Below, piece after piece: positions 1 through 34,837 of a stretch of 34,837 nt of DNA. The DNA lies in the IMG/VR virus record IMGVR_UViG_3300037502_000301, positions 1-34,837 of that record; one strand, written 5' to 3'. Every line of letters begins with the position of its first letter. Position 1 is the first letter of the stretch. The DNA comes from a virus. The position numbers and the translations under genes are program-made. The notes below the pieces were generated by a model. That model saw only the letters and a program-made list of their open reading frames with translations, made no database searches and was not told the DNA's origin.

Positions 1-162
1 AGGATCGCCCAGCCGTCCCAGTTCACAGGGATGGACTCCATCTTCAGGGACATACCACGGTCGTTTTCCATGACCACACCGACCTTGACCCAGCGTTTCT
101 TTTCCTCACCGGCCTTGTTGGTGTAAGTGCCGCCATTTGCTACTACTTCGTACTTGATACCC
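1..162. repeat. Terminal direct repeat, left copy (contig circularisation overlap)
   Basis: Bases 1-162 match 34676-34837 except at position 24 (C here, A in the right copy) and position 36 (C here, T in the right copy). Both differences are at third codon positions of the SSB-like gene (GTG/GTT and GAG/GAA) and are silent. This is best read as the overlap of a circular or permuted genome assembled from slightly diverse templates, not as a true packaged terminal repeat. Confidence 0.85.
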
Positions 163-164
163 AT
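1..164 (-). CDS. Small SSB-like protein, N-terminal part (cut by window start)
   Basis: The ATG is at 164-162, preceded by AGGAG, and the frame stays open to base 1. This is the first 54 codons of a gene whose other copy at 34627-34837 supplies the C-terminus, giving a 70-residue protein if the ends are joined. The N-terminus (MGIKYEVV) is followed by a basic stretch (KKRWVKVGVVME) and a strand-rich core with NWDGWAI. The joined protein ends in DSDVPF, the acidic tail with terminal Phe that bacterial SSB proteins use to recruit partners. I infer a small phage single-stranded-DNA-binding protein. It lies downstream of the YqaJ exonuclease in the same leftward unit. Confidence 0.7.
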   Translation of the reverse strand, partial: MGIKYEVVANGGTYTNKAGEEKKRWVKVGVVMENDRGMSLKMESIPVNWDGWAI

Positions 165-173
165 ATAACACTC

Positions 174-317
174 CTATTTAGTTAAGTACCACAAACCAGA
201 CTGGCTAAAAGCATAGCCAGCCCAAACCACTGCCATAGGCAGATTTCCCATCCTAAATTGCTCAAAGGCAACATAGGCATAAATAAAGCCAACTAGACCT
301 ACCAGCCAGCTACTCAA
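174..317 (-). CDS. Tiny two-helix membrane protein
   Basis: A 47-residue frame starts with TTG at 317-315, overlapping the TAG stop of the gene upstream. GGAG lies 6 bases before the TTG. Two hydrophobic stretches are visible: residues about 4-17 (WLVGLVGFIYAYVAF) and about 26-43 (MAVVWAGYAFSQSGLWYL), joined by a short polar loop (EQFRMGN). It ends 10 bases before the ATG of the SSB-like gene, whose AGGAG it abuts. I do not recognise a family. The tight packing between two genes and the strong amphipathic pattern support a real gene; the TTG start is the weak point. Confidence 0.55.
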   Translation of the reverse strand: MSSWLVGLVGFIYAYVAFEQFRMGNLPMAVVWAGYAFSQSGLWYLTK

Positions 318-510
318 GGTAGTCTCCGAACTTCTCCCAGAAGCAAGAGTGAATTCGCTTAAAGGTCATCTCGTCGAACTCTTCCGTGTGCTTATCAATC
401 TGGCGCAGATCATTAGCAAAATCTTCCAGCTTCGCACAAATGATCGGGGCCATAAGCATCTGGACGGCCTCGTCCACACTATCCTTATTCGTATCTATCT
501 TTAATTCCAC
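310..510 (-). CDS. Hypothetical acidic protein (66 aa)
   Basis: The start is GTG at 510-508, with AGGAG about 7 bases upstream. The product is small, largely helical and acidic, with no membrane segment and a single Cys in its N-terminal half. It overlaps the end of the preceding gene by 26 bp, and its stop overlaps the TTG start of the next small membrane protein, so it is translationally embedded in the leftward unit. No family recognised. Confidence 0.65.
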   Translation of the reverse strand: MELKIDTNKDSVDEAVQMLMAPIICAKLEDFANDLRQIDKHTEEFDEMTFKRIHSCFWEKFGDYLE

Positions 511-661
511 TTTTTTCTCCTAGCAGTTTTATAGCCTCTTTTCTTACTTCTGCGGTCACGGCCCAACCCAAGCCTTCAGGATCAAGGAGTGATCTTAGGA
601 ACCGGACTACAGGCAGAGGTAAATCATCAATAGTCCGATTATCAGAGCGAATCTCATCCAC
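485..661 (-). CDS. Hypothetical protein (58 aa), GTG start
   Basis: The frame opens with GTG at 661-659, inside the last codons of the YqaJ gene (GTGGATGA overlap), with GGAGG 9 bases upstream. It runs 58 codons to a TAA at 487-485. The protein is charged and probably helical (it contains DDLPLPVVRFLRSLLDPEG), with a basic C-terminal part. It fills what would otherwise be a 144-bp gap between YqaJ and the next gene. I do not recognise a family. Confidence 0.55.
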   Translation of the reverse strand: MDEIRSDNRTIDDLPLPVVRFLRSLLDPEGLGWAVTAEVRKEAIKLLGEKSGIKDRYE

Positions 662-1265
662 GCAGCTTAGCCTCCATGTCGTTTAGTTCTTCCAGAAAGT
701 CATAGACCTTACCCTCAAACTCGTCGAGTTCTTCTTCTGACGGCTGGAATTTGATGATCTTGATTTGTGTTTGATCGGGGAACAAAGGATGGAAACTCAC
801 CCAATGGACGAACTTCTTTCCCGTACAGGATAACTGGCAGAGCAGTTGAGGAATGTAGTCCTTCGGGATTCTGTCGGACATGAGGTTCTCAATATGTCGT
901 GGGCCTTGAGGACACTTGATCTCTACCAAACCCCCGTCCGATGTATAGCCGTCCGGAGACGCACCTAGACCCTTCATTAGTGGGTGTTCTACGAACGGAG
1001 CCTCATCAACGGTTAGTCCAGTTACTTGGCTAAACTTGATCTTGGCCAGAGGCTCTTGTTCTGTACCCCATCTCATAGCGGGTGTTTCGGGCGTTACCGT
1101 GGGAATACCAGTAAGACGCTCTGCCAATAGTTGCAGTTTAAGATTACGTCGGTAAGCCGACTCTCCGGTTTTAACAGTTGCCAGAGCATCTACGACCCTA
1201 CTCGCTGTGAGTTTTCCGCACCGCTGGGCAAACCATGCGTCGCTGCGTTGTTCCACCTTCTCCAT
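654..1265 (-). CDS. YqaJ/lambda-Exo family 5'-3' exonuclease
   Basis: This is the phage recombination exonuclease that resects double-stranded ends so that an annealing protein can act. The 203 residues carry the family motifs in order: QRSDAWFAQRCGKLTAS at 6-22, MRWGTEQEP at 64-72, GASPDGY at 101-107 (metal ligand Asp105), and VEIKCP at 114-119 (Glu115, Lys117 of the PD-(D/E)XK core). Length is normal for a compact YqaJ protein. Its start overlaps the upstream regulator by 76 bp. Its likely partner, an annealing protein, is encoded at 7006-7509 on the opposite unit, not next to it as in lambda. Confidence 0.92.
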   Translation of the reverse strand: MEKVEQRSDAWFAQRCGKLTASRVVDALATVKTGESAYRRNLKLQLLAERLTGIPTVTPETPAMRWGTEQEPLAKIKFSQVTGLTVDEAPFVEHPLMKGLGASPDGYTSDGGLVEIKCPQGPRHIENLMSDRIPKDYIPQLLCQLSCTGKKFVHWVSFHPLFPDQTQIKIIKFQPSEEELDEFEGKVYDFLEELNDMEAKLRG

Positions 1266-1576
1266 ATTTCGTTTCTCGCTTTCTTTAGTTCAGATTCAAA
1301 CCTGTCAACACTTATACGCAACTTCTGAGCTACGGCGTGATGGCCTTGGTACGGGTACTGAATGTACTTGGCTTTGACAATTATACGCAGGTTCTGTGGA
1401 AGGGTGCAAATGATTTCTTCCATGCGCTCCCCGTCCCTGAAGTTAGGCTCTAAATGCGGTTCTGGCGGGTCGTAAACATCTCCTAACTCTGGGACGTATT
1501 CGCCCTCTGCGGAGGCCGCCTGGGTTTGAACTGGTGGGCCTAGAACGCCATACTGACACCAGAACACCCAGTTCAT
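1190..1576 (-). CDS. Sigma-region-4 / antiterminator-Q-like regulator
   Basis: I chose the ATG at 1576-1574, which overlaps the TGA of the glycosyltransferase (TGATG), giving 128 residues. A TTG at 1630 would add 18. The middle (about 70-115) reads as a helix-turn-helix of sigma-70 region 4 type: LPQNLRIIVKAKYI, a conserved-looking turn, then HHAVAQKLRISVDRFESELKKARNEIW. The region before it is acidic and proline-rich. Phage proteins of this layout include Q-type antiterminators and late-gene activators, and I infer such a role. The last 20 residues overlap the YqaJ start and look unconstrained. Confidence 0.55.
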   Translation of the reverse strand: MNWVFWCQYGVLGPPVQTQAASAEGEYVPELGDVYDPPEPHLEPNFRDGERMEEIICTLPQNLRIIVKAKYIQYPYQGHHAVAQKLRISVDRFESELKKARNEIWRRWNNAATHGLPSGAENSQRVGS

Positions 1577-2262
1577 CAAGAGGTCTTGAACCAGACTTTC
1601 GCTAACTCTGGCCTGTTCTGCTCTATCCAAGGTTTAGCCTCCTCAATACACTTTTTGAAGTCATTGCCAAATGTCTGGCTTCCTGCGTGATGCACATAAG
1701 ACCTAGACACATAGTGCTTGTAGCCTTTAAGCGACATATCTATACATTGCACATCGTCTGAATACCAGTTTAGCGGCGGGAAGTCTACCCATGCCTCCCT
1801 GGACACCCAGCCAAAAAACGGCGCAATGATATCCGTCTGGATGATCTTTTGTTCGCTCTCCCACCTCAGACCTATTAGCCGGTCTCCTTCCTGGCGAGTC
1901 CTGACGTTCTGTACGCCTCTTGCGTAGTCACTCCGTCCAGCCACCCAGCCCACCTTTTCGGTATTCTGTTGTAAAAAAGCAACATCTTCCATAAGCCGCT
2001 GCCAAGTCGAGGGCATGAACACGATGTCGTCGTTACAGACCACCAAGTCCTCGTGTTCTTTAAAGGCTTCGTTACAGACCGCATTGAAGGCATCTCCAAA
2101 GTTCGTGGCCGTGTTATCAGAATTGATAGTCCTGTGCCTCGGCAAAACGACCCCAGACCCAGATAGATAGACTGGGATGTACTCTGGGACGTAACAGGTG
2201 ATGGAGGTTAGCAGGACGGGTAAGCATCCTGAGTTATTTGTACAGATGACGATGGCTGTCAA
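1576..2262 (-). CDS. GT-A fold glycosyltransferase-like protein
   Basis: The 228-residue protein begins with a short beta-strand (TAIVICTNNS), the typical start of family 2-like GT-A enzymes. It has an NDD metal-binding motif at 77-79 (VVCNDDIVFM) in the place of DXD and a late acidic pair (WYSDDVQC) suited to a catalytic base region, followed by conserved-looking aromatic and His residues (SYVHHAG). It would transfer a sugar from a nucleotide-sugar donor; the acceptor is unknown. It overlaps the epimerase gene by 4 bp (ATGA), which suggests that the two work on the same sugar. Confidence 0.75.
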   Translation of the reverse strand: MTAIVICTNNSGCLPVLLTSITCYVPEYIPVYLSGSGVVLPRHRTINSDNTATNFGDAFNAVCNEAFKEHEDLVVCNDDIVFMPSTWQRLMEDVAFLQQNTEKVGWVAGRSDYARGVQNVRTRQEGDRLIGLRWESEQKIIQTDIIAPFFGWVSREAWVDFPPLNWYSDDVQCIDMSLKGYKHYVSRSYVHHAGSQTFGNDFKKCIEEAKPWIEQNRPELAKVWFKTS

Positions 2263-3251
2263 AATAACCTCTGCGTCCAGGTTTTAGGGGTTAGGGGTGA
2301 CACTATTTCAATCGGCAAGTGGTATTTGAAGGGGCGGGGGCCACGGTTCCTGATGTAGGTGATGATCTTCCCTAGGGACTCGTCCAGAGGTACGCTCTGC
2401 TCCCATTTAAACCAGTCTCTGATCTTGTCTGCGGAACAGTTGGCGTGCTTTACCTCTTGGGGGCGACCAGGCATATAAGTCGGGTTCAGGTCAAAGTCTA
2501 GGAGTTTGGCGATTCTCTGTGCCAACTCTAAAATCGCTACCTCACCCTTGTCTGGCCCGATGTTAAAGGTATGGCCAGCACAGTCCTCAAAACCTAACAT
2601 CATCAAGATGTCTATATCTTCGTCTACGTCTGAGAAGCATCGAATCTGGGATCCGTCACCGTAGATGATTGGCTGGCGACCCTGAAGCATAAGGTTGGTC
2701 ATGATCGAGGCTACATTTCGGAACGGGTCGTCATACTTCTGTTTGGCCCCAATAATGTTGTGCGGCACGGCGATCACCAGCTCTATCCCATGAACCTCTG
2801 CAAGGTTCTTTAGAAGCATCTCTGCGGCCACTTTAGCGATGCCGTAGGGGTCTTGTGGCTTACATTCCATGTCCTCGGTAAACGGAGGCTTCTGCGCCCC
2901 ATAACGAGCCATAGACGAGCAATGAACGACTCTCTTAACGCCGCAGCGTATAGCTGCTGTCATTACATTGACGGATATTTGGGTGGTGTTCTGGGTGATG
3001 AGTGAGGGAGAGAAGACAGATAGTCCTTCGTAGGCAGTGCAGGCCGTGTGGTAGACCAGATCCACCCCGTCCATGACATCGGTGAGTTTATCGAGGTTCG
3101 ATAAGTCAAACCTGTGGAGGTCTACATGATGCGGGACGTTTAAAGGGTCCCCACCGATCATGTTATCAACACCTATAACCTGGTGTCCTTTTAGCCGATC
3201 ACACAGATGCGAACCTAAAAAGCCAGCGGCTCCGGTTACTAGAATTTTCAT
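2259..3251 (-). CDS. NAD-dependent epimerase/dehydratase (extended SDR)
   Basis: The Rossmann motif GAAGFLG (7-13) follows the first strand (KILVT). A Ser pair (CSSMARYG, 111-118) and the catalytic YGIAK (136-140) complete the extended-SDR active site. The protein resembles UDP-glucose 4-epimerase or dTDP-glucose dehydratase-type enzymes. I start it at ATG 3251, which overlaps the previous stop as ATGA, rather than at the TTG 18 bases upstream. The length (330 aa) is normal. It probably makes or interconverts a nucleotide sugar for the adjacent glycosyltransferase. The product could modify host surface glycans or phage DNA; the sequence does not tell which. Confidence 0.88.
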   Translation of the reverse strand: MKILVTGAAGFLGSHLCDRLKGHQVIGVDNMIGGDPLNVPHHVDLHRFDLSNLDKLTDVMDGVDLVYHTACTAYEGLSVFSPSLITQNTTQISVNVMTAAIRCGVKRVVHCSSMARYGAQKPPFTEDMECKPQDPYGIAKVAAEMLLKNLAEVHGIELVIAVPHNIIGAKQKYDDPFRNVASIMTNLMLQGRQPIIYGDGSQIRCFSDVDEDIDILMMLGFEDCAGHTFNIGPDKGEVAILELAQRIAKLLDFDLNPTYMPGRPQEVKHANCSADKIRDWFKWEQSVPLDESLGKIITYIRNRGPRPFKYHLPIEIVSPLTPKTWTQRLF

Positions 3252-3691
3252 AGATTGACCAATCTCCAAAGGCGTAGCGGAACCGCAAAGAACCGCTCAC
3301 CGCTCTCTACATACTTGTTTGGATTCTCAACTACAGGGCTTTGTAGAATTGTATCACCACGACACCAGAGGGCTTGTGTTAAGTCCTGCTTTACAGAGAA
3401 AAGTAAGGTTGGCAGGTTATAAGTAAAGAACTTCTGCTTCCGGTAAGGAACGTGGACTGTCTGGTAAGGAAAATCGCTTACCCAGTTATGTCGTCGTTCA
3501 ACCTCTGCGTAACCGACTTCTCTGCCGTTCTCTAGGATGATGACATCCACGTCGTACTTCCCGCCCTCCTCGACTTGCTTACCCCACCTGGTAGAGATGT
3601 AGTTCATAACGGCATCTTTAGCAGGGCCGTCATTCTCCTCGTGTAGCTGGGCATCAAAAGGTTTTTTCGAGTATCCGCTTGATGGTCTCAT
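3248..3691 (-). CDS. Hypothetical protein, possible PD-(D/E)XK-type fold
   Basis: The 147-residue protein has a short segment, YDVDVIILENGREVGYAEVE (about 45-64), that matches the D-strand-turn-E-x-E pattern of restriction-endonuclease-like folds, with the usual Lys replaced by Glu. The rest includes aromatic-rich strands (VPYRKQKFFTYNL) and a C-terminal FFAVPLRLWRLV. No firm family assignment is possible. It overlaps the Ref-like gene by 38 bp at its start and the SDR by 4 bp at its end. Confidence 0.5.
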   Translation of the reverse strand: MRPSSGYSKKPFDAQLHEENDGPAKDAVMNYISTRWGKQVEEGGKYDVDVIILENGREVGYAEVERRHNWVSDFPYQTVHVPYRKQKFFTYNLPTLLFSVKQDLTQALWCRGDTILQSPVVENPNKYVESGERFFAVPLRLWRLVNL

Positions 3692-3920
3692 TTAGAGCGT
3701 CCAGTTCGTCCATCTTCTTCAACTTCCACATATTCCGCTGCCCATGCCAGCCGTTCTTAGATCCGGTATGGCAGTCCTTACAAAGAGGGATACAGATGTA
3801 CTGTCGGTGTTGTTTGACATGGTGTGCATCACTTGGGCCTTCTGCGTCACACACCACACACCGCATCTCTTTGATAAGCCCAAGGTAGGCTTTCTCTTTG
3901 GCGTTTAACTTGTTAAGCAT
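3654..3920 (-). CDS. Ref/HNH-type zinc-binding nuclease
   Basis: The 88-residue protein has two Cys pairs framing a His pair: C21-x2-C24, H33-H34, then C47-x2-C50-H51 (CIPLCKDCHTG), followed by NGWHGQ. This is the treble-clef HNH arrangement of the P1 Ref-like recombination-enhancement nucleases and related NinG/DUF968-type proteins common beside ninB. It probably cuts DNA during recombination. Its ATG overlaps the end of ninB by 8 bp. Confidence 0.75.
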   Translation of the reverse strand: MLNKLNAKEKAYLGLIKEMRCVVCDAEGPSDAHHVKQHRQYICIPLCKDCHTGSKNGWHGQRNMWKLKKMDELDALNETIKRILEKTF

Positions 3921-4239
3921 TGGTTGAGATCCAGGCGAATACTTCTTGAAGATAGTCTGAGAACTCTTGCTTGCTGAGTTTCGTAGTAGATGGCCATACC
4001 ATGATGACTTCCCCGTGGATCTCTAGGATGTCTGGCTTCAGGTATTGGCGTTTAAACCATTCGTGCCATACGGGTGCGGTCTGGTTAGTCTTCTCAGCAA
4101 GGATCTGGAGTTCCTTCCAGTAAAGCGCATTCTGGTCGGCAGTTCTGTTAGGCGGCTTGATCTCTACAGAATGGCCGTCAGGAGCCTGTGCGACCATCTG
4201 TAGGACTGTCTGGCGGTTGCCGTCAAGGATGAACTTCAT
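3913..4239 (-). CDS. ninB: NinB-family recombination protein
   Basis: The sequence matches the NinB/Orf pattern: an N-terminal strand (KFILDG), basic early half, the hallmark RTADQNALYWKELQILAE segment, then the VWHEWFKRQYLKP block and a C-terminal FSDYLQEVFAWI helix. Lambda NinB (Orf) binds single-stranded DNA and helps load recombinases. I start it at ATG 4239, which overlaps the methyltransferase TGA (ATGA) and has GGGAG 5 bases upstream; an ATG at 4251 would add 4 residues. Length 108 aa. Confidence 0.88.
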   Translation of the reverse strand: MKFILDGNRQTVLQMVAQAPDGHSVEIKPPNRTADQNALYWKELQILAEKTNQTAPVWHEWFKRQYLKPDILEIHGEVIMVWPSTTKLSKQEFSDYLQEVFAWISTNA

Positions 4240-5116
4240 AGGCTCTCCCATGCTGTTCTAGCCACTTCTGGAACTTGTCCGTTTCCAATGGCTTTAAGTC
4301 TGTCCACCCTAGCGGCCACCCCATCAGCCACTCGACCCAAGTCGGGTTCAATTTCCCACCAGCTTGTGTACTCAGAGCTGTCCCGCCTTGAGCGTATTTT
4401 TCTTTCCGATGGCTCGTGTCGTCCGCTACTGGTGTCGGCCACAGTCTCCTGCCAACTATTGTTTCTAGGTTTGGAAACCTCTTTTCGTTCCACGCAGATT
4501 CTGGCGTTATTGTCGCCGCCATCGCAGAACAACTTCTTGGGGTCGGCCAATTTACTTGAGCTGTTAAAGTTGGAGTATTCCTTTTGTGTTCGCTCGGAGC
4601 ATTTGTTTCTTTTGCCATGTGAGCAGTTGGCGTTGGCCAAAATCCAGATTCTGTCTCTTTGGTGAGGTGCGCCGACATCTGCTGCTCCCAGCACTCCCCA
4701 TCTCGCATCAAACCCCATCGAGGCCAAGTCTCCGAGTACGGTTCCAAGCCCCCTAGAAGTGAGCATTGGTGAGTTCTCCACAAAGACGAATCTGGGTCGT
4801 ACTTCGTGAATGATCCGTGCCATTTCTCGCCACATTCCTGAACGCTCTCCGTCAATTCCTGCGCCCTTTCCTGCTGCTGAGATGTCCTGGCATGGAAACC
4901 CGCCAGATACGACATCAACAATTCCTCGCCACGGTCTTCCGTCAAAGGTTTGAACATCATCCCAAATCGGGAAAGGCGGGAGAACTCCGTCATTCTGTCT
5001 GGCGGCAAGTACGCAAGCTGCGTATGGTTCCCACTCGACTGCACAGACTGTTCTCCATCCGACGAGATGTCCCCCAAGTATTCCTCCACCAGCACCTGCG
5101 AATAGAGCCAACTCAT
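4223..5116 (-). CDS. WPTP-motif protein overprinted on the methyltransferase gene
   Basis: This 297-codon frame lies entirely across the Dcm gene on the same strand. It begins with ATG directly after the TGA of the upstream gene (TGAATG, same frame) and ends 13 bp beyond the Dcm stop. It contains SFTKYDPDSSLWRT, FSETWPRWG-like SETWPRWGLMRDGECW, three WPTP motifs, and a Trp-rich tail (LNPTWVEWLMGWPLGW, then TDLKPLETDKF). From memory, phage proteins with just these WPTP repeats and this tail are common, often listed as hypothetical or methyltransferase-related; I could not check this. Across the three WPTP copies the base changes are silent here and non-silent in the Dcm frame. Function unknown; I infer it is a real protein, possibly a companion of the methyltransferase. 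Confidence 0.6.
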   Translation of the reverse strand: MSWLYSQVLVEEYLGDISSDGEQSVQSSGNHTQLAYLPPDRMTEFSRLSRFGMMFKPLTEDRGEELLMSYLAGFHARTSQQQERAQELTESVQECGEKWHGSFTKYDPDSSLWRTHQCSLLGGLEPYSETWPRWGLMRDGECWEQQMSAHLTKETESGFWPTPTAHMAKETNAPSEHKRNTPTLTAQVNWPTPRSCSAMAATITPESAWNEKRFPNLETIVGRRLWPTPVADDTSHRKEKYAQGGTALSTQAGGKLNPTWVEWLMGWPLGWTDLKPLETDKFQKWLEQHGRAYEVHP

Positions 5117-5120
5117 TCAT
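4236..5120 (-). CDS. DNA (cytosine-5) methyltransferase
   Basis: All main C5-methyltransferase motifs are present in the 294 residues: motif I ALFAGAGGG (5-13, SAM binding), motif IV GGFPCQDIS (73-81, catalytic Cys77), motif VI ENS (115-117), motif VIII QRDRIWI (154-160) and the motif X-like GNGQVP near 279-284. It transfers a methyl group from S-adenosylmethionine to C5 of cytosine, probably to shield phage DNA from restriction. The region between motifs VIII and IX (about 161-250), where target recognition sits, is short and polar and overlaps the WPTP part of the other frame. ATG 5120 overlaps the upstream TGA as ATGA. Confidence 0.92.
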   Translation of the reverse strand: MNELALFAGAGGGILGGHLVGWRTVCAVEWEPYAACVLAARQNDGVLPPFPIWDDVQTFDGRPWRGIVDVVSGGFPCQDISAAGKGAGIDGERSGMWREMARIIHEVRPRFVFVENSPMLTSRGLGTVLGDLASMGFDARWGVLGAADVGAPHQRDRIWILANANCSHGKRNKCSERTQKEYSNFNSSSKLADPKKLFCDGGDNNARICVERKEVSKPRNNSWQETVADTSSGRHEPSERKIRSRRDSSEYTSWWEIEPDLGRVADGVAARVDRLKAIGNGQVPEVARTAWESL

Positions 5121-5512
5121 GCGGCCCTCATTGTTCTACGCATGACTTCTGCCTTAAAATTGGGCCAGCTATCGAACTCTGACGGGCGCAGTCCGAGTTG
5201 GAGTCCTTTACTCTCAATTCCTGTAGCGGTCTCCCACCAGTTGACTACCTTGCCTTGGACTTGAACTACATCTTCTCCGAGGTCTACACCCCAGTCATCA
5301 TCCCATCTCTCAGCTCGTAACCAAGTGGCCGCATGGGGAATAAAGATCCCGCCATCTTTTCTCCACTGGTCTTGTTGCTTGGCTAGTTCTAGTGCTTTGA
5401 TGATCTTCTCGACTGGCGGTCTTATCTTCTCTGTCTGGCTCCAGGCTTTTCTTGCTTCGCCCTTGGCTACTTTTCTTGGGTATGCCTTCCAGAACTTCTC
5501 AAAGTCTTCCAT
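5117..5512 (-). CDS. Replication-organiser-type protein (131 aa)
   Basis: The first 70 residues follow a pattern seen at the C-terminal end of phage replication initiators: FEKFWKAYPRKVAKGEARKAW, then DGGIFIPHAATWLRAERWDD. Here it stands at the N-terminus of a short protein with an extra C-terminal part. The start has AAGGAG 7 bases upstream. It is the first gene after the long non-coding stretch that has an origin-like appearance, which fits a replication role. Its frame continues, past a single TGA, into the WPTP frame. I infer involvement in replication initiation or helicase loading. Confidence 0.6.
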   Translation of the reverse strand: MEDFEKFWKAYPRKVAKGEARKAWSQTEKIRPPVEKIIKALELAKQQDQWRKDGGIFIPHAATWLRAERWDDDWGVDLGEDVVQVQGKVVNWWETATGIESKGLQLGLRPSEFDSWPNFKAEVMRRTMRAA

Positions 5513-5529
5513 ATCTTCTCCTTTATAAC

Positions 5530-5540
5530 ACTTGTCTACA
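5530..5540 (+). repeat. ACTTGTCTACA regulatory repeat, copy 1
   Basis: The 11-mer ACTTGTCTACA lies 18 bases upstream of the leftward replication-type gene start. The same 11-mer is at 6303-6313 inside the rightward promoter. Both are followed at different distances by TACTCAT(A/G)GG or TACTCATGG. Possibly a shared operator for both units. Confidence 0.4.
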
Positions 5541-5648
5541 TATTTTACTCATAGGTTCCCCAAGGGTGGAAGCCCACCAGATCCCAGGAACCAACTCTTT
5601 GCAACCTTAATAAACATTCCCTAGATACCCCATAAGGCTACGATTCTT

Positions 5649-5657
5649 TCATCCACA
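5649..5657 (+). promoter_or_regulatory. DnaA-box-like site
   Basis: TCATCCACA differs from the consensus TTATCCACA at one base. It is isolated; I see no second close match nearby. Confidence 0.3.
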
Positions 5658-5794
5658 GGTTTGTCTCCACCGCTCGCCCTGTGAACTACCTGAGTCCCTC
5701 GTAGACAGGCTCAGACCTAAACGTAGGGTGTAAACGCTAGGTGTCTTTTCTTCCTGGCCGCCGATTCAAGCGCACTGCTAACGGGAGGAGTCCG

Positions 5795-5921
5795 ACTGGA
5801 AATGAAAAAACCCCTAAGTGAGACTTGGGCTTGACAGGCCAGCACCCGACACAGGTGAAGTGCATACAAGCCTCACTTAGAGGTTCTTTCCTGTGTCTTG
5901 CGCTGGAGCGTCACTTCCAGT
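5795..5921 (-). ncRNA. Structured RNA / elaborate terminator, transcribed leftward
   Basis: Nested inverted repeats: outer arms 5795-5805 and 5911-5921 (ACTGGAAATGA against TCACTTCCAGT), inner arms 5805-5822 and 5872-5889. Read as minus-strand RNA both stems pair fully (11 and about 18 bp) because every mismatch becomes G-U; on the plus strand the same positions are C-A or A-C clashes. The inner stem ends in GGGGUUUUUU, as in an intrinsic terminator. A further pair, GACACAGG at 5848-5855 with CCTGTGTC at 5890-5897, crosses the inner stem and could form a pseudoknot. It begins 10 bases after the gene ending at 5931. It may be a terminator, a stable small RNA or a 3' structure. Confidence 0.55.
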
Positions 5922-5930
5922 ACAGACACA

Positions 5931-6266
5931 TTACTCCACATCTCCGTCAGCTGTCAACTCCACAATTCGCTGGACATATCTGCCCTTTGAGTTCTTACGC
6001 CAGCCGTGGACAAAAACACGCCAGCCAGAAGCCAACATGATAGGAAACGCCTCATTTTCACGGATCTTTTTAATCCGAGCTGACACTCCAGTTGAGGTTG
6101 TCTGGACGGCCCAGGTCTCGCCATTCCCCAAAGCCAGTAGATCTATACAACCGTAGAGGTCTACACGCTTCCGGCTAAAGGAGTTCCAGTACTCACAGAC
6201 CCACGGGATCATCCCTTGATCTCGGAGGTAGGCTAGGCTTCTCTGGGTTGGTGATTTAGTTGCCAT
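5931..6266 (-). CDS. PD-(D/E)XK-like phage nuclease/resolvase candidate
   Basis: The 111-residue protein starts with a basic helix (SPTQRSLAYLRDQG), then has RKRVDLYGCIDLLAL, ETWAVQTTS and a C-terminal GWRVFVHGWRK block. Asp of VDLYGCIDLL and the following strand with Gln-x-Thr replacing E-x-K fit a restriction-endonuclease-like fold of the type seen in small phage resolvase or nuclease families. Active-site divergence leaves catalysis uncertain. It is the first leftward gene. No Shine-Dalgarno sequence is visible; a TATATT lies 6 bases before the ATG, so its mRNA may be leaderless. Confidence 0.6.
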   Translation of the reverse strand: MATKSPTQRSLAYLRDQGMIPWVCEYWNSFSRKRVDLYGCIDLLALGNGETWAVQTTSTGVSARIKKIRENEAFPIMLASGWRVFVHGWRKNSKGRYVQRIVELTADGDVE

Positions 6267-6302
6267 GTATCAAATATACAACATAGGGAAAATACTTAGT
6301 TG

Positions 6303-6313
6303 ACTTGTCTACA
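6303..6313 (+). repeat. ACTTGTCTACA regulatory repeat, copy 2
   Basis: Second copy of the 11-mer found at 5530-5540, here overlapping the -35 box of the rightward promoter and half of the operator-like palindrome. Confidence 0.4.
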
Positions 6314-6323
6314 CATGGGTGTA
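6310..6323. promoter_or_regulatory. Operator-like palindrome inside the promoter
   Basis: TACAC-ATGG-GTGTA is a perfect 5-bp inverted repeat with a 4-base spacer. It lies between the -35 and -10 boxes and overlaps the ACTTGTCTACA repeat, a typical place for a repressor site. The regulator could be one of the small helix-turn-helix proteins. Confidence 0.45.
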
Positions 6324-6368
6324 TAGTTCTACTCATGGCAGCAATCAAGCGGCCTAAGGAGAAGAAAA

Positions 6369-6545
6369 ATGCAAAACCTAAACGACGCAATCATCAACTA
6401 CGCAAAAGCAGTAGCAGCAGCAGAAGTAGAGATTCAAAACAAAGCTGGCCAGAAGATGATAACAAATGCCCTGCATAACGTAGAAATGGCTAGGGTCTAC
6501 TTAGAGAAAAATGGAGTAACCCTACCGATCGGGGTTCCACACTAA
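6369..6545 (+). CDS. Small helical protein (58 aa), first rightward gene
   Basis: The ATG at 6369 follows AAGGAG with 6-7 bases spacing. The 58-residue product is Ala-rich and helical (INYAKAVAAAEVEIQNKAG), with no Cys and no membrane segment. It is the first gene after the promoter, so it is probably expressed immediately on infection. No family recognised. Confidence 0.65.
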   Translation: MQNLNDAIINYAKAVAAAEVEIQNKAGQKMITNALHNVEMARVYLEKNGVTLPIGVPH

Positions 6546-6552
6546 AACAGAC

Positions 6553-6568
6553 GGGGGCTACGGCCCCC
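6553..6568 (+). other. UACG-tetraloop hairpin between genes
   Basis: GGGGGC-TACG-GCCCCC forms a perfect 6-bp stem with a UNCG-class tetraloop, 8 bases after the stop of the first gene and directly before the next ribosome-binding site. There is no T-run, so it is more likely an mRNA-stability or processing element than a terminator. Confidence 0.6.
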
Positions 6569-6583
6569 ATCAAGGAGAAGAAA

Positions 6584-6826
6584 GTGTACGACGCAAACAC
6601 CGCAGCACTAGAAATGTGGCACAGAGCGCAAGAGCAAGCCTACCAGATGGAAGAAGAGCAGCGTCTAGACATCGCTGAGAGTCTACGTGATTCAGCCAAA
6701 AAGATGCTTATGCTAGCCGACCACCTGGAGTCAGGCATCTCTACGCTAGACCTCGATCACGCTGGCGAACACACAGACTGGATCGCCGATTCCGTAAAAG
6801 CCTTGTGGGGAGACAAAAATGCGTAA
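6584..6826 (+). CDS. Hypothetical acidic helical protein (80 aa)
   Basis: GTG start at 6584 with AAGGAG upstream. The product is largely helical and acidic (MEEEQRLDIAESLRDSAKKM) and has a Trp-rich end (DWIADSVKALWGD). Its TAA overlaps the ATG of the next gene. Function unknown. Confidence 0.65.
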   Translation: MYDANTAALEMWHRAQEQAYQMEEEQRLDIAESLRDSAKKMLMLADHLESGISTLDLDHAGEHTDWIADSVKALWGDKNA

Positions 6827-6926
6827 GTTCTGGGAAGACATGAAAAACGACCCTGATCCTATCTGGATGCAGGTTCTGGGTTACATCGCCATGATCTGCC
6901 TATTCGTAGGGATGGTGATGCTATGA
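6819..6926 (+). CDS. Tiny single-span membrane protein (35 aa)
   Basis: ATG at 6819 lies inside the end of the previous gene. A charged N-terminus (MRKFWEDMKNDPDP) is followed by one hydrophobic span at about 18-35 (VLGYIAMICLFVGMVML). The stop overlaps the next ATG (ATGA). A small early membrane protein of unknown role. Confidence 0.55.
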   Translation: MRKFWEDMKNDPDPIWMQVLGYIAMICLFVGMVML

Positions 6927-7009
6927 AATTTTTTAGGTTTTACAAGTGGTATAGAAGTGAAGGCAAGTCAATTTTTCTATCAATCAAACTAGCAATGGAG
7001 AAGTTATGA
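6923..7009 (+). CDS. Tiny basic/aromatic peptide (28 aa)
   Basis: The frame uses ATGA overlaps at both ends (6923 and 7006), which argues for translation in coupling. The peptide is basic and aromatic (MKFFRFYKWYRSEGK) with a short amphipathic tail. It may be a leader that couples translation to the annealing-protein gene. Confidence 0.45.
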   Translation: MKFFRFYKWYRSEGKSIFLSIKLAMEKL

Positions 7010-7509
7010 ACACAGGTATCGTCAACATTCGGGGCAAGGAGTACATGACCGTTGCCCTGCGAGTCCAGCAGTTCCGTGAGAAGCATCCCCTGTGGGCTAT
7101 TGAAACCCATGTAGAAGACCGCACCGAGGAGTATGTGGTTATGAGGTGCGAAATCTCTAACGAAGAAGGCCGCATCCTGGCTACCGGCCATGCAGAGGAG
7201 TTCCGCAAGTCTTCTCAGATTAACTCTACATCTGCCCTCGAAAACGCAGAGACGAGTTGCATAGGTCGGGCTTTGGCGGCTCTAGGGTTTGGTGGGTCAG
7301 AGTTCGCCTCTGCTAACGAAGTCCAGAACGCTGTTGCCCAGCAGAAACCCCGTGGCAACATCGACAAGGCTCTGGAGGCTATCTCTAAGGCTGAGTCCAT
7401 GCCTATCCTCAAGACTGTATATGAGGCCGCTACACGGGCGTTTAAAGACCCAGAGGATCTAGTCAAGATCACCGAGGCCAAGGACAAGCGTAAAGCGGAG
7501 TTGGCGTGA
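7006..7509 (+). CDS. Single-strand annealing protein candidate (Rad52/ERF-like)
   Basis: The 167-residue protein has an N-terminal RGKEYMTVALRVQQFRE, a strand block with ATGHAEE, then SSQINSTSALENAETSCIGRALAALGFGG at about 68-96. This last block, small-residue-rich with ENAETS-x-IGRALA, resembles the corresponding region of ERF/Rad52-type annealing proteins, which pair complementary strands exposed by an exonuclease. The C-terminal half is helical and charged. I infer it partners the YqaJ exonuclease (654-1265) and the SSB-like protein. Overlaps neighbours by ATGA and GTGA. Confidence 0.55.
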   Translation: MNTGIVNIRGKEYMTVALRVQQFREKHPLWAIETHVEDRTEEYVVMRCEISNEEGRILATGHAEEFRKSSQINSTSALENAETSCIGRALAALGFGGSEFASANEVQNAVAQQKPRGNIDKALEAISKAESMPILKTVYEAATRAFKDPEDLVKITEAKDKRKAELA

Positions 7510-7871
7510 AGTTAGAGTTCGACGGGGAGTTCCCCCGTTGCTTTAACTCACGGGAGGAGTTTAAGGCCTGGGTTCAAGCGGCCAGAGGCTCCTCTCCCAG
7601 GGCTGGGTTCTGCACCGACTGTACTAAAGACTACCAAGCTCGGATGGTTAAAGAGAGCCGGTGTCAGTACCCAGAGGTAGAGTTCTACGACTTTGAGATG
7701 GATAAAGATGGTTACTTTCCAAACAGATACTTTCACCTTAAAAGACTTCAGGGAGAGGACGGGCCTTACGAGGAACAACGCCCAGAAAGCCTTGAAGCAG
7801 ATGGTTATGGACAACAGGCTCTCCGTTGGGCGCAAGAAGGGGACGAGGAACGGGAAGACAGCCGGTTTTGA
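7506..7871 (+). CDS. Small Cys-containing phage protein with overprinted tail
   Basis: GTG start overlaps the previous TGA. Residues 30-60 hold FCTDCTKDYQARMVKESRCQYP, a zinc-knuckle-like pattern found in many small phage proteins. After about residue 68 the sequence becomes acidic and Gln/Glu-rich without visible structure. That part overlaps the next gene in another frame, so it looks like a stop-free extension and not an ancestral domain. Role unknown; nucleic-acid binding is possible. Confidence 0.6.
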   Translation: MKLEFDGEFPRCFNSREEFKAWVQAARGSSPRAGFCTDCTKDYQARMVKESRCQYPEVEFYDFEMDKDGYFPNRYFHLKRLQGEDGPYEEQRPESLEADGYGQQALRWAQEGDEEREDSRF

Positions 7872-7938
7872 AGAGAATGTCTATGCATGGAATTTCAATG
7901 AGTTTTACAACAATCCGTTCAACAAGGGGAAGAAATGA
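7708..7938 (+). CDS. Winged-helix DNA-binding protein (76 aa)
   Basis: I start it at ATG 7708 rather than the TTG at 7693. Residues about 8-40 (TFTLKDFRERTGLTRNNAQKALKQMV) form a clear helix-turn-helix, followed by a wing-like basic hairpin (RLSVGRKKGTRNGK). A MarR/GntR-like small wing protein acting as a regulator of early genes is likely. It overlaps the previous gene by 164 bp in another frame and the next by ATGA. Confidence 0.7.
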   Translation: MVTFQTDTFTLKDFRERTGLTRNNAQKALKQMVMDNRLSVGRKKGTRNGKTAGFEENVYAWNFNEFYNNPFNKGKK

Positions 7939-8144
7939 GAAACGAAGAGATTTTTAACTTAGCGGAGACCCACGGCTGGATGGACGACTTTGGCCGCTGG
8001 AACTTCAAGGGCGACGAAAAACTCATGGAGTTCGTCCAAGAGATCCTAGAAAAAGAAAGGGAGGTCACGGCCAACTACATCAAGAACGAACTAGAGAGGT
8101 CTGCACTAGAGTTCTGGTCAGAGATCCGAAAGGACTTGAAATGA
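7935..8144 (+). CDS. Hypothetical protein (69 aa)
   Basis: An acidic, mostly helical protein beginning MRNEEIFNLAETHGW, then a glycine-aspartate loop (DDFGRWNFKGDEK) and a long charged helix. Small phage proteins with the start EIFNLAETHGW are familiar to me but without known function. ATGA overlaps at both ends. Confidence 0.65.
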   Translation: MRNEEIFNLAETHGWMDDFGRWNFKGDEKLMEFVQEILEKEREVTANYIKNELERSALEFWSEIRKDLK

Positions 8145-8218
8145 TTGATATTAACCAGACAATCTCAACAGTAAGCGATCAAAAAGTGCATGAAACTTCA
8201 ATGAAGGAACAGGCATGA
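8141..8218 (+). CDS. Tiny polar peptide (25 aa)
   Basis: A 25-codon frame that fits exactly between two ATGA overlaps (8141 and 8215). The peptide is polar (MIDINQTISTVSDQK). It is probably translated by coupling; it may serve only that purpose. Confidence 0.35.
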   Translation: MIDINQTISTVSDQKVHETSMKEQA

Positions 8219-8334
8219 TCTCTTTTATTGCCGCATACTTGTTGTGGGCTAACGACGCTGGTTGGATGTGGTGGTGTCTTTGGCTTATCCTTGCCGCCTC
8301 TAACCTTTTCTACACTATCGCAACCGCAAAATGA
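8215..8334 (+). CDS. Tiny two-span membrane protein (39 aa)
   Basis: ATGA overlaps at both ends. Almost the whole chain is hydrophobic: SFIAAYLLW, a short NDAGW turn, then MWWCLWLILAASNLFYTIA, ending in TAK. The Trp-rich second span is striking. It may alter the host membrane early in infection. No family recognised. Confidence 0.55.
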   Translation: MISFIAAYLLWANDAGWMWWCLWLILAASNLFYTIATAK

Positions 8335-8522
8335 CCGATCCCGCCATCTACCTAATTAACATCAAACACGCCACCAAAGAACTAAACGAGTTCTTGGCTA
8401 ACGCCCACACGCCTGACAACGTAAGGCTGGCCGAGATCCTAGTTCTGGCTAAAGAAATCGAGGAAGACGCAAGAAACCTCAAAGCCTGGGCAATTGACCT
8501 AAACCTGAAAGGAAGCGAATGA
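8331..8522 (+). CDS. Hypothetical helical protein (63 aa)
   Basis: An all-helical protein (IKHATKELNEFLANAH, then AEILVLAKEIEEDARNLK) with no Cys and no membrane segment. Overlaps both neighbours by 4 bp. Function unknown. Confidence 0.65.
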   Translation: MTDPAIYLINIKHATKELNEFLANAHTPDNVRLAEILVLAKEIEEDARNLKAWAIDLNLKGSE

Positions 8523-8737
8523 GCTGCTCAACTGTATTCGGATGCCTGTCCGACAAACCAATCTCCTCCCGTGAAATTGAGGAGATGACCAACATGAAAA
8601 GGGCGTACATCTCGTCCTGCCTAGTGCGATTCGTCAAACAAGGGAAAGTAACAAAGACTCAGGTCGACGCTACCAACTCTTTAGGGCCGAGGAAGGTTTA
8701 TGTATATACATTGTGTACACCATTGCAAGACAAGTAA
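8519..8737 (+). CDS. Small winged-helix regulator (72 aa)
   Basis: Residues about 14-45 (ISSREIEEMTNMKRAYISSCLVRFVKQGKV) form a helix-turn-helix with a following wing (RKVYVYTL). A transcription regulator is likely. It is the last gene before a new promoter and attenuator-like leader and may control either that promoter or the divergent promoters. Confidence 0.65.
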   Translation: MSCSTVFGCLSDKPISSREIEEMTNMKRAYISSCLVRFVKQGKVTKTQVDATNSLGPRKVYVYTLCTPLQDK

Positions 8738-8751
8738 AAAGGTGATATAAA
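8723..8751 (+). promoter_or_regulatory. Second rightward promoter candidate
   Basis: TTGCAA at 8723-8728 and TATAAA at 8746-8751 are separated by exactly 17 bases. It overlaps the end of the winged-helix gene. Transcription would begin near 8758 and run straight into the structured leader at 8756-8834. Confidence 0.5.
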
Positions 8752-8755
8752 GGGG

Positions 8756-8834
8756 GTGGGACATTGCGCCCACTTCTCCTTGCCCTCACAGGGGCTTTGA
8801 GGGCTGGCTCACAAGGCTGGCCCTCTCCTTTTCT
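8756..8834 (+). promoter_or_regulatory. Attenuator-like leader with competing hairpins
   Basis: Three pairings are visible: GTGGG 8756-8760 with CCCAC 8769-8773; GCCCTCA 8782-8788 with TGAGGGC 8798-8804; and GAGGGCTGGC 8799-8808 with GCTGGCCCTC 8816-8825, the last followed by TCCTTTTCT. The second and third share the segment 8799-8804, so they exclude each other. This is the layout of an antiterminator and a terminator. The downstream gene begins at 8839. I infer a conditional terminator, though a short stable RNA is also possible. Confidence 0.5.
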
Positions 8835-8838
8835 AAGG

Positions 8839-9153
8839 ATGCAAATGAAAGGCCCAACGATTCTAATTGGCTTGCTAGGTAAAGAGCCTGAGATGATGAA
8901 AGGTGACGGACTCCTAGAGAGCGAATGTCCTTTGGCGACTCAAGACGAGACCATCAATAAAGGCAATAAGCAGAAGGCTATTCTGGTGGCCAATTACGGC
9001 CCAGCCGAGTCCGAAGAGACCTGCGGGAACTGCGAGTACGGCAAGAAACTGGAAAACTGCGGCCTGAAGAAGGGCGAGATTTTCTGCGAACAATTCGAGT
9101 TCAAGTGTTCCGACAAGAACGTCTGTGATGCTTGGGAGCCGATGGAAGAATGA
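8839..9153 (+). CDS. Six-cysteine protein, HiPIP-like pattern
   Basis: I start it at ATG 8839 (8845 is also possible, with AAGG just upstream), downstream of the terminator-like hairpin. After a segment MKGPTILIGLLGK typical of a phage family I have seen, the C-terminal half carries six Cys: C62-x2-C65, C74, C83, C90, C96, with a terminal CDAWEPM. The spacing recalls high-potential iron-sulphur proteins, which use four Cys; the match is by pattern only. It might bind Fe-S or zinc. ATGA overlap with the next gene. Confidence 0.6.
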   Translation: MQMKGPTILIGLLGKEPEMMKGDGLLESECPLATQDETINKGNKQKAILVANYGPAESEETCGNCEYGKKLENCGLKKGEIFCEQFEFKCSDKNVCDAWEPMEE

Positions 9154-9341
9154 CTTACTTCCTGCCAGTCCTCCTAATGTGTCTGGCAGACGGGTGCAAG
9201 TTCTATGCAGACCCACCACAGGCAAGTGAAGAAAAATGCCAAGAACGACTAGAGTGGATAAAGCCTAAGTTAGAGAACAGCGAAGTGGTAAAGGCTTACC
9301 AGATGAGTTGTATACAAATTCAACTTGGGAGGAACATCTGA
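9150..9341 (+). CDS. Small exported-type protein with four Cys (63 aa)
   Basis: ATG 9150 overlaps the previous stop. The first 13 residues (MTYFLPVLLMCLA) look like a short signal or anchor segment. The rest is charged, with Cys16, Cys30 and Cys54 besides Cys11. No lipobox is present. Probably exported or membrane-attached; function unknown. Confidence 0.55.
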   Translation: MTYFLPVLLMCLADGCKFYADPPQASEEKCQERLEWIKPKLENSEVVKAYQMSCIQIQLGRNI

Positions 9342-9390
9342 ATCGTGAGGTTCGGTTGTTGCACACACCCTCCCACCCAAAGGAGTAACT

Positions 9391-9543
9391 ATGTTCGCAA
9401 GTAAAGCCCAGGCTCGTTTCATGTACGCAGCCGCCAAAGATCCAAAGATGGCTAAGAAGCTCGGCGTACCCCAGAAAGTGGCCAAGGAGTATGTCAAAGA
9501 AGGCCAGAAGTCTATGAAGAAACTACCGGAGAAAAAGAAATGA
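9391..9543 (+). CDS. Small basic protein (50 aa)
   Basis: AAGGAG sits 7 bases before ATG 9391. The product is strongly basic with an aromatic start (MFASKAQARFMYAAAKDPKM) and a Lys-rich end. This motif order recurs in small phage proteins encoded near the packaging genes. A nucleic-acid-binding or virion-associated role is a guess. The stop overlaps the next ATG. Confidence 0.65.
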   Translation: MFASKAQARFMYAAAKDPKMAKKLGVPQKVAKEYVKEGQKSMKKLPEKKK

Positions 9544-9695
9544 AAGCCATCTGGGACAAGAAACGGCCTAAAAGCCTGGGTAAACCTGACGCTCTGTCGC
9601 CAAAAGAAAAGAAGTCTGCAAAGGCTATGGCCAAGTCTGCTGGACGGCCCTACCCTAATCTTGTAGACAACATGAGAGCTGCGAAGAAGAAATGA
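9540..9695 (+). CDS. Small Lys-rich protein (51 aa)
   Basis: ATGA overlaps at both ends. The product is about one third Lys/Arg, with KSLGKPDALSPKEKK and a conserved-looking AGRPYPNLVDNMRAAKK end, which I have seen in other phage genomes next to similar basic proteins. Function unknown. Confidence 0.65.
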   Translation: MKAIWDKKRPKSLGKPDALSPKEKKSAKAMAKSAGRPYPNLVDNMRAAKKK

Positions 9696-10036
9696 AGGTT
9701 AGGGATGCTGCTAAAATTTTTGAGAAGTATGATAGCCGCACCAATAAGGCTATGGCTGAACATAACCGGTCGGGGGGAGACGTACGCAAACCCGTACGCT
9801 CTACCAAAGGAGCCTCTAAGCAGGATCAGTACGACCGAGCTAAATTCATCTATCGAAAAGCAGCTCAAGCACTCACTGCAAACCACCCCCTTAAAGACGA
9901 AAAAGGTCGCCCAACCCCAGCCGCCCTCCAATTCAAACGCTGGGCAGCGAAAGTCCCGCAAAACGAGCAAGACCTCCAAGACCTCAAAAGTCTAGGTTCG
10001 AGACTCAAAGAGAGATATAAACCGAAAAATGGCTAG
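9692..10036 (+). CDS. Basic conserved phage protein (114 aa)
   Basis: A highly basic, helical protein. A central block, RKPVRSTKGASKQDQYDRAK, is followed by FIYRKAAQALTANHPL and a Lys/Arg-rich C-terminus. Third in a row of basic proteins (9391-10036), all joined by ATGA overlaps, suggesting a common task such as binding phage DNA. Overlaps the next gene by 8 bp. Confidence 0.65.
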   Translation: MKVRDAAKIFEKYDSRTNKAMAEHNRSGGDVRKPVRSTKGASKQDQYDRAKFIYRKAAQALTANHPLKDEKGRPTPAALQFKRWAAKVPQNEQDLQDLKSLGSRLKERYKPKNG

Positions 10037-11141
10037 CCCACTAGGATATGTCTACAGTAGAGCAGATGCGCTAAAACGCCGCCTCTACGACATGATTACC
10101 AATCCTGCTGACTATGCGTCAATGCTGGGTGGCCGTATTCAAGAGGGTGCTGCTAACCGAGAGTCTATGATGAACCAGGCTTTCGGAGACCCTAACAACC
10201 CTCTGAAGGTCACTAACCCACAAGCTCTGGCTCAGTTGACCGACATGATAATGTCTGGCGAGATGGGTTTTGCACCGGCAGGAATTACCGCTTTCCACGG
10301 CTCTCCTTACCTCTTCAAACAGTTTGACCCCATGAAGGTAGGGACTGGCGAGGGAGCGCAGGCTTACGGTGTTGGTGCTGGATATACCGCAGAGGCTAGG
10401 CCGGTTGCCGAAGGATATAGGTCTGCAACAACTAGAGACAGGTATACAAGTCAAGAAGGTGTTTTTGAGCCTAGTAGCCTTGAACACTTAAATGTTAAAG
10501 CGACACTAAGGAAAGACGGCCTAGACAAAGCTATTGAAGTTGCTAAGAAATACGCTGTTCCTGACACTGATTACCCAGAGGTTGCAGCAAAAGCAGCGAG
10601 AGACTTGGCCGTATTAGAGAGGCTAAAACAGTCTGGCGGTGTTCAGCCTATGGAAGGCTATCTCTACAAAGGAGACATCCCAGACGAAATACTGCCTAAG
10701 TTCTTAAACTGGGACATTCCTATTAAGGATCAGCCCGCAGAAATTAAAGGTGCTTTAGATGACATCATCAACACTGTCATCAAAAAAGATGTTGACCAAG
10801 TAGTAACCAAAATTCGTAAAAGCGTACCAAACTTCAAATTTGAAAATGTTCATGGTAAAAATGTCTATCAATTTGTTGCTGACAAATTTGAACAAGACGC
10901 AAAGAAACTTATAAAAAAAGGTGAAAACATTTCAGACCCAAAACTATGGGGGCAACAAAAAGCAACTGAACTTTTCCAAGAAAAGGGCTTGAGCGGTATA
11001 AGATACTTAGATGAACAAAGTAGAGCGGCAGGAACCGGAACATCTAATTTCATCCCATTTAATCCGCAAGACTTTAAAATTGAGCAAATTAACGACATTC
11101 CGTTGCAAGATTGGATTTCAAAAGGACTACTAGCCCCTTGA
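10029..11141 (+). CDS. ADP-ribosyltransferase-like protein
   Basis: Residues 88-130 contain AFHGSPYLFKQFD, GTGEGAQAYGVG and a following VAEGYR. Near the end come GLSGIRYLDEQSR and GTGTSNFIPFNP. This is the HGSP/GxGEGAQAYG...LSGIxYLD...NxxxFx series that I associate with PARP/diphtheria-toxin-like ART domains in phage polyvalent proteins. The putative NAD-contact His90 and Tyr113 are in place; the third catalytic residue is unclear. The N-terminal 85 residues are a separate helical segment. The second half is clearly A-rich compared with its neighbours. It ends in a TTGA overlap. It may modify host proteins or be carried in the virion. Confidence 0.65.
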   Translation: MASPLGYVYSRADALKRRLYDMITNPADYASMLGGRIQEGAANRESMMNQAFGDPNNPLKVTNPQALAQLTDMIMSGEMGFAPAGITAFHGSPYLFKQFDPMKVGTGEGAQAYGVGAGYTAEARPVAEGYRSATTRDRYTSQEGVFEPSSLEHLNVKATLRKDGLDKAIEVAKKYAVPDTDYPEVAAKAARDLAVLERLKQSGGVQPMEGYLYKGDIPDEILPKFLNWDIPIKDQPAEIKGALDDIINTVIKKDVDQVVTKIRKSVPNFKFENVHGKNVYQFVADKFEQDAKKLIKKGENISDPKLWGQQKATELFQEKGLSGIRYLDEQSRAAGTGTSNFIPFNPQDFKIEQINDIPLQDWISKGLLAP

Positions 11142-11416
11142 GGACAATCGTTCATGTAAACCAGCACAAGATCAAGAGTAACGCCAAGACCGGCGATCGA
11201 GAACCTGTGTTAACAGTCAAGACTTATAAGAGCAATACATACGCCCATGAGGTATACATCTCTGGGCCATGTAAGATTGTCTACAGTCCTGACAAACCTC
11301 TATCTTGCGGTGCAAAAGTATGGATAGAAACAGAGTACGAAGTAACACCAGTAACAAATGAAGACATAGAACTAGGCCAAATAGCCAAGGATCTACTCAT
11401 AGAAACTACTGTATAA
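11138..11416 (+). CDS. Conserved phage protein (92 aa), TTG start
   Basis: TTG at 11138-11140 overlaps the previous TGA, and the product then begins RTIVHVNQHKIKSN, a start typical of a phage family I have seen near terminase genes. The body is beta-rich (HEVYISGPCKIVY, KPLSCGAKVWIETE). The 31-bp longer version from further upstream has no support. Function unknown. Confidence 0.65.
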   Translation: MRTIVHVNQHKIKSNAKTGDREPVLTVKTYKSNTYAHEVYISGPCKIVYSPDKPLSCGAKVWIETEYEVTPVTNEDIELGQIAKDLLIETTV

Positions 11417-11417
11417 T
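11412..11417 (+). promoter_or_regulatory. Perfect -10 box before the packaging genes
   Basis: TATAAT lies 38 bases before the small-terminase ATG, overlapping the previous stop codon. No good -35 box is found 16-18 bases upstream, so activity would need an activator. Weak call. Confidence 0.3.
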
Positions 11418-11454
11418 TATTCAGTACTACCGAACAACCAATAGGATTCGGACA

Positions 11455-11781
11455 ATGGAAACCAACAAAATACAGGAAAATATTGCCGCCGGACTTCCTC
11501 CCGCTGCTGGGATGGGTAGACCTAAAGGCGTTCCTAACAAGTCAACTGCTATCGTAAGAGAGGCTATTGCAAACCTGCTAGAGCGCAACTCTGAGCAGAT
11601 GGATGGCTGGCTTCAGCGGGTTGCCGAGGGTGATCCTGTAAACGGGATTAAACCAGCACCAGACAAGGCTCTGGACATCATGCAGAAGCTCTGCGAGTAC
11701 CACATCCCTAAACTGGCTAGAACTGAAGTAACTGGTAAAGACGAAGGCCCAGTACAGATTGCAGTCGGATGGCAGAAGTAA
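11455..11781 (+). CDS. Terminase small subunit candidate
   Basis: 108 residues with GMGRPKGVPNKSTAIVREAIANLLE near the N-terminus, a WLQRVAEGDP segment and a C-terminal LCEYHIPKLARTEVTGK. The basic GRPKGxPNK start followed by helices is common in proteins that directly precede large terminase genes. Small terminases bind the packaging site and regulate the motor. The assignment rests on position and this pattern. Overlaps terL by 13 bp. Confidence 0.6.
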   Translation: METNKIQENIAAGLPPAAGMGRPKGVPNKSTAIVREAIANLLERNSEQMDGWLQRVAEGDPVNGIKPAPDKALDIMQKLCEYHIPKLARTEVTGKDEGPVQIAVGWQK

Positions 11782-13037
11782 AGCAAGTCACTATTCCGTA
11801 CAGACCTCGTGAACAACAACTTATCTTGCATGAGAAGGTTGATGCTCACAGATTCAGCGTTGCGGTCTGCCATCGAAGATTCGGCAAGACTGTTGCAGCC
11901 ATCAACCAGCTTATTAAGGCTGCGATGGAGTGCGACAAGGAGTCCCCAAGGCTGGCTTACATCGCCCCAACCTACACCCAGGCCAAGCGAGTAGCATGGG
12001 ACTACTTACTCAAGTACACAGCACCACTAGAAGCAAGACCAAACATCACGGAGTTGCGGGTAGATTTCTGGGACAGAAGGATCTCTCTCTACGGAGCAGA
12101 CAATCCAGATTCTCTCCGAGGGATTTACCTAGACTTTGTAGTCCTCGACGAAGTTGGGGACATGAACCCAAAGATTTGGAATGAGATCATCCGACCTGCG
12201 CTGGCTGACAGACAAGGCAAAGCTCTCTTTATCGGAACGCCTAAGGGTGCGAACCATTTTAAGGATCTACGGGACAGGGCAGAGGCTGAAGAGGGCTGGA
12301 CGCTGCTGGAGTTCAAGGCATCGCAGACTGGGATCGTGGCTGAAGAAGAACTTAAAGCGGCCAAGAAAGAGATGGGCGACGACAAGTATGCCCAAGAGTT
12401 TGAGTGCAGTTTCCATGCAGCGGTCGAAGGTTCGTACTACGGGCAGATCCTCAATAAGGTCGAGGAAGACGGCCATGTATGCGAGATACAGAGAGATGAT
12501 CTCTGCAAGACATTTACGGCGTGGGATCTGGGAATGGGAGACTCCACGGCGATATGGGTGGCGCAGGTTGTGGGACAGGAAATCCGGCTCATGGATTACA
12601 TTGAGAACCACGGGCAAGGGCTTGACTGGTATGTTCGGGAACTCACGAATAGGGACTGGCATAAAGCCTCGCACCTCCTTCCTCACGATGTTGAAGTACG
12701 GGAGCTTGGTACGGGGAAGTCCAGACTTGAGGTTCTACGGAGTGCCGGTCTTGACTGTACGGTTCTACCTCGCTTGTCCGTGGATGACGGCATCCAGGCG
12801 GCGAGACGCATACTACCGAGATGTTGGTTCAACGTACCTGCGGTGAAACAAGGCTTAGACTGTCTGAGGAACTACAGGCGAGAATATGACGAGAAGCGAA
12901 GCGTATTTTATGACCGGCCTCTGCATGATTGGTCTTCTCATGGCTCAGACGCTTTTCGCTACTTGGCTGTTGGCATCGACACGACTGACTCTGGCTGGAA
13001 CAAGCCTCTACCAATTAAAACCAACTGGATTGTATAA
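11769..13037 (+). CDS. terL: Terminase large subunit
   Basis: The DNA-packaging motor. The ATPase half has a variant Walker A, CHRRFGKT (34-41), and a Walker B, VVLDE (124-128), followed by the coupling segment IGTPKG (155-160). The RNase H-like nuclease half has TAWDLGMGDSTAIW with Asp253, and a late HDWSSHGSDAFRY motif with the third acidic residue. At 422 residues it is compact but complete. It cuts concatemers and drives DNA into the prohead formed by the portal next door. Confidence 0.95.
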   Translation: MAEVKQVTIPYRPREQQLILHEKVDAHRFSVAVCHRRFGKTVAAINQLIKAAMECDKESPRLAYIAPTYTQAKRVAWDYLLKYTAPLEARPNITELRVDFWDRRISLYGADNPDSLRGIYLDFVVLDEVGDMNPKIWNEIIRPALADRQGKALFIGTPKGANHFKDLRDRAEAEEGWTLLEFKASQTGIVAEEELKAAKKEMGDDKYAQEFECSFHAAVEGSYYGQILNKVEEDGHVCEIQRDDLCKTFTAWDLGMGDSTAIWVAQVVGQEIRLMDYIENHGQGLDWYVRELTNRDWHKASHLLPHDVEVRELGTGKSRLEVLRSAGLDCTVLPRLSVDDGIQAARRILPRCWFNVPAVKQGLDCLRNYRREYDEKRSVFYDRPLHDWSSHGSDAFRYLAVGIDTTDSGWNKPLPIKTNWIV

Positions 13038-15140
13038 ATGACCGAAATCGAACTCAAAGCAATAGTCCAAGCGGAAATCGACAACGCTATTGGCTATATC
13101 GAGACGGAGACCACAGAGGCCCGCCGTAAGGCCATCATGTACTACAACCGTGATGCCTATGGCAACGAAGTAGAGGGACGCTCTACCATCGTTACAGGCG
13201 AGGTTGCAGAGGCTGTAGACGGTGCGCTGCCTGCCCTGATGCGGGTGTTTACTCAGGGTGATGAGGTCGTCCAGTTTGAGCCTAATGGCCCTGGCGACGA
13301 AGAGAAGGCCAAGCAAGCAACGGAGTACTCGAACTGGGTGTTCTACAGGGATAACCCTGGTGTCTCCATCATGCACGACTGGTTCAAGGATGCCTTGCTC
13401 CAGAAGAACGGCATCATCAAGATTTACTGGAATGACGAAGAAGTAGTCAACACCGAGTCCTACATGGATCTGACCGAGGAAGAGTTAGCCCTCCTCCTTG
13501 CAGACGACCAGTATGAAATCGTAGAGCAGGAGCAGCGTCAGGTTGGCGAGGCACAGGTTCCTCCCAGCCCCGAAGAAATGATGATGGCTCAACAGTCTGG
13601 CGTGCCTCCTATGCCCCAGACCGTGCCTGTCTTTGCCTACGACGTAAAGGTCAAGAAGAAGGAAAACAAGGGTCGGGTCAAGATTGAGAACGTACCGCCC
13701 GAGGAGTTCATCATCTCCAAAAAGGGCCGGACTGTCTCTGACACACCCTTCTGCGCCCACCGTAAGCTCGTGACCCGTTCCGAACTGATCGCTATGGGCT
13801 TTGATGCGGACATCGTTGAAGACCTGCCCGCTAATACAGACTTGACCTTTACGCCTGAGCGCACGGCTCGATTCTCGCAGGGTGAGCAGCCTAGCGACTA
13901 CGAGACGATGGACAAGTCTATGCAGGAAGTAGAGGTCTTTGAGTGCTATATCCGCACCGACAAGGACGGAGACGGCATCGCTGAACTACGCAAGGTTATC
14001 TACGCTGGCAACGAGATTCTGGACGACGAAGAGATTGATTACGTTCCGTTCTGCTCAGTCTGTCCCTTCCCGCTGCCCCATAAGTTCTTTGGTCACTCGA
14101 TGGCTGACCGGACTATGGATCTTCAGCTCATCAAGTCTACAATTACCCGACAGATCCTTGACAACCTGTATCTGACGAACAACGCCCGTATCGCCGCTGT
14201 AGACGGGCAGGTGAACCTAGACGACCTGCTGACTGTCACACCTGGTGGGATAGTACGGGTCAAGAATCCTAACGCCCTGAACCCGATTACGGTTCCCCCC
14301 GTGGCTGGCCAGTCCTTCCCGATGCTCCAGTATATGGACGGCATCCAAGAGAAGCGCACAGGCATTTCTATGGCCTCTCAGGGGCTAGACCCCAACATCC
14401 TGCAAAACACGACGGCCACGGCTGTTGCTGCTATGCAGAACGCTGGTGCGGCCAAGATTGAACTAATCGCCCGTATCTTTGCGGAAACTGGTGTTCGGGA
14501 TATGTTTAAGAAGATCCTGCACCTTCTGTGCAAGTATCAGGATAAACCCCGTGTGATCCGTCTGCGGGGCAAGTATGTGGCTGTAGACCCCCGTGAGTGG
14601 TCTAACCAGTACGATATTACTGTGAACGTAGGCTTGGGAACGGGTAATCGTCAGGAGCAAATGGCGATGCTGGCAATGGTTCTTCAGAAACAGGAGCAGA
14701 TTCTTGGAACACAAGGAGTTAGTGGCCCATTGGTTGGCTTGGCACAATATCGATCCACGCTTGGCCGATTCATCGAAAGTGCTGGATTTAAGGACTCCTC
14801 GGAGTTCTTTAAAGAAGTTGGCCCCGAAGTTGAACAGCAGATGGCAGCGGCGGCGCAGCAACAACAACCCAACCCACAACTTCAAGCCGTCCTAGCCCAG
14901 GTGCAGGCCCAGATTCAAGCCGACCAAGCAAGGGCGCAGTCTGACATTCAGGTCGCCCAGGCTAAGGCCCAGGCAGACATCCAGTTGCAGAGAGAGAAAG
15001 CAGCCGCCCAGATTCAGTTGGAGCGTGAGAAGGCTCAAGCCCAACTAGAGTTGAAGGTTGCAGAGTTCCAAGCAGAGGCACAGATCAAAGCCGCTAAGGT
15101 TGGCGCAGAGATCACCTCTAATGTGCAGATCCCAGGATGA
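13038..15140 (+). CDS. Portal protein
   Basis: A 700-residue protein placed directly after terL, starting 1 base after its stop. It resembles podovirus portals of the P22/BPP-1 type: early VEGRSTIVTGEVAEAVDGAL, an acidic wing region, a MDLQLIKSTITRQILDNLY stem-like helix, and a conserved KRTGISMASQGLDPN segment. The last 100 residues are a Gln/Ala-rich coiled coil (repeats of QAQ and QLEREKA), probably the barrel inside the head. Twelve copies would form the vertex where tail and terminase dock. Confidence 0.88.
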   Translation: MTEIELKAIVQAEIDNAIGYIETETTEARRKAIMYYNRDAYGNEVEGRSTIVTGEVAEAVDGALPALMRVFTQGDEVVQFEPNGPGDEEKAKQATEYSNWVFYRDNPGVSIMHDWFKDALLQKNGIIKIYWNDEEVVNTESYMDLTEEELALLLADDQYEIVEQEQRQVGEAQVPPSPEEMMMAQQSGVPPMPQTVPVFAYDVKVKKKENKGRVKIENVPPEEFIISKKGRTVSDTPFCAHRKLVTRSELIAMGFDADIVEDLPANTDLTFTPERTARFSQGEQPSDYETMDKSMQEVEVFECYIRTDKDGDGIAELRKVIYAGNEILDDEEIDYVPFCSVCPFPLPHKFFGHSMADRTMDLQLIKSTITRQILDNLYLTNNARIAAVDGQVNLDDLLTVTPGGIVRVKNPNALNPITVPPVAGQSFPMLQYMDGIQEKRTGISMASQGLDPNILQNTTATAVAAMQNAGAAKIELIARIFAETGVRDMFKKILHLLCKYQDKPRVIRLRGKYVAVDPREWSNQYDITVNVGLGTGNRQEQMAMLAMVLQKQEQILGTQGVSGPLVGLAQYRSTLGRFIESAGFKDSSEFFKEVGPEVEQQMAAAAQQQQPNPQLQAVLAQVQAQIQADQARAQSDIQVAQAKAQADIQLQREKAAAQIQLEREKAQAQLELKVAEFQAEAQIKAAKVGAEITSNVQIPG

Positions 15141-15379
15141 TTGATATACCCAACAAGCAGGAACAAGCCGAGCGTCTCCTCAGAGACGAGTTCTTCCTAG
15201 CCGTTGTAAAATTACAACAAGATGGGTATATTTCGCTTATTCTCAACAGTTCTGAGGATGACGTAGAGGTGCGGGAACGCTCTCTCGTCAAATACAGGGC
15301 GATTGAGGAGTTCGTTGCGTCAATCGAGTCGATGGCTAAACAGAAGGACATTGACAAGAAACGCTGGAAAATTTTGTAA
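15137..15379 (+). CDS. Hypothetical protein between portal and scaffold (80 aa)
   Basis: ATGA overlap with the portal gene. The protein is helical and charged, with VRERSLVKYRAIEEF near the middle. Small proteins in this slot occur in related phages; their role is unknown to me. Confidence 0.65.
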   Translation: MIDIPNKQEQAERLLRDEFFLAVVKLQQDGYISLILNSSEDDVEVRERSLVKYRAIEEFVASIESMAKQKDIDKKRWKIL

Positions 15380-15396
15380 CTTTGTAAGGAGTCACA

Positions 15397-16359
15397 ATGG
15401 ACACCAACCCTAGTGGGAGTGCCAAAACCGTAGGTGAAGCAGCCAACGCCTTTCTAGGCTTGATGGGTGGTGAAGAGGAGGCGCAAGCCCAACCAGAAGC
15501 ACCAGCCGAAGAGATCATTGACGAGGTTGTTGAGCAGACCGAAATCCAAGAGGAACTGGACGAGGAAACCGAAGAGTACGAAGAGGAGCCTGAAGAGGAG
15601 CCGACCCCCACCTACCGAGTAAAGGTAGGCAAGGAGGAAGTCGACGTTCCGCTAGATGAGCTGCTCAAAGGGTATTCACGGACTGCTGACTACACCAAGA
15701 AGACCCAGGAACTGGCCGAAAACCGCAAGGCTGTAGAAGCGGAGAGGGCTAAGATCCAAGAGGCTTCACGACTCCGAGACCAGTATGCCGAGCGGTTGTC
15801 TGTCATTGAGCAGATGCTTAACCAGACCGAAAAGGCAGAAGATTTGTCCGTTCTGAAGGAAACCGACCCTATCGGCTATGCCGTGAAGGTTGCAGAACAG
15901 GCAGAACGAGAGAAACAACTGGCCGCCGTCCGTGCAGAACGACAGCGATTGGCCCAGCAGCAGCAGTCTGAGCAGAGCGAGAGGCTACAAGCCCACCTTG
16001 CAAGCGAGGCAGCAAAGTTGCGTGATGCCATCCCTGAGATGTCTGACGAGATCAAAGGCGAGACAGTAAAGCGAGAAATTCGTGATTTCGCCAAATCTAT
16101 TGGCTTTTCAGATCAAGAACTCGCTGCGGTGTACGACTCTCGTGCAGTCTTGACACTTTACAAGGCTATGCAGTACGACAAGCTGATGAAGGGCAAATCT
16201 GAGGCAACCAAGAAGGTTGTCCAGGCTCCGAAGATGCTTAAACCAGGGACTTCCACGCCAGAAGCGATGGAGACCGAACAAGTTAAGAAGATGCGTCAGC
16301 AACTCCGCAAGTCGGGGAACAAGAACGACGCAGCTCGTCTATTTGAACGCTTTTTATAA
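15397..16359 (+). CDS. Scaffolding protein candidate
   Basis: Three parts: a very acidic N-terminal third (many Glu, residues about 25-68), then YRVKVGKEEVDVPLDELLKGYSRTADYT (a short strand-turn motif often present in phage scaffolds), then a long Glu/Gln/Arg-rich coiled coil. The C-terminus is basic (KKMRQQLRKSGNK), as scaffolds have for capsid contact. Position directly before the capsid gene supports this. Length 320 aa. Confidence 0.8.
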   Translation: MDTNPSGSAKTVGEAANAFLGLMGGEEEAQAQPEAPAEEIIDEVVEQTEIQEELDEETEEYEEEPEEEPTPTYRVKVGKEEVDVPLDELLKGYSRTADYTKKTQELAENRKAVEAERAKIQEASRLRDQYAERLSVIEQMLNQTEKAEDLSVLKETDPIGYAVKVAEQAEREKQLAAVRAERQRLAQQQQSEQSERLQAHLASEAAKLRDAIPEMSDEIKGETVKREIRDFAKSIGFSDQELAAVYDSRAVLTLYKAMQYDKLMKGKSEATKKVVQAPKMLKPGTSTPEAMETEQVKKMRQQLRKSGNKNDAARLFERFL

Positions 16360-16370
16360 AAGGAATCGAA

Positions 16371-17327
16371 ATGCCTACATATACCGCTTTTACCGCCACG
16401 GGCCTCCGTGAAGACCTCCAGGACGTCATTTATGACATCTCCCCCCAAGACACGCCCGTCATGTCGTCCATCGGCAAGACCAAGGCTGCTGCTGTTAACC
16501 ACGAGTGGCTGAAGGATTCTCTGGCCGCTGCTACCACGGCTAACGCCGCTGTTGAAGGTGACGACGCTGTTGCCGCTACCCTGTCGCCCACGACTCGTGT
16601 TGGCAACTACACCCAGATCGTTTCCAAGACCGTTCAGGTTTCGGGTACTCTGGAAGCCGTCAACAAGGCTGGCCGTAAGTCTGAGAAGGCTTACCAGTTG
16701 GCTAAAGCCTCTGCTGAGATCAAGCGTGACATCGAGACCATCATCACGGCTAACCAAGCCAAGAACGCTGGTAACTTGTCTACCGCTCGTAAGATGGGTT
16801 CGCTCCTGTCCTACATCACCACGAACACCAACAAAGGCTCTGGCACTACTACTGCCGGTACTGATCCTACTGGTGACGGCTCCAACGTCCGTGGTGACGC
16901 TGACACGACCCGTACCTTTACTGAGACCATCCTCAAGGATGTCATTCAGCAAGTGTTTACGGAAGGTGGCACGCCCTCGCTGTTGGTCGTTCCTCCCGCT
17001 CTGAAGCAGACTGTTTCCGGCTTTACCGGCATCAGCCAGCATCGCATCAATTCTCAGGCTTCCGGCCAGATCACCATCCTCGGTGGTGCTGACCTGTACC
17101 AGTCTGACTTTGGTGTGGTTCAGATTGTCCCGAACCGCTTCATGCGTACTCGTGACGCTCTGGTTCTGGATCCTGAGTACGCTGCTCTGGCTTACCTGCG
17201 TCCCTTCCAGACCAATGATCTGGCTAAGACCGGTGACTCTGAGAAGACCCAGATCCTGGCCGAGCTGACCCTTGAGGTTCGCAACGAAGCCGCTCATGGC
17301 GGTGCTTTCGACCTGAAGCCTGCTTGA
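16371..17327 (+). CDS. Major capsid protein, SU10/DUF5309-like
   Basis: 318 residues. The start, FTATGLREDLQDVIYDISPQDTPVMS, then KAAAVNHEWLKDSLAAA, is characteristic of the SU10-type (DUF5309) major capsid proteins of the HK97 fold. A VGNYTQIVSKTVQVSGT segment follows. The codon use here is more strongly biased than in the flanking genes, as expected for the most abundant protein. A clear intrinsic terminator follows 22 bases after the stop. Confidence 0.88.
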   Translation: MPTYTAFTATGLREDLQDVIYDISPQDTPVMSSIGKTKAAAVNHEWLKDSLAAATTANAAVEGDDAVAATLSPTTRVGNYTQIVSKTVQVSGTLEAVNKAGRKSEKAYQLAKASAEIKRDIETIITANQAKNAGNLSTARKMGSLLSYITTNTNKGSGTTTAGTDPTGDGSNVRGDADTTRTFTETILKDVIQQVFTEGGTPSLLVVPPALKQTVSGFTGISQHRINSQASGQITILGGADLYQSDFGVVQIVPNRFMRTRDALVLDPEYAALAYLRPFQTNDLAKTGDSEKTQILAELTLEVRNEAAHGGAFDLKPA

Positions 17328-17349
17328 TAGGGTTGTAAAACTGTAGTAG

Positions 17350-17379
17350 AGTGGGGGTGGGCAACTGCCCCCACTTTTT
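17350..17379 (+). terminator. Intrinsic terminator after the capsid gene
   Basis: AGTGGGGG (17350-17357) pairs with CCCCCACT (17368-17375), and TTTTT follows. The loop is 10 bases. It would leave the capsid mRNA as a separate abundant species and reduce the expression of the tail genes. Confidence 0.85.
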
Positions 17380-17392
17380 CCATAGGGAATAA

Positions 17393-17713
17393 ATGAAAAA
17401 GATAATCCGTAAGGATGCGGACACGGGAACCGTGCAAACCGCTCACTGGGATGGAGATGGCGGTCTAATCATTGAGACCACGCAAGACATTTCCGAGATC
17501 ATCGAACAAAACAAGCGTGAATACGCAGCTACTGACCAGAACGCCAGATGGGGTGAATGGTCAAAGATAGGCTCCATTCCGCTGTCTGTCATACAAGACC
17601 TGAACCAACAAGGAATCCTACGAGGGTTCGCCGTCCTAGACCAGAAAAGGTTTAAGGAGTGGCTGAACAACCCCGATAACCGATTCTTTAGAACGAGGCC
17701 AGGACGAGTATGA
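17393..17713 (+). CDS. Conserved head-associated protein of unknown role (106 aa)
   Basis: The middle and end (WSKIGSIPLSVIQDLNQQG, then DNRFFRTRPGRV) are familiar as a conserved phage pattern found just after the capsid gene. The N-terminal part is charged. A head-completion or decoration role is suggested only by position. It overlaps the next gene by 4 bp. Confidence 0.65.
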   Translation: MKKIIRKDADTGTVQTAHWDGDGGLIIETTQDISEIIEQNKREYAATDQNARWGEWSKIGSIPLSVIQDLNQQGILRGFAVLDQKRFKEWLNNPDNRFFRTRPGRV

Positions 17714-18399
17714 AAGTTGGTATTTCCATCCCCAGCCGAGGGGACATGGATGTCGGCACGGGTTTTGACCTAGCGATCATGTGTGCTTATGACGCAAAGT
17801 ATCGAGAGGGCGAATTAGCAGTTTATTCTGTGGCTGGAACCCTGATATTTGACCAGCGAGAGAAGTTGGTAGAACACGCCTTAGAGGGCGATTGTGACTA
17901 CATTCTCTTTATTGACTCAGACATGAGGTTTCCAAAGAACACCCTAGACAGGCTTCTAAAGCACGACAAGCCTATCGTTGGGGTAAACGCTACAACAAGG
18001 ACTATCCCTGTTAAGCCGACTGCCAAGCAGTTGGAGATAGACGTAGAGAAGAAGGAAAACCGGTGGCATCCGGTGATCTCTAAGGGTAAGACAGGAATAG
18101 AGCAGATTACGGCCATTGGCTGCGGTGTGATGTTGGTGAAGGCAGAAGTCTTCAAGAACACTCCTAAACCTTGGTTCTGGTTTTATCAGATCCCAGGAGG
18201 CAAGACTTTAGGCGAGGATGTTCACTTCTGCATAGCCGCTGCTGATGCTGGTTTTGAGACATGGGTAGACCACGATCTGAGCCAAGAGATTGGTCACGTT
18301 GGCCAGTACACATACGGCTGGAAGGATATTATTTTAGATGGCACTGACAATATACAGCGACCTCAAAACGAGCGTAGCAAACTATCTAGGAAGAAGTGA
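17710..18399 (+). CDS. Glycosyltransferase (GT-A, DXD motif)
   Basis: The first strand KVGISIPS, the CDYILFIDSDMRFP segment with DSD at 69-71 (metal and nucleotide-sugar binding), a GVNATTR stretch and a late GEDVHFCIAAADAGF segment form a complete GT-A core. Enzymes of this type recur in phage structural operons. It may glycosylate virion proteins or host surface sugars. It overlaps the next gene by 62 bp; the last 20 residues are polar and may be an unselected extension. Confidence 0.82.
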   Translation: MKVGISIPSRGDMDVGTGFDLAIMCAYDAKYREGELAVYSVAGTLIFDQREKLVEHALEGDCDYILFIDSDMRFPKNTLDRLLKHDKPIVGVNATTRTIPVKPTAKQLEIDVEKKENRWHPVISKGKTGIEQITAIGCGVMLVKAEVFKNTPKPWFWFYQIPGGKTLGEDVHFCIAAADAGFETWVDHDLSQEIGHVGQYTYGWKDIILDGTDNIQRPQNERSKLSRKK

Positions 18400-18958
18400 C
18401 CTAACGTCACAGATCCCTGATTTCATTTCGCTTGCTGAGATTCGCCTAAATCGCTCTGTGCGGATTCGGCAGATGCTGAAGACCGCTACCGCTACGACTA
18501 CAGGCGGTGATCCTACTGTTGGCCTTCCTAGTGACTTCCTAGAGATCCGTGACCTTCACATTACTGGAAACCCTCGGACTCCTCTGACCTACTTGTCTCC
18601 ATCTGCGTTCTCAAGGGACGCACGGGCTGACGAGTCTGGACGGCCTGTGTTTTATACGATGCGAGGCGCAGAGTTTGAGCTGGCTCCGGCCCCTGATTCT
18701 ACCTACACGGTATCGATGCTGTATTACGCAAAACCCACGGCTTTGAGTGACGCAAACACCTCAAACGTGTTCATGGCTAACTGTGCAGATGCGCTACTTT
18801 ACGGTGCTTTGCTAGAGGCCGAGCCATACCTGATGAACGATGCAAGGCTCCAGGTATGGTCTAGTCTGTATAACAACGCAGTGGCTTCTCTGAACGACTC
18901 GGACGATGCTTCTGAGTATTCTGGTGTACCCCTTCAAATGTCTGTGACTACGAGGTAA
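18338..18958 (+). CDS. Head-tail adaptor-like protein
   Basis: 206 residues with YLGRSDLTSQIPDFISLAEIRLNR near the N-terminus, then LPSDFLEIRDLHI, FYTMRGAEFELAPAP and a helical C-terminus. This order is typical of podovirus adaptor proteins that bind below the portal ring. A GAAGGAT site sits upstream of the ATG, inside the glycosyltransferase gene. Confidence 0.65.
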   Translation: MALTIYSDLKTSVANYLGRSDLTSQIPDFISLAEIRLNRSVRIRQMLKTATATTTGGDPTVGLPSDFLEIRDLHITGNPRTPLTYLSPSAFSRDARADESGRPVFYTMRGAEFELAPAPDSTYTVSMLYYAKPTALSDANTSNVFMANCADALLYGALLEAEPYLMNDARLQVWSSLYNNAVASLNDSDDASEYSGVPLQMSVTTR

Positions 18959-18960
18959 CT

Positions 18961-19347
18961 ATGTCAGCACTATCTAACTATCTTGAGAACGCCCTGATGA
19001 ACGCAGTTCTCAACAACACTTCCTACACCTCTCCGACCACGACTTTCGTTGGCCTGTTTACTTCAGACCCTACGGATGCTGGCTCTGGAACTGAGGTATC
19101 TGGTGGTTCTTATGCTCGTCAGGCCGCTAGTTTTAGCGCAGCCTCACAGGGTAACTGCACCAATGACGCAGACATTACCTTCCCGCAGGCTGGTGCTAAC
19201 TGGGGAACCGTGACCCACTTTGGCCTCTATGATGCGGTTACTTCTGGGAACCTTTTGTTCCACGGTGCTTTGACTTCTTCTAAAGTTATTGAGACTGGCG
19301 ACATCTTCAAAATTGCCTCTAGCAATCTGAGTATCACCCTTGCTTAA
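18961..19347 (+). CDS. Tail-associated beta-rich protein
   Basis: 128 residues. The sequence contains YTSPTTTFVGLFTSDPTDAG, EVSGGSYARQA and HFGLYDAVTSGNLLFHGAL, features of a widespread phage tail/fibre-associated family. Beta-rich without charged helices. Stop and next ATG overlap as TAATG. Confidence 0.7.
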   Translation: MSALSNYLENALMNAVLNNTSYTSPTTTFVGLFTSDPTDAGSGTEVSGGSYARQAASFSAASQGNCTNDADITFPQAGANWGTVTHFGLYDAVTSGNLLFHGALTSSKVIETGDIFKIASSNLSITLA

Positions 19348-20315
19348 TGTATCTCACCCTAGAGCAGCTCGATTCATTTGGATCGCTTGATGACCTTCCA
19401 TTTAGCCTAGATGCAAACTGGACGGAAGACGGGATTTGTGGGCCATACCCACTAGAGCTGCTTGATTACTTTGGTTCACTAGATAGCCTAGCGTTTAGCC
19501 TAGATGATGCGATATGGGAGTCCACGACAACCTGTATCTTCCTGGCTAACTCATCTGTTACGGGTGCAGGCGCAACATCAATTGCAGGGATAAGGGAAAG
19601 AATAGCCGCCTCTAGCGTTTCCGGTGCTGGATCTGTAGAGATTTCAGGCCAGCGACAGAGAATCGGTGCTGCAAGTATTAACGGAACTGCTACGGTGTCC
19701 TTTGATGGATACCGGCAGAGATTCGGTGCTAGTTCGGTATCTGGTGCTGGATCGACATCGTTTGAGGCTTACAGAGTTAGATCCGCAGCATCTACGATAA
19801 GCGGAATAGGGTCTGTAACGGCTTTAGGTAGCCTGACACTTAGCGGTGCTAGTTCGGTGTCTGCGGCAGGCTCTATAAGCATTTCTGGTGTCAGGCAGAG
19901 GCTAGGTGCTTCTTCAGTAAGTGCGGCGGGTTCGGCAGAGTCCAACTCGCTAAGACTGCGGACTGGGGCTTCTAGCGTATCTGGTGCTGGTGCTATCAGT
20001 ATTACTGCCTACGGGATATTTGGCGGCTTTGGCTCTGTTTCTGGTAGTGCAATTGCCCTATCTGACGCAGAGGTGTCTATTTCTTCCTCCGGTAGTGCGA
20101 TTGGTAGTGCTACTGTAAGTGCGATTGGCTACATATACGGCGAGGAGTGGACGACCAGCGGTGTAGAGACAAACACCTGGTCAGATATATCAGCCGGTGA
20201 TAATACTTGGACTACTCAGTCTGTAGACGTAAACACTTGGTCAGACGCTGCTATTGATAGCAATGCGTGGACACAACAAACAACTGGAAATAACGCATGG
20301 CAACTACAAGGATAA
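19347..20315 (+). CDS. Repeat-rich Ser/Ala/Gly protein, probable adhesin or tail fibre
   Basis: Three zones are visible. Residues about 4-54 hold a doubled unit (DSFGSLDDLPFSLD, DYFGSLDSLAFSLDD). Residues about 65-250 hold a series of SSVSGAGS-like units about 18-21 residues apart, alternating with arginine-rich linkers such as QRQRIGA and VRQRLGA. The last 50 residues hold five N-x-W units (NTWSD, NTWTT, NTWSD, NAWTQ, NAWQ). Regular beta repeats suggest an elongated surface protein. It overlaps the next gene by 19 bp. No named family. Confidence 0.65.
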   Translation: MYLTLEQLDSFGSLDDLPFSLDANWTEDGICGPYPLELLDYFGSLDSLAFSLDDAIWESTTTCIFLANSSVTGAGATSIAGIRERIAASSVSGAGSVEISGQRQRIGAASINGTATVSFDGYRQRFGASSVSGAGSTSFEAYRVRSAASTISGIGSVTALGSLTLSGASSVSAAGSISISGVRQRLGASSVSAAGSAESNSLRLRTGASSVSGAGAISITAYGIFGGFGSVSGSAIALSDAEVSISSSGSAIGSATVSAIGYIYGEEWTTSGVETNTWSDISAGDNTWTTQSVDVNTWSDAAIDSNAWTQQTTGNNAWQLQG

Positions 20316-21724
20316 CTTTCGGAGAGTGGCTACCCGACCAGCCAGGTCTGGTGGGTGCTTTGACGGTTGCTAAAAACGTGTTCCCCAAGGCTGTTGGTTA
20401 CGGGCCGTTCCCAGCATCCGTAGAGTTTTCGCAGGCTGCTTCAGAGGATCTAAACTCCGTAGTGGCTGCCCGTGATACTGACGGTAATACCAAAGTATTT
20501 GCAGGTGGCTCCACTAAGTTGTTCCTTCTGGACGCAGCAGACTTGTCTATGGATAACGTCTCTGGAACCACCTATAACTCAGAATACGTCTGGAAGTTCA
20601 CCCAGTTCGGAAATAGTCTTATCGCCGCTAACGGGGCCGACAAACTCCAGTATTACGACCTAACCACGACTGGGACGTTTACTGACATTGACGCAGGTGC
20701 GCCAACGGTCAAGCACGTTACTGTAGTTCGGGATTTTGTGGTCACAGGCTGGCAACCCAACAACAACAGTCGGGTGCAGTGGTCTGGGATTAACGATCCT
20801 ACTACCTGGAGTTCCTCTGCGGTTACTCAGTCTGACTTTCAGGACATTCCTGATGGCGGGCAGATCCAAGGGATCACGGGTGGTGAGTTTGGCCTAGTTC
20901 TGCTTGAGCGTTCAATTGTTCGCATGAGCTACATTGGCTCTCCGCTTGTGTTCCAGTTTGACAACATCTCTCGGAATCTTGGGTGCTACGAACCCAACTC
21001 TGTCATTCAGTGGCAGGGTGTGACGTACTTCCTTGGAGACGACGGCTTCTATGCCTGCGATGGACAAAACGTCGTAGGTATCGGTGCTGAGAAGGTAGAC
21101 CGGTTCTTCTTTAATGACGCAAACGAGGCCAGTTTCCCAGAGATGTCTACTGCGGTAGATCCTATTAGAAACCTCGTAATGTGGGGTTACAGGAACGCCG
21201 GAGATATTTACAGACTTCTGGTCTACCATGTCAATACTAAGCGATGGGCTTTTGTTGACACCACGATTGACCGGCTAGGTTCTTACTCAACCCCTGCTAT
21301 TACTTTAGAGGGTGTAGACACTTACTCTGCCTCGATTGACGCTTTGGACATCTCCTTAGACTCTCGGTTCTGGCAGGGCGGCAAACTACAGTTGGGCGGG
21401 GTTACTGGGGCCAAGATTGTGACCTTCTCTGGGTCTAATCTAACCGCTACCATTGAGACTGAGGACATCCAGTCTGGTGGCCAGAATGCAATGATTACCC
21501 TTGCCAAACCCCTAGTGGATAACGGGTCTGCAAGTGTTGCTGTGGCATCGAGGCTGGTTCTGAGTGCAACGCCTACCTTTGGCACGCAGACCTCACCTAG
21601 TTCAGAAAACAGGGTTGGTATTCGGGCTGTAGGCAAATATCACCGTCTCAGGGTTCAGCCAACAGGAAACTGGACTACTGCGATTGGGGTGGATATTGAG
21701 GTTCAGCCTGCAGGTGGAAGATGA
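20297..21724 (+). CDS. Tail stabilisation/nozzle protein, beta-propeller type
   Basis: 475 residues. Recurrent strand-turn units with GLVLLERSIVRMSYIGSP, QWQGVTYFLGDDGFYACDG and RNLVMWGYRNA resemble the propeller core of P22 gp10-like stabilisation proteins. The N-terminus, RITFGEWLPDQPGL, is typical for this class in podoviruses. It probably closes the bottom of the tail. Confidence 0.68.
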   Translation: MATTRITFGEWLPDQPGLVGALTVAKNVFPKAVGYGPFPASVEFSQAASEDLNSVVAARDTDGNTKVFAGGSTKLFLLDAADLSMDNVSGTTYNSEYVWKFTQFGNSLIAANGADKLQYYDLTTTGTFTDIDAGAPTVKHVTVVRDFVVTGWQPNNNSRVQWSGINDPTTWSSSAVTQSDFQDIPDGGQIQGITGGEFGLVLLERSIVRMSYIGSPLVFQFDNISRNLGCYEPNSVIQWQGVTYFLGDDGFYACDGQNVVGIGAEKVDRFFFNDANEASFPEMSTAVDPIRNLVMWGYRNAGDIYRLLVYHVNTKRWAFVDTTIDRLGSYSTPAITLEGVDTYSASIDALDISLDSRFWQGGKLQLGGVTGAKIVTFSGSNLTATIETEDIQSGGQNAMITLAKPLVDNGSASVAVASRLVLSATPTFGTQTSPSSENRVGIRAVGKYHRLRVQPTGNWTTAIGVDIEVQPAGGR

Positions 21725-22506
21725 TGTTTAGAGTATTACCTCCGTTTGGTGGTGAGCCACGGGCCGTTGCCGAGATCCTTAATGGGGTAATGAATGGCAA
21801 GACCAATAACACCGGCACGATCACGCTGAACACGGGTAATGCAACGACTACAACCCTGTATGACGAGCGGATCTCTGTAGATACAAAAATTGTCCTGATC
21901 CCGTTCTCGGATGCGGCAGAGTCAGACGCTGCGCCTTATGGCCAGTTCTCTAACAACAACGATCAGACTGCTCCGAGTACCGGAACCTCTGCGGTGGTGC
22001 AGTGGGACACGACAGAGATCAGTAACGGGGTTTATCTCTCTAACACGACGAGGATAAACGTCAGGAACGCAGGTGTTTACAACGTATCTTTTGCCCTGCA
22101 ATTACAGAACTCTACAAACGATGCTCAGTATGCAGACGTGTGGGTTCGGAAGAACGGGGCAGACATCACCAACTCTGCAAGCCGATTCGGTATTCCAGCG
22201 AGGAAGTCTACTGGAGACCCTAGCCACTTAACTGGCTACAAGAGTTTCTATGTAAACCTAGCTGCTGGGGACTATGTAGAAATCGCTGGTGCGGTATCGG
22301 ATGTTGGTGTGACCCTAGAGCATTTTGCTTCAAGTGGGACTATACCGAGACCGGCAATTCCTGCCGCAAACATCTCTGTAGACTATGTAGCACCCCAAGC
22401 TTACTCGAATGTTTATGTTAGTTCTCAAACCAACGGAAGTGCTGTTATCAGCCATTGGGCAAACAGTACCGCAAACAAAACTTACGCTTATATTTTGATA
22501 GGATAG
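21721..22506 (+). CDS. Receptor-binding-type protein with C1q/TNF-like jelly roll
   Basis: 261 residues. From about residue 75 the sequence follows the jelly-roll pattern seen in many aquatic phages: GVYLSNTTRINVRNAGVYN, VSFALQLQNS, ADVWVRKNGADI, FYVNLAAGDYVEIAG. The first 60 residues (LPPFGGEPRAVAEILNGVMNGKT) are a tail-attachment segment. Trimers of such domains bind surface ligands. Confidence 0.68.
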   Translation: MMFRVLPPFGGEPRAVAEILNGVMNGKTNNTGTITLNTGNATTTTLYDERISVDTKIVLIPFSDAAESDAAPYGQFSNNNDQTAPSTGTSAVVQWDTTEISNGVYLSNTTRINVRNAGVYNVSFALQLQNSTNDAQYADVWVRKNGADITNSASRFGIPARKSTGDPSHLTGYKSFYVNLAAGDYVEIAGAVSDVGVTLEHFASSGTIPRPAIPAANISVDYVAPQAYSNVYVSSQTNGSAVISHWANSTANKTYAYILIG

Positions 22507-22510
22507 CGAT

Positions 22511-23548
22511 ATGGCCGTTATTGACCTTGGTGGCACAGTCCTCCCATACGGAAGCACAGTTCCTGCTGGTGCTACGAACTACTCTTTTGCGCCGCAAACG
22601 ACTGGCTTCTTGACTGGTGGCACAACGCCCACCAATGTTCCTGGTGGCCCAACTACAAACATCGTAGGACAACTTCCTGCCTTGCGTTCTTCTGGCACTG
22701 GTACTGCTCAAGTAGACCCAAGCCTGCGTCCTTATCTTGAACTTGGCCTTCAGCGTGCAGAGCAACTGTTCTTTGGCAACCAGCAGCCAACCCTATTCCC
22801 AGGGCAGATGTATGTCTCGCCAAGCCAACAGACACTCGATGCCTTGGCCCAACAAGAGGCTATTGCTCGTGGCGGTGCGCCGGTTCTTCAGGCCGGTCAG
22901 CAGGCTTATGGTCAGGCTTTGTCAGGTATTGGTCAGACTGCTAGTGGTGCGTTCCTTCAGGGTTCTCCCTACCAACAAGCCGCTATCCAAGCAGCCACCC
23001 GTCCTATCCAACAACAGTTCGCAGAATCCACCCTTCCAGCCCTTCAGTCGGCCTTCTCTAGGGCTGGTCGCTATGGGTCAGGAGCGCAAGAACGTGCCAT
23101 TTCTCAGGCTCAAGAAGCCGCTTCTCGTGCAATTGGCGACGTGACTACAAATATCGCTTACCAAGACTACGCCCGTGAGCGTGCTATGCAACAACAGGCT
23201 TTGGGTCAACAGGCTGCTTTGGGTGCGCTGGCTCCTCAGTTTTATGGGGCGCAGATGCTTCCGTCTCAGACTCTTGCTCAAATTGGGCAGGCAAGAGAAA
23301 CAATTGCACAAGCACCTCTACAAGAAGCCATGCAGCGTTACCAATACGAGCAGACACTTCCTTACCAACAGCTTAACGCCTTTTTGTCGAGCGTATATGG
23401 AACTCCGCTTGGGTCTGCTTCCTACGCCGCCCAACAGCCTGGAACCAATAACACAGCATTGACCCTTGGTCTCTTGGGAACCGCAGCAAGCGTTGTTCCT
23501 AAGCAGGCTTACTCTGACGCTTATGACTACCTAAAAGGGTTCTTTTGA
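22511..23548 (+). CDS. Internal virion / ejection-type protein
   Basis: 345 residues, rich in Gln, Ala and Gly. SLRPYLELGLQRAEQLFFG and LFPGQMYVSPSQQT near 75-105 are recurrent in phage ejection-type proteins, followed by long helical low-complexity stretches and a GRYGSGAQERAISQA segment. Probably carried in the head or tail and delivered with the DNA. Ends in a TTGA overlap with the next gene. Confidence 0.6.
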   Translation: MAVIDLGGTVLPYGSTVPAGATNYSFAPQTTGFLTGGTTPTNVPGGPTTNIVGQLPALRSSGTGTAQVDPSLRPYLELGLQRAEQLFFGNQQPTLFPGQMYVSPSQQTLDALAQQEAIARGGAPVLQAGQQAYGQALSGIGQTASGAFLQGSPYQQAAIQAATRPIQQQFAESTLPALQSAFSRAGRYGSGAQERAISQAQEAASRAIGDVTTNIAYQDYARERAMQQQALGQQAALGALAPQFYGAQMLPSQTLAQIGQARETIAQAPLQEAMQRYQYEQTLPYQQLNAFLSSVYGTPLGSASYAAQQPGTNNTALTLGLLGTAASVVPKQAYSDAYDYLKGFF

Positions 23549-23937
23549 CACCAAAGGTATTAAAACCTAGCGATCTAAAAGAGTACTGGCCCTACATAAA
23601 AATGGGGCTTGGTGAGTTGTTGATTAAAGATCCGGAACAAGACTGGATACCAGAGGATGTCTACTACCAAATAAAGAGTGGCCAGTCTCATTGTGTGCTT
23701 GGTCTTACAGACGGCGTTATAGACGGATTCTTTGTTGGCCAAGTAATGAAAGACGGGTCTTTTTTTGCTTGGGTTGGATACTGTCAAAGAGATGTTGATA
23801 GCGGCCTAAAAATACTAGATTCATTTGCAAAACAACTTAACTGCAAGAAAATTAAGTTTGCTACTGGTAGAGCTGGTTGGAATAGGCTTGCCAAAAAGCA
23901 TGGATACAAACCTACCATTTGGGTAAAAGAACTATGA
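23545..23937 (+). CDS. GNAT-like acyltransferase
   Basis: 130 residues from a TTG overlapping the previous TGA. The order is that of a small GNAT fold: a charged N-terminal helix (LKEYWPYIKMGLGEL), a strand (GVIDGFFVGQV), then KIKFATGRAGWNRLAKKHGYKP, the usual last strand-helix with the KxxGYKP ending. The acetyl-CoA loop is degenerate. It is clearly more AT-rich than its neighbours and interrupts a row of virion genes, so it looks like an inserted extra gene. Confidence 0.6.
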   Translation: MTPKVLKPSDLKEYWPYIKMGLGELLIKDPEQDWIPEDVYYQIKSGQSHCVLGLTDGVIDGFFVGQVMKDGSFFAWVGYCQRDVDSGLKILDSFAKQLNCKKIKFATGRAGWNRLAKKHGYKPTIWVKEL

Positions 23938-24737
23938 GTCAGAGCGGAATACCGATTGTTGAGGATGTCGCTGGTGCTGCCAGTGATGTAAGCCAAGCGG
24001 TTACAGAAAATGTAGTTGATGACCTTCTCGGCTTTGACCCTTCTGGTGGCGGGATCTATGATGTGACCCGTGATGTTCTTGGCGACACTATTGCTGACGA
24101 CATTTTAGGCTTTGACCCTGGTGGTGGCGGTATTGTGCCTTACACCAACGCCGCTGCTGATGCGGTTGTTAAGTATCTTCTAATGCAGGGTGTAACAGCC
24201 GGATACGACCAACTGTCAAATCTTGCAACTACATCTGATGCTGCTTCATTAACTAGTGCTGCGGATTTAGCAACTGTTTCAACAGATGCTGCAAACCTTG
24301 CCGCAGTATCTAAAGACGCTGCAATGATTCAGCAGAACTTGATTGCTGCTGGCGTAGACCCAATAATGGCTGCTGAGGCTGCCAACCAAGCGGTTATGGG
24401 CGCATCTTCGGCAGACATTGCCGCAAATTTAGCGACCGCATTTCCATACGACAAAGTTTATGTAAGTGGTGGATTGACTGCTGGCGGCTCCACAATGGAT
24501 CCATTTGCTAAAGAGGTAGGTGGTGACATCACTTCTGCTTCTGGTGCTGATTACTCTGTAAACCCAGGTAAGGTAGTTGAGGCAGCATTAAAGGCTAACT
24601 CCCTGCTTAACCCAACCCCTTCTGGAATCCCACAGCAGTCTATCGCCGGTCGTGCTGGCGGTGCGGTTGACTACTCTGGGCTTCTAAACCTTTTGACTGA
24701 AAACAGAGCTGCTCGTCAGCGTCTATCTTTGGTATAG
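23934..24737 (+). CDS. Ala-rich internal virion protein candidate
   Basis: I start it at ATG 23934, an ATGA overlap, not 15 bases upstream. Residues 29-60 contain a doubled unit (DDLLGFDPSGGGIYD, DDILGFDPGGGGIVP). Then a long Ala-rich helical part follows. Unknown family; the position among ejection proteins suggests the same role. Confidence 0.6.
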   Translation: MSQSGIPIVEDVAGAASDVSQAVTENVVDDLLGFDPSGGGIYDVTRDVLGDTIADDILGFDPGGGGIVPYTNAAADAVVKYLLMQGVTAGYDQLSNLATTSDAASLTSAADLATVSTDAANLAAVSKDAAMIQQNLIAAGVDPIMAAEAANQAVMGASSADIAANLATAFPYDKVYVSGGLTAGGSTMDPFAKEVGGDITSASGADYSVNPGKVVEAALKANSLLNPTPSGIPQQSIAGRAGGAVDYSGLLNLLTENRAARQRLSLV

Positions 24738-24744
24738 GACTTAT

Positions 24745-25965
24745 ATGGCAAACGAAATTCTTATGAGTCTGCTCTCACCCGAGCAGCGTTCACAGGCCCA
24801 AGAAGATGCTTTTAGGCAGGGTCTACTAGGACTTAGCCAAGGGCTGATCCGTGCCGCTATTCCTCAAGGTGGCCGTAGAACCTCGACGCTAGAGGCTTTG
24901 GCTATGGCTGCTCCTGGTGCTGTGCAGTCTTATCGTGGCTCGTTTGACCAGACGCTTAAAGACCTGCTGACAAATATGCAGGTCAAGGACATGATGGCGA
25001 AGCGTGAGCGTGAGGCCAAGTTTCAACAGGCCATTCAAGGTGCTATTACACCGTCTCTCACAATGCCTGACTTCCAGAGAGCGCAGTCAAACATTGACCC
25101 AATGGCTCTTGAGTCTGGTATGAGCGATGTGGATGTTGCTCGACAGGCTACGCCTACAGGACCAGCAACCATTGACCGTAACCGTGCATTGGCTGCTCTT
25201 GCTCAGTATGGCGGCATGGAGGGGCTTGGTACTTATCTAACAGCCACAAAAACCCCAGAATTGCCAGGAATGGTCGGTGAGTTTGCTGCTGCTAGAGCTG
25301 CTGGTCTTATTCCAGCCGATACGACACTTGAGCAATTTGCGGCCATGAAAAAGCCTCCTGGTGTTACTGTTAACACAGGTGATAGGGTTTCTGAGTTTGA
25401 GAAAAAATCTCAAGCCAAGCAAGCTGAAATGTTCTCTGGTATTCAAGAGTCTGGCAACCAAGCAACCAGAACATTGCGAGATGTAAATAGGCTTGGAAAA
25501 ATTCTAGAGCGAGTTGAAACTGGTGCTGGTGCTGCATTTAAACAAATTGCTGGCAACTTTGGTATTGAAACAAAGGGTCTTAATGATGTTCAGGCCGCAC
25601 AAGCAATCATTAACAAACTAGTACCACAACAGCGTCCTCCTGGCTCTGGAACCATGTCTGATGCTGACTTGGCTCTCTACAAAGAATCTTTGCCTCGCTT
25701 AATAAATCAGCCTGGAGCAAATAAAGAGATTGTTCGTAGTATGAAAGAAGTTAGCGAGTACATGATTAAAGAGGGTGAGATTGCTTCTGCGGTTCTTGAT
25801 GGTGAAATTAGCCCAGCAGAGGGTCGTAGGCGTTTGCGTGATCTTGGCAACCCAGTTCAAGACTTCTTTGAAAGGAATCCAGCCGCATCTCCTGGTAGGC
25901 CAGTTGCACCAATAAACGCTGATGATCTAAACCTTATAAACAAGCATTTGAAAGGCAATAGATAA
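24745..25965 (+). CDS. Helical internal virion protein candidate
   Basis: 406 residues, mostly helical and charged. LLSPEQRSQAQEDAFRQGLLGLSQGLI at the N-terminus is typical of phage internal proteins; the middle contains a long hydrophilic helix (EFEKKSQAKQAEMFSGIQ) and the end SPAEGRRRLRDLGNP. Lies 1 base before the next large virion gene. Confidence 0.6.
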   Translation: MANEILMSLLSPEQRSQAQEDAFRQGLLGLSQGLIRAAIPQGGRRTSTLEALAMAAPGAVQSYRGSFDQTLKDLLTNMQVKDMMAKREREAKFQQAIQGAITPSLTMPDFQRAQSNIDPMALESGMSDVDVARQATPTGPATIDRNRALAALAQYGGMEGLGTYLTATKTPELPGMVGEFAAARAAGLIPADTTLEQFAAMKKPPGVTVNTGDRVSEFEKKSQAKQAEMFSGIQESGNQATRTLRDVNRLGKILERVETGAGAAFKQIAGNFGIETKGLNDVQAAQAIINKLVPQQRPPGSGTMSDADLALYKESLPRLINQPGANKEIVRSMKEVSEYMIKEGEIASAVLDGEISPAEGRRRLRDLGNPVQDFFERNPAASPGRPVAPINADDLNLINKHLKGNR

Positions 25966-25966
25966 G

Positions 25967-27919
25967 ATGCCTACCTATGAAGAGGTAATGCAGGCGTTAA
26001 GAAACGCTGATGCCGCAGGCGATACTCAGGCCGCTGCAAGACTTGCCCAAATTGCAAACAACATGATTCAGCAAGGCCCAAAAGCAGAATATGGGTTTGG
26101 TAGCGCAATGCTTCAGGGTCTTTCGTTTGGGTTCTCGGATGAGGCTCAAGCAAAGGCTATGGAGGCTGCTGGACAAGGAACTTACGAACAAAACTTAGCG
26201 GCTATTCAAGAAGCAAAGAAAGCATACGAAAAAGAGTACCCATTCAGGGCCATCACAGGCGAGGTACTTGGTAGTGTTCCTTTGATGTTTGCTGGTGGTC
26301 TTGGCGGCCTTAGAGCATTAGATGTTGGCCGCAGAGTCTTGCCTGCTGTAAGTAAAGTTCCCAGTGCCGTTGGTGCTACTGGTGGAGCAGCCACAAGTGG
26401 AGCCGTAACTGGTGCTGTTACTGGTGCTGGCACGGCAGAACCTGGGCAAAGAATTGAGGGTGCTAAAACCGGCGCACAAGTTGGAGCGGTTTTTGGTGCT
26501 GGTGGTCAAACTGCGGCAAAAATTGCACCAAAGGTTCCTGGGGTTCAACAAGCCATTGACTACGGTCGTAGAGCTGTTGGCCTACCCACTGATTACGCCC
26601 GTCGAGCAGATGTCAAACTCTTACAAGCACTTCAGCGTGATGGTGTAGATTTGGCTGAAGCAGAGCGTCGAGTCTCTCTAATTAAGCAGGGTGGATACAA
26701 GCCTGAAACGATTATTGAGTTAGGTGGGGAGAACACTCGCCGTCTTGCAGACATCGTTGCCCAGTATCCAGGTGCTACACAAGCAGCCCGTGAGTTGGTA
26801 GAGACCCGTCGTGCTGGTGCGCCAGAGCGAATCATTACAGACTTCCGTCAGGCTTTTCAAGTCAAGGCAGATGCCTTTGACCTAGCAGATGACATCGTAA
26901 AGGCTAGAGACGCTGCTTCACGCCCGTTGTATCAGCAGGCATATCGTGAAGGTGGTGTTATTGACGATCCTCGAATTATGGGTTTTATGAAGATCCCACA
27001 GTTCAAGGATGCTTATGATCGAGCCAGAAGGATTGCCGCTTTAGACGGAATTGAACTACCGCCAGACCCAACCAAAATGGGGCAGGTTGGTGGTTTTGAT
27101 CTGATGACCCTAGACTATATTAAACGTGGTCTTGACGATGTTCTGTTTACAGGAAAACAGCCTGGGAGCGGTATTGGTAAGACAGAACTTGGAAAACTCA
27201 AACAAAAGCGTAATGAGTTTGTTGGGATTGTAGACGAGGCTGGCCCAGAGTCTTATAAGGCAGCTCGTCAGGCTTTTGCTGGCCCGACAGAGGTTTTGGA
27301 TGCTATTGAGCAGGGTAAGAAGTTTACTCAACTAGACTCAAGAGAACTAAACAAAATTTACTCTGGTTTGTCTCAGGCTGAGAAAGATGGATTCCGTGTT
27401 GGTGTATATGACTCAATCAAGACAAATATTGAGAAAGGCGCAGATGGGACAGATGTCTTGCGTCGAGTTTGGTCTTCTGAGCAAAAGCGTAGCCAACTCC
27501 GTGTTCTTCTTGGAGACGACGCTTTCCGTGACCTGTCTAACCAGTTGGCCCGTGAAAAGGTTATCCGTCAGACAGACATTGGGATGATGGGTGGTTCTCA
27601 AACCCAACCCAGAACTCTTGCCCAACGAGAGTTTGAAGGACAGGATGAACTTATCCCAATGATGGCTGAAAGAGGTATGGTGTCTGGACTCAGAAACTAC
27701 CTTTTAAGAACCGCTACTGGCCCAGGGCAACCAACGGCAGAGCAGTTAGCAAAAACTCTTTATTCACTAGATCTACCCACTCAACAAGCAGCGATTCAGC
27801 GGTTACAATCTCTAGATGAAATACTGGCTAGAGAGGCTGCTAGGGCGGCAGGTGCATTTGGCGTAGCTGGTGGTGCTGCTGGAACTACCGGTAGCCTTTC
27901 TGGACTTTTAGGAGACTAA
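25967..27919 (+). CDS. Large internal virion / ejection protein
   Basis: 650 residues. The N-terminal EVMQALRNADAAGDTQAAARLAQ is a common opening of phage ejection proteins. Residues about 100-190 are Gly/Ala-rich and moderately hydrophobic (SVPLMFAGGLGGL, TSGAVTGAVTGAG, GAQVGAVFGAG), able to insert into a membrane. The rest is helical, with FRQAFQVKADAF and LGDDAFRDLSNQLAREK. It may form part of a DNA-ejection channel. Confidence 0.68.
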   Translation: MPTYEEVMQALRNADAAGDTQAAARLAQIANNMIQQGPKAEYGFGSAMLQGLSFGFSDEAQAKAMEAAGQGTYEQNLAAIQEAKKAYEKEYPFRAITGEVLGSVPLMFAGGLGGLRALDVGRRVLPAVSKVPSAVGATGGAATSGAVTGAVTGAGTAEPGQRIEGAKTGAQVGAVFGAGGQTAAKIAPKVPGVQQAIDYGRRAVGLPTDYARRADVKLLQALQRDGVDLAEAERRVSLIKQGGYKPETIIELGGENTRRLADIVAQYPGATQAARELVETRRAGAPERIITDFRQAFQVKADAFDLADDIVKARDAASRPLYQQAYREGGVIDDPRIMGFMKIPQFKDAYDRARRIAALDGIELPPDPTKMGQVGGFDLMTLDYIKRGLDDVLFTGKQPGSGIGKTELGKLKQKRNEFVGIVDEAGPESYKAARQAFAGPTEVLDAIEQGKKFTQLDSRELNKIYSGLSQAEKDGFRVGVYDSIKTNIEKGADGTDVLRRVWSSEQKRSQLRVLLGDDAFRDLSNQLAREKVIRQTDIGMMGGSQTQPRTLAQREFEGQDELIPMMAERGMVSGLRNYLLRTATGPGQPTAEQLAKTLYSLDLPTQQAAIQRLQSLDEILAREAARAAGAFGVAGGAAGTTGSLSGLLGD

Positions 27920-27920
27920 T

Positions 27921-28565
27921 GTGGCAAAGACAAAGATTTCAGAATACGACGCTTCGGCGGGTAATAATACCGACGTAAACAACGTCAATATTGCCGAGGG
28001 CTGTGCGCCTTCTGGTATCAATAACGCTATCCGTGAGGTCATGGCGGCTCTCAAACGCTTTGAGACCGGCTCTGACGGCGACTCCATGACTGTGGGTGGT
28101 AACTTTGTTGTGAGCGGCACTGCGACCCTCTCAACCACCACCACAGGCCCGATTAACGGAACCACGATCCCCAGCTCTAAGACTCTGCTGGTCTCGACTG
28201 ACATCGGGTCTACAATCCAGGGATACGACGCTGACACCGCCAAGACTGATGTAGCCCAGACCTTTACCATCTCTCAGCGTGGCACTGTTACGACCGACAA
28301 CGATGGTTCTTTCTCGATGTCGGCCACGAATAATTTTAAATGCACGCCAACTGGTAACTTCACGCTGACCTTTACCAACATCACGGCTGGTCAGTCTGGC
28401 TTTATCCTGCTGGTGAACTCTGGTGGCTACACGGTCTCTGCTGCGTCTACAACTAAGGTATCTACCACGGCTCTAGCAACCATCTCTGCCGCCGGTACAT
28501 ATCTGCTCTCATATTTTACTGATGGCACGAATGTGTATGTTGTTAACTCAGGAGCATTGGCTTAA
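27921..28565 (+). CDS. Tail fibre protein (N-terminal anchor type)
   Basis: GTG start. 214 residues: NVNIAEGCAPSGINNAIREVMAALKRFETG at about 22-51 is the anchor motif found at the base of many phage tail fibres. A Thr/Ser-rich beta part follows, ending in LLSYFTDGTNVYVVNSGALA, also typical. The stop overlaps the next ATG (TAATG). Confidence 0.75.
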   Translation: MAKTKISEYDASAGNNTDVNNVNIAEGCAPSGINNAIREVMAALKRFETGSDGDSMTVGGNFVVSGTATLSTTTTGPINGTTIPSSKTLLVSTDIGSTIQGYDADTAKTDVAQTFTISQRGTVTTDNDGSFSMSATNNFKCTPTGNFTLTFTNITAGQSGFILLVNSGGYTVSAASTTKVSTTALATISAAGTYLLSYFTDGTNVYVVNSGALA

Positions 28566-30949
28566 TGGCTATCCTACCTGTTGGGTTCGCCGCTGAAGCA
28601 GGCGGCTACCAGATTGAAAGAAGTCTGCGGTTTAACTCTGCGGATTCTGCTTACCTGAATCGTACTCCTAGCGGTGCTGGTACTAGCGCAACTATTTGGA
28701 CATTCTCTTGGTGGCAAAAAGGTGTTGCATTAACCGGATCTACTCAAGTTGTGTTTGGTGCTGAGAGCGGTGGCGCAAGAGATATGATTCGATGGGATGG
28801 TAACGGCACTCTTGAGTTCTTTAAAGCAACATCTGCAATTAGAGTTCTAACTCCAAAGTATCGTGACCCTAGTGCTTGGTATCACTTTGTAATAAATGTA
28901 AGCGGCACCACTGTTGGTGTGTATGTTAACGGTGTTGAAGTAACTGCTTTTGCAACATCTAACAACCCATCTGGTAGTTGGTACATTGGACAGAACAACC
29001 TGCACCGCATTGGCCTTGATCCTACCGGCGGCGATGCTTTAAATGGATACCTTGCAGAAGTCCAATTCATTGACGGCCAGGCCCTAACCCCATCCTCATT
29101 CGGTGAGACCGACACCGACACCGGCGTATGGAAGCCTAAAGCCTACTCTGGCTCTTATGGTACTAACGGCTTCTACCTAGACTTCGGTGACAACTCCAGC
29201 ACTACTGCATTGGGTTATGACGCTGCTGGTAGTAACGACTGGACACCTAATAACTTCAGCGTGACTGCTGGTGCTGGTAATGATTCTCTGGTGGATTCGC
29301 CTACTCGGTACGGCACAGACACCGGAGCTGGCGGTGAGGTGCGTGGGAATTACGCTACGCTGAATCCGCTGCAATCTGCTGGAACATTGTCCAACGGCAA
29401 CCTCGATTGGACTGGGCCAACAGGAAACGGAACTGCAATCGGTACGCTCGGCGTTACTTCTGGCAAGTGGTACTTCGAGTGCAACCTCGGAAGCACAAGC
29501 AACAAGGGTGTCATTGGCCTTGTCCGAGACCCGCAACAGGCAGACATCAATACCGATGGTTACTCCGGCAACATCTCTGGCAGAGGCTATGCAATCGACT
29601 TTGAAACCAGCCCGCCGAAACTGAAGTTCAACGGCACTGCCACCAACTACGGAACCCAGCCTTCGGCCACTAGCGACATCCTCATGGTTGCGCTAGACCT
29701 AACGAATAACAGCATCTTCTTTGGCATGAATGGCACTTGGTTTGGTAGCTCAAACCCTGCAACGAATACCAGCCCCGCATATAGCAGCATCACGGCTGGC
29801 ACATACTTCCCATTTGTGGCTGACCAATGGGGTTCTGCTTCGTCATCTTGGGTTGTGAACTTCGGTCAACGCCCATTTGCCTACACCGCCCCCTCTGGTT
29901 TCAAGGCACTCTGCACAACTAACTTGCCTGAGCCGACTATTGCGGAGGGTGGGTTGTATTTCAACGCAGTCCCTTACACTGGCAACTCGTCTACGCAGAC
30001 CATCTCAGGCGTGGGTTTCCAGCCAGACTTCACATGGCTGAAGGGTCGTAGTTACGCAGGGCCGCATAAGTTATTCGATGCAGTGCGTGGCGCAACCAAG
30101 TCTCTGTCATCAAACCTGACCGATGCTGAGGTTACAGACTCGGATGCGCTGACTGCATTTACCTCTGATGGCTTCTCGCTTGGCGCAGATGGCGATGTCA
30201 ACCGCTCTGCCGATGGTGGTAGTCATATCAGTTGGAACTGGAAAGCCAACGGCGCAGGTAGCAGCAACACTGCTGGCACTATCAGCAGCACAGTCTCAGC
30301 CAATACCACTGCTGGTTTTTCGGTGGTCACTTATACCGGTAATGGCTCTAATGGCGCAAGTGTTGGACATGGCTTAGGGGTTAAGCCCACATTTTGGATT
30401 TTAAAACAAAGGTCGGGGACACAAAACTGGTTGGTGTCACATTCTAGTTTGTCTGCTACTGATGCGTATTTAATATTAGATTCAACAAGTGCAACATTAA
30501 CTAATGCGCCAAATATCTGGACTGCTGACTCATCTAAAATAACATTTACCACTTCTTATGCTGGAACAAACAACAATGGTTCCACTTATGTTTTGTACGC
30601 ATTCGCCCCCATCGCTGGTTATAGCGCATTCGGGAGCTACACCGGAAACGGATCGACTGATGGGCCGTTCATTTATACGGGCTTCCGCCCTAAGTTTATT
30701 ATTTGGAAAGCAAGTTCAGCAACCGACAACTGGGTGATGACTGATACAAGTAGAAGCCCACATAACGCTGTTTATGACTTATTGTTGCCAAACTCATCAG
30801 CGGCAGAAAGCACATACTCAAACGCTTACCCGTGGGACTTTCTTTCCAACGGCTTCAAAATTCGTCACACCGCATCAAACGTGAACGGAACAACCTACAT
30901 CTACGCCGCATTCGCTGAAAACCCCTTTAAATACGCACTTGCGAGGTAA
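28565..30949 (+). CDS. Large tail fibre: LamG, SPRY and tandem C-terminal modules
   Basis: 794 residues. Region about 20-200 follows a LamG/concanavalin pattern (RSLRFNSADSAYLNRT, WTFSWWQKG, WYHFVINVSGTTVGVYVNG, LAEVQFIDGQAL). About 270-440 is SPRY-like (GKWYFECNLG, GVIGLVRDP, GYAIDFE, YFPFVADQWG). The last 330 residues contain three related units opening with YTGN(S/G)S and GF/GLxPxFxWxK, with NWLVSH and NWVMTD at matching places. These are sugar-binding folds. Base composition changes inside the gene: about 30370-30600 is AT-rich. Confidence 0.75.
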   Translation: MAILPVGFAAEAGGYQIERSLRFNSADSAYLNRTPSGAGTSATIWTFSWWQKGVALTGSTQVVFGAESGGARDMIRWDGNGTLEFFKATSAIRVLTPKYRDPSAWYHFVINVSGTTVGVYVNGVEVTAFATSNNPSGSWYIGQNNLHRIGLDPTGGDALNGYLAEVQFIDGQALTPSSFGETDTDTGVWKPKAYSGSYGTNGFYLDFGDNSSTTALGYDAAGSNDWTPNNFSVTAGAGNDSLVDSPTRYGTDTGAGGEVRGNYATLNPLQSAGTLSNGNLDWTGPTGNGTAIGTLGVTSGKWYFECNLGSTSNKGVIGLVRDPQQADINTDGYSGNISGRGYAIDFETSPPKLKFNGTATNYGTQPSATSDILMVALDLTNNSIFFGMNGTWFGSSNPATNTSPAYSSITAGTYFPFVADQWGSASSSWVVNFGQRPFAYTAPSGFKALCTTNLPEPTIAEGGLYFNAVPYTGNSSTQTISGVGFQPDFTWLKGRSYAGPHKLFDAVRGATKSLSSNLTDAEVTDSDALTAFTSDGFSLGADGDVNRSADGGSHISWNWKANGAGSSNTAGTISSTVSANTTAGFSVVTYTGNGSNGASVGHGLGVKPTFWILKQRSGTQNWLVSHSSLSATDAYLILDSTSATLTNAPNIWTADSSKITFTTSYAGTNNNGSTYVLYAFAPIAGYSAFGSYTGNGSTDGPFIYTGFRPKFIIWKASSATDNWVMTDTSRSPHNAVYDLLLPNSSAAESTYSNAYPWDFLSNGFKIRHTASNVNGTTYIYAAFAENPFKYALAR

Positions 30950-30951
30950 TC

Positions 30952-31476
30952 ATGGCATTTCAACTAAACGGTAAACCGATCAACATTGACAAGCCTTACA
31001 CCACTCCTGATGGTGTTAAGTATGCAAACCTACGCAACCCCACTATTCGTGCTGAACTGGGTGTGGTAGAGGTTGCTGACGCTCCTTGGTATGATCAGCG
31101 ATTCTACTGGGGCGTGGGCAATCCTAAACTGCTGGATGACAGGGAAGAGTCTGACCAAGACGGCAACCCTCTGTATGTCCAAGAGTACAACCCGCTGACC
31201 GAGACCATGCAGAACACCACCAAGCGTCTGGTGACAAAGGGTCTGAAGTCGCAGTGGACAGCGCAGGTTAAGGCTACGGCAGGCTCGCTGCTGGCTCAGA
31301 CCGATTGGTACATCATCCGTTCAGCCGAACGCCAGGTGGCCGTGCCTGAGTCCGTTGCCGGATACCGAGCTGCGGTTGTGGCAGAAGCCGACCGCCTGGA
31401 AGCGGCCATCGCTGCCTGCGCTGACGTGCCTGCGCTGATCGCTGTGGTGAATTCTCAAGACTGGCCGGAGGCATAA
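30952..31476 (+). CDS. Tail-fibre-assembly-like protein
   Basis: 174 residues directly after the fibre gene. The last part, LLAQTDWYIIRSAERQVAVPESVAGYRAAV, then a helix, is the TFA-type pattern seen in phages that need a fibre chaperone. The first half has KYANLRNPTIRAELGVVEV, another feature of this family. Confidence 0.72.
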   Translation: MAFQLNGKPINIDKPYTTPDGVKYANLRNPTIRAELGVVEVADAPWYDQRFYWGVGNPKLLDDREESDQDGNPLYVQEYNPLTETMQNTTKRLVTKGLKSQWTAQVKATAGSLLAQTDWYIIRSAERQVAVPESVAGYRAAVVAEADRLEAAIAACADVPALIAVVNSQDWPEA

Positions 31477-31659
31477 ATGGCATACCACGCTTCCGAGACC
31501 GTTAAACACGTCGCTGACGGCCTCTCTGTCGTGACTGTACTCGGTACTCTGGCTGAAGTTCTCCCTGCCGTTGCAGCTCTCTTTACAATCATTTGGACGG
31601 GATTCCGAATTTTCGAGACACGGACAGTTCAAGGTTGGCTAGGCAAGAAAGACGACTAG
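31477..31659 (+). CDS. Holin candidate (60 aa)
   Basis: One long hydrophobic region at about 17-45 (LSVVTVLGTLAEVLPAVAALFTIIWTGF), which can form two short spans, a short N-terminal tail and a charged C-terminal end (WLGKKDD). Small size, shape and position before a lysozyme fit a holin, which would permeabilise the inner membrane at lysis. Confidence 0.65.
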   Translation: MAYHASETVKHVADGLSVVTVLGTLAEVLPAVAALFTIIWTGFRIFETRTVQGWLGKKDD

Positions 31660-32124
31660 ATGGATCCATTCATCGAGACCGTCAAAGGCGGTATAGGCGG
31701 TCTCAGTGAAGCCATATCGTTAGCAGACGACCTGGAGGGTGTAGCCAAGCAGGTACAGGATCTAGGTAAGAAAGAACTAGCCGCCCGTCAGGAGTGGCGT
31801 AGAAAACAAATCCAGGTTCATGGCGACTACGCCTTTCTAAATGCCGTGGACGAATACAACCGAGTCCGTGAAGCCATAGACATGAAGGCCAAGGTCAAAG
31901 CCGAGGTCATCAATAAGTTCGGCAAAGATGCCTGGTCTAAGGTTGAGGAAATCGAGAAACGCCAGAAGGAAGAGTTCAGGAGACTCTATACCGAGGACGG
32001 CCACGACAGAAAGAAGATGTTTCAGTTGAAACTTGCTTGCTTCTCTGCTGCGCTAATCATTGTTTTACTTATGTGGGCAAATGGGGTGATACGCCAGATG
32101 TCCGAGGCTTTCTACGGGAGTTAG
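31660..32124 (+). CDS. Coiled-coil protein with C-terminal membrane anchor
   Basis: 154 residues: a helical N-terminal domain (LSEAISLADDLEGVAKQVQ), a long charged coiled coil and a single span near 127-144 (LACFSAALIIVLLMWANGV). Between two holin-type genes it may be a spanin-like or holin-regulating factor. I do not recognise a named family. Confidence 0.6.
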   Translation: MDPFIETVKGGIGGLSEAISLADDLEGVAKQVQDLGKKELAARQEWRRKQIQVHGDYAFLNAVDEYNRVREAIDMKAKVKAEVINKFGKDAWSKVEEIEKRQKEEFRRLYTEDGHDRKKMFQLKLACFSAALIIVLLMWANGVIRQMSEAFYGS

Positions 32125-32125
32125 T

Positions 32126-32626
32126 ATGCTTAGTCTGATTTCGTCAGTATTTGGTTTCTTGATGTCTGGTCTACCAAAAGTCTTGGAGTTCTTCCAAGAC
32201 AGGGCAGATAAGCAGCATGAGTTGAAACTCGCCGCTATGCAGACTGAAAAAGAATTGCAGATGATGGAGCGTGGGTTCCTTGCCCAACAGAAGATTGAGG
32301 AAATCAAGACTGAGCAAATTGCCATGCAGACTGATGCGGAGAGGCAAGGCAACGCTTTAGAGCATGACAAGAAAATTATGGAGCGGGCCTCAATTTGGGT
32401 GGTCAATCTTAATGGTATTGTTAGACCAGCCGTGACCTTTATCTTCGTCTTGGAACTAGTGGCCATTAACATGGCTCTGGTCTACTGGTTTTTGTCTACC
32501 GGAAGCATTCAGTCTGTAGACGATATGATTAAAGCAAGCGACGTGATTTTTAGTGCAGATGAACTCGCTCTGCTTTCGGGAATAATTTCCTTCTGGTTCG
32601 GATCTCGCCAATGGGGTAAGAAGTGA
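32126..32626 (+). CDS. 3-TM holin-like protein
   Basis: 166 residues. N-terminal hydrophobic helix (LISSVFGFLMSGLPKVLEFF), a long charged coiled coil, then a span (IVRPAVTFIFVLELVAINMALVYWF) and a last helix (LALLSGIISFWFGSRQWGKK). The RPAVTF and FWFGSRQW motifs are typical of the GTA-type/3TM holin family. The second holin-type gene of the cassette. The GTGA junction leads into the lysozyme. Confidence 0.72.
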   Translation: MLSLISSVFGFLMSGLPKVLEFFQDRADKQHELKLAAMQTEKELQMMERGFLAQQKIEEIKTEQIAMQTDAERQGNALEHDKKIMERASIWVVNLNGIVRPAVTFIFVLELVAINMALVYWFLSTGSIQSVDDMIKASDVIFSADELALLSGIISFWFGSRQWGKK

Positions 32627-33126
32627 AGACTTCCGAAAAGGGCATCCATGTGATGCACCAATTCGAGGGCTACAGAAACAAACCTTATCTCTGCCCAGCC
32701 CATATCTGGACTGTCGGCTGGGGTGAGGTTCTATACCAAGACCAGATAAGACTTCCTATGGTCAAGAAAGAAGGTTACACGGGGATTATTCGTAAGGAAT
32801 ATCCTCTCAAACCTGAAGACAACCGAGTCTGGGACAAGGACGAGTTGAAGGAGAGATTTAAGAAACTCCTCGGCTCTTTTGAGCGTGGTGTCCTAAAGAT
32901 GGCTCCTAACCTGGAAGGACAACAAGGGCTATTCGATGCTTGCGTCTGCCTGTCCTACAACATAGGTCTGGGTGGCTTCCAAAGGTCTACCCTGAGACAA
33001 AGAATCCTACGCAACGAGGATGAGGAAAGAATTGCCGAGGGCTTTATGATGTACACAAAGGCCGGAGGAAAGGTTCTTCCTGGGCTTGTAAAGCGTCGGC
33101 AGGCCGAGGTTGACCTATTCCTATGA
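32623..33126 (+). CDS. Lysozyme-type endolysin (GH24-like)
   Basis: 167 residues from a GTG overlapping the holin stop. FEGYRNKPYLCPAHIWTVGWG holds Glu15, Cys24 and Thr30, corresponding to the E-D-T triad of T4 lysozyme with Cys in place of the Asp, as in P1-type Lyz. The later LFDACVCLSYNIGLGGFQRSTLR block matches the second lobe. It hydrolyses peptidoglycan. It has no signal peptide or signal-anchor helix, so release depends on a holin. Confidence 0.88.
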   Translation: MKTSEKGIHVMHQFEGYRNKPYLCPAHIWTVGWGEVLYQDQIRLPMVKKEGYTGIIRKEYPLKPEDNRVWDKDELKERFKKLLGSFERGVLKMAPNLEGQQGLFDACVCLSYNIGLGGFQRSTLRQRILRNEDEERIAEGFMMYTKAGGKVLPGLVKRRQAEVDLFL

Positions 33127-33461
33127 AGATCACGCCAGCGTCTTGTAGAGCGATTTACGAGATGCTGGTACAGGTGCATCCATTTAATAAACTACGGATG
33201 CCGCCATCAATTGAGGTCACATTTAAGGTTAACGACGACCCCACCTGTTATGGCCAGTACGAGCCAGACCCTCACACCATCACTATGTCTAGGGCAAAAC
33301 TTAGTCATTTAGATAACGTCATCAAGACGATGGCGCATGAGATGGTTCACCTCAAGCTCTATCAAGCCAAGTCTAAATCTTGGAACACGCACGATAAGAA
33401 CTTTGATAAATATGCTGTGCTAATATCCGAGGAATTTGGATTTGACCCGAAAGAGTTTTAA
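33123..33461 (+). CDS. SprT-like zinc metalloprotease
   Basis: 112 residues with HEMVH (His72, Glu73, His76) in TMAHEMVHLKLYQ, the HExxH zinc site, and a late HDKNFDKYA that provides the third ligand (NxHxxxF). This order matches SprT/Spartan-type proteases, which cut proteins crosslinked to DNA, though many phage members have no known target. Starts as an ATGA overlap with the lysozyme. Confidence 0.78.
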   Translation: MKITPASCRAIYEMLVQVHPFNKLRMPPSIEVTFKVNDDPTCYGQYEPDPHTITMSRAKLSHLDNVIKTMAHEMVHLKLYQAKSKSWNTHDKNFDKYAVLISEEFGFDPKEF

Positions 33462-33886
33462 TGCCTTTCAAAGATCCAGAGGCAAAGAAAGCCTACCAAA
33501 GGGTTGCCTCTAAAAAACACTACGAAAAGAATAAACAAGCCTACATAGCCAGAGCTGCAGTTGCTAAAGGCAATGTCTATACCATCTGGCGAACCTACAA
33601 GTCCACGCTCTCATGCGTCTGGTGTGGGGAGAATCGCCATCACACAATGCTCGACTTCCATCATGTCATTACTGAAGGCAAGAATGATGTAAACCGTCTT
33701 GTTGCCAATGGCCTTCTAAAACGTGCAATGGAAGAAATAAAGAAGTGCATCCCCCTGTGTGCCAATTGCCATCGTTATTTACACAACGACAAAGCTTTCG
33801 AGAACAAAGTCCTGGCTAAAGTCAAAGAGATGAAGATGTACGAGGGTGCGCTAAGAACGGTTGCGCCAGAGGTCGAGGACGAGTGA
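33461..33886 (+). CDS. HNH endonuclease
   Basis: 141 residues. A basic N-terminal region (AKKAYQRVASKKHYEKNKQAY) is followed by C52-x2-C55, DFHH (65-68), and C100-x2-C103-H104 (CIPLCANCHRYLH). The HNH core is complete. The gene stands at the end of the rightward unit. It may be a homing-type or packaging-associated nuclease. The last 36 bp overlap the convergent minus-strand gene. Confidence 0.8.
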   Translation: MPFKDPEAKKAYQRVASKKHYEKNKQAYIARAAVAKGNVYTIWRTYKSTLSCVWCGENRHHTMLDFHHVITEGKNDVNRLVANGLLKRAMEEIKKCIPLCANCHRYLHNDKAFENKVLAKVKEMKMYEGALRTVAPEVEDE

Positions 33887-34135
33887 CTTCAGTTGTCCAG
33901 TAACCTCCGGCCCGTTGTGCTTCTCAAACCCTAGTAACCAAGCCTGCCTCTTCTTCTTGTCAGTTATCCCGACAAGATGTCTTGCTAAACCTCTGAGTTT
34001 GATTTCAGAGTCTTGCCTGCAATATCTAAGTACTGTTTGCTTGTCGGCGAAAAAGACACCTCTTGATACAAGTGTTTCTTGCCCTTCTTCAGGACTACTA
34101 TCTTCCCCTCCGAATAAAGCGTCTTGATGTGCCAA
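33851..34135 (-). CDS. Small helical protein (94 aa) or frameshift continuation of the helix-turn-helix gene
   Basis: The only in-frame start is TTG at 34135, with AGGGG 9 bases upstream, inside the helix-turn-helix gene. The first 40 residues look unconstrained, while the last 53 (IKLRGLARHLVGITDKKKRQAW, FEKHNGPEV, LKSLVLDLWR) look like a conserved phage C-terminal domain. They begin where the other protein ends, one base back in frame. Hence this might be an independent overlapping gene, or a domain attached by a -1 frameshift, real or from an error. No strong slippery heptamer is visible. Confidence 0.45.
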   Translation of the reverse strand: MAHQDALFGGEDSSPEEGQETLVSRGVFFADKQTVLRYCRQDSEIKLRGLARHLVGITDKKKRQAWLLGFEKHNGPEVTGQLKSLVLDLWRNRS

Positions 34136-34233
34136 TCAGCAGTACCCCTAGAGACTAAAAAGTGGTGACAGATGTCGTCAATTCCCACCGGCCTCTTGCG
34201 CTTCAGGTAGCCCTCTAACCTTTCTTTGTTCAT
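33985..34233 (-). CDS. Helix-turn-helix protein (82 aa)
   Basis: MNKERLEGYLKRKRPVGID then DICHHFLVSRGTADWHIKTLYSEGKIVVLKK forms a winged-helix domain: a helix, the turn VSRGT, a recognition helix and a wing. Overlaps the MazG gene by 56 bp. A transcription regulator or accessory DNA-binding protein at the end of the leftward unit. Confidence 0.65.
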   Translation of the reverse strand: MNKERLEGYLKRKRPVGIDDICHHFLVSRGTADWHIKTLYSEGKIVVLKKGKKHLYQEVSFSPTSKQYLDIAGKTLKSNSEV

Positions 34234-34618
34234 TGAATTCCTTTACAAGCCGAACCATGTCTGGTGGAACCCACCGCTCTGGTTTCATAATTTTTCCGTT
34301 ATCGTCCCGCCGAACTGTTCCGAGGACGGGATCAATCTTTTTGAGGTTCGTAGATGCTACAGCATCCCAACCGGCTTCTAAAGGCAAATCCATAGTTCTT
34401 GCAAGGCCAATTAGCACCCAGATGGAATCACAGATAGCGTCTAGCGCATCTGCCTTCGCCTGGGTCTCTTCTGCCTCTGTCTCGCTTGCGTTAAACGCAG
34501 CCATAGCCTCTTCAAGTTCACCAACCTCCTCACGAACTAAATCGTGATAGAGGCTGATGAGTTTGTGCGATGGCTCGTGTCCACAGGCTTGCATAAAGAT
34601 TTGGACATCGAGGATCAT
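34178..34618 (-). CDS. MazG-like nucleotide pyrophosphohydrolase
   Basis: 146 residues. REEVGELEEAM (29-39) and DAICDSIWVL (60-69) give the EExxE and DxxxD metal-binding pair of the all-alpha NTP pyrophosphohydrolases. The late KIDPVLGTVRR, GKIMKPERWVPPD is also characteristic of phage members. It would hydrolyse (d)NTPs to monophosphates, adjusting nucleotide pools or ppGpp-type signals. AGGAG precedes the ATG; the site overlaps the stop of the SSB-like gene. Confidence 0.8.
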   Translation of the reverse strand: MILDVQIFMQACGHEPSHKLISLYHDLVREEVGELEEAMAAFNASETEAEETQAKADALDAICDSIWVLIGLARTMDLPLEAGWDAVASTNLKKIDPVLGTVRRDDNGKIMKPERWVPPDMVRLVKEFNEQRKVRGLPEAQEAGGN

Positions 34619-34626
34619 GTTATCTC

Positions 34627-34837
34627 CTAGAAGGGGACATCGCTGTCTTGTTGAGGCTTCTCACGGGGTTCCGAGAGGATCGCCCAGCCGTCCCAGTTAA
34701 CAGGGATGGATTCCATCTTCAGGGACATACCACGGTCGTTTTCCATGACCACACCGACCTTGACCCAGCGTTTCTTTTCCTCACCGGCCTTGTTGGTGTA
34801 AGTGCCGCCATTTGCTACTACTTCGTACTTGATACCC
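34627..34837 (-). CDS. Small SSB-like protein, nearly complete copy (start codon cut)
   Basis: From the window end the frame lacks only the first two bases of the ATG seen at 164-162. It reads through NWDGWAI, then LSEPREKPQQ and ends DSDVPF at the TAG 34629-34627. The acidic tail with final Phe is the SSB interaction tip. Seventy residues is short for an OB-fold SSB, so it is a minimal or divergent one. AGGAG of the following MazG gene overlaps the stop. Confidence 0.72.
   Translation of the reverse strand, partial: GIKYEVVANGGTYTNKAGEEKKRWVKVGVVMENDRGMSLKMESIPVNWDGWAILSEPREKPQQDSDVPF
34676..34837. repeat. Terminal direct repeat, right copy
   Basis: Matches bases 1-162 at 160 of 162 positions. 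See the left copy for the two silent differences. Confidence 0.85.

Follow-up and report, generated by a model that had tools for sequence, protein, structure and literature searches.

We identified two same-strand reading frames, overlapping by 881 nt, in the window (the whole 34,837-base IMG/VR virus record analysed here). Together they very probably encode a two-polypeptide C5-cytosine DNA methyltransferase of the M.EcoHK31I kind, specified by fully overlapping genes. The first frame, alpha, would supply the catalytic and cofactor-binding motifs I–VIII and the motif X helix, while the second frame, beta, would supply motif IX and the target-recognition region with its PTP repeats. Both would be translated full length, in frames 0 and +1, and the two chains would assemble into the active enzyme, with which the phage most likely modifies its own DNA against host restriction. 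The first-pass annotation of this DNA had described a full-length methyltransferase and a 297-codon second frame over the same stretch, and both were found at the positions listed in Table 1.

Table 1. Features of the alpha/beta locus and its flanking genes
Feature	Position	Strand	Basis or remark
alpha, C5-cytosine methyltransferase frame, 294 aa	4236..5120	-	ORF list, Pfam, PHROG, Foldseek
beta, second (+1) frame, 297 aa	4223..5116	-	ORF list, PHROG 1008, open-frame count, selection test
Predicted recognition region of beta, three WPTP motifs (4628-4639, 4538-4549, 4430-4441)	4355..4651	-	Codon check; homologous PTP repeats at the same place in single-chain enzymes
Predicted motif IX of beta, KLNPTWVEWLMGWPLGWT, residues 255-272	4301..4354	-	hhalign to single-chain C5-methyltransferases; beta-type substitution pattern
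Twin start ATGAATG	5114..5120	-	alpha ATG 5120-5118, beta ATG 5116-5114
Shine-Dalgarno-like GAGGG	5125..5129	-	4 nt 5' of the alpha start, 8 nt 5' of the beta start
Upstream gene, replication-initiation-like, translationally abutting both starts	5117..5512	-	PHROG 9474, E=1.2e-19
NinB-like gene downstream of alpha and beta, sharing DNA with the 3' end of each	3913..4251	-	PHROG 72, E=3.9e-20

The two start codons are fused in the sequence ATGAATG, within which the TGA at 5119-5117 is the stop codon of the upstream gene. This arrangement was conserved: of the 102 loci in which both frames were open, 92 have the start of beta at alpha +4, and in every one of these 92 it is ATG. At these loci the alpha start was ATG, GTG or TTG at the usual spot in 82 cases, and the remaining 10 had an alternative alpha start 3 to 9 codons upstream. 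TGA or TAA stood immediately 5' of the beta ATG in 90 of the 92, although, where alpha starts at the usual spot, its NTGA makes the TGA automatic. The commonest distance from the Shine-Dalgarno sequence to the beta start was 8 nt, hence 4 nt to the alpha start (91 loci). Dual initiation at closely spaced start codons, leading to two overlapping frames, has been documented in E. coli (PMC9841429). In the favoured model, a single ribosome-binding site at ATGAATG would serve both starts, and initiation would probably be linked to the end of translation of the upstream gene. A cognate restriction enzyme beside alpha and beta is unlikely, the adjacent genes being replication-initiation-like and NinB-like; the ORF at 3654-3920 lay outside the scan, and the nearby ORF at 3248-3691 gave no PHROG match. 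Elsewhere in the window, an antisense 333-aa ORF at 16296-17297(-), which has no PHROG family and is probably due to chance, lies over the major head protein gene at 16371-17327(+) (PHROG 1328), and the terminase large subunit gene at 11769-13037 contains, in its +1 frame, a 221-aa ORF at 12181-12846(+) that belongs to no family.

To estimate the number of stops expected in the beta frame, synonymous alpha codons were shuffled within each gene, using 77 loci picked by alpha similarity only. One stop was observed against 409 expected, and beta was fully open in 76 of the 77 loci. The control was decisive: in single-chain homologues, which have no need of a second frame, the stops in the same frame over the catalytic core numbered 69, where 73 were expected, and not one of the 21 was open.

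Selection on each frame was then examined by codon position. Because beta is shifted by +1 relative to alpha, each third position of a beta codon is the first of an alpha codon. The register agrees with the earlier statement that the differences among the three WPTP motifs fall at beta third and alpha first positions; the codon strings, their coordinates and their alpha readings (LANAN, LADPK and VADTS) were likewise exact. In rates from 44 close pairs, alpha third positions were the fastest in most of codons 1–165, alpha first positions (the beta wobble) changed fastest in codons 166–270, and alpha third positions were again the fastest from codon 271 onward, the codon pattern of residues 271–290 (motif X) being driven by alpha. 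Within the variable region, alpha position 1 changed at 0.37–0.43 per site, against 0.17–0.28 at the other two positions. The dominant frame therefore alternates from alpha (motifs I–VIII) to beta (the variable region and the LNPxWVEWLMGWP motif) and back to alpha (motif X).

The alpha wobble rate was 0.17, compared with 0.41 in neighbouring genes, but this difference is confounded by the exchange of methyltransferase genes between phages, and we therefore preferred a four-class test in which substitutions are sorted by their effect in both frames and neighbouring genes serve as the control. As descriptive ratios (pairwise counts with a transition weight of 2, outside any overlapping-gene likelihood model; a weight of 4 gave the same picture), the constraint on beta given alpha-synonymous change (SN/SS) was 0.29 in the core against 0.77 in the controls, and that given alpha-nonsynonymous change (NN/NS) was 0.44 in the variable region and 0.12 in motif IX against 0.96 in the controls. 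The constraint on alpha given beta-synonymous change (NS/SS) was 0.08 in the core and 1.29 in the variable region, against 0.29 in the controls, indicating no net amino-acid constraint on alpha residues 166–252. These ratios identify alpha as a passenger in the variable region and beta as selected in both the core and its C-terminal half. Selection on the second frame, as originally claimed, is thus supported, the N-terminal half included.

Alpha matched Pfam PF00145 (DNA_methylase) with E=1.4e-34 and PHROG 363 with E=4e-73. It carries motifs I–VIII in residues 1–165, a weakly constrained linker at 166–255 and motif X (RLKAIGNGQVP) at 274–284, and its GNGQVP tail is almost invariant. Motifs I, IV (PCQ), VI (EN) and VIII, together with the catalytic-domain fold, identify alpha as a C5-cytosine DNA methyltransferase, as does its alignment to M.HhaI. 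The structural model resembled M.HhaI over the catalytic domain (Foldseek, 8e-10), with very low confidence over residues 168–282 (pLDDT<50). Against the profile of single-chain enzymes, alpha residues 5–169 aligned to positions 5–188 (P=8e-37), and the match stopped after motif VIII. Neither a recognition domain nor motif IX was detected on the alpha chain by constraint, predicted disorder or the end of the profile match. The near-free evolution and predicted disorder of the variable region suggest that alpha has no recognition domain of its own.

Beta matched PHROG 1008, labelled 'DNA methyltransferase', with E=1.7e-33, and the same family was matched by single-chain and split enzymes. No Pfam or NCBIfam family was found for beta; DUF3598_N, Nop25 and VisN were rejected, with scores far under the cut-off. 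Profile comparison by hhalign aligned beta residues 256–273 (LNPTWVEWLMGWPLGWT) to positions 386–403 of the single-chain profile (P=1e-8), with 95.7% probability and 50% identity. The motif IX of M.HhaI, RKLTPRECARVMGYPDSY, has the pattern L-x-P...M-G-aromatic-P in common with that of beta. No match emerged when the sequence of beta was compared directly with those of solved methyltransferases, so its homology depends on the single-chain intermediates. By the profile comparison and the single-chain matches given below, the C-terminal half of beta is homologous to the target-recognition and motif IX region of single-chain C5-methyltransferases. This homology and the shared PHROG 1008 make it most likely that the overlapping enzyme has beta as its second subunit. 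The AlphaFold2 model of beta alone was poor (mean pLDDT 55) and matched nothing in the PDB, and it speaks neither for nor against the subunit reading. The N-terminal half (about residues 1–155), which is overprinted on the alpha catalytic core, gave no homologue outside the overlapping loci and has no single-chain counterpart.

The intermediates that connect the two frames are single-chain C5-methyltransferases of actinobacteriophages, exemplified by gp69 of Mycobacterium phage Ramsey (447 aa), with 23 similar loci. In chains of the Ramsey type, several PTP repeats separate motif VIII from motif IX, which reads RLAAAFPEWMMGWPAGW and is followed by IIGNGVCPQQA (motif X). Ramsey gp69 matched the window twice, through residues 24–182 in the alpha frame (E=4e-29) and through residues 268–410 in the beta frame (E=2e-6), and this division of matches between the two frames recurred in several other phage loci. 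The single-chain enzyme of Propionibacterium phage PFR1 aligned to positions 20–312 of the 324 positions of Pfam DNA_methylase, an alignment that connects the beta-type tail with the C-terminus of ordinary C5-methyltransferases. In split relatives (EmyBug gp82/gp81, Morrow, Upyo and Eesa), alpha ends just past motif VIII; the PTP repeats and motifs IX and X are found on another ORF, which is again in the +1 frame. Gordonia phage Geodirt has a split-like locus (L169, 762-1295 and 1102-1968) where the beta-like gp4 alone is annotated, as a DNA methyltransferase, and the alpha frame, upstream of gp4 and overlapping it, is unannotated. At loci L170 and L256-L285, the PTP modules that lie between motifs VIII and IX vary widely in number and sequence among near relatives, a pattern resembling the shuffling of recognition modules.

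The closest known system is M.EcoHK31I, whose smaller polypeptide is reportedly encoded in a different frame inside the gene for the larger one. Phage alpha, in the role of the larger M.EcoHK31I-type subunit, bears motifs I–VIII and X, and by sequence homology motif IX would likewise be on the second polypeptide. In M.EcoHK31I (YGGCCR; Lee, Kam and Shaw 1995, as described in PMC3404938), the larger subunit carries motifs I–VIII and X and the predicted recognition domain, and motif IX alone is on the smaller one. In contrast, the target-recognition region of the phage enzyme appears to lie in beta, where it is selected in the beta frame, and not on alpha; beta spans practically all of alpha and starts 4 nt after it; and the system is borne by phages and prophages in many bacterial lineages, with no restriction enzyme recognized beside the locus in the window. 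Relative to M.EcoHK31I, the recognition region too would thus lie on beta, with near-total overlap and fused starts. As in M.AquI and EmyBug gp82/gp81, motifs I–VIII are on one chain and the predicted recognition region and motif IX on another, and the second ORF of the split phages is likewise in the +1 frame; however, motif X of M.AquI and EmyBug is on the second chain and their overlap is short or absent, whereas the locus in the window has motif X on alpha and an almost complete overlap. Ramsey gp69 and PFR1 are homologous to alpha in motifs I–VIII and to beta in the PTP and motif IX region, but they consist of one frame and one chain, with a +1 frame full of stops. An out-of-frame second protein, the hidden HNH endonuclease with the ShiLan domain, is found inside a phage DNA methylase gene (PMC11855218). 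Unlike that inserted homing endonuclease, the second frame described here would be the enzyme's own other half.

The overlap is old, widespread and usually half-missed by gene annotation. Searches with beta detected at least 600 places in viral contigs, as well as 92 phage records, 3 plasmids and 160 places in bacterial and archaeal genomes, and a search with the locus DNA matched 4 E. coli genomes. A comparison of 113 distinct loci found 102 with both frames open. Across 80 genome loci, drawn from many phyla, the +1 register of the second frame held without exception, both frames were open in nearly all, and no beta without an overlapping alpha was found. Edwardsiella phage eiAU-183 gp16 has 28% identity to alpha, and its +1 frame keeps WPTP and LNP...WLMGLP. 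The first-pass annotation had stated, correctly in view of the viral contig and the bacterial and archaeal genome searches, that both tails recur in many phages. Its further suggestion of an old, widespread dual-coding system with an unknown protein holds for age and spread, on the open-frame counts above, and is not supported for the protein, given the single-chain homology and PHROG 1008. No published description of the phage alpha/beta overlap family was found in the literature searched, an absence that is not in itself proof.

Individual records illustrate how the locus is annotated. RefSeq gives alpha alone in the E. coli PT62 prophage (L288, 1500-2237) and in a Leptospira plasmid (L289, 2997-3812), with beta open from an ATG at alpha +4 in both. 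In the eiAU-183 locus (L290, 1285-2277), gp16 conceals an unannotated and very divergent beta with WPTP motifs and LNPAHSRWLMGLP. Beta start positions vary between lineages; in Paenibacillus phage Diva (L004, 1420-2124), beta is annotated as 'g49 internal gene', with a start about 60 codons into alpha. Paenibacillus larvae phages have annotations for both frames.

Three other explanations were weighed. The second frame could be a mere shadow of the conserved methyltransferase frame, giving no protein. Conserved alpha codons automatically yield some similarity in the +1 frame, as the shadow in Ramsey illustrates, and the lack of a Pfam or NCBIfam family for beta would agree with such an origin. 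However, a shadow should show alpha-type codon evolution throughout, while the pattern inverts over codons 166–270; true single-chain shadows contain stops in chance numbers, unlike the beta frame; and the beta start remains ATG where the alpha start is GTG, TTG or moved. We regard this explanation as extremely improbable overall, and the stop counts with the single-chain control and the inverted codon-position pattern rule it out in the variable and motif IX regions.

Programmed ribosomal frameshifting could instead produce one chain that begins as alpha, with motifs I–VIII, and ends as beta, with the recognition region and motif IX, an idea that suits the order of motifs from alpha to beta and the existence of single-chain relatives. 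It is very unlikely, since motif X is back in the alpha frame, which would require a second shift, and since beta is open, selected and provided with a conserved ATG far 5' of any plausible shift site. The selected N-terminal half of beta, with no homologue found outside the overlapping loci, and the low-confidence model would also be consistent with a beta that acts on its own, for instance in antirestriction or regulation, and has re-used a methyltransferase-derived C-terminus. This too is very improbable: alpha is little constrained where a recognition domain is expected, beta has exactly the missing parts, and beta never occurred without an overlapping alpha among the 80 genome loci. We thus favour the two-polypeptide enzyme. 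A broader interpretation, in which an ancient and large phage family encodes two obligate subunits in one DNA stretch with twin starts and alternating selection, the N-terminal half of beta being an overprinted domain with a function of its own, is plausible, but we put it forward tentatively and with slightly more doubt than confidence.

Under the two-polypeptide reading, PHROG 1008, a conserved phage family, would be the half that is missing from methyltransferases now recorded as complete single chains. Because alpha is annotated as the complete enzyme, the recognition region that would set specificity has been overlooked in many records. The single-chain, split and fully overlapping enzymes form a natural series for studying how overlapping genes arise and persist. 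Dual initiation and frame-alternating selection are also unusually clear at this locus, which could serve as a model for both, and the examples in E. coli prophages should be easily testable.

What the first reader, a model, noticed from the sequence alone, without database searches (positions are those of the whole stretch)
5795..5921. Nested, possibly pseudoknotted RNA on the minus strand
Two nested stems of 11 and about 18 bp pair perfectly only when read as leftward RNA, because each deviation from perfect symmetry gives a G-U pair on that strand and a mismatch on the other. A third 8-bp pairing (5848-5855 with 5890-5897) crosses the inner stem. The structure ends in UUUUUU. Strand-biased G-U pairing is evidence for a functional RNA, not just a DNA palindrome. 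No known phage RNA family came to mind.
Basis: partly seen in the sequence, partly recalled or inferred. Interest (0 to 1): 0.7.

Follow-up and report, generated by a model that had tools for sequence, protein, structure and literature searches.

The report
Phage attenuator with hypervariable switch helix
The minus-strand structure is the head of a phage early-operon leader that can fold either into a transcription stop signal or into a competing shape, and the 8-base-pair lock of the competing shape has been replaced wholesale, in matched pairs, in dozens of related phages, as expected of an RNA identity tag.

Summary
At 5795-5924 (-) there is a ~23-bp hairpin ending in U6, an outer 11-bp stem, and an 8-bp pairing (5890-5897 with 5848-5855) that crosses the hairpin. 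A viral-contig scan gave 51 distinct relatives with 44 versions of that helix (S1). In 50 of 51 the two strands still match (own score 23.3, swapped 11.4, 0/10,000 permutations); some RNAs are identical everywhere else. S1 and the full hairpin can hardly coexist. Folding growing transcripts puts the RNA in the S1 (antiterminator) state when polymerase reaches the U-tract (49/50 RNAs); with all RNA exposed S1 remains in 5/50. It is therefore a bistable transcription attenuator heading phage replication/early operons, usually with a promoter-like site, and absent from Rfam. In cofolding, a terminated RNA breaks the antiterminator of same-type leaders (86%) but rarely of other types (15%). I infer RNA-only, type-specific shut-off or superinfection exclusion, like P4 CI RNA in logic but not a member of that family. 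The helices are shown by covariation, the switching is computed, and the trans step is inferred. Sampled carriers lack tyrosine integrases and HTH_3 repressors.

The parts
5928..5957 (-). possible promoter: TTGACA (5957-5952), 18-nt spacer, TAATGT (5933-5928)
   Evidence: Sequence read directly; not found by the consensus scan. The window's -10 matches only 3/6 and is the weakest of the set; 38 of 51 relatives have a hexamer of at least 4/6 at 4 nt upstream of the RNA.
5899..5924 (-). P1 hairpin (5' arm 5924-5916, 3' arm 5907-5899), conserved loop AAGUGACG
   Evidence: Folding; C-G to U-A change on both sides in relatives.
5890..5897 (-). S1a, 5' strand of the hypervariable antiterminator helix (GACACAGG)
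5867..5889 (-). S2a, 5' arm of the terminator hairpin
   Evidence: covariation of S2.
5848..5855 (-). S1b, 3' strand of the hypervariable helix (CCUGUGUC), in the apical loop of the terminator hairpin
5832..5845 (-). conserved GGUGCUGGCCUGUCA: 3' side of AT2 (5845-5839, pairs with 5906-5900) and of AT3 (5836-5832, pairs with 5913-5909), which extend S1
   Evidence: Folding of growing transcript; GCUGG pairs with the P1 3' arm in 50/50 RNAs when S1 is enforced.
5805..5827 (-). S2b, 3' arm of the terminator hairpin, with U-tract 5810-5805
5911..5921 (-). P0 5' arm (ACUGGAAGUGA), outer stem possible only in readthrough RNA
   Evidence: own 19.7 against swapped 18.4, 0/10,000 permutations.
5795..5805 (-). 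P0 3' arm (UCAUUUCCAGU), just past the U-tract
5513..5794 (-). conserved noncoding leader between the attenuator and the operon; one of several interchangeable leader types
   Evidence: Shared with L002, L003, L011 and L016; other types downstream of the same kind of RNA.
5117..5512 (-). first gene of the controlled operon, 131 aa, like the C-terminal part of phage replication initiation proteins
   Evidence: PHROG 9474, E 1.2e-19.

Best explanation
The feature is a bistable, RNA-based transcription attenuator at the 5' end of the phage's leftward early/replication operon. As the leader is made, S1a pairs with S1b, extended by AT2 and AT3; this holds the terminator's 5' arm in a loop, so polymerase reads through by default. 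If S1 is blocked, P1 and the long S2 hairpin form and transcription stops at the U-tract. The most likely blocker is the terminated RNA itself: once S2 forms, its S1 strands are largely unpaired and can pair with the matching strands of new transcripts, including those of a co-infecting phage with the same S1. That gives feedback shut-off and type-specific exclusion, and explains why S1 is hypervariable while the rest is nearly frozen. The helices are supported by covariation (shown), the switching by folding (computed), the trans step and its role are inferred. I put the cis attenuator at about 0.8 and the trans step at about 0.4-0.5.
For: 44 versions of S1 in 51 RNAs, 50 of 51 still complementary, own 23.3 against swapped 11.4, 0/10,000 permutations; 100% of cells paired against 56.7% shuffled on a reduced alignment. 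S2 and P1 covary. S1 in the minimum-energy fold in 49/50 RNAs at 12 nt short of the U-tract end and in 5/50 at full exposure. RNAs identical outside S1 with different S1. Cofolding breaks the leader's S1 in 86% of same-type and 15% of other-type combinations. A same-strand gene, often replication-like, follows after about 250-400 nt in most relatives. Class B RNAs of different sequence share the plan.
Against: No transcript or termination data. Equilibrium folding ignores kinetics, proteins and pseudoknots. The cofolding contrast follows in part directly from complementarity. The window's own -10 site is weak (3/6). One relative (L204) has a broken S1 and L234 a mismatch. No lysogeny genes seen, so lysogenic immunity is not an obvious selective force.
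Confidence: 0.6

Rival explanations
1. Cis attenuator only: the terminator/antiterminator switch is real, but a protein, a host factor, a metabolite or transcription speed throws it, and S1 varies because any complementary sequence works.
For: All structural evidence fits equally. S1 words have no excess matches elsewhere in the same contigs. The strongly conserved AAGUGACG and GCUGGCCUGUCAAGCCC segments could be a binding site.
Against: Does not explain complete replacement of S1 between RNAs otherwise 98-100% identical, which is faster than drift through compensatory steps. The conserved segments are already accounted for by AT2 and AT3.
Confidence: 0.3
2. Stand-alone small RNA ending at an ordinary terminator, whose variable S1 strands act on host or rival-phage RNAs; the arms race with these targets drives variability.
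For: Promoter-like site plus terminator in most relatives; variable strands largely unpaired in the full RNA (0.65 and 0.68).
Against: S1 strands keep matching each other in 50/51 RNAs, which external targets would not require; no excess targets within the phage contigs; host RNAs were not tested.
Confidence: 0.1
3. An ordinary terminator of the 111-aa gene, or a DNA palindrome, with chance extra pairings.
For: It lies directly behind the 111-aa gene and has a long hairpin plus U-tract.
Against: Covariation of three helices; the RNA occurs in many relatives without that gene in front, often behind divergent genes.
Confidence: 0.02
4. A member of the P4 CI / seqA-seqB-seqC immunity family.
For: Leader of a replication operon, short self-complementary segments, premature termination (P4 as described in PMC4825925).
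Against: No downstream seqC-like copy of S1 found; no tyrosine integrase in 25 carriers; both strands lie before the first terminator, unlike P4.
Confidence: 0.03

Closest known systems
Satellite phage P4 CI RNA immunity (seqA, seqB, seqC)
   Same: Premature termination in the leader of a replication operon through short complementary RNA segments; RNA and not protein as specificity factor (PMC4825925).
   Different: P4 uses a processed CI RNA and targets upstream and downstream of it. Here both strands lie in one ~120-nt attenuator, no downstream copy was found, carriers show no integrase, and S1 is hypervariable.
pT181-type antisense transcription attenuators
   Same: Terminator and antiterminator compete, and an RNA would tip the balance toward termination (own knowledge; library paper PMC3753616 found, not read).
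   Different: The pT181 antisense is made from the opposite strand; here the proposed effector is the terminated same-strand RNA.
IsrK small RNA of Gifsy-1
   Same: Prophage leader giving a short terminated RNA and a longer readthrough transcript (PMC4825925).
   Different: IsrK controls translation of an internal frame; no sequence match in Rfam scans.
int-alpA RNA (RF02996)
   Same: Occupies the same place behind the 111-aa gene in close relatives; its loop is complementary to the Shine-Dalgarno region of the next gene, with covariation in 5 distinct loci.
   Different: Different structure; would act on translation. The window RNA does not match it.

Membership tests
Intrinsic transcription attenuator (terminator/antiterminator leader) | Conserved intrinsic terminator hairpin with U-tract in a leader upstream of genes on the same strand | tested here: met
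Intrinsic transcription attenuator (terminator/antiterminator leader) | Mutually exclusive antiterminator supported by covariation | tested here: met
   S1 covariation; exclusivity by linker length and folding.
Intrinsic transcription attenuator (terminator/antiterminator leader) | Measured conditional termination | not testable with these tools
   Needs transcription assays.
P4 CI-type immunity | Complementary target (seqC) downstream of the effector RNA | tested here: not met
   No S1 match within about 1 kb downstream and no excess overall.
P4 CI-type immunity | Temperate element with integrase | tested here: not met
   0 of 25 carriers for PF00589; 1 of 17 for PF00239; records may be incomplete.
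P4 CI-type immunity | Small RNA processed from the leader acting in trans | not testable with these tools
   Only cofolding done.
pT181-type attenuator | Antisense RNA from the opposite strand promoting termination | tested here: inconclusive
   No consensus promoter for an opposite-strand RNA was found near the structure, but weak promoters are not excluded.
int-alpA RNA (RF02996) | Covariance-model score above gathering | tested here: not met
   No Rfam match in the window; loci L006, L015 and L017 do match.

The most novel reading that the evidence does not exclude
A self-typing RNA immunity system in phages without an integrase or known repressor: the attenuated leader RNA switches off only transcripts with the same hypervariable tag, giving feedback control and exclusion of same-type phages, with selection for ever new tags. 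At least 44 natural, potentially orthogonal types exist.
Probability: 0.4. Interest if true: 0.9.

Novelty: new variant of a known kind. Interest (0 to 1): 0.74.

Why it matters
It would be an RNA-only way for phages to time early genes and exclude siblings, with specificity set by about 8 base pairs and evolving like an incompatibility or immunity group. It makes a sharp, testable prediction (type-matched termination) and supplies a natural set of possibly orthogonal RNA attenuators.

Tried and rejected
Known RNA family: no Rfam match. Simultaneous pseudoknot: unlikely, because S1a is linked by 0-11 nt, most often 2, to a stem of about 21 bp. S1 as antisense to other genes of the same phage: no excess of matches. 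tRNA or tmRNA: none. Leader-peptide attenuation: not pursued; by eye the ATG near the hairpin loop is missing from the long-linker relatives. Known phage or plasmid relatives by DNA: none of note for the window region, and none for the L224 RNA. Bacterial hosts: 0 of 399 genomes of one order match the exact class A pattern. Classical lysogeny: no tyrosine integrase or HTH_3 repressor in sampled carriers. The 280-nt leader after the terminator as one stable fold: its energy is not better than shuffled sequence (z = +1.4). Literature searches found no description of this RNA, but the library is partial.

Full report
What is there. On the minus strand, downstream of a 111-aa gene (5931-6266) and upstream of a leftward operon whose first gene resembles the C-terminal part of phage replication-initiation proteins, lies a structured RNA at about 5924-5795. 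The folding energy is far below that of shuffled sequence. Rfam has no match.

Relatives. The 111-aa protein led to related phage loci. In several of them a relative of the window RNA follows that gene. In others a different structured RNA occupies the same place: a class B described below; a class C whose hairpin 3' arm covers the Shine-Dalgarno of the next gene (read by eye); or the known int-alpA RNA. A scan for a conserved 24-nt segment gave 75 viral stretches, reduced to 51 distinct full RNAs of the window's type, class A. A covariance model built from 47 of them finds one copy per carrier genome, apart from one contig with a copy at each end and weak reverse-strand echoes of the same hairpins. 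It also finds L016, which was not in the training set.

Helices. S1 (5890-5897 with 5848-5855 in the window) has 44 versions among the 51 RNAs. The best complementarity between the two regions averages 23.3 for true partners and 11.4 for swapped partners; none of 10,000 permutations reaches the true mean, and only L204 falls below the threshold. On a reduced alignment all 248 cells pair, against 56.7% after shuffling; that alignment took the best 8-bp window of each RNA, so one search is the fairer test. Related sequences are not independent, but complete replacement of S1 in near-identical RNAs makes shared ancestry an insufficient explanation. The terminator stem S2 covaries too (own -33.3, swapped -26.3 kcal/mol; most of the nine predicted pairs with double changes lie in S2), and so does P1. 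The outer stem P0 joins the 5' end of the RNA to sequence just past the U-tract and covaries more modestly (19.7 against 18.4, 0/10,000 permutations). It can exist only in readthrough RNA.

Two states. S1a is followed, after 0-11 nt and most often 2 nt, by the 5' arm of a stem of about 21 bp, so S1 and the full stem can hardly coexist. Folding of growing transcripts of the window shows S1 forming first and then being extended by AT2 and AT3, which consume the 3' arm and loop of P1. This fold stays the minimum until the last bases of the terminator stem are free. Across 50 RNAs, S1 is present in 50 at 14 nt, 49 at 12 nt and 48 at 10 nt short of the U-tract end, but in only 5 when all RNA is exposed. 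Since polymerase covers roughly that much RNA (own knowledge), the default would be readthrough. These are equilibrium folds, not kinetics.

Hypervariability. Among 59 pairs of RNAs at least 98% identical outside S1, 56% have S1b identity under 0.6, and some pairs are identical outside S1. Gradual compensatory drift would not be expected to do this. S1 words have no excess of matches elsewhere in the same contigs. Class B RNAs have different conserved sequence but the same plan: 5' hairpin, variable strand, terminator with the variable partner in its loop (own 20.3, swapped 15.0, 0/10,000 permutations, 19 RNAs), and usually the outer stem.

Likely mechanism. Once the terminator forms, S1a and S1b are mostly unpaired (0.65 and 0.68). 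In cofolding of a nascent leader with a terminated RNA, the leader's S1 survives in 14% of same-type and 85% of different-type combinations (22 types). Part of that contrast follows directly from complementarity, so it shows feasibility and specificity, not that the interaction happens. I infer that the terminated RNA promotes termination of same-type transcripts, giving early-gene shut-off and exclusion of same-type phages.

Context and limits. A -10-like hexamer (at least 4/6) lies exactly 4 nt upstream of the RNA start in 38 of 51 relatives; the window's own is the weakest. The search took the best hexamer in a short stretch, so the evidence is its fixed position rather than its score. Sampled carriers lack a tyrosine integrase (0/25) and an HTH_3 repressor (0/17), and one of 17 has a resolvase domain. 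Lysogenic immunity is therefore unlikely for most, although records may be incomplete. Nearly all carriers come from metagenomes, and their hosts are unknown.

Known systems. The logic resembles P4 CI RNA immunity (described in PMC4825925) and pT181-type attenuators. The P4 features that could be tested (a downstream seqC copy, an integrase) were not met, and pT181 uses an opposite-strand RNA (own knowledge). I therefore call it a new variant of RNA-controlled attenuation, not a member of either family.

Noticed in passing
window 5513-5794 (-); L142, L180, L193, L200 downstream of the attenuator: The attenuator is followed by one of several long conserved noncoding leaders of about 200-270 nt, which mix freely with class A and class B heads. 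Two types match the uncharacterised Rfam family Betaproteobacteria-1 RNA, RF02932; the window's type matches nothing.
   Followed up: partly
L006, L007, L013, L015, L017, downstream of the 111-aa homologue: The loop of int-alpA RNA (RF02996) is complementary over 7-12 nt to the Shine-Dalgarno region of the next gene and covaries with it in 5 distinct loci (own 24.2, swapped 17.0), which suggests antisense control of translation.
   Followed up: partly
L004, L005, L009, L012, L151, L159, downstream of the 111-aa homologue: Class C RNAs: a hairpin whose 3' arm contains the Shine-Dalgarno of the next gene, with a variable upstream loop complementary to its apical loop (GUGGAA/UUCCAC in some, GUGAGA/UCUCAC in L005 and L159); read by eye.
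   Followed up: partly
L091 (Akkermansiaceae MAG scaffold), about 1400-1770: A class B RNA lies in a phage-like region next to genes that look chromosomal on a 582-kb MAG contig; a prophage or a chimeric assembly. No integrase match lies in that stretch of the contig list.
   Followed up: partly
window 4223-5120 (-): Two long overlapping open frames (294 and 297 aa) on the same strand; the 294-aa one is a C5 cytosine methyltransferase, the other may be spurious.
   Followed up: no
window 5931-6266 (-): The 111-aa protein has no Pfam or PHROG match but hundreds of viral relatives; conserved residues (DLYG, IDLLA, WAVQTTS) recall a PD-(D/E)XK-like fold, untested.
   Followed up: no
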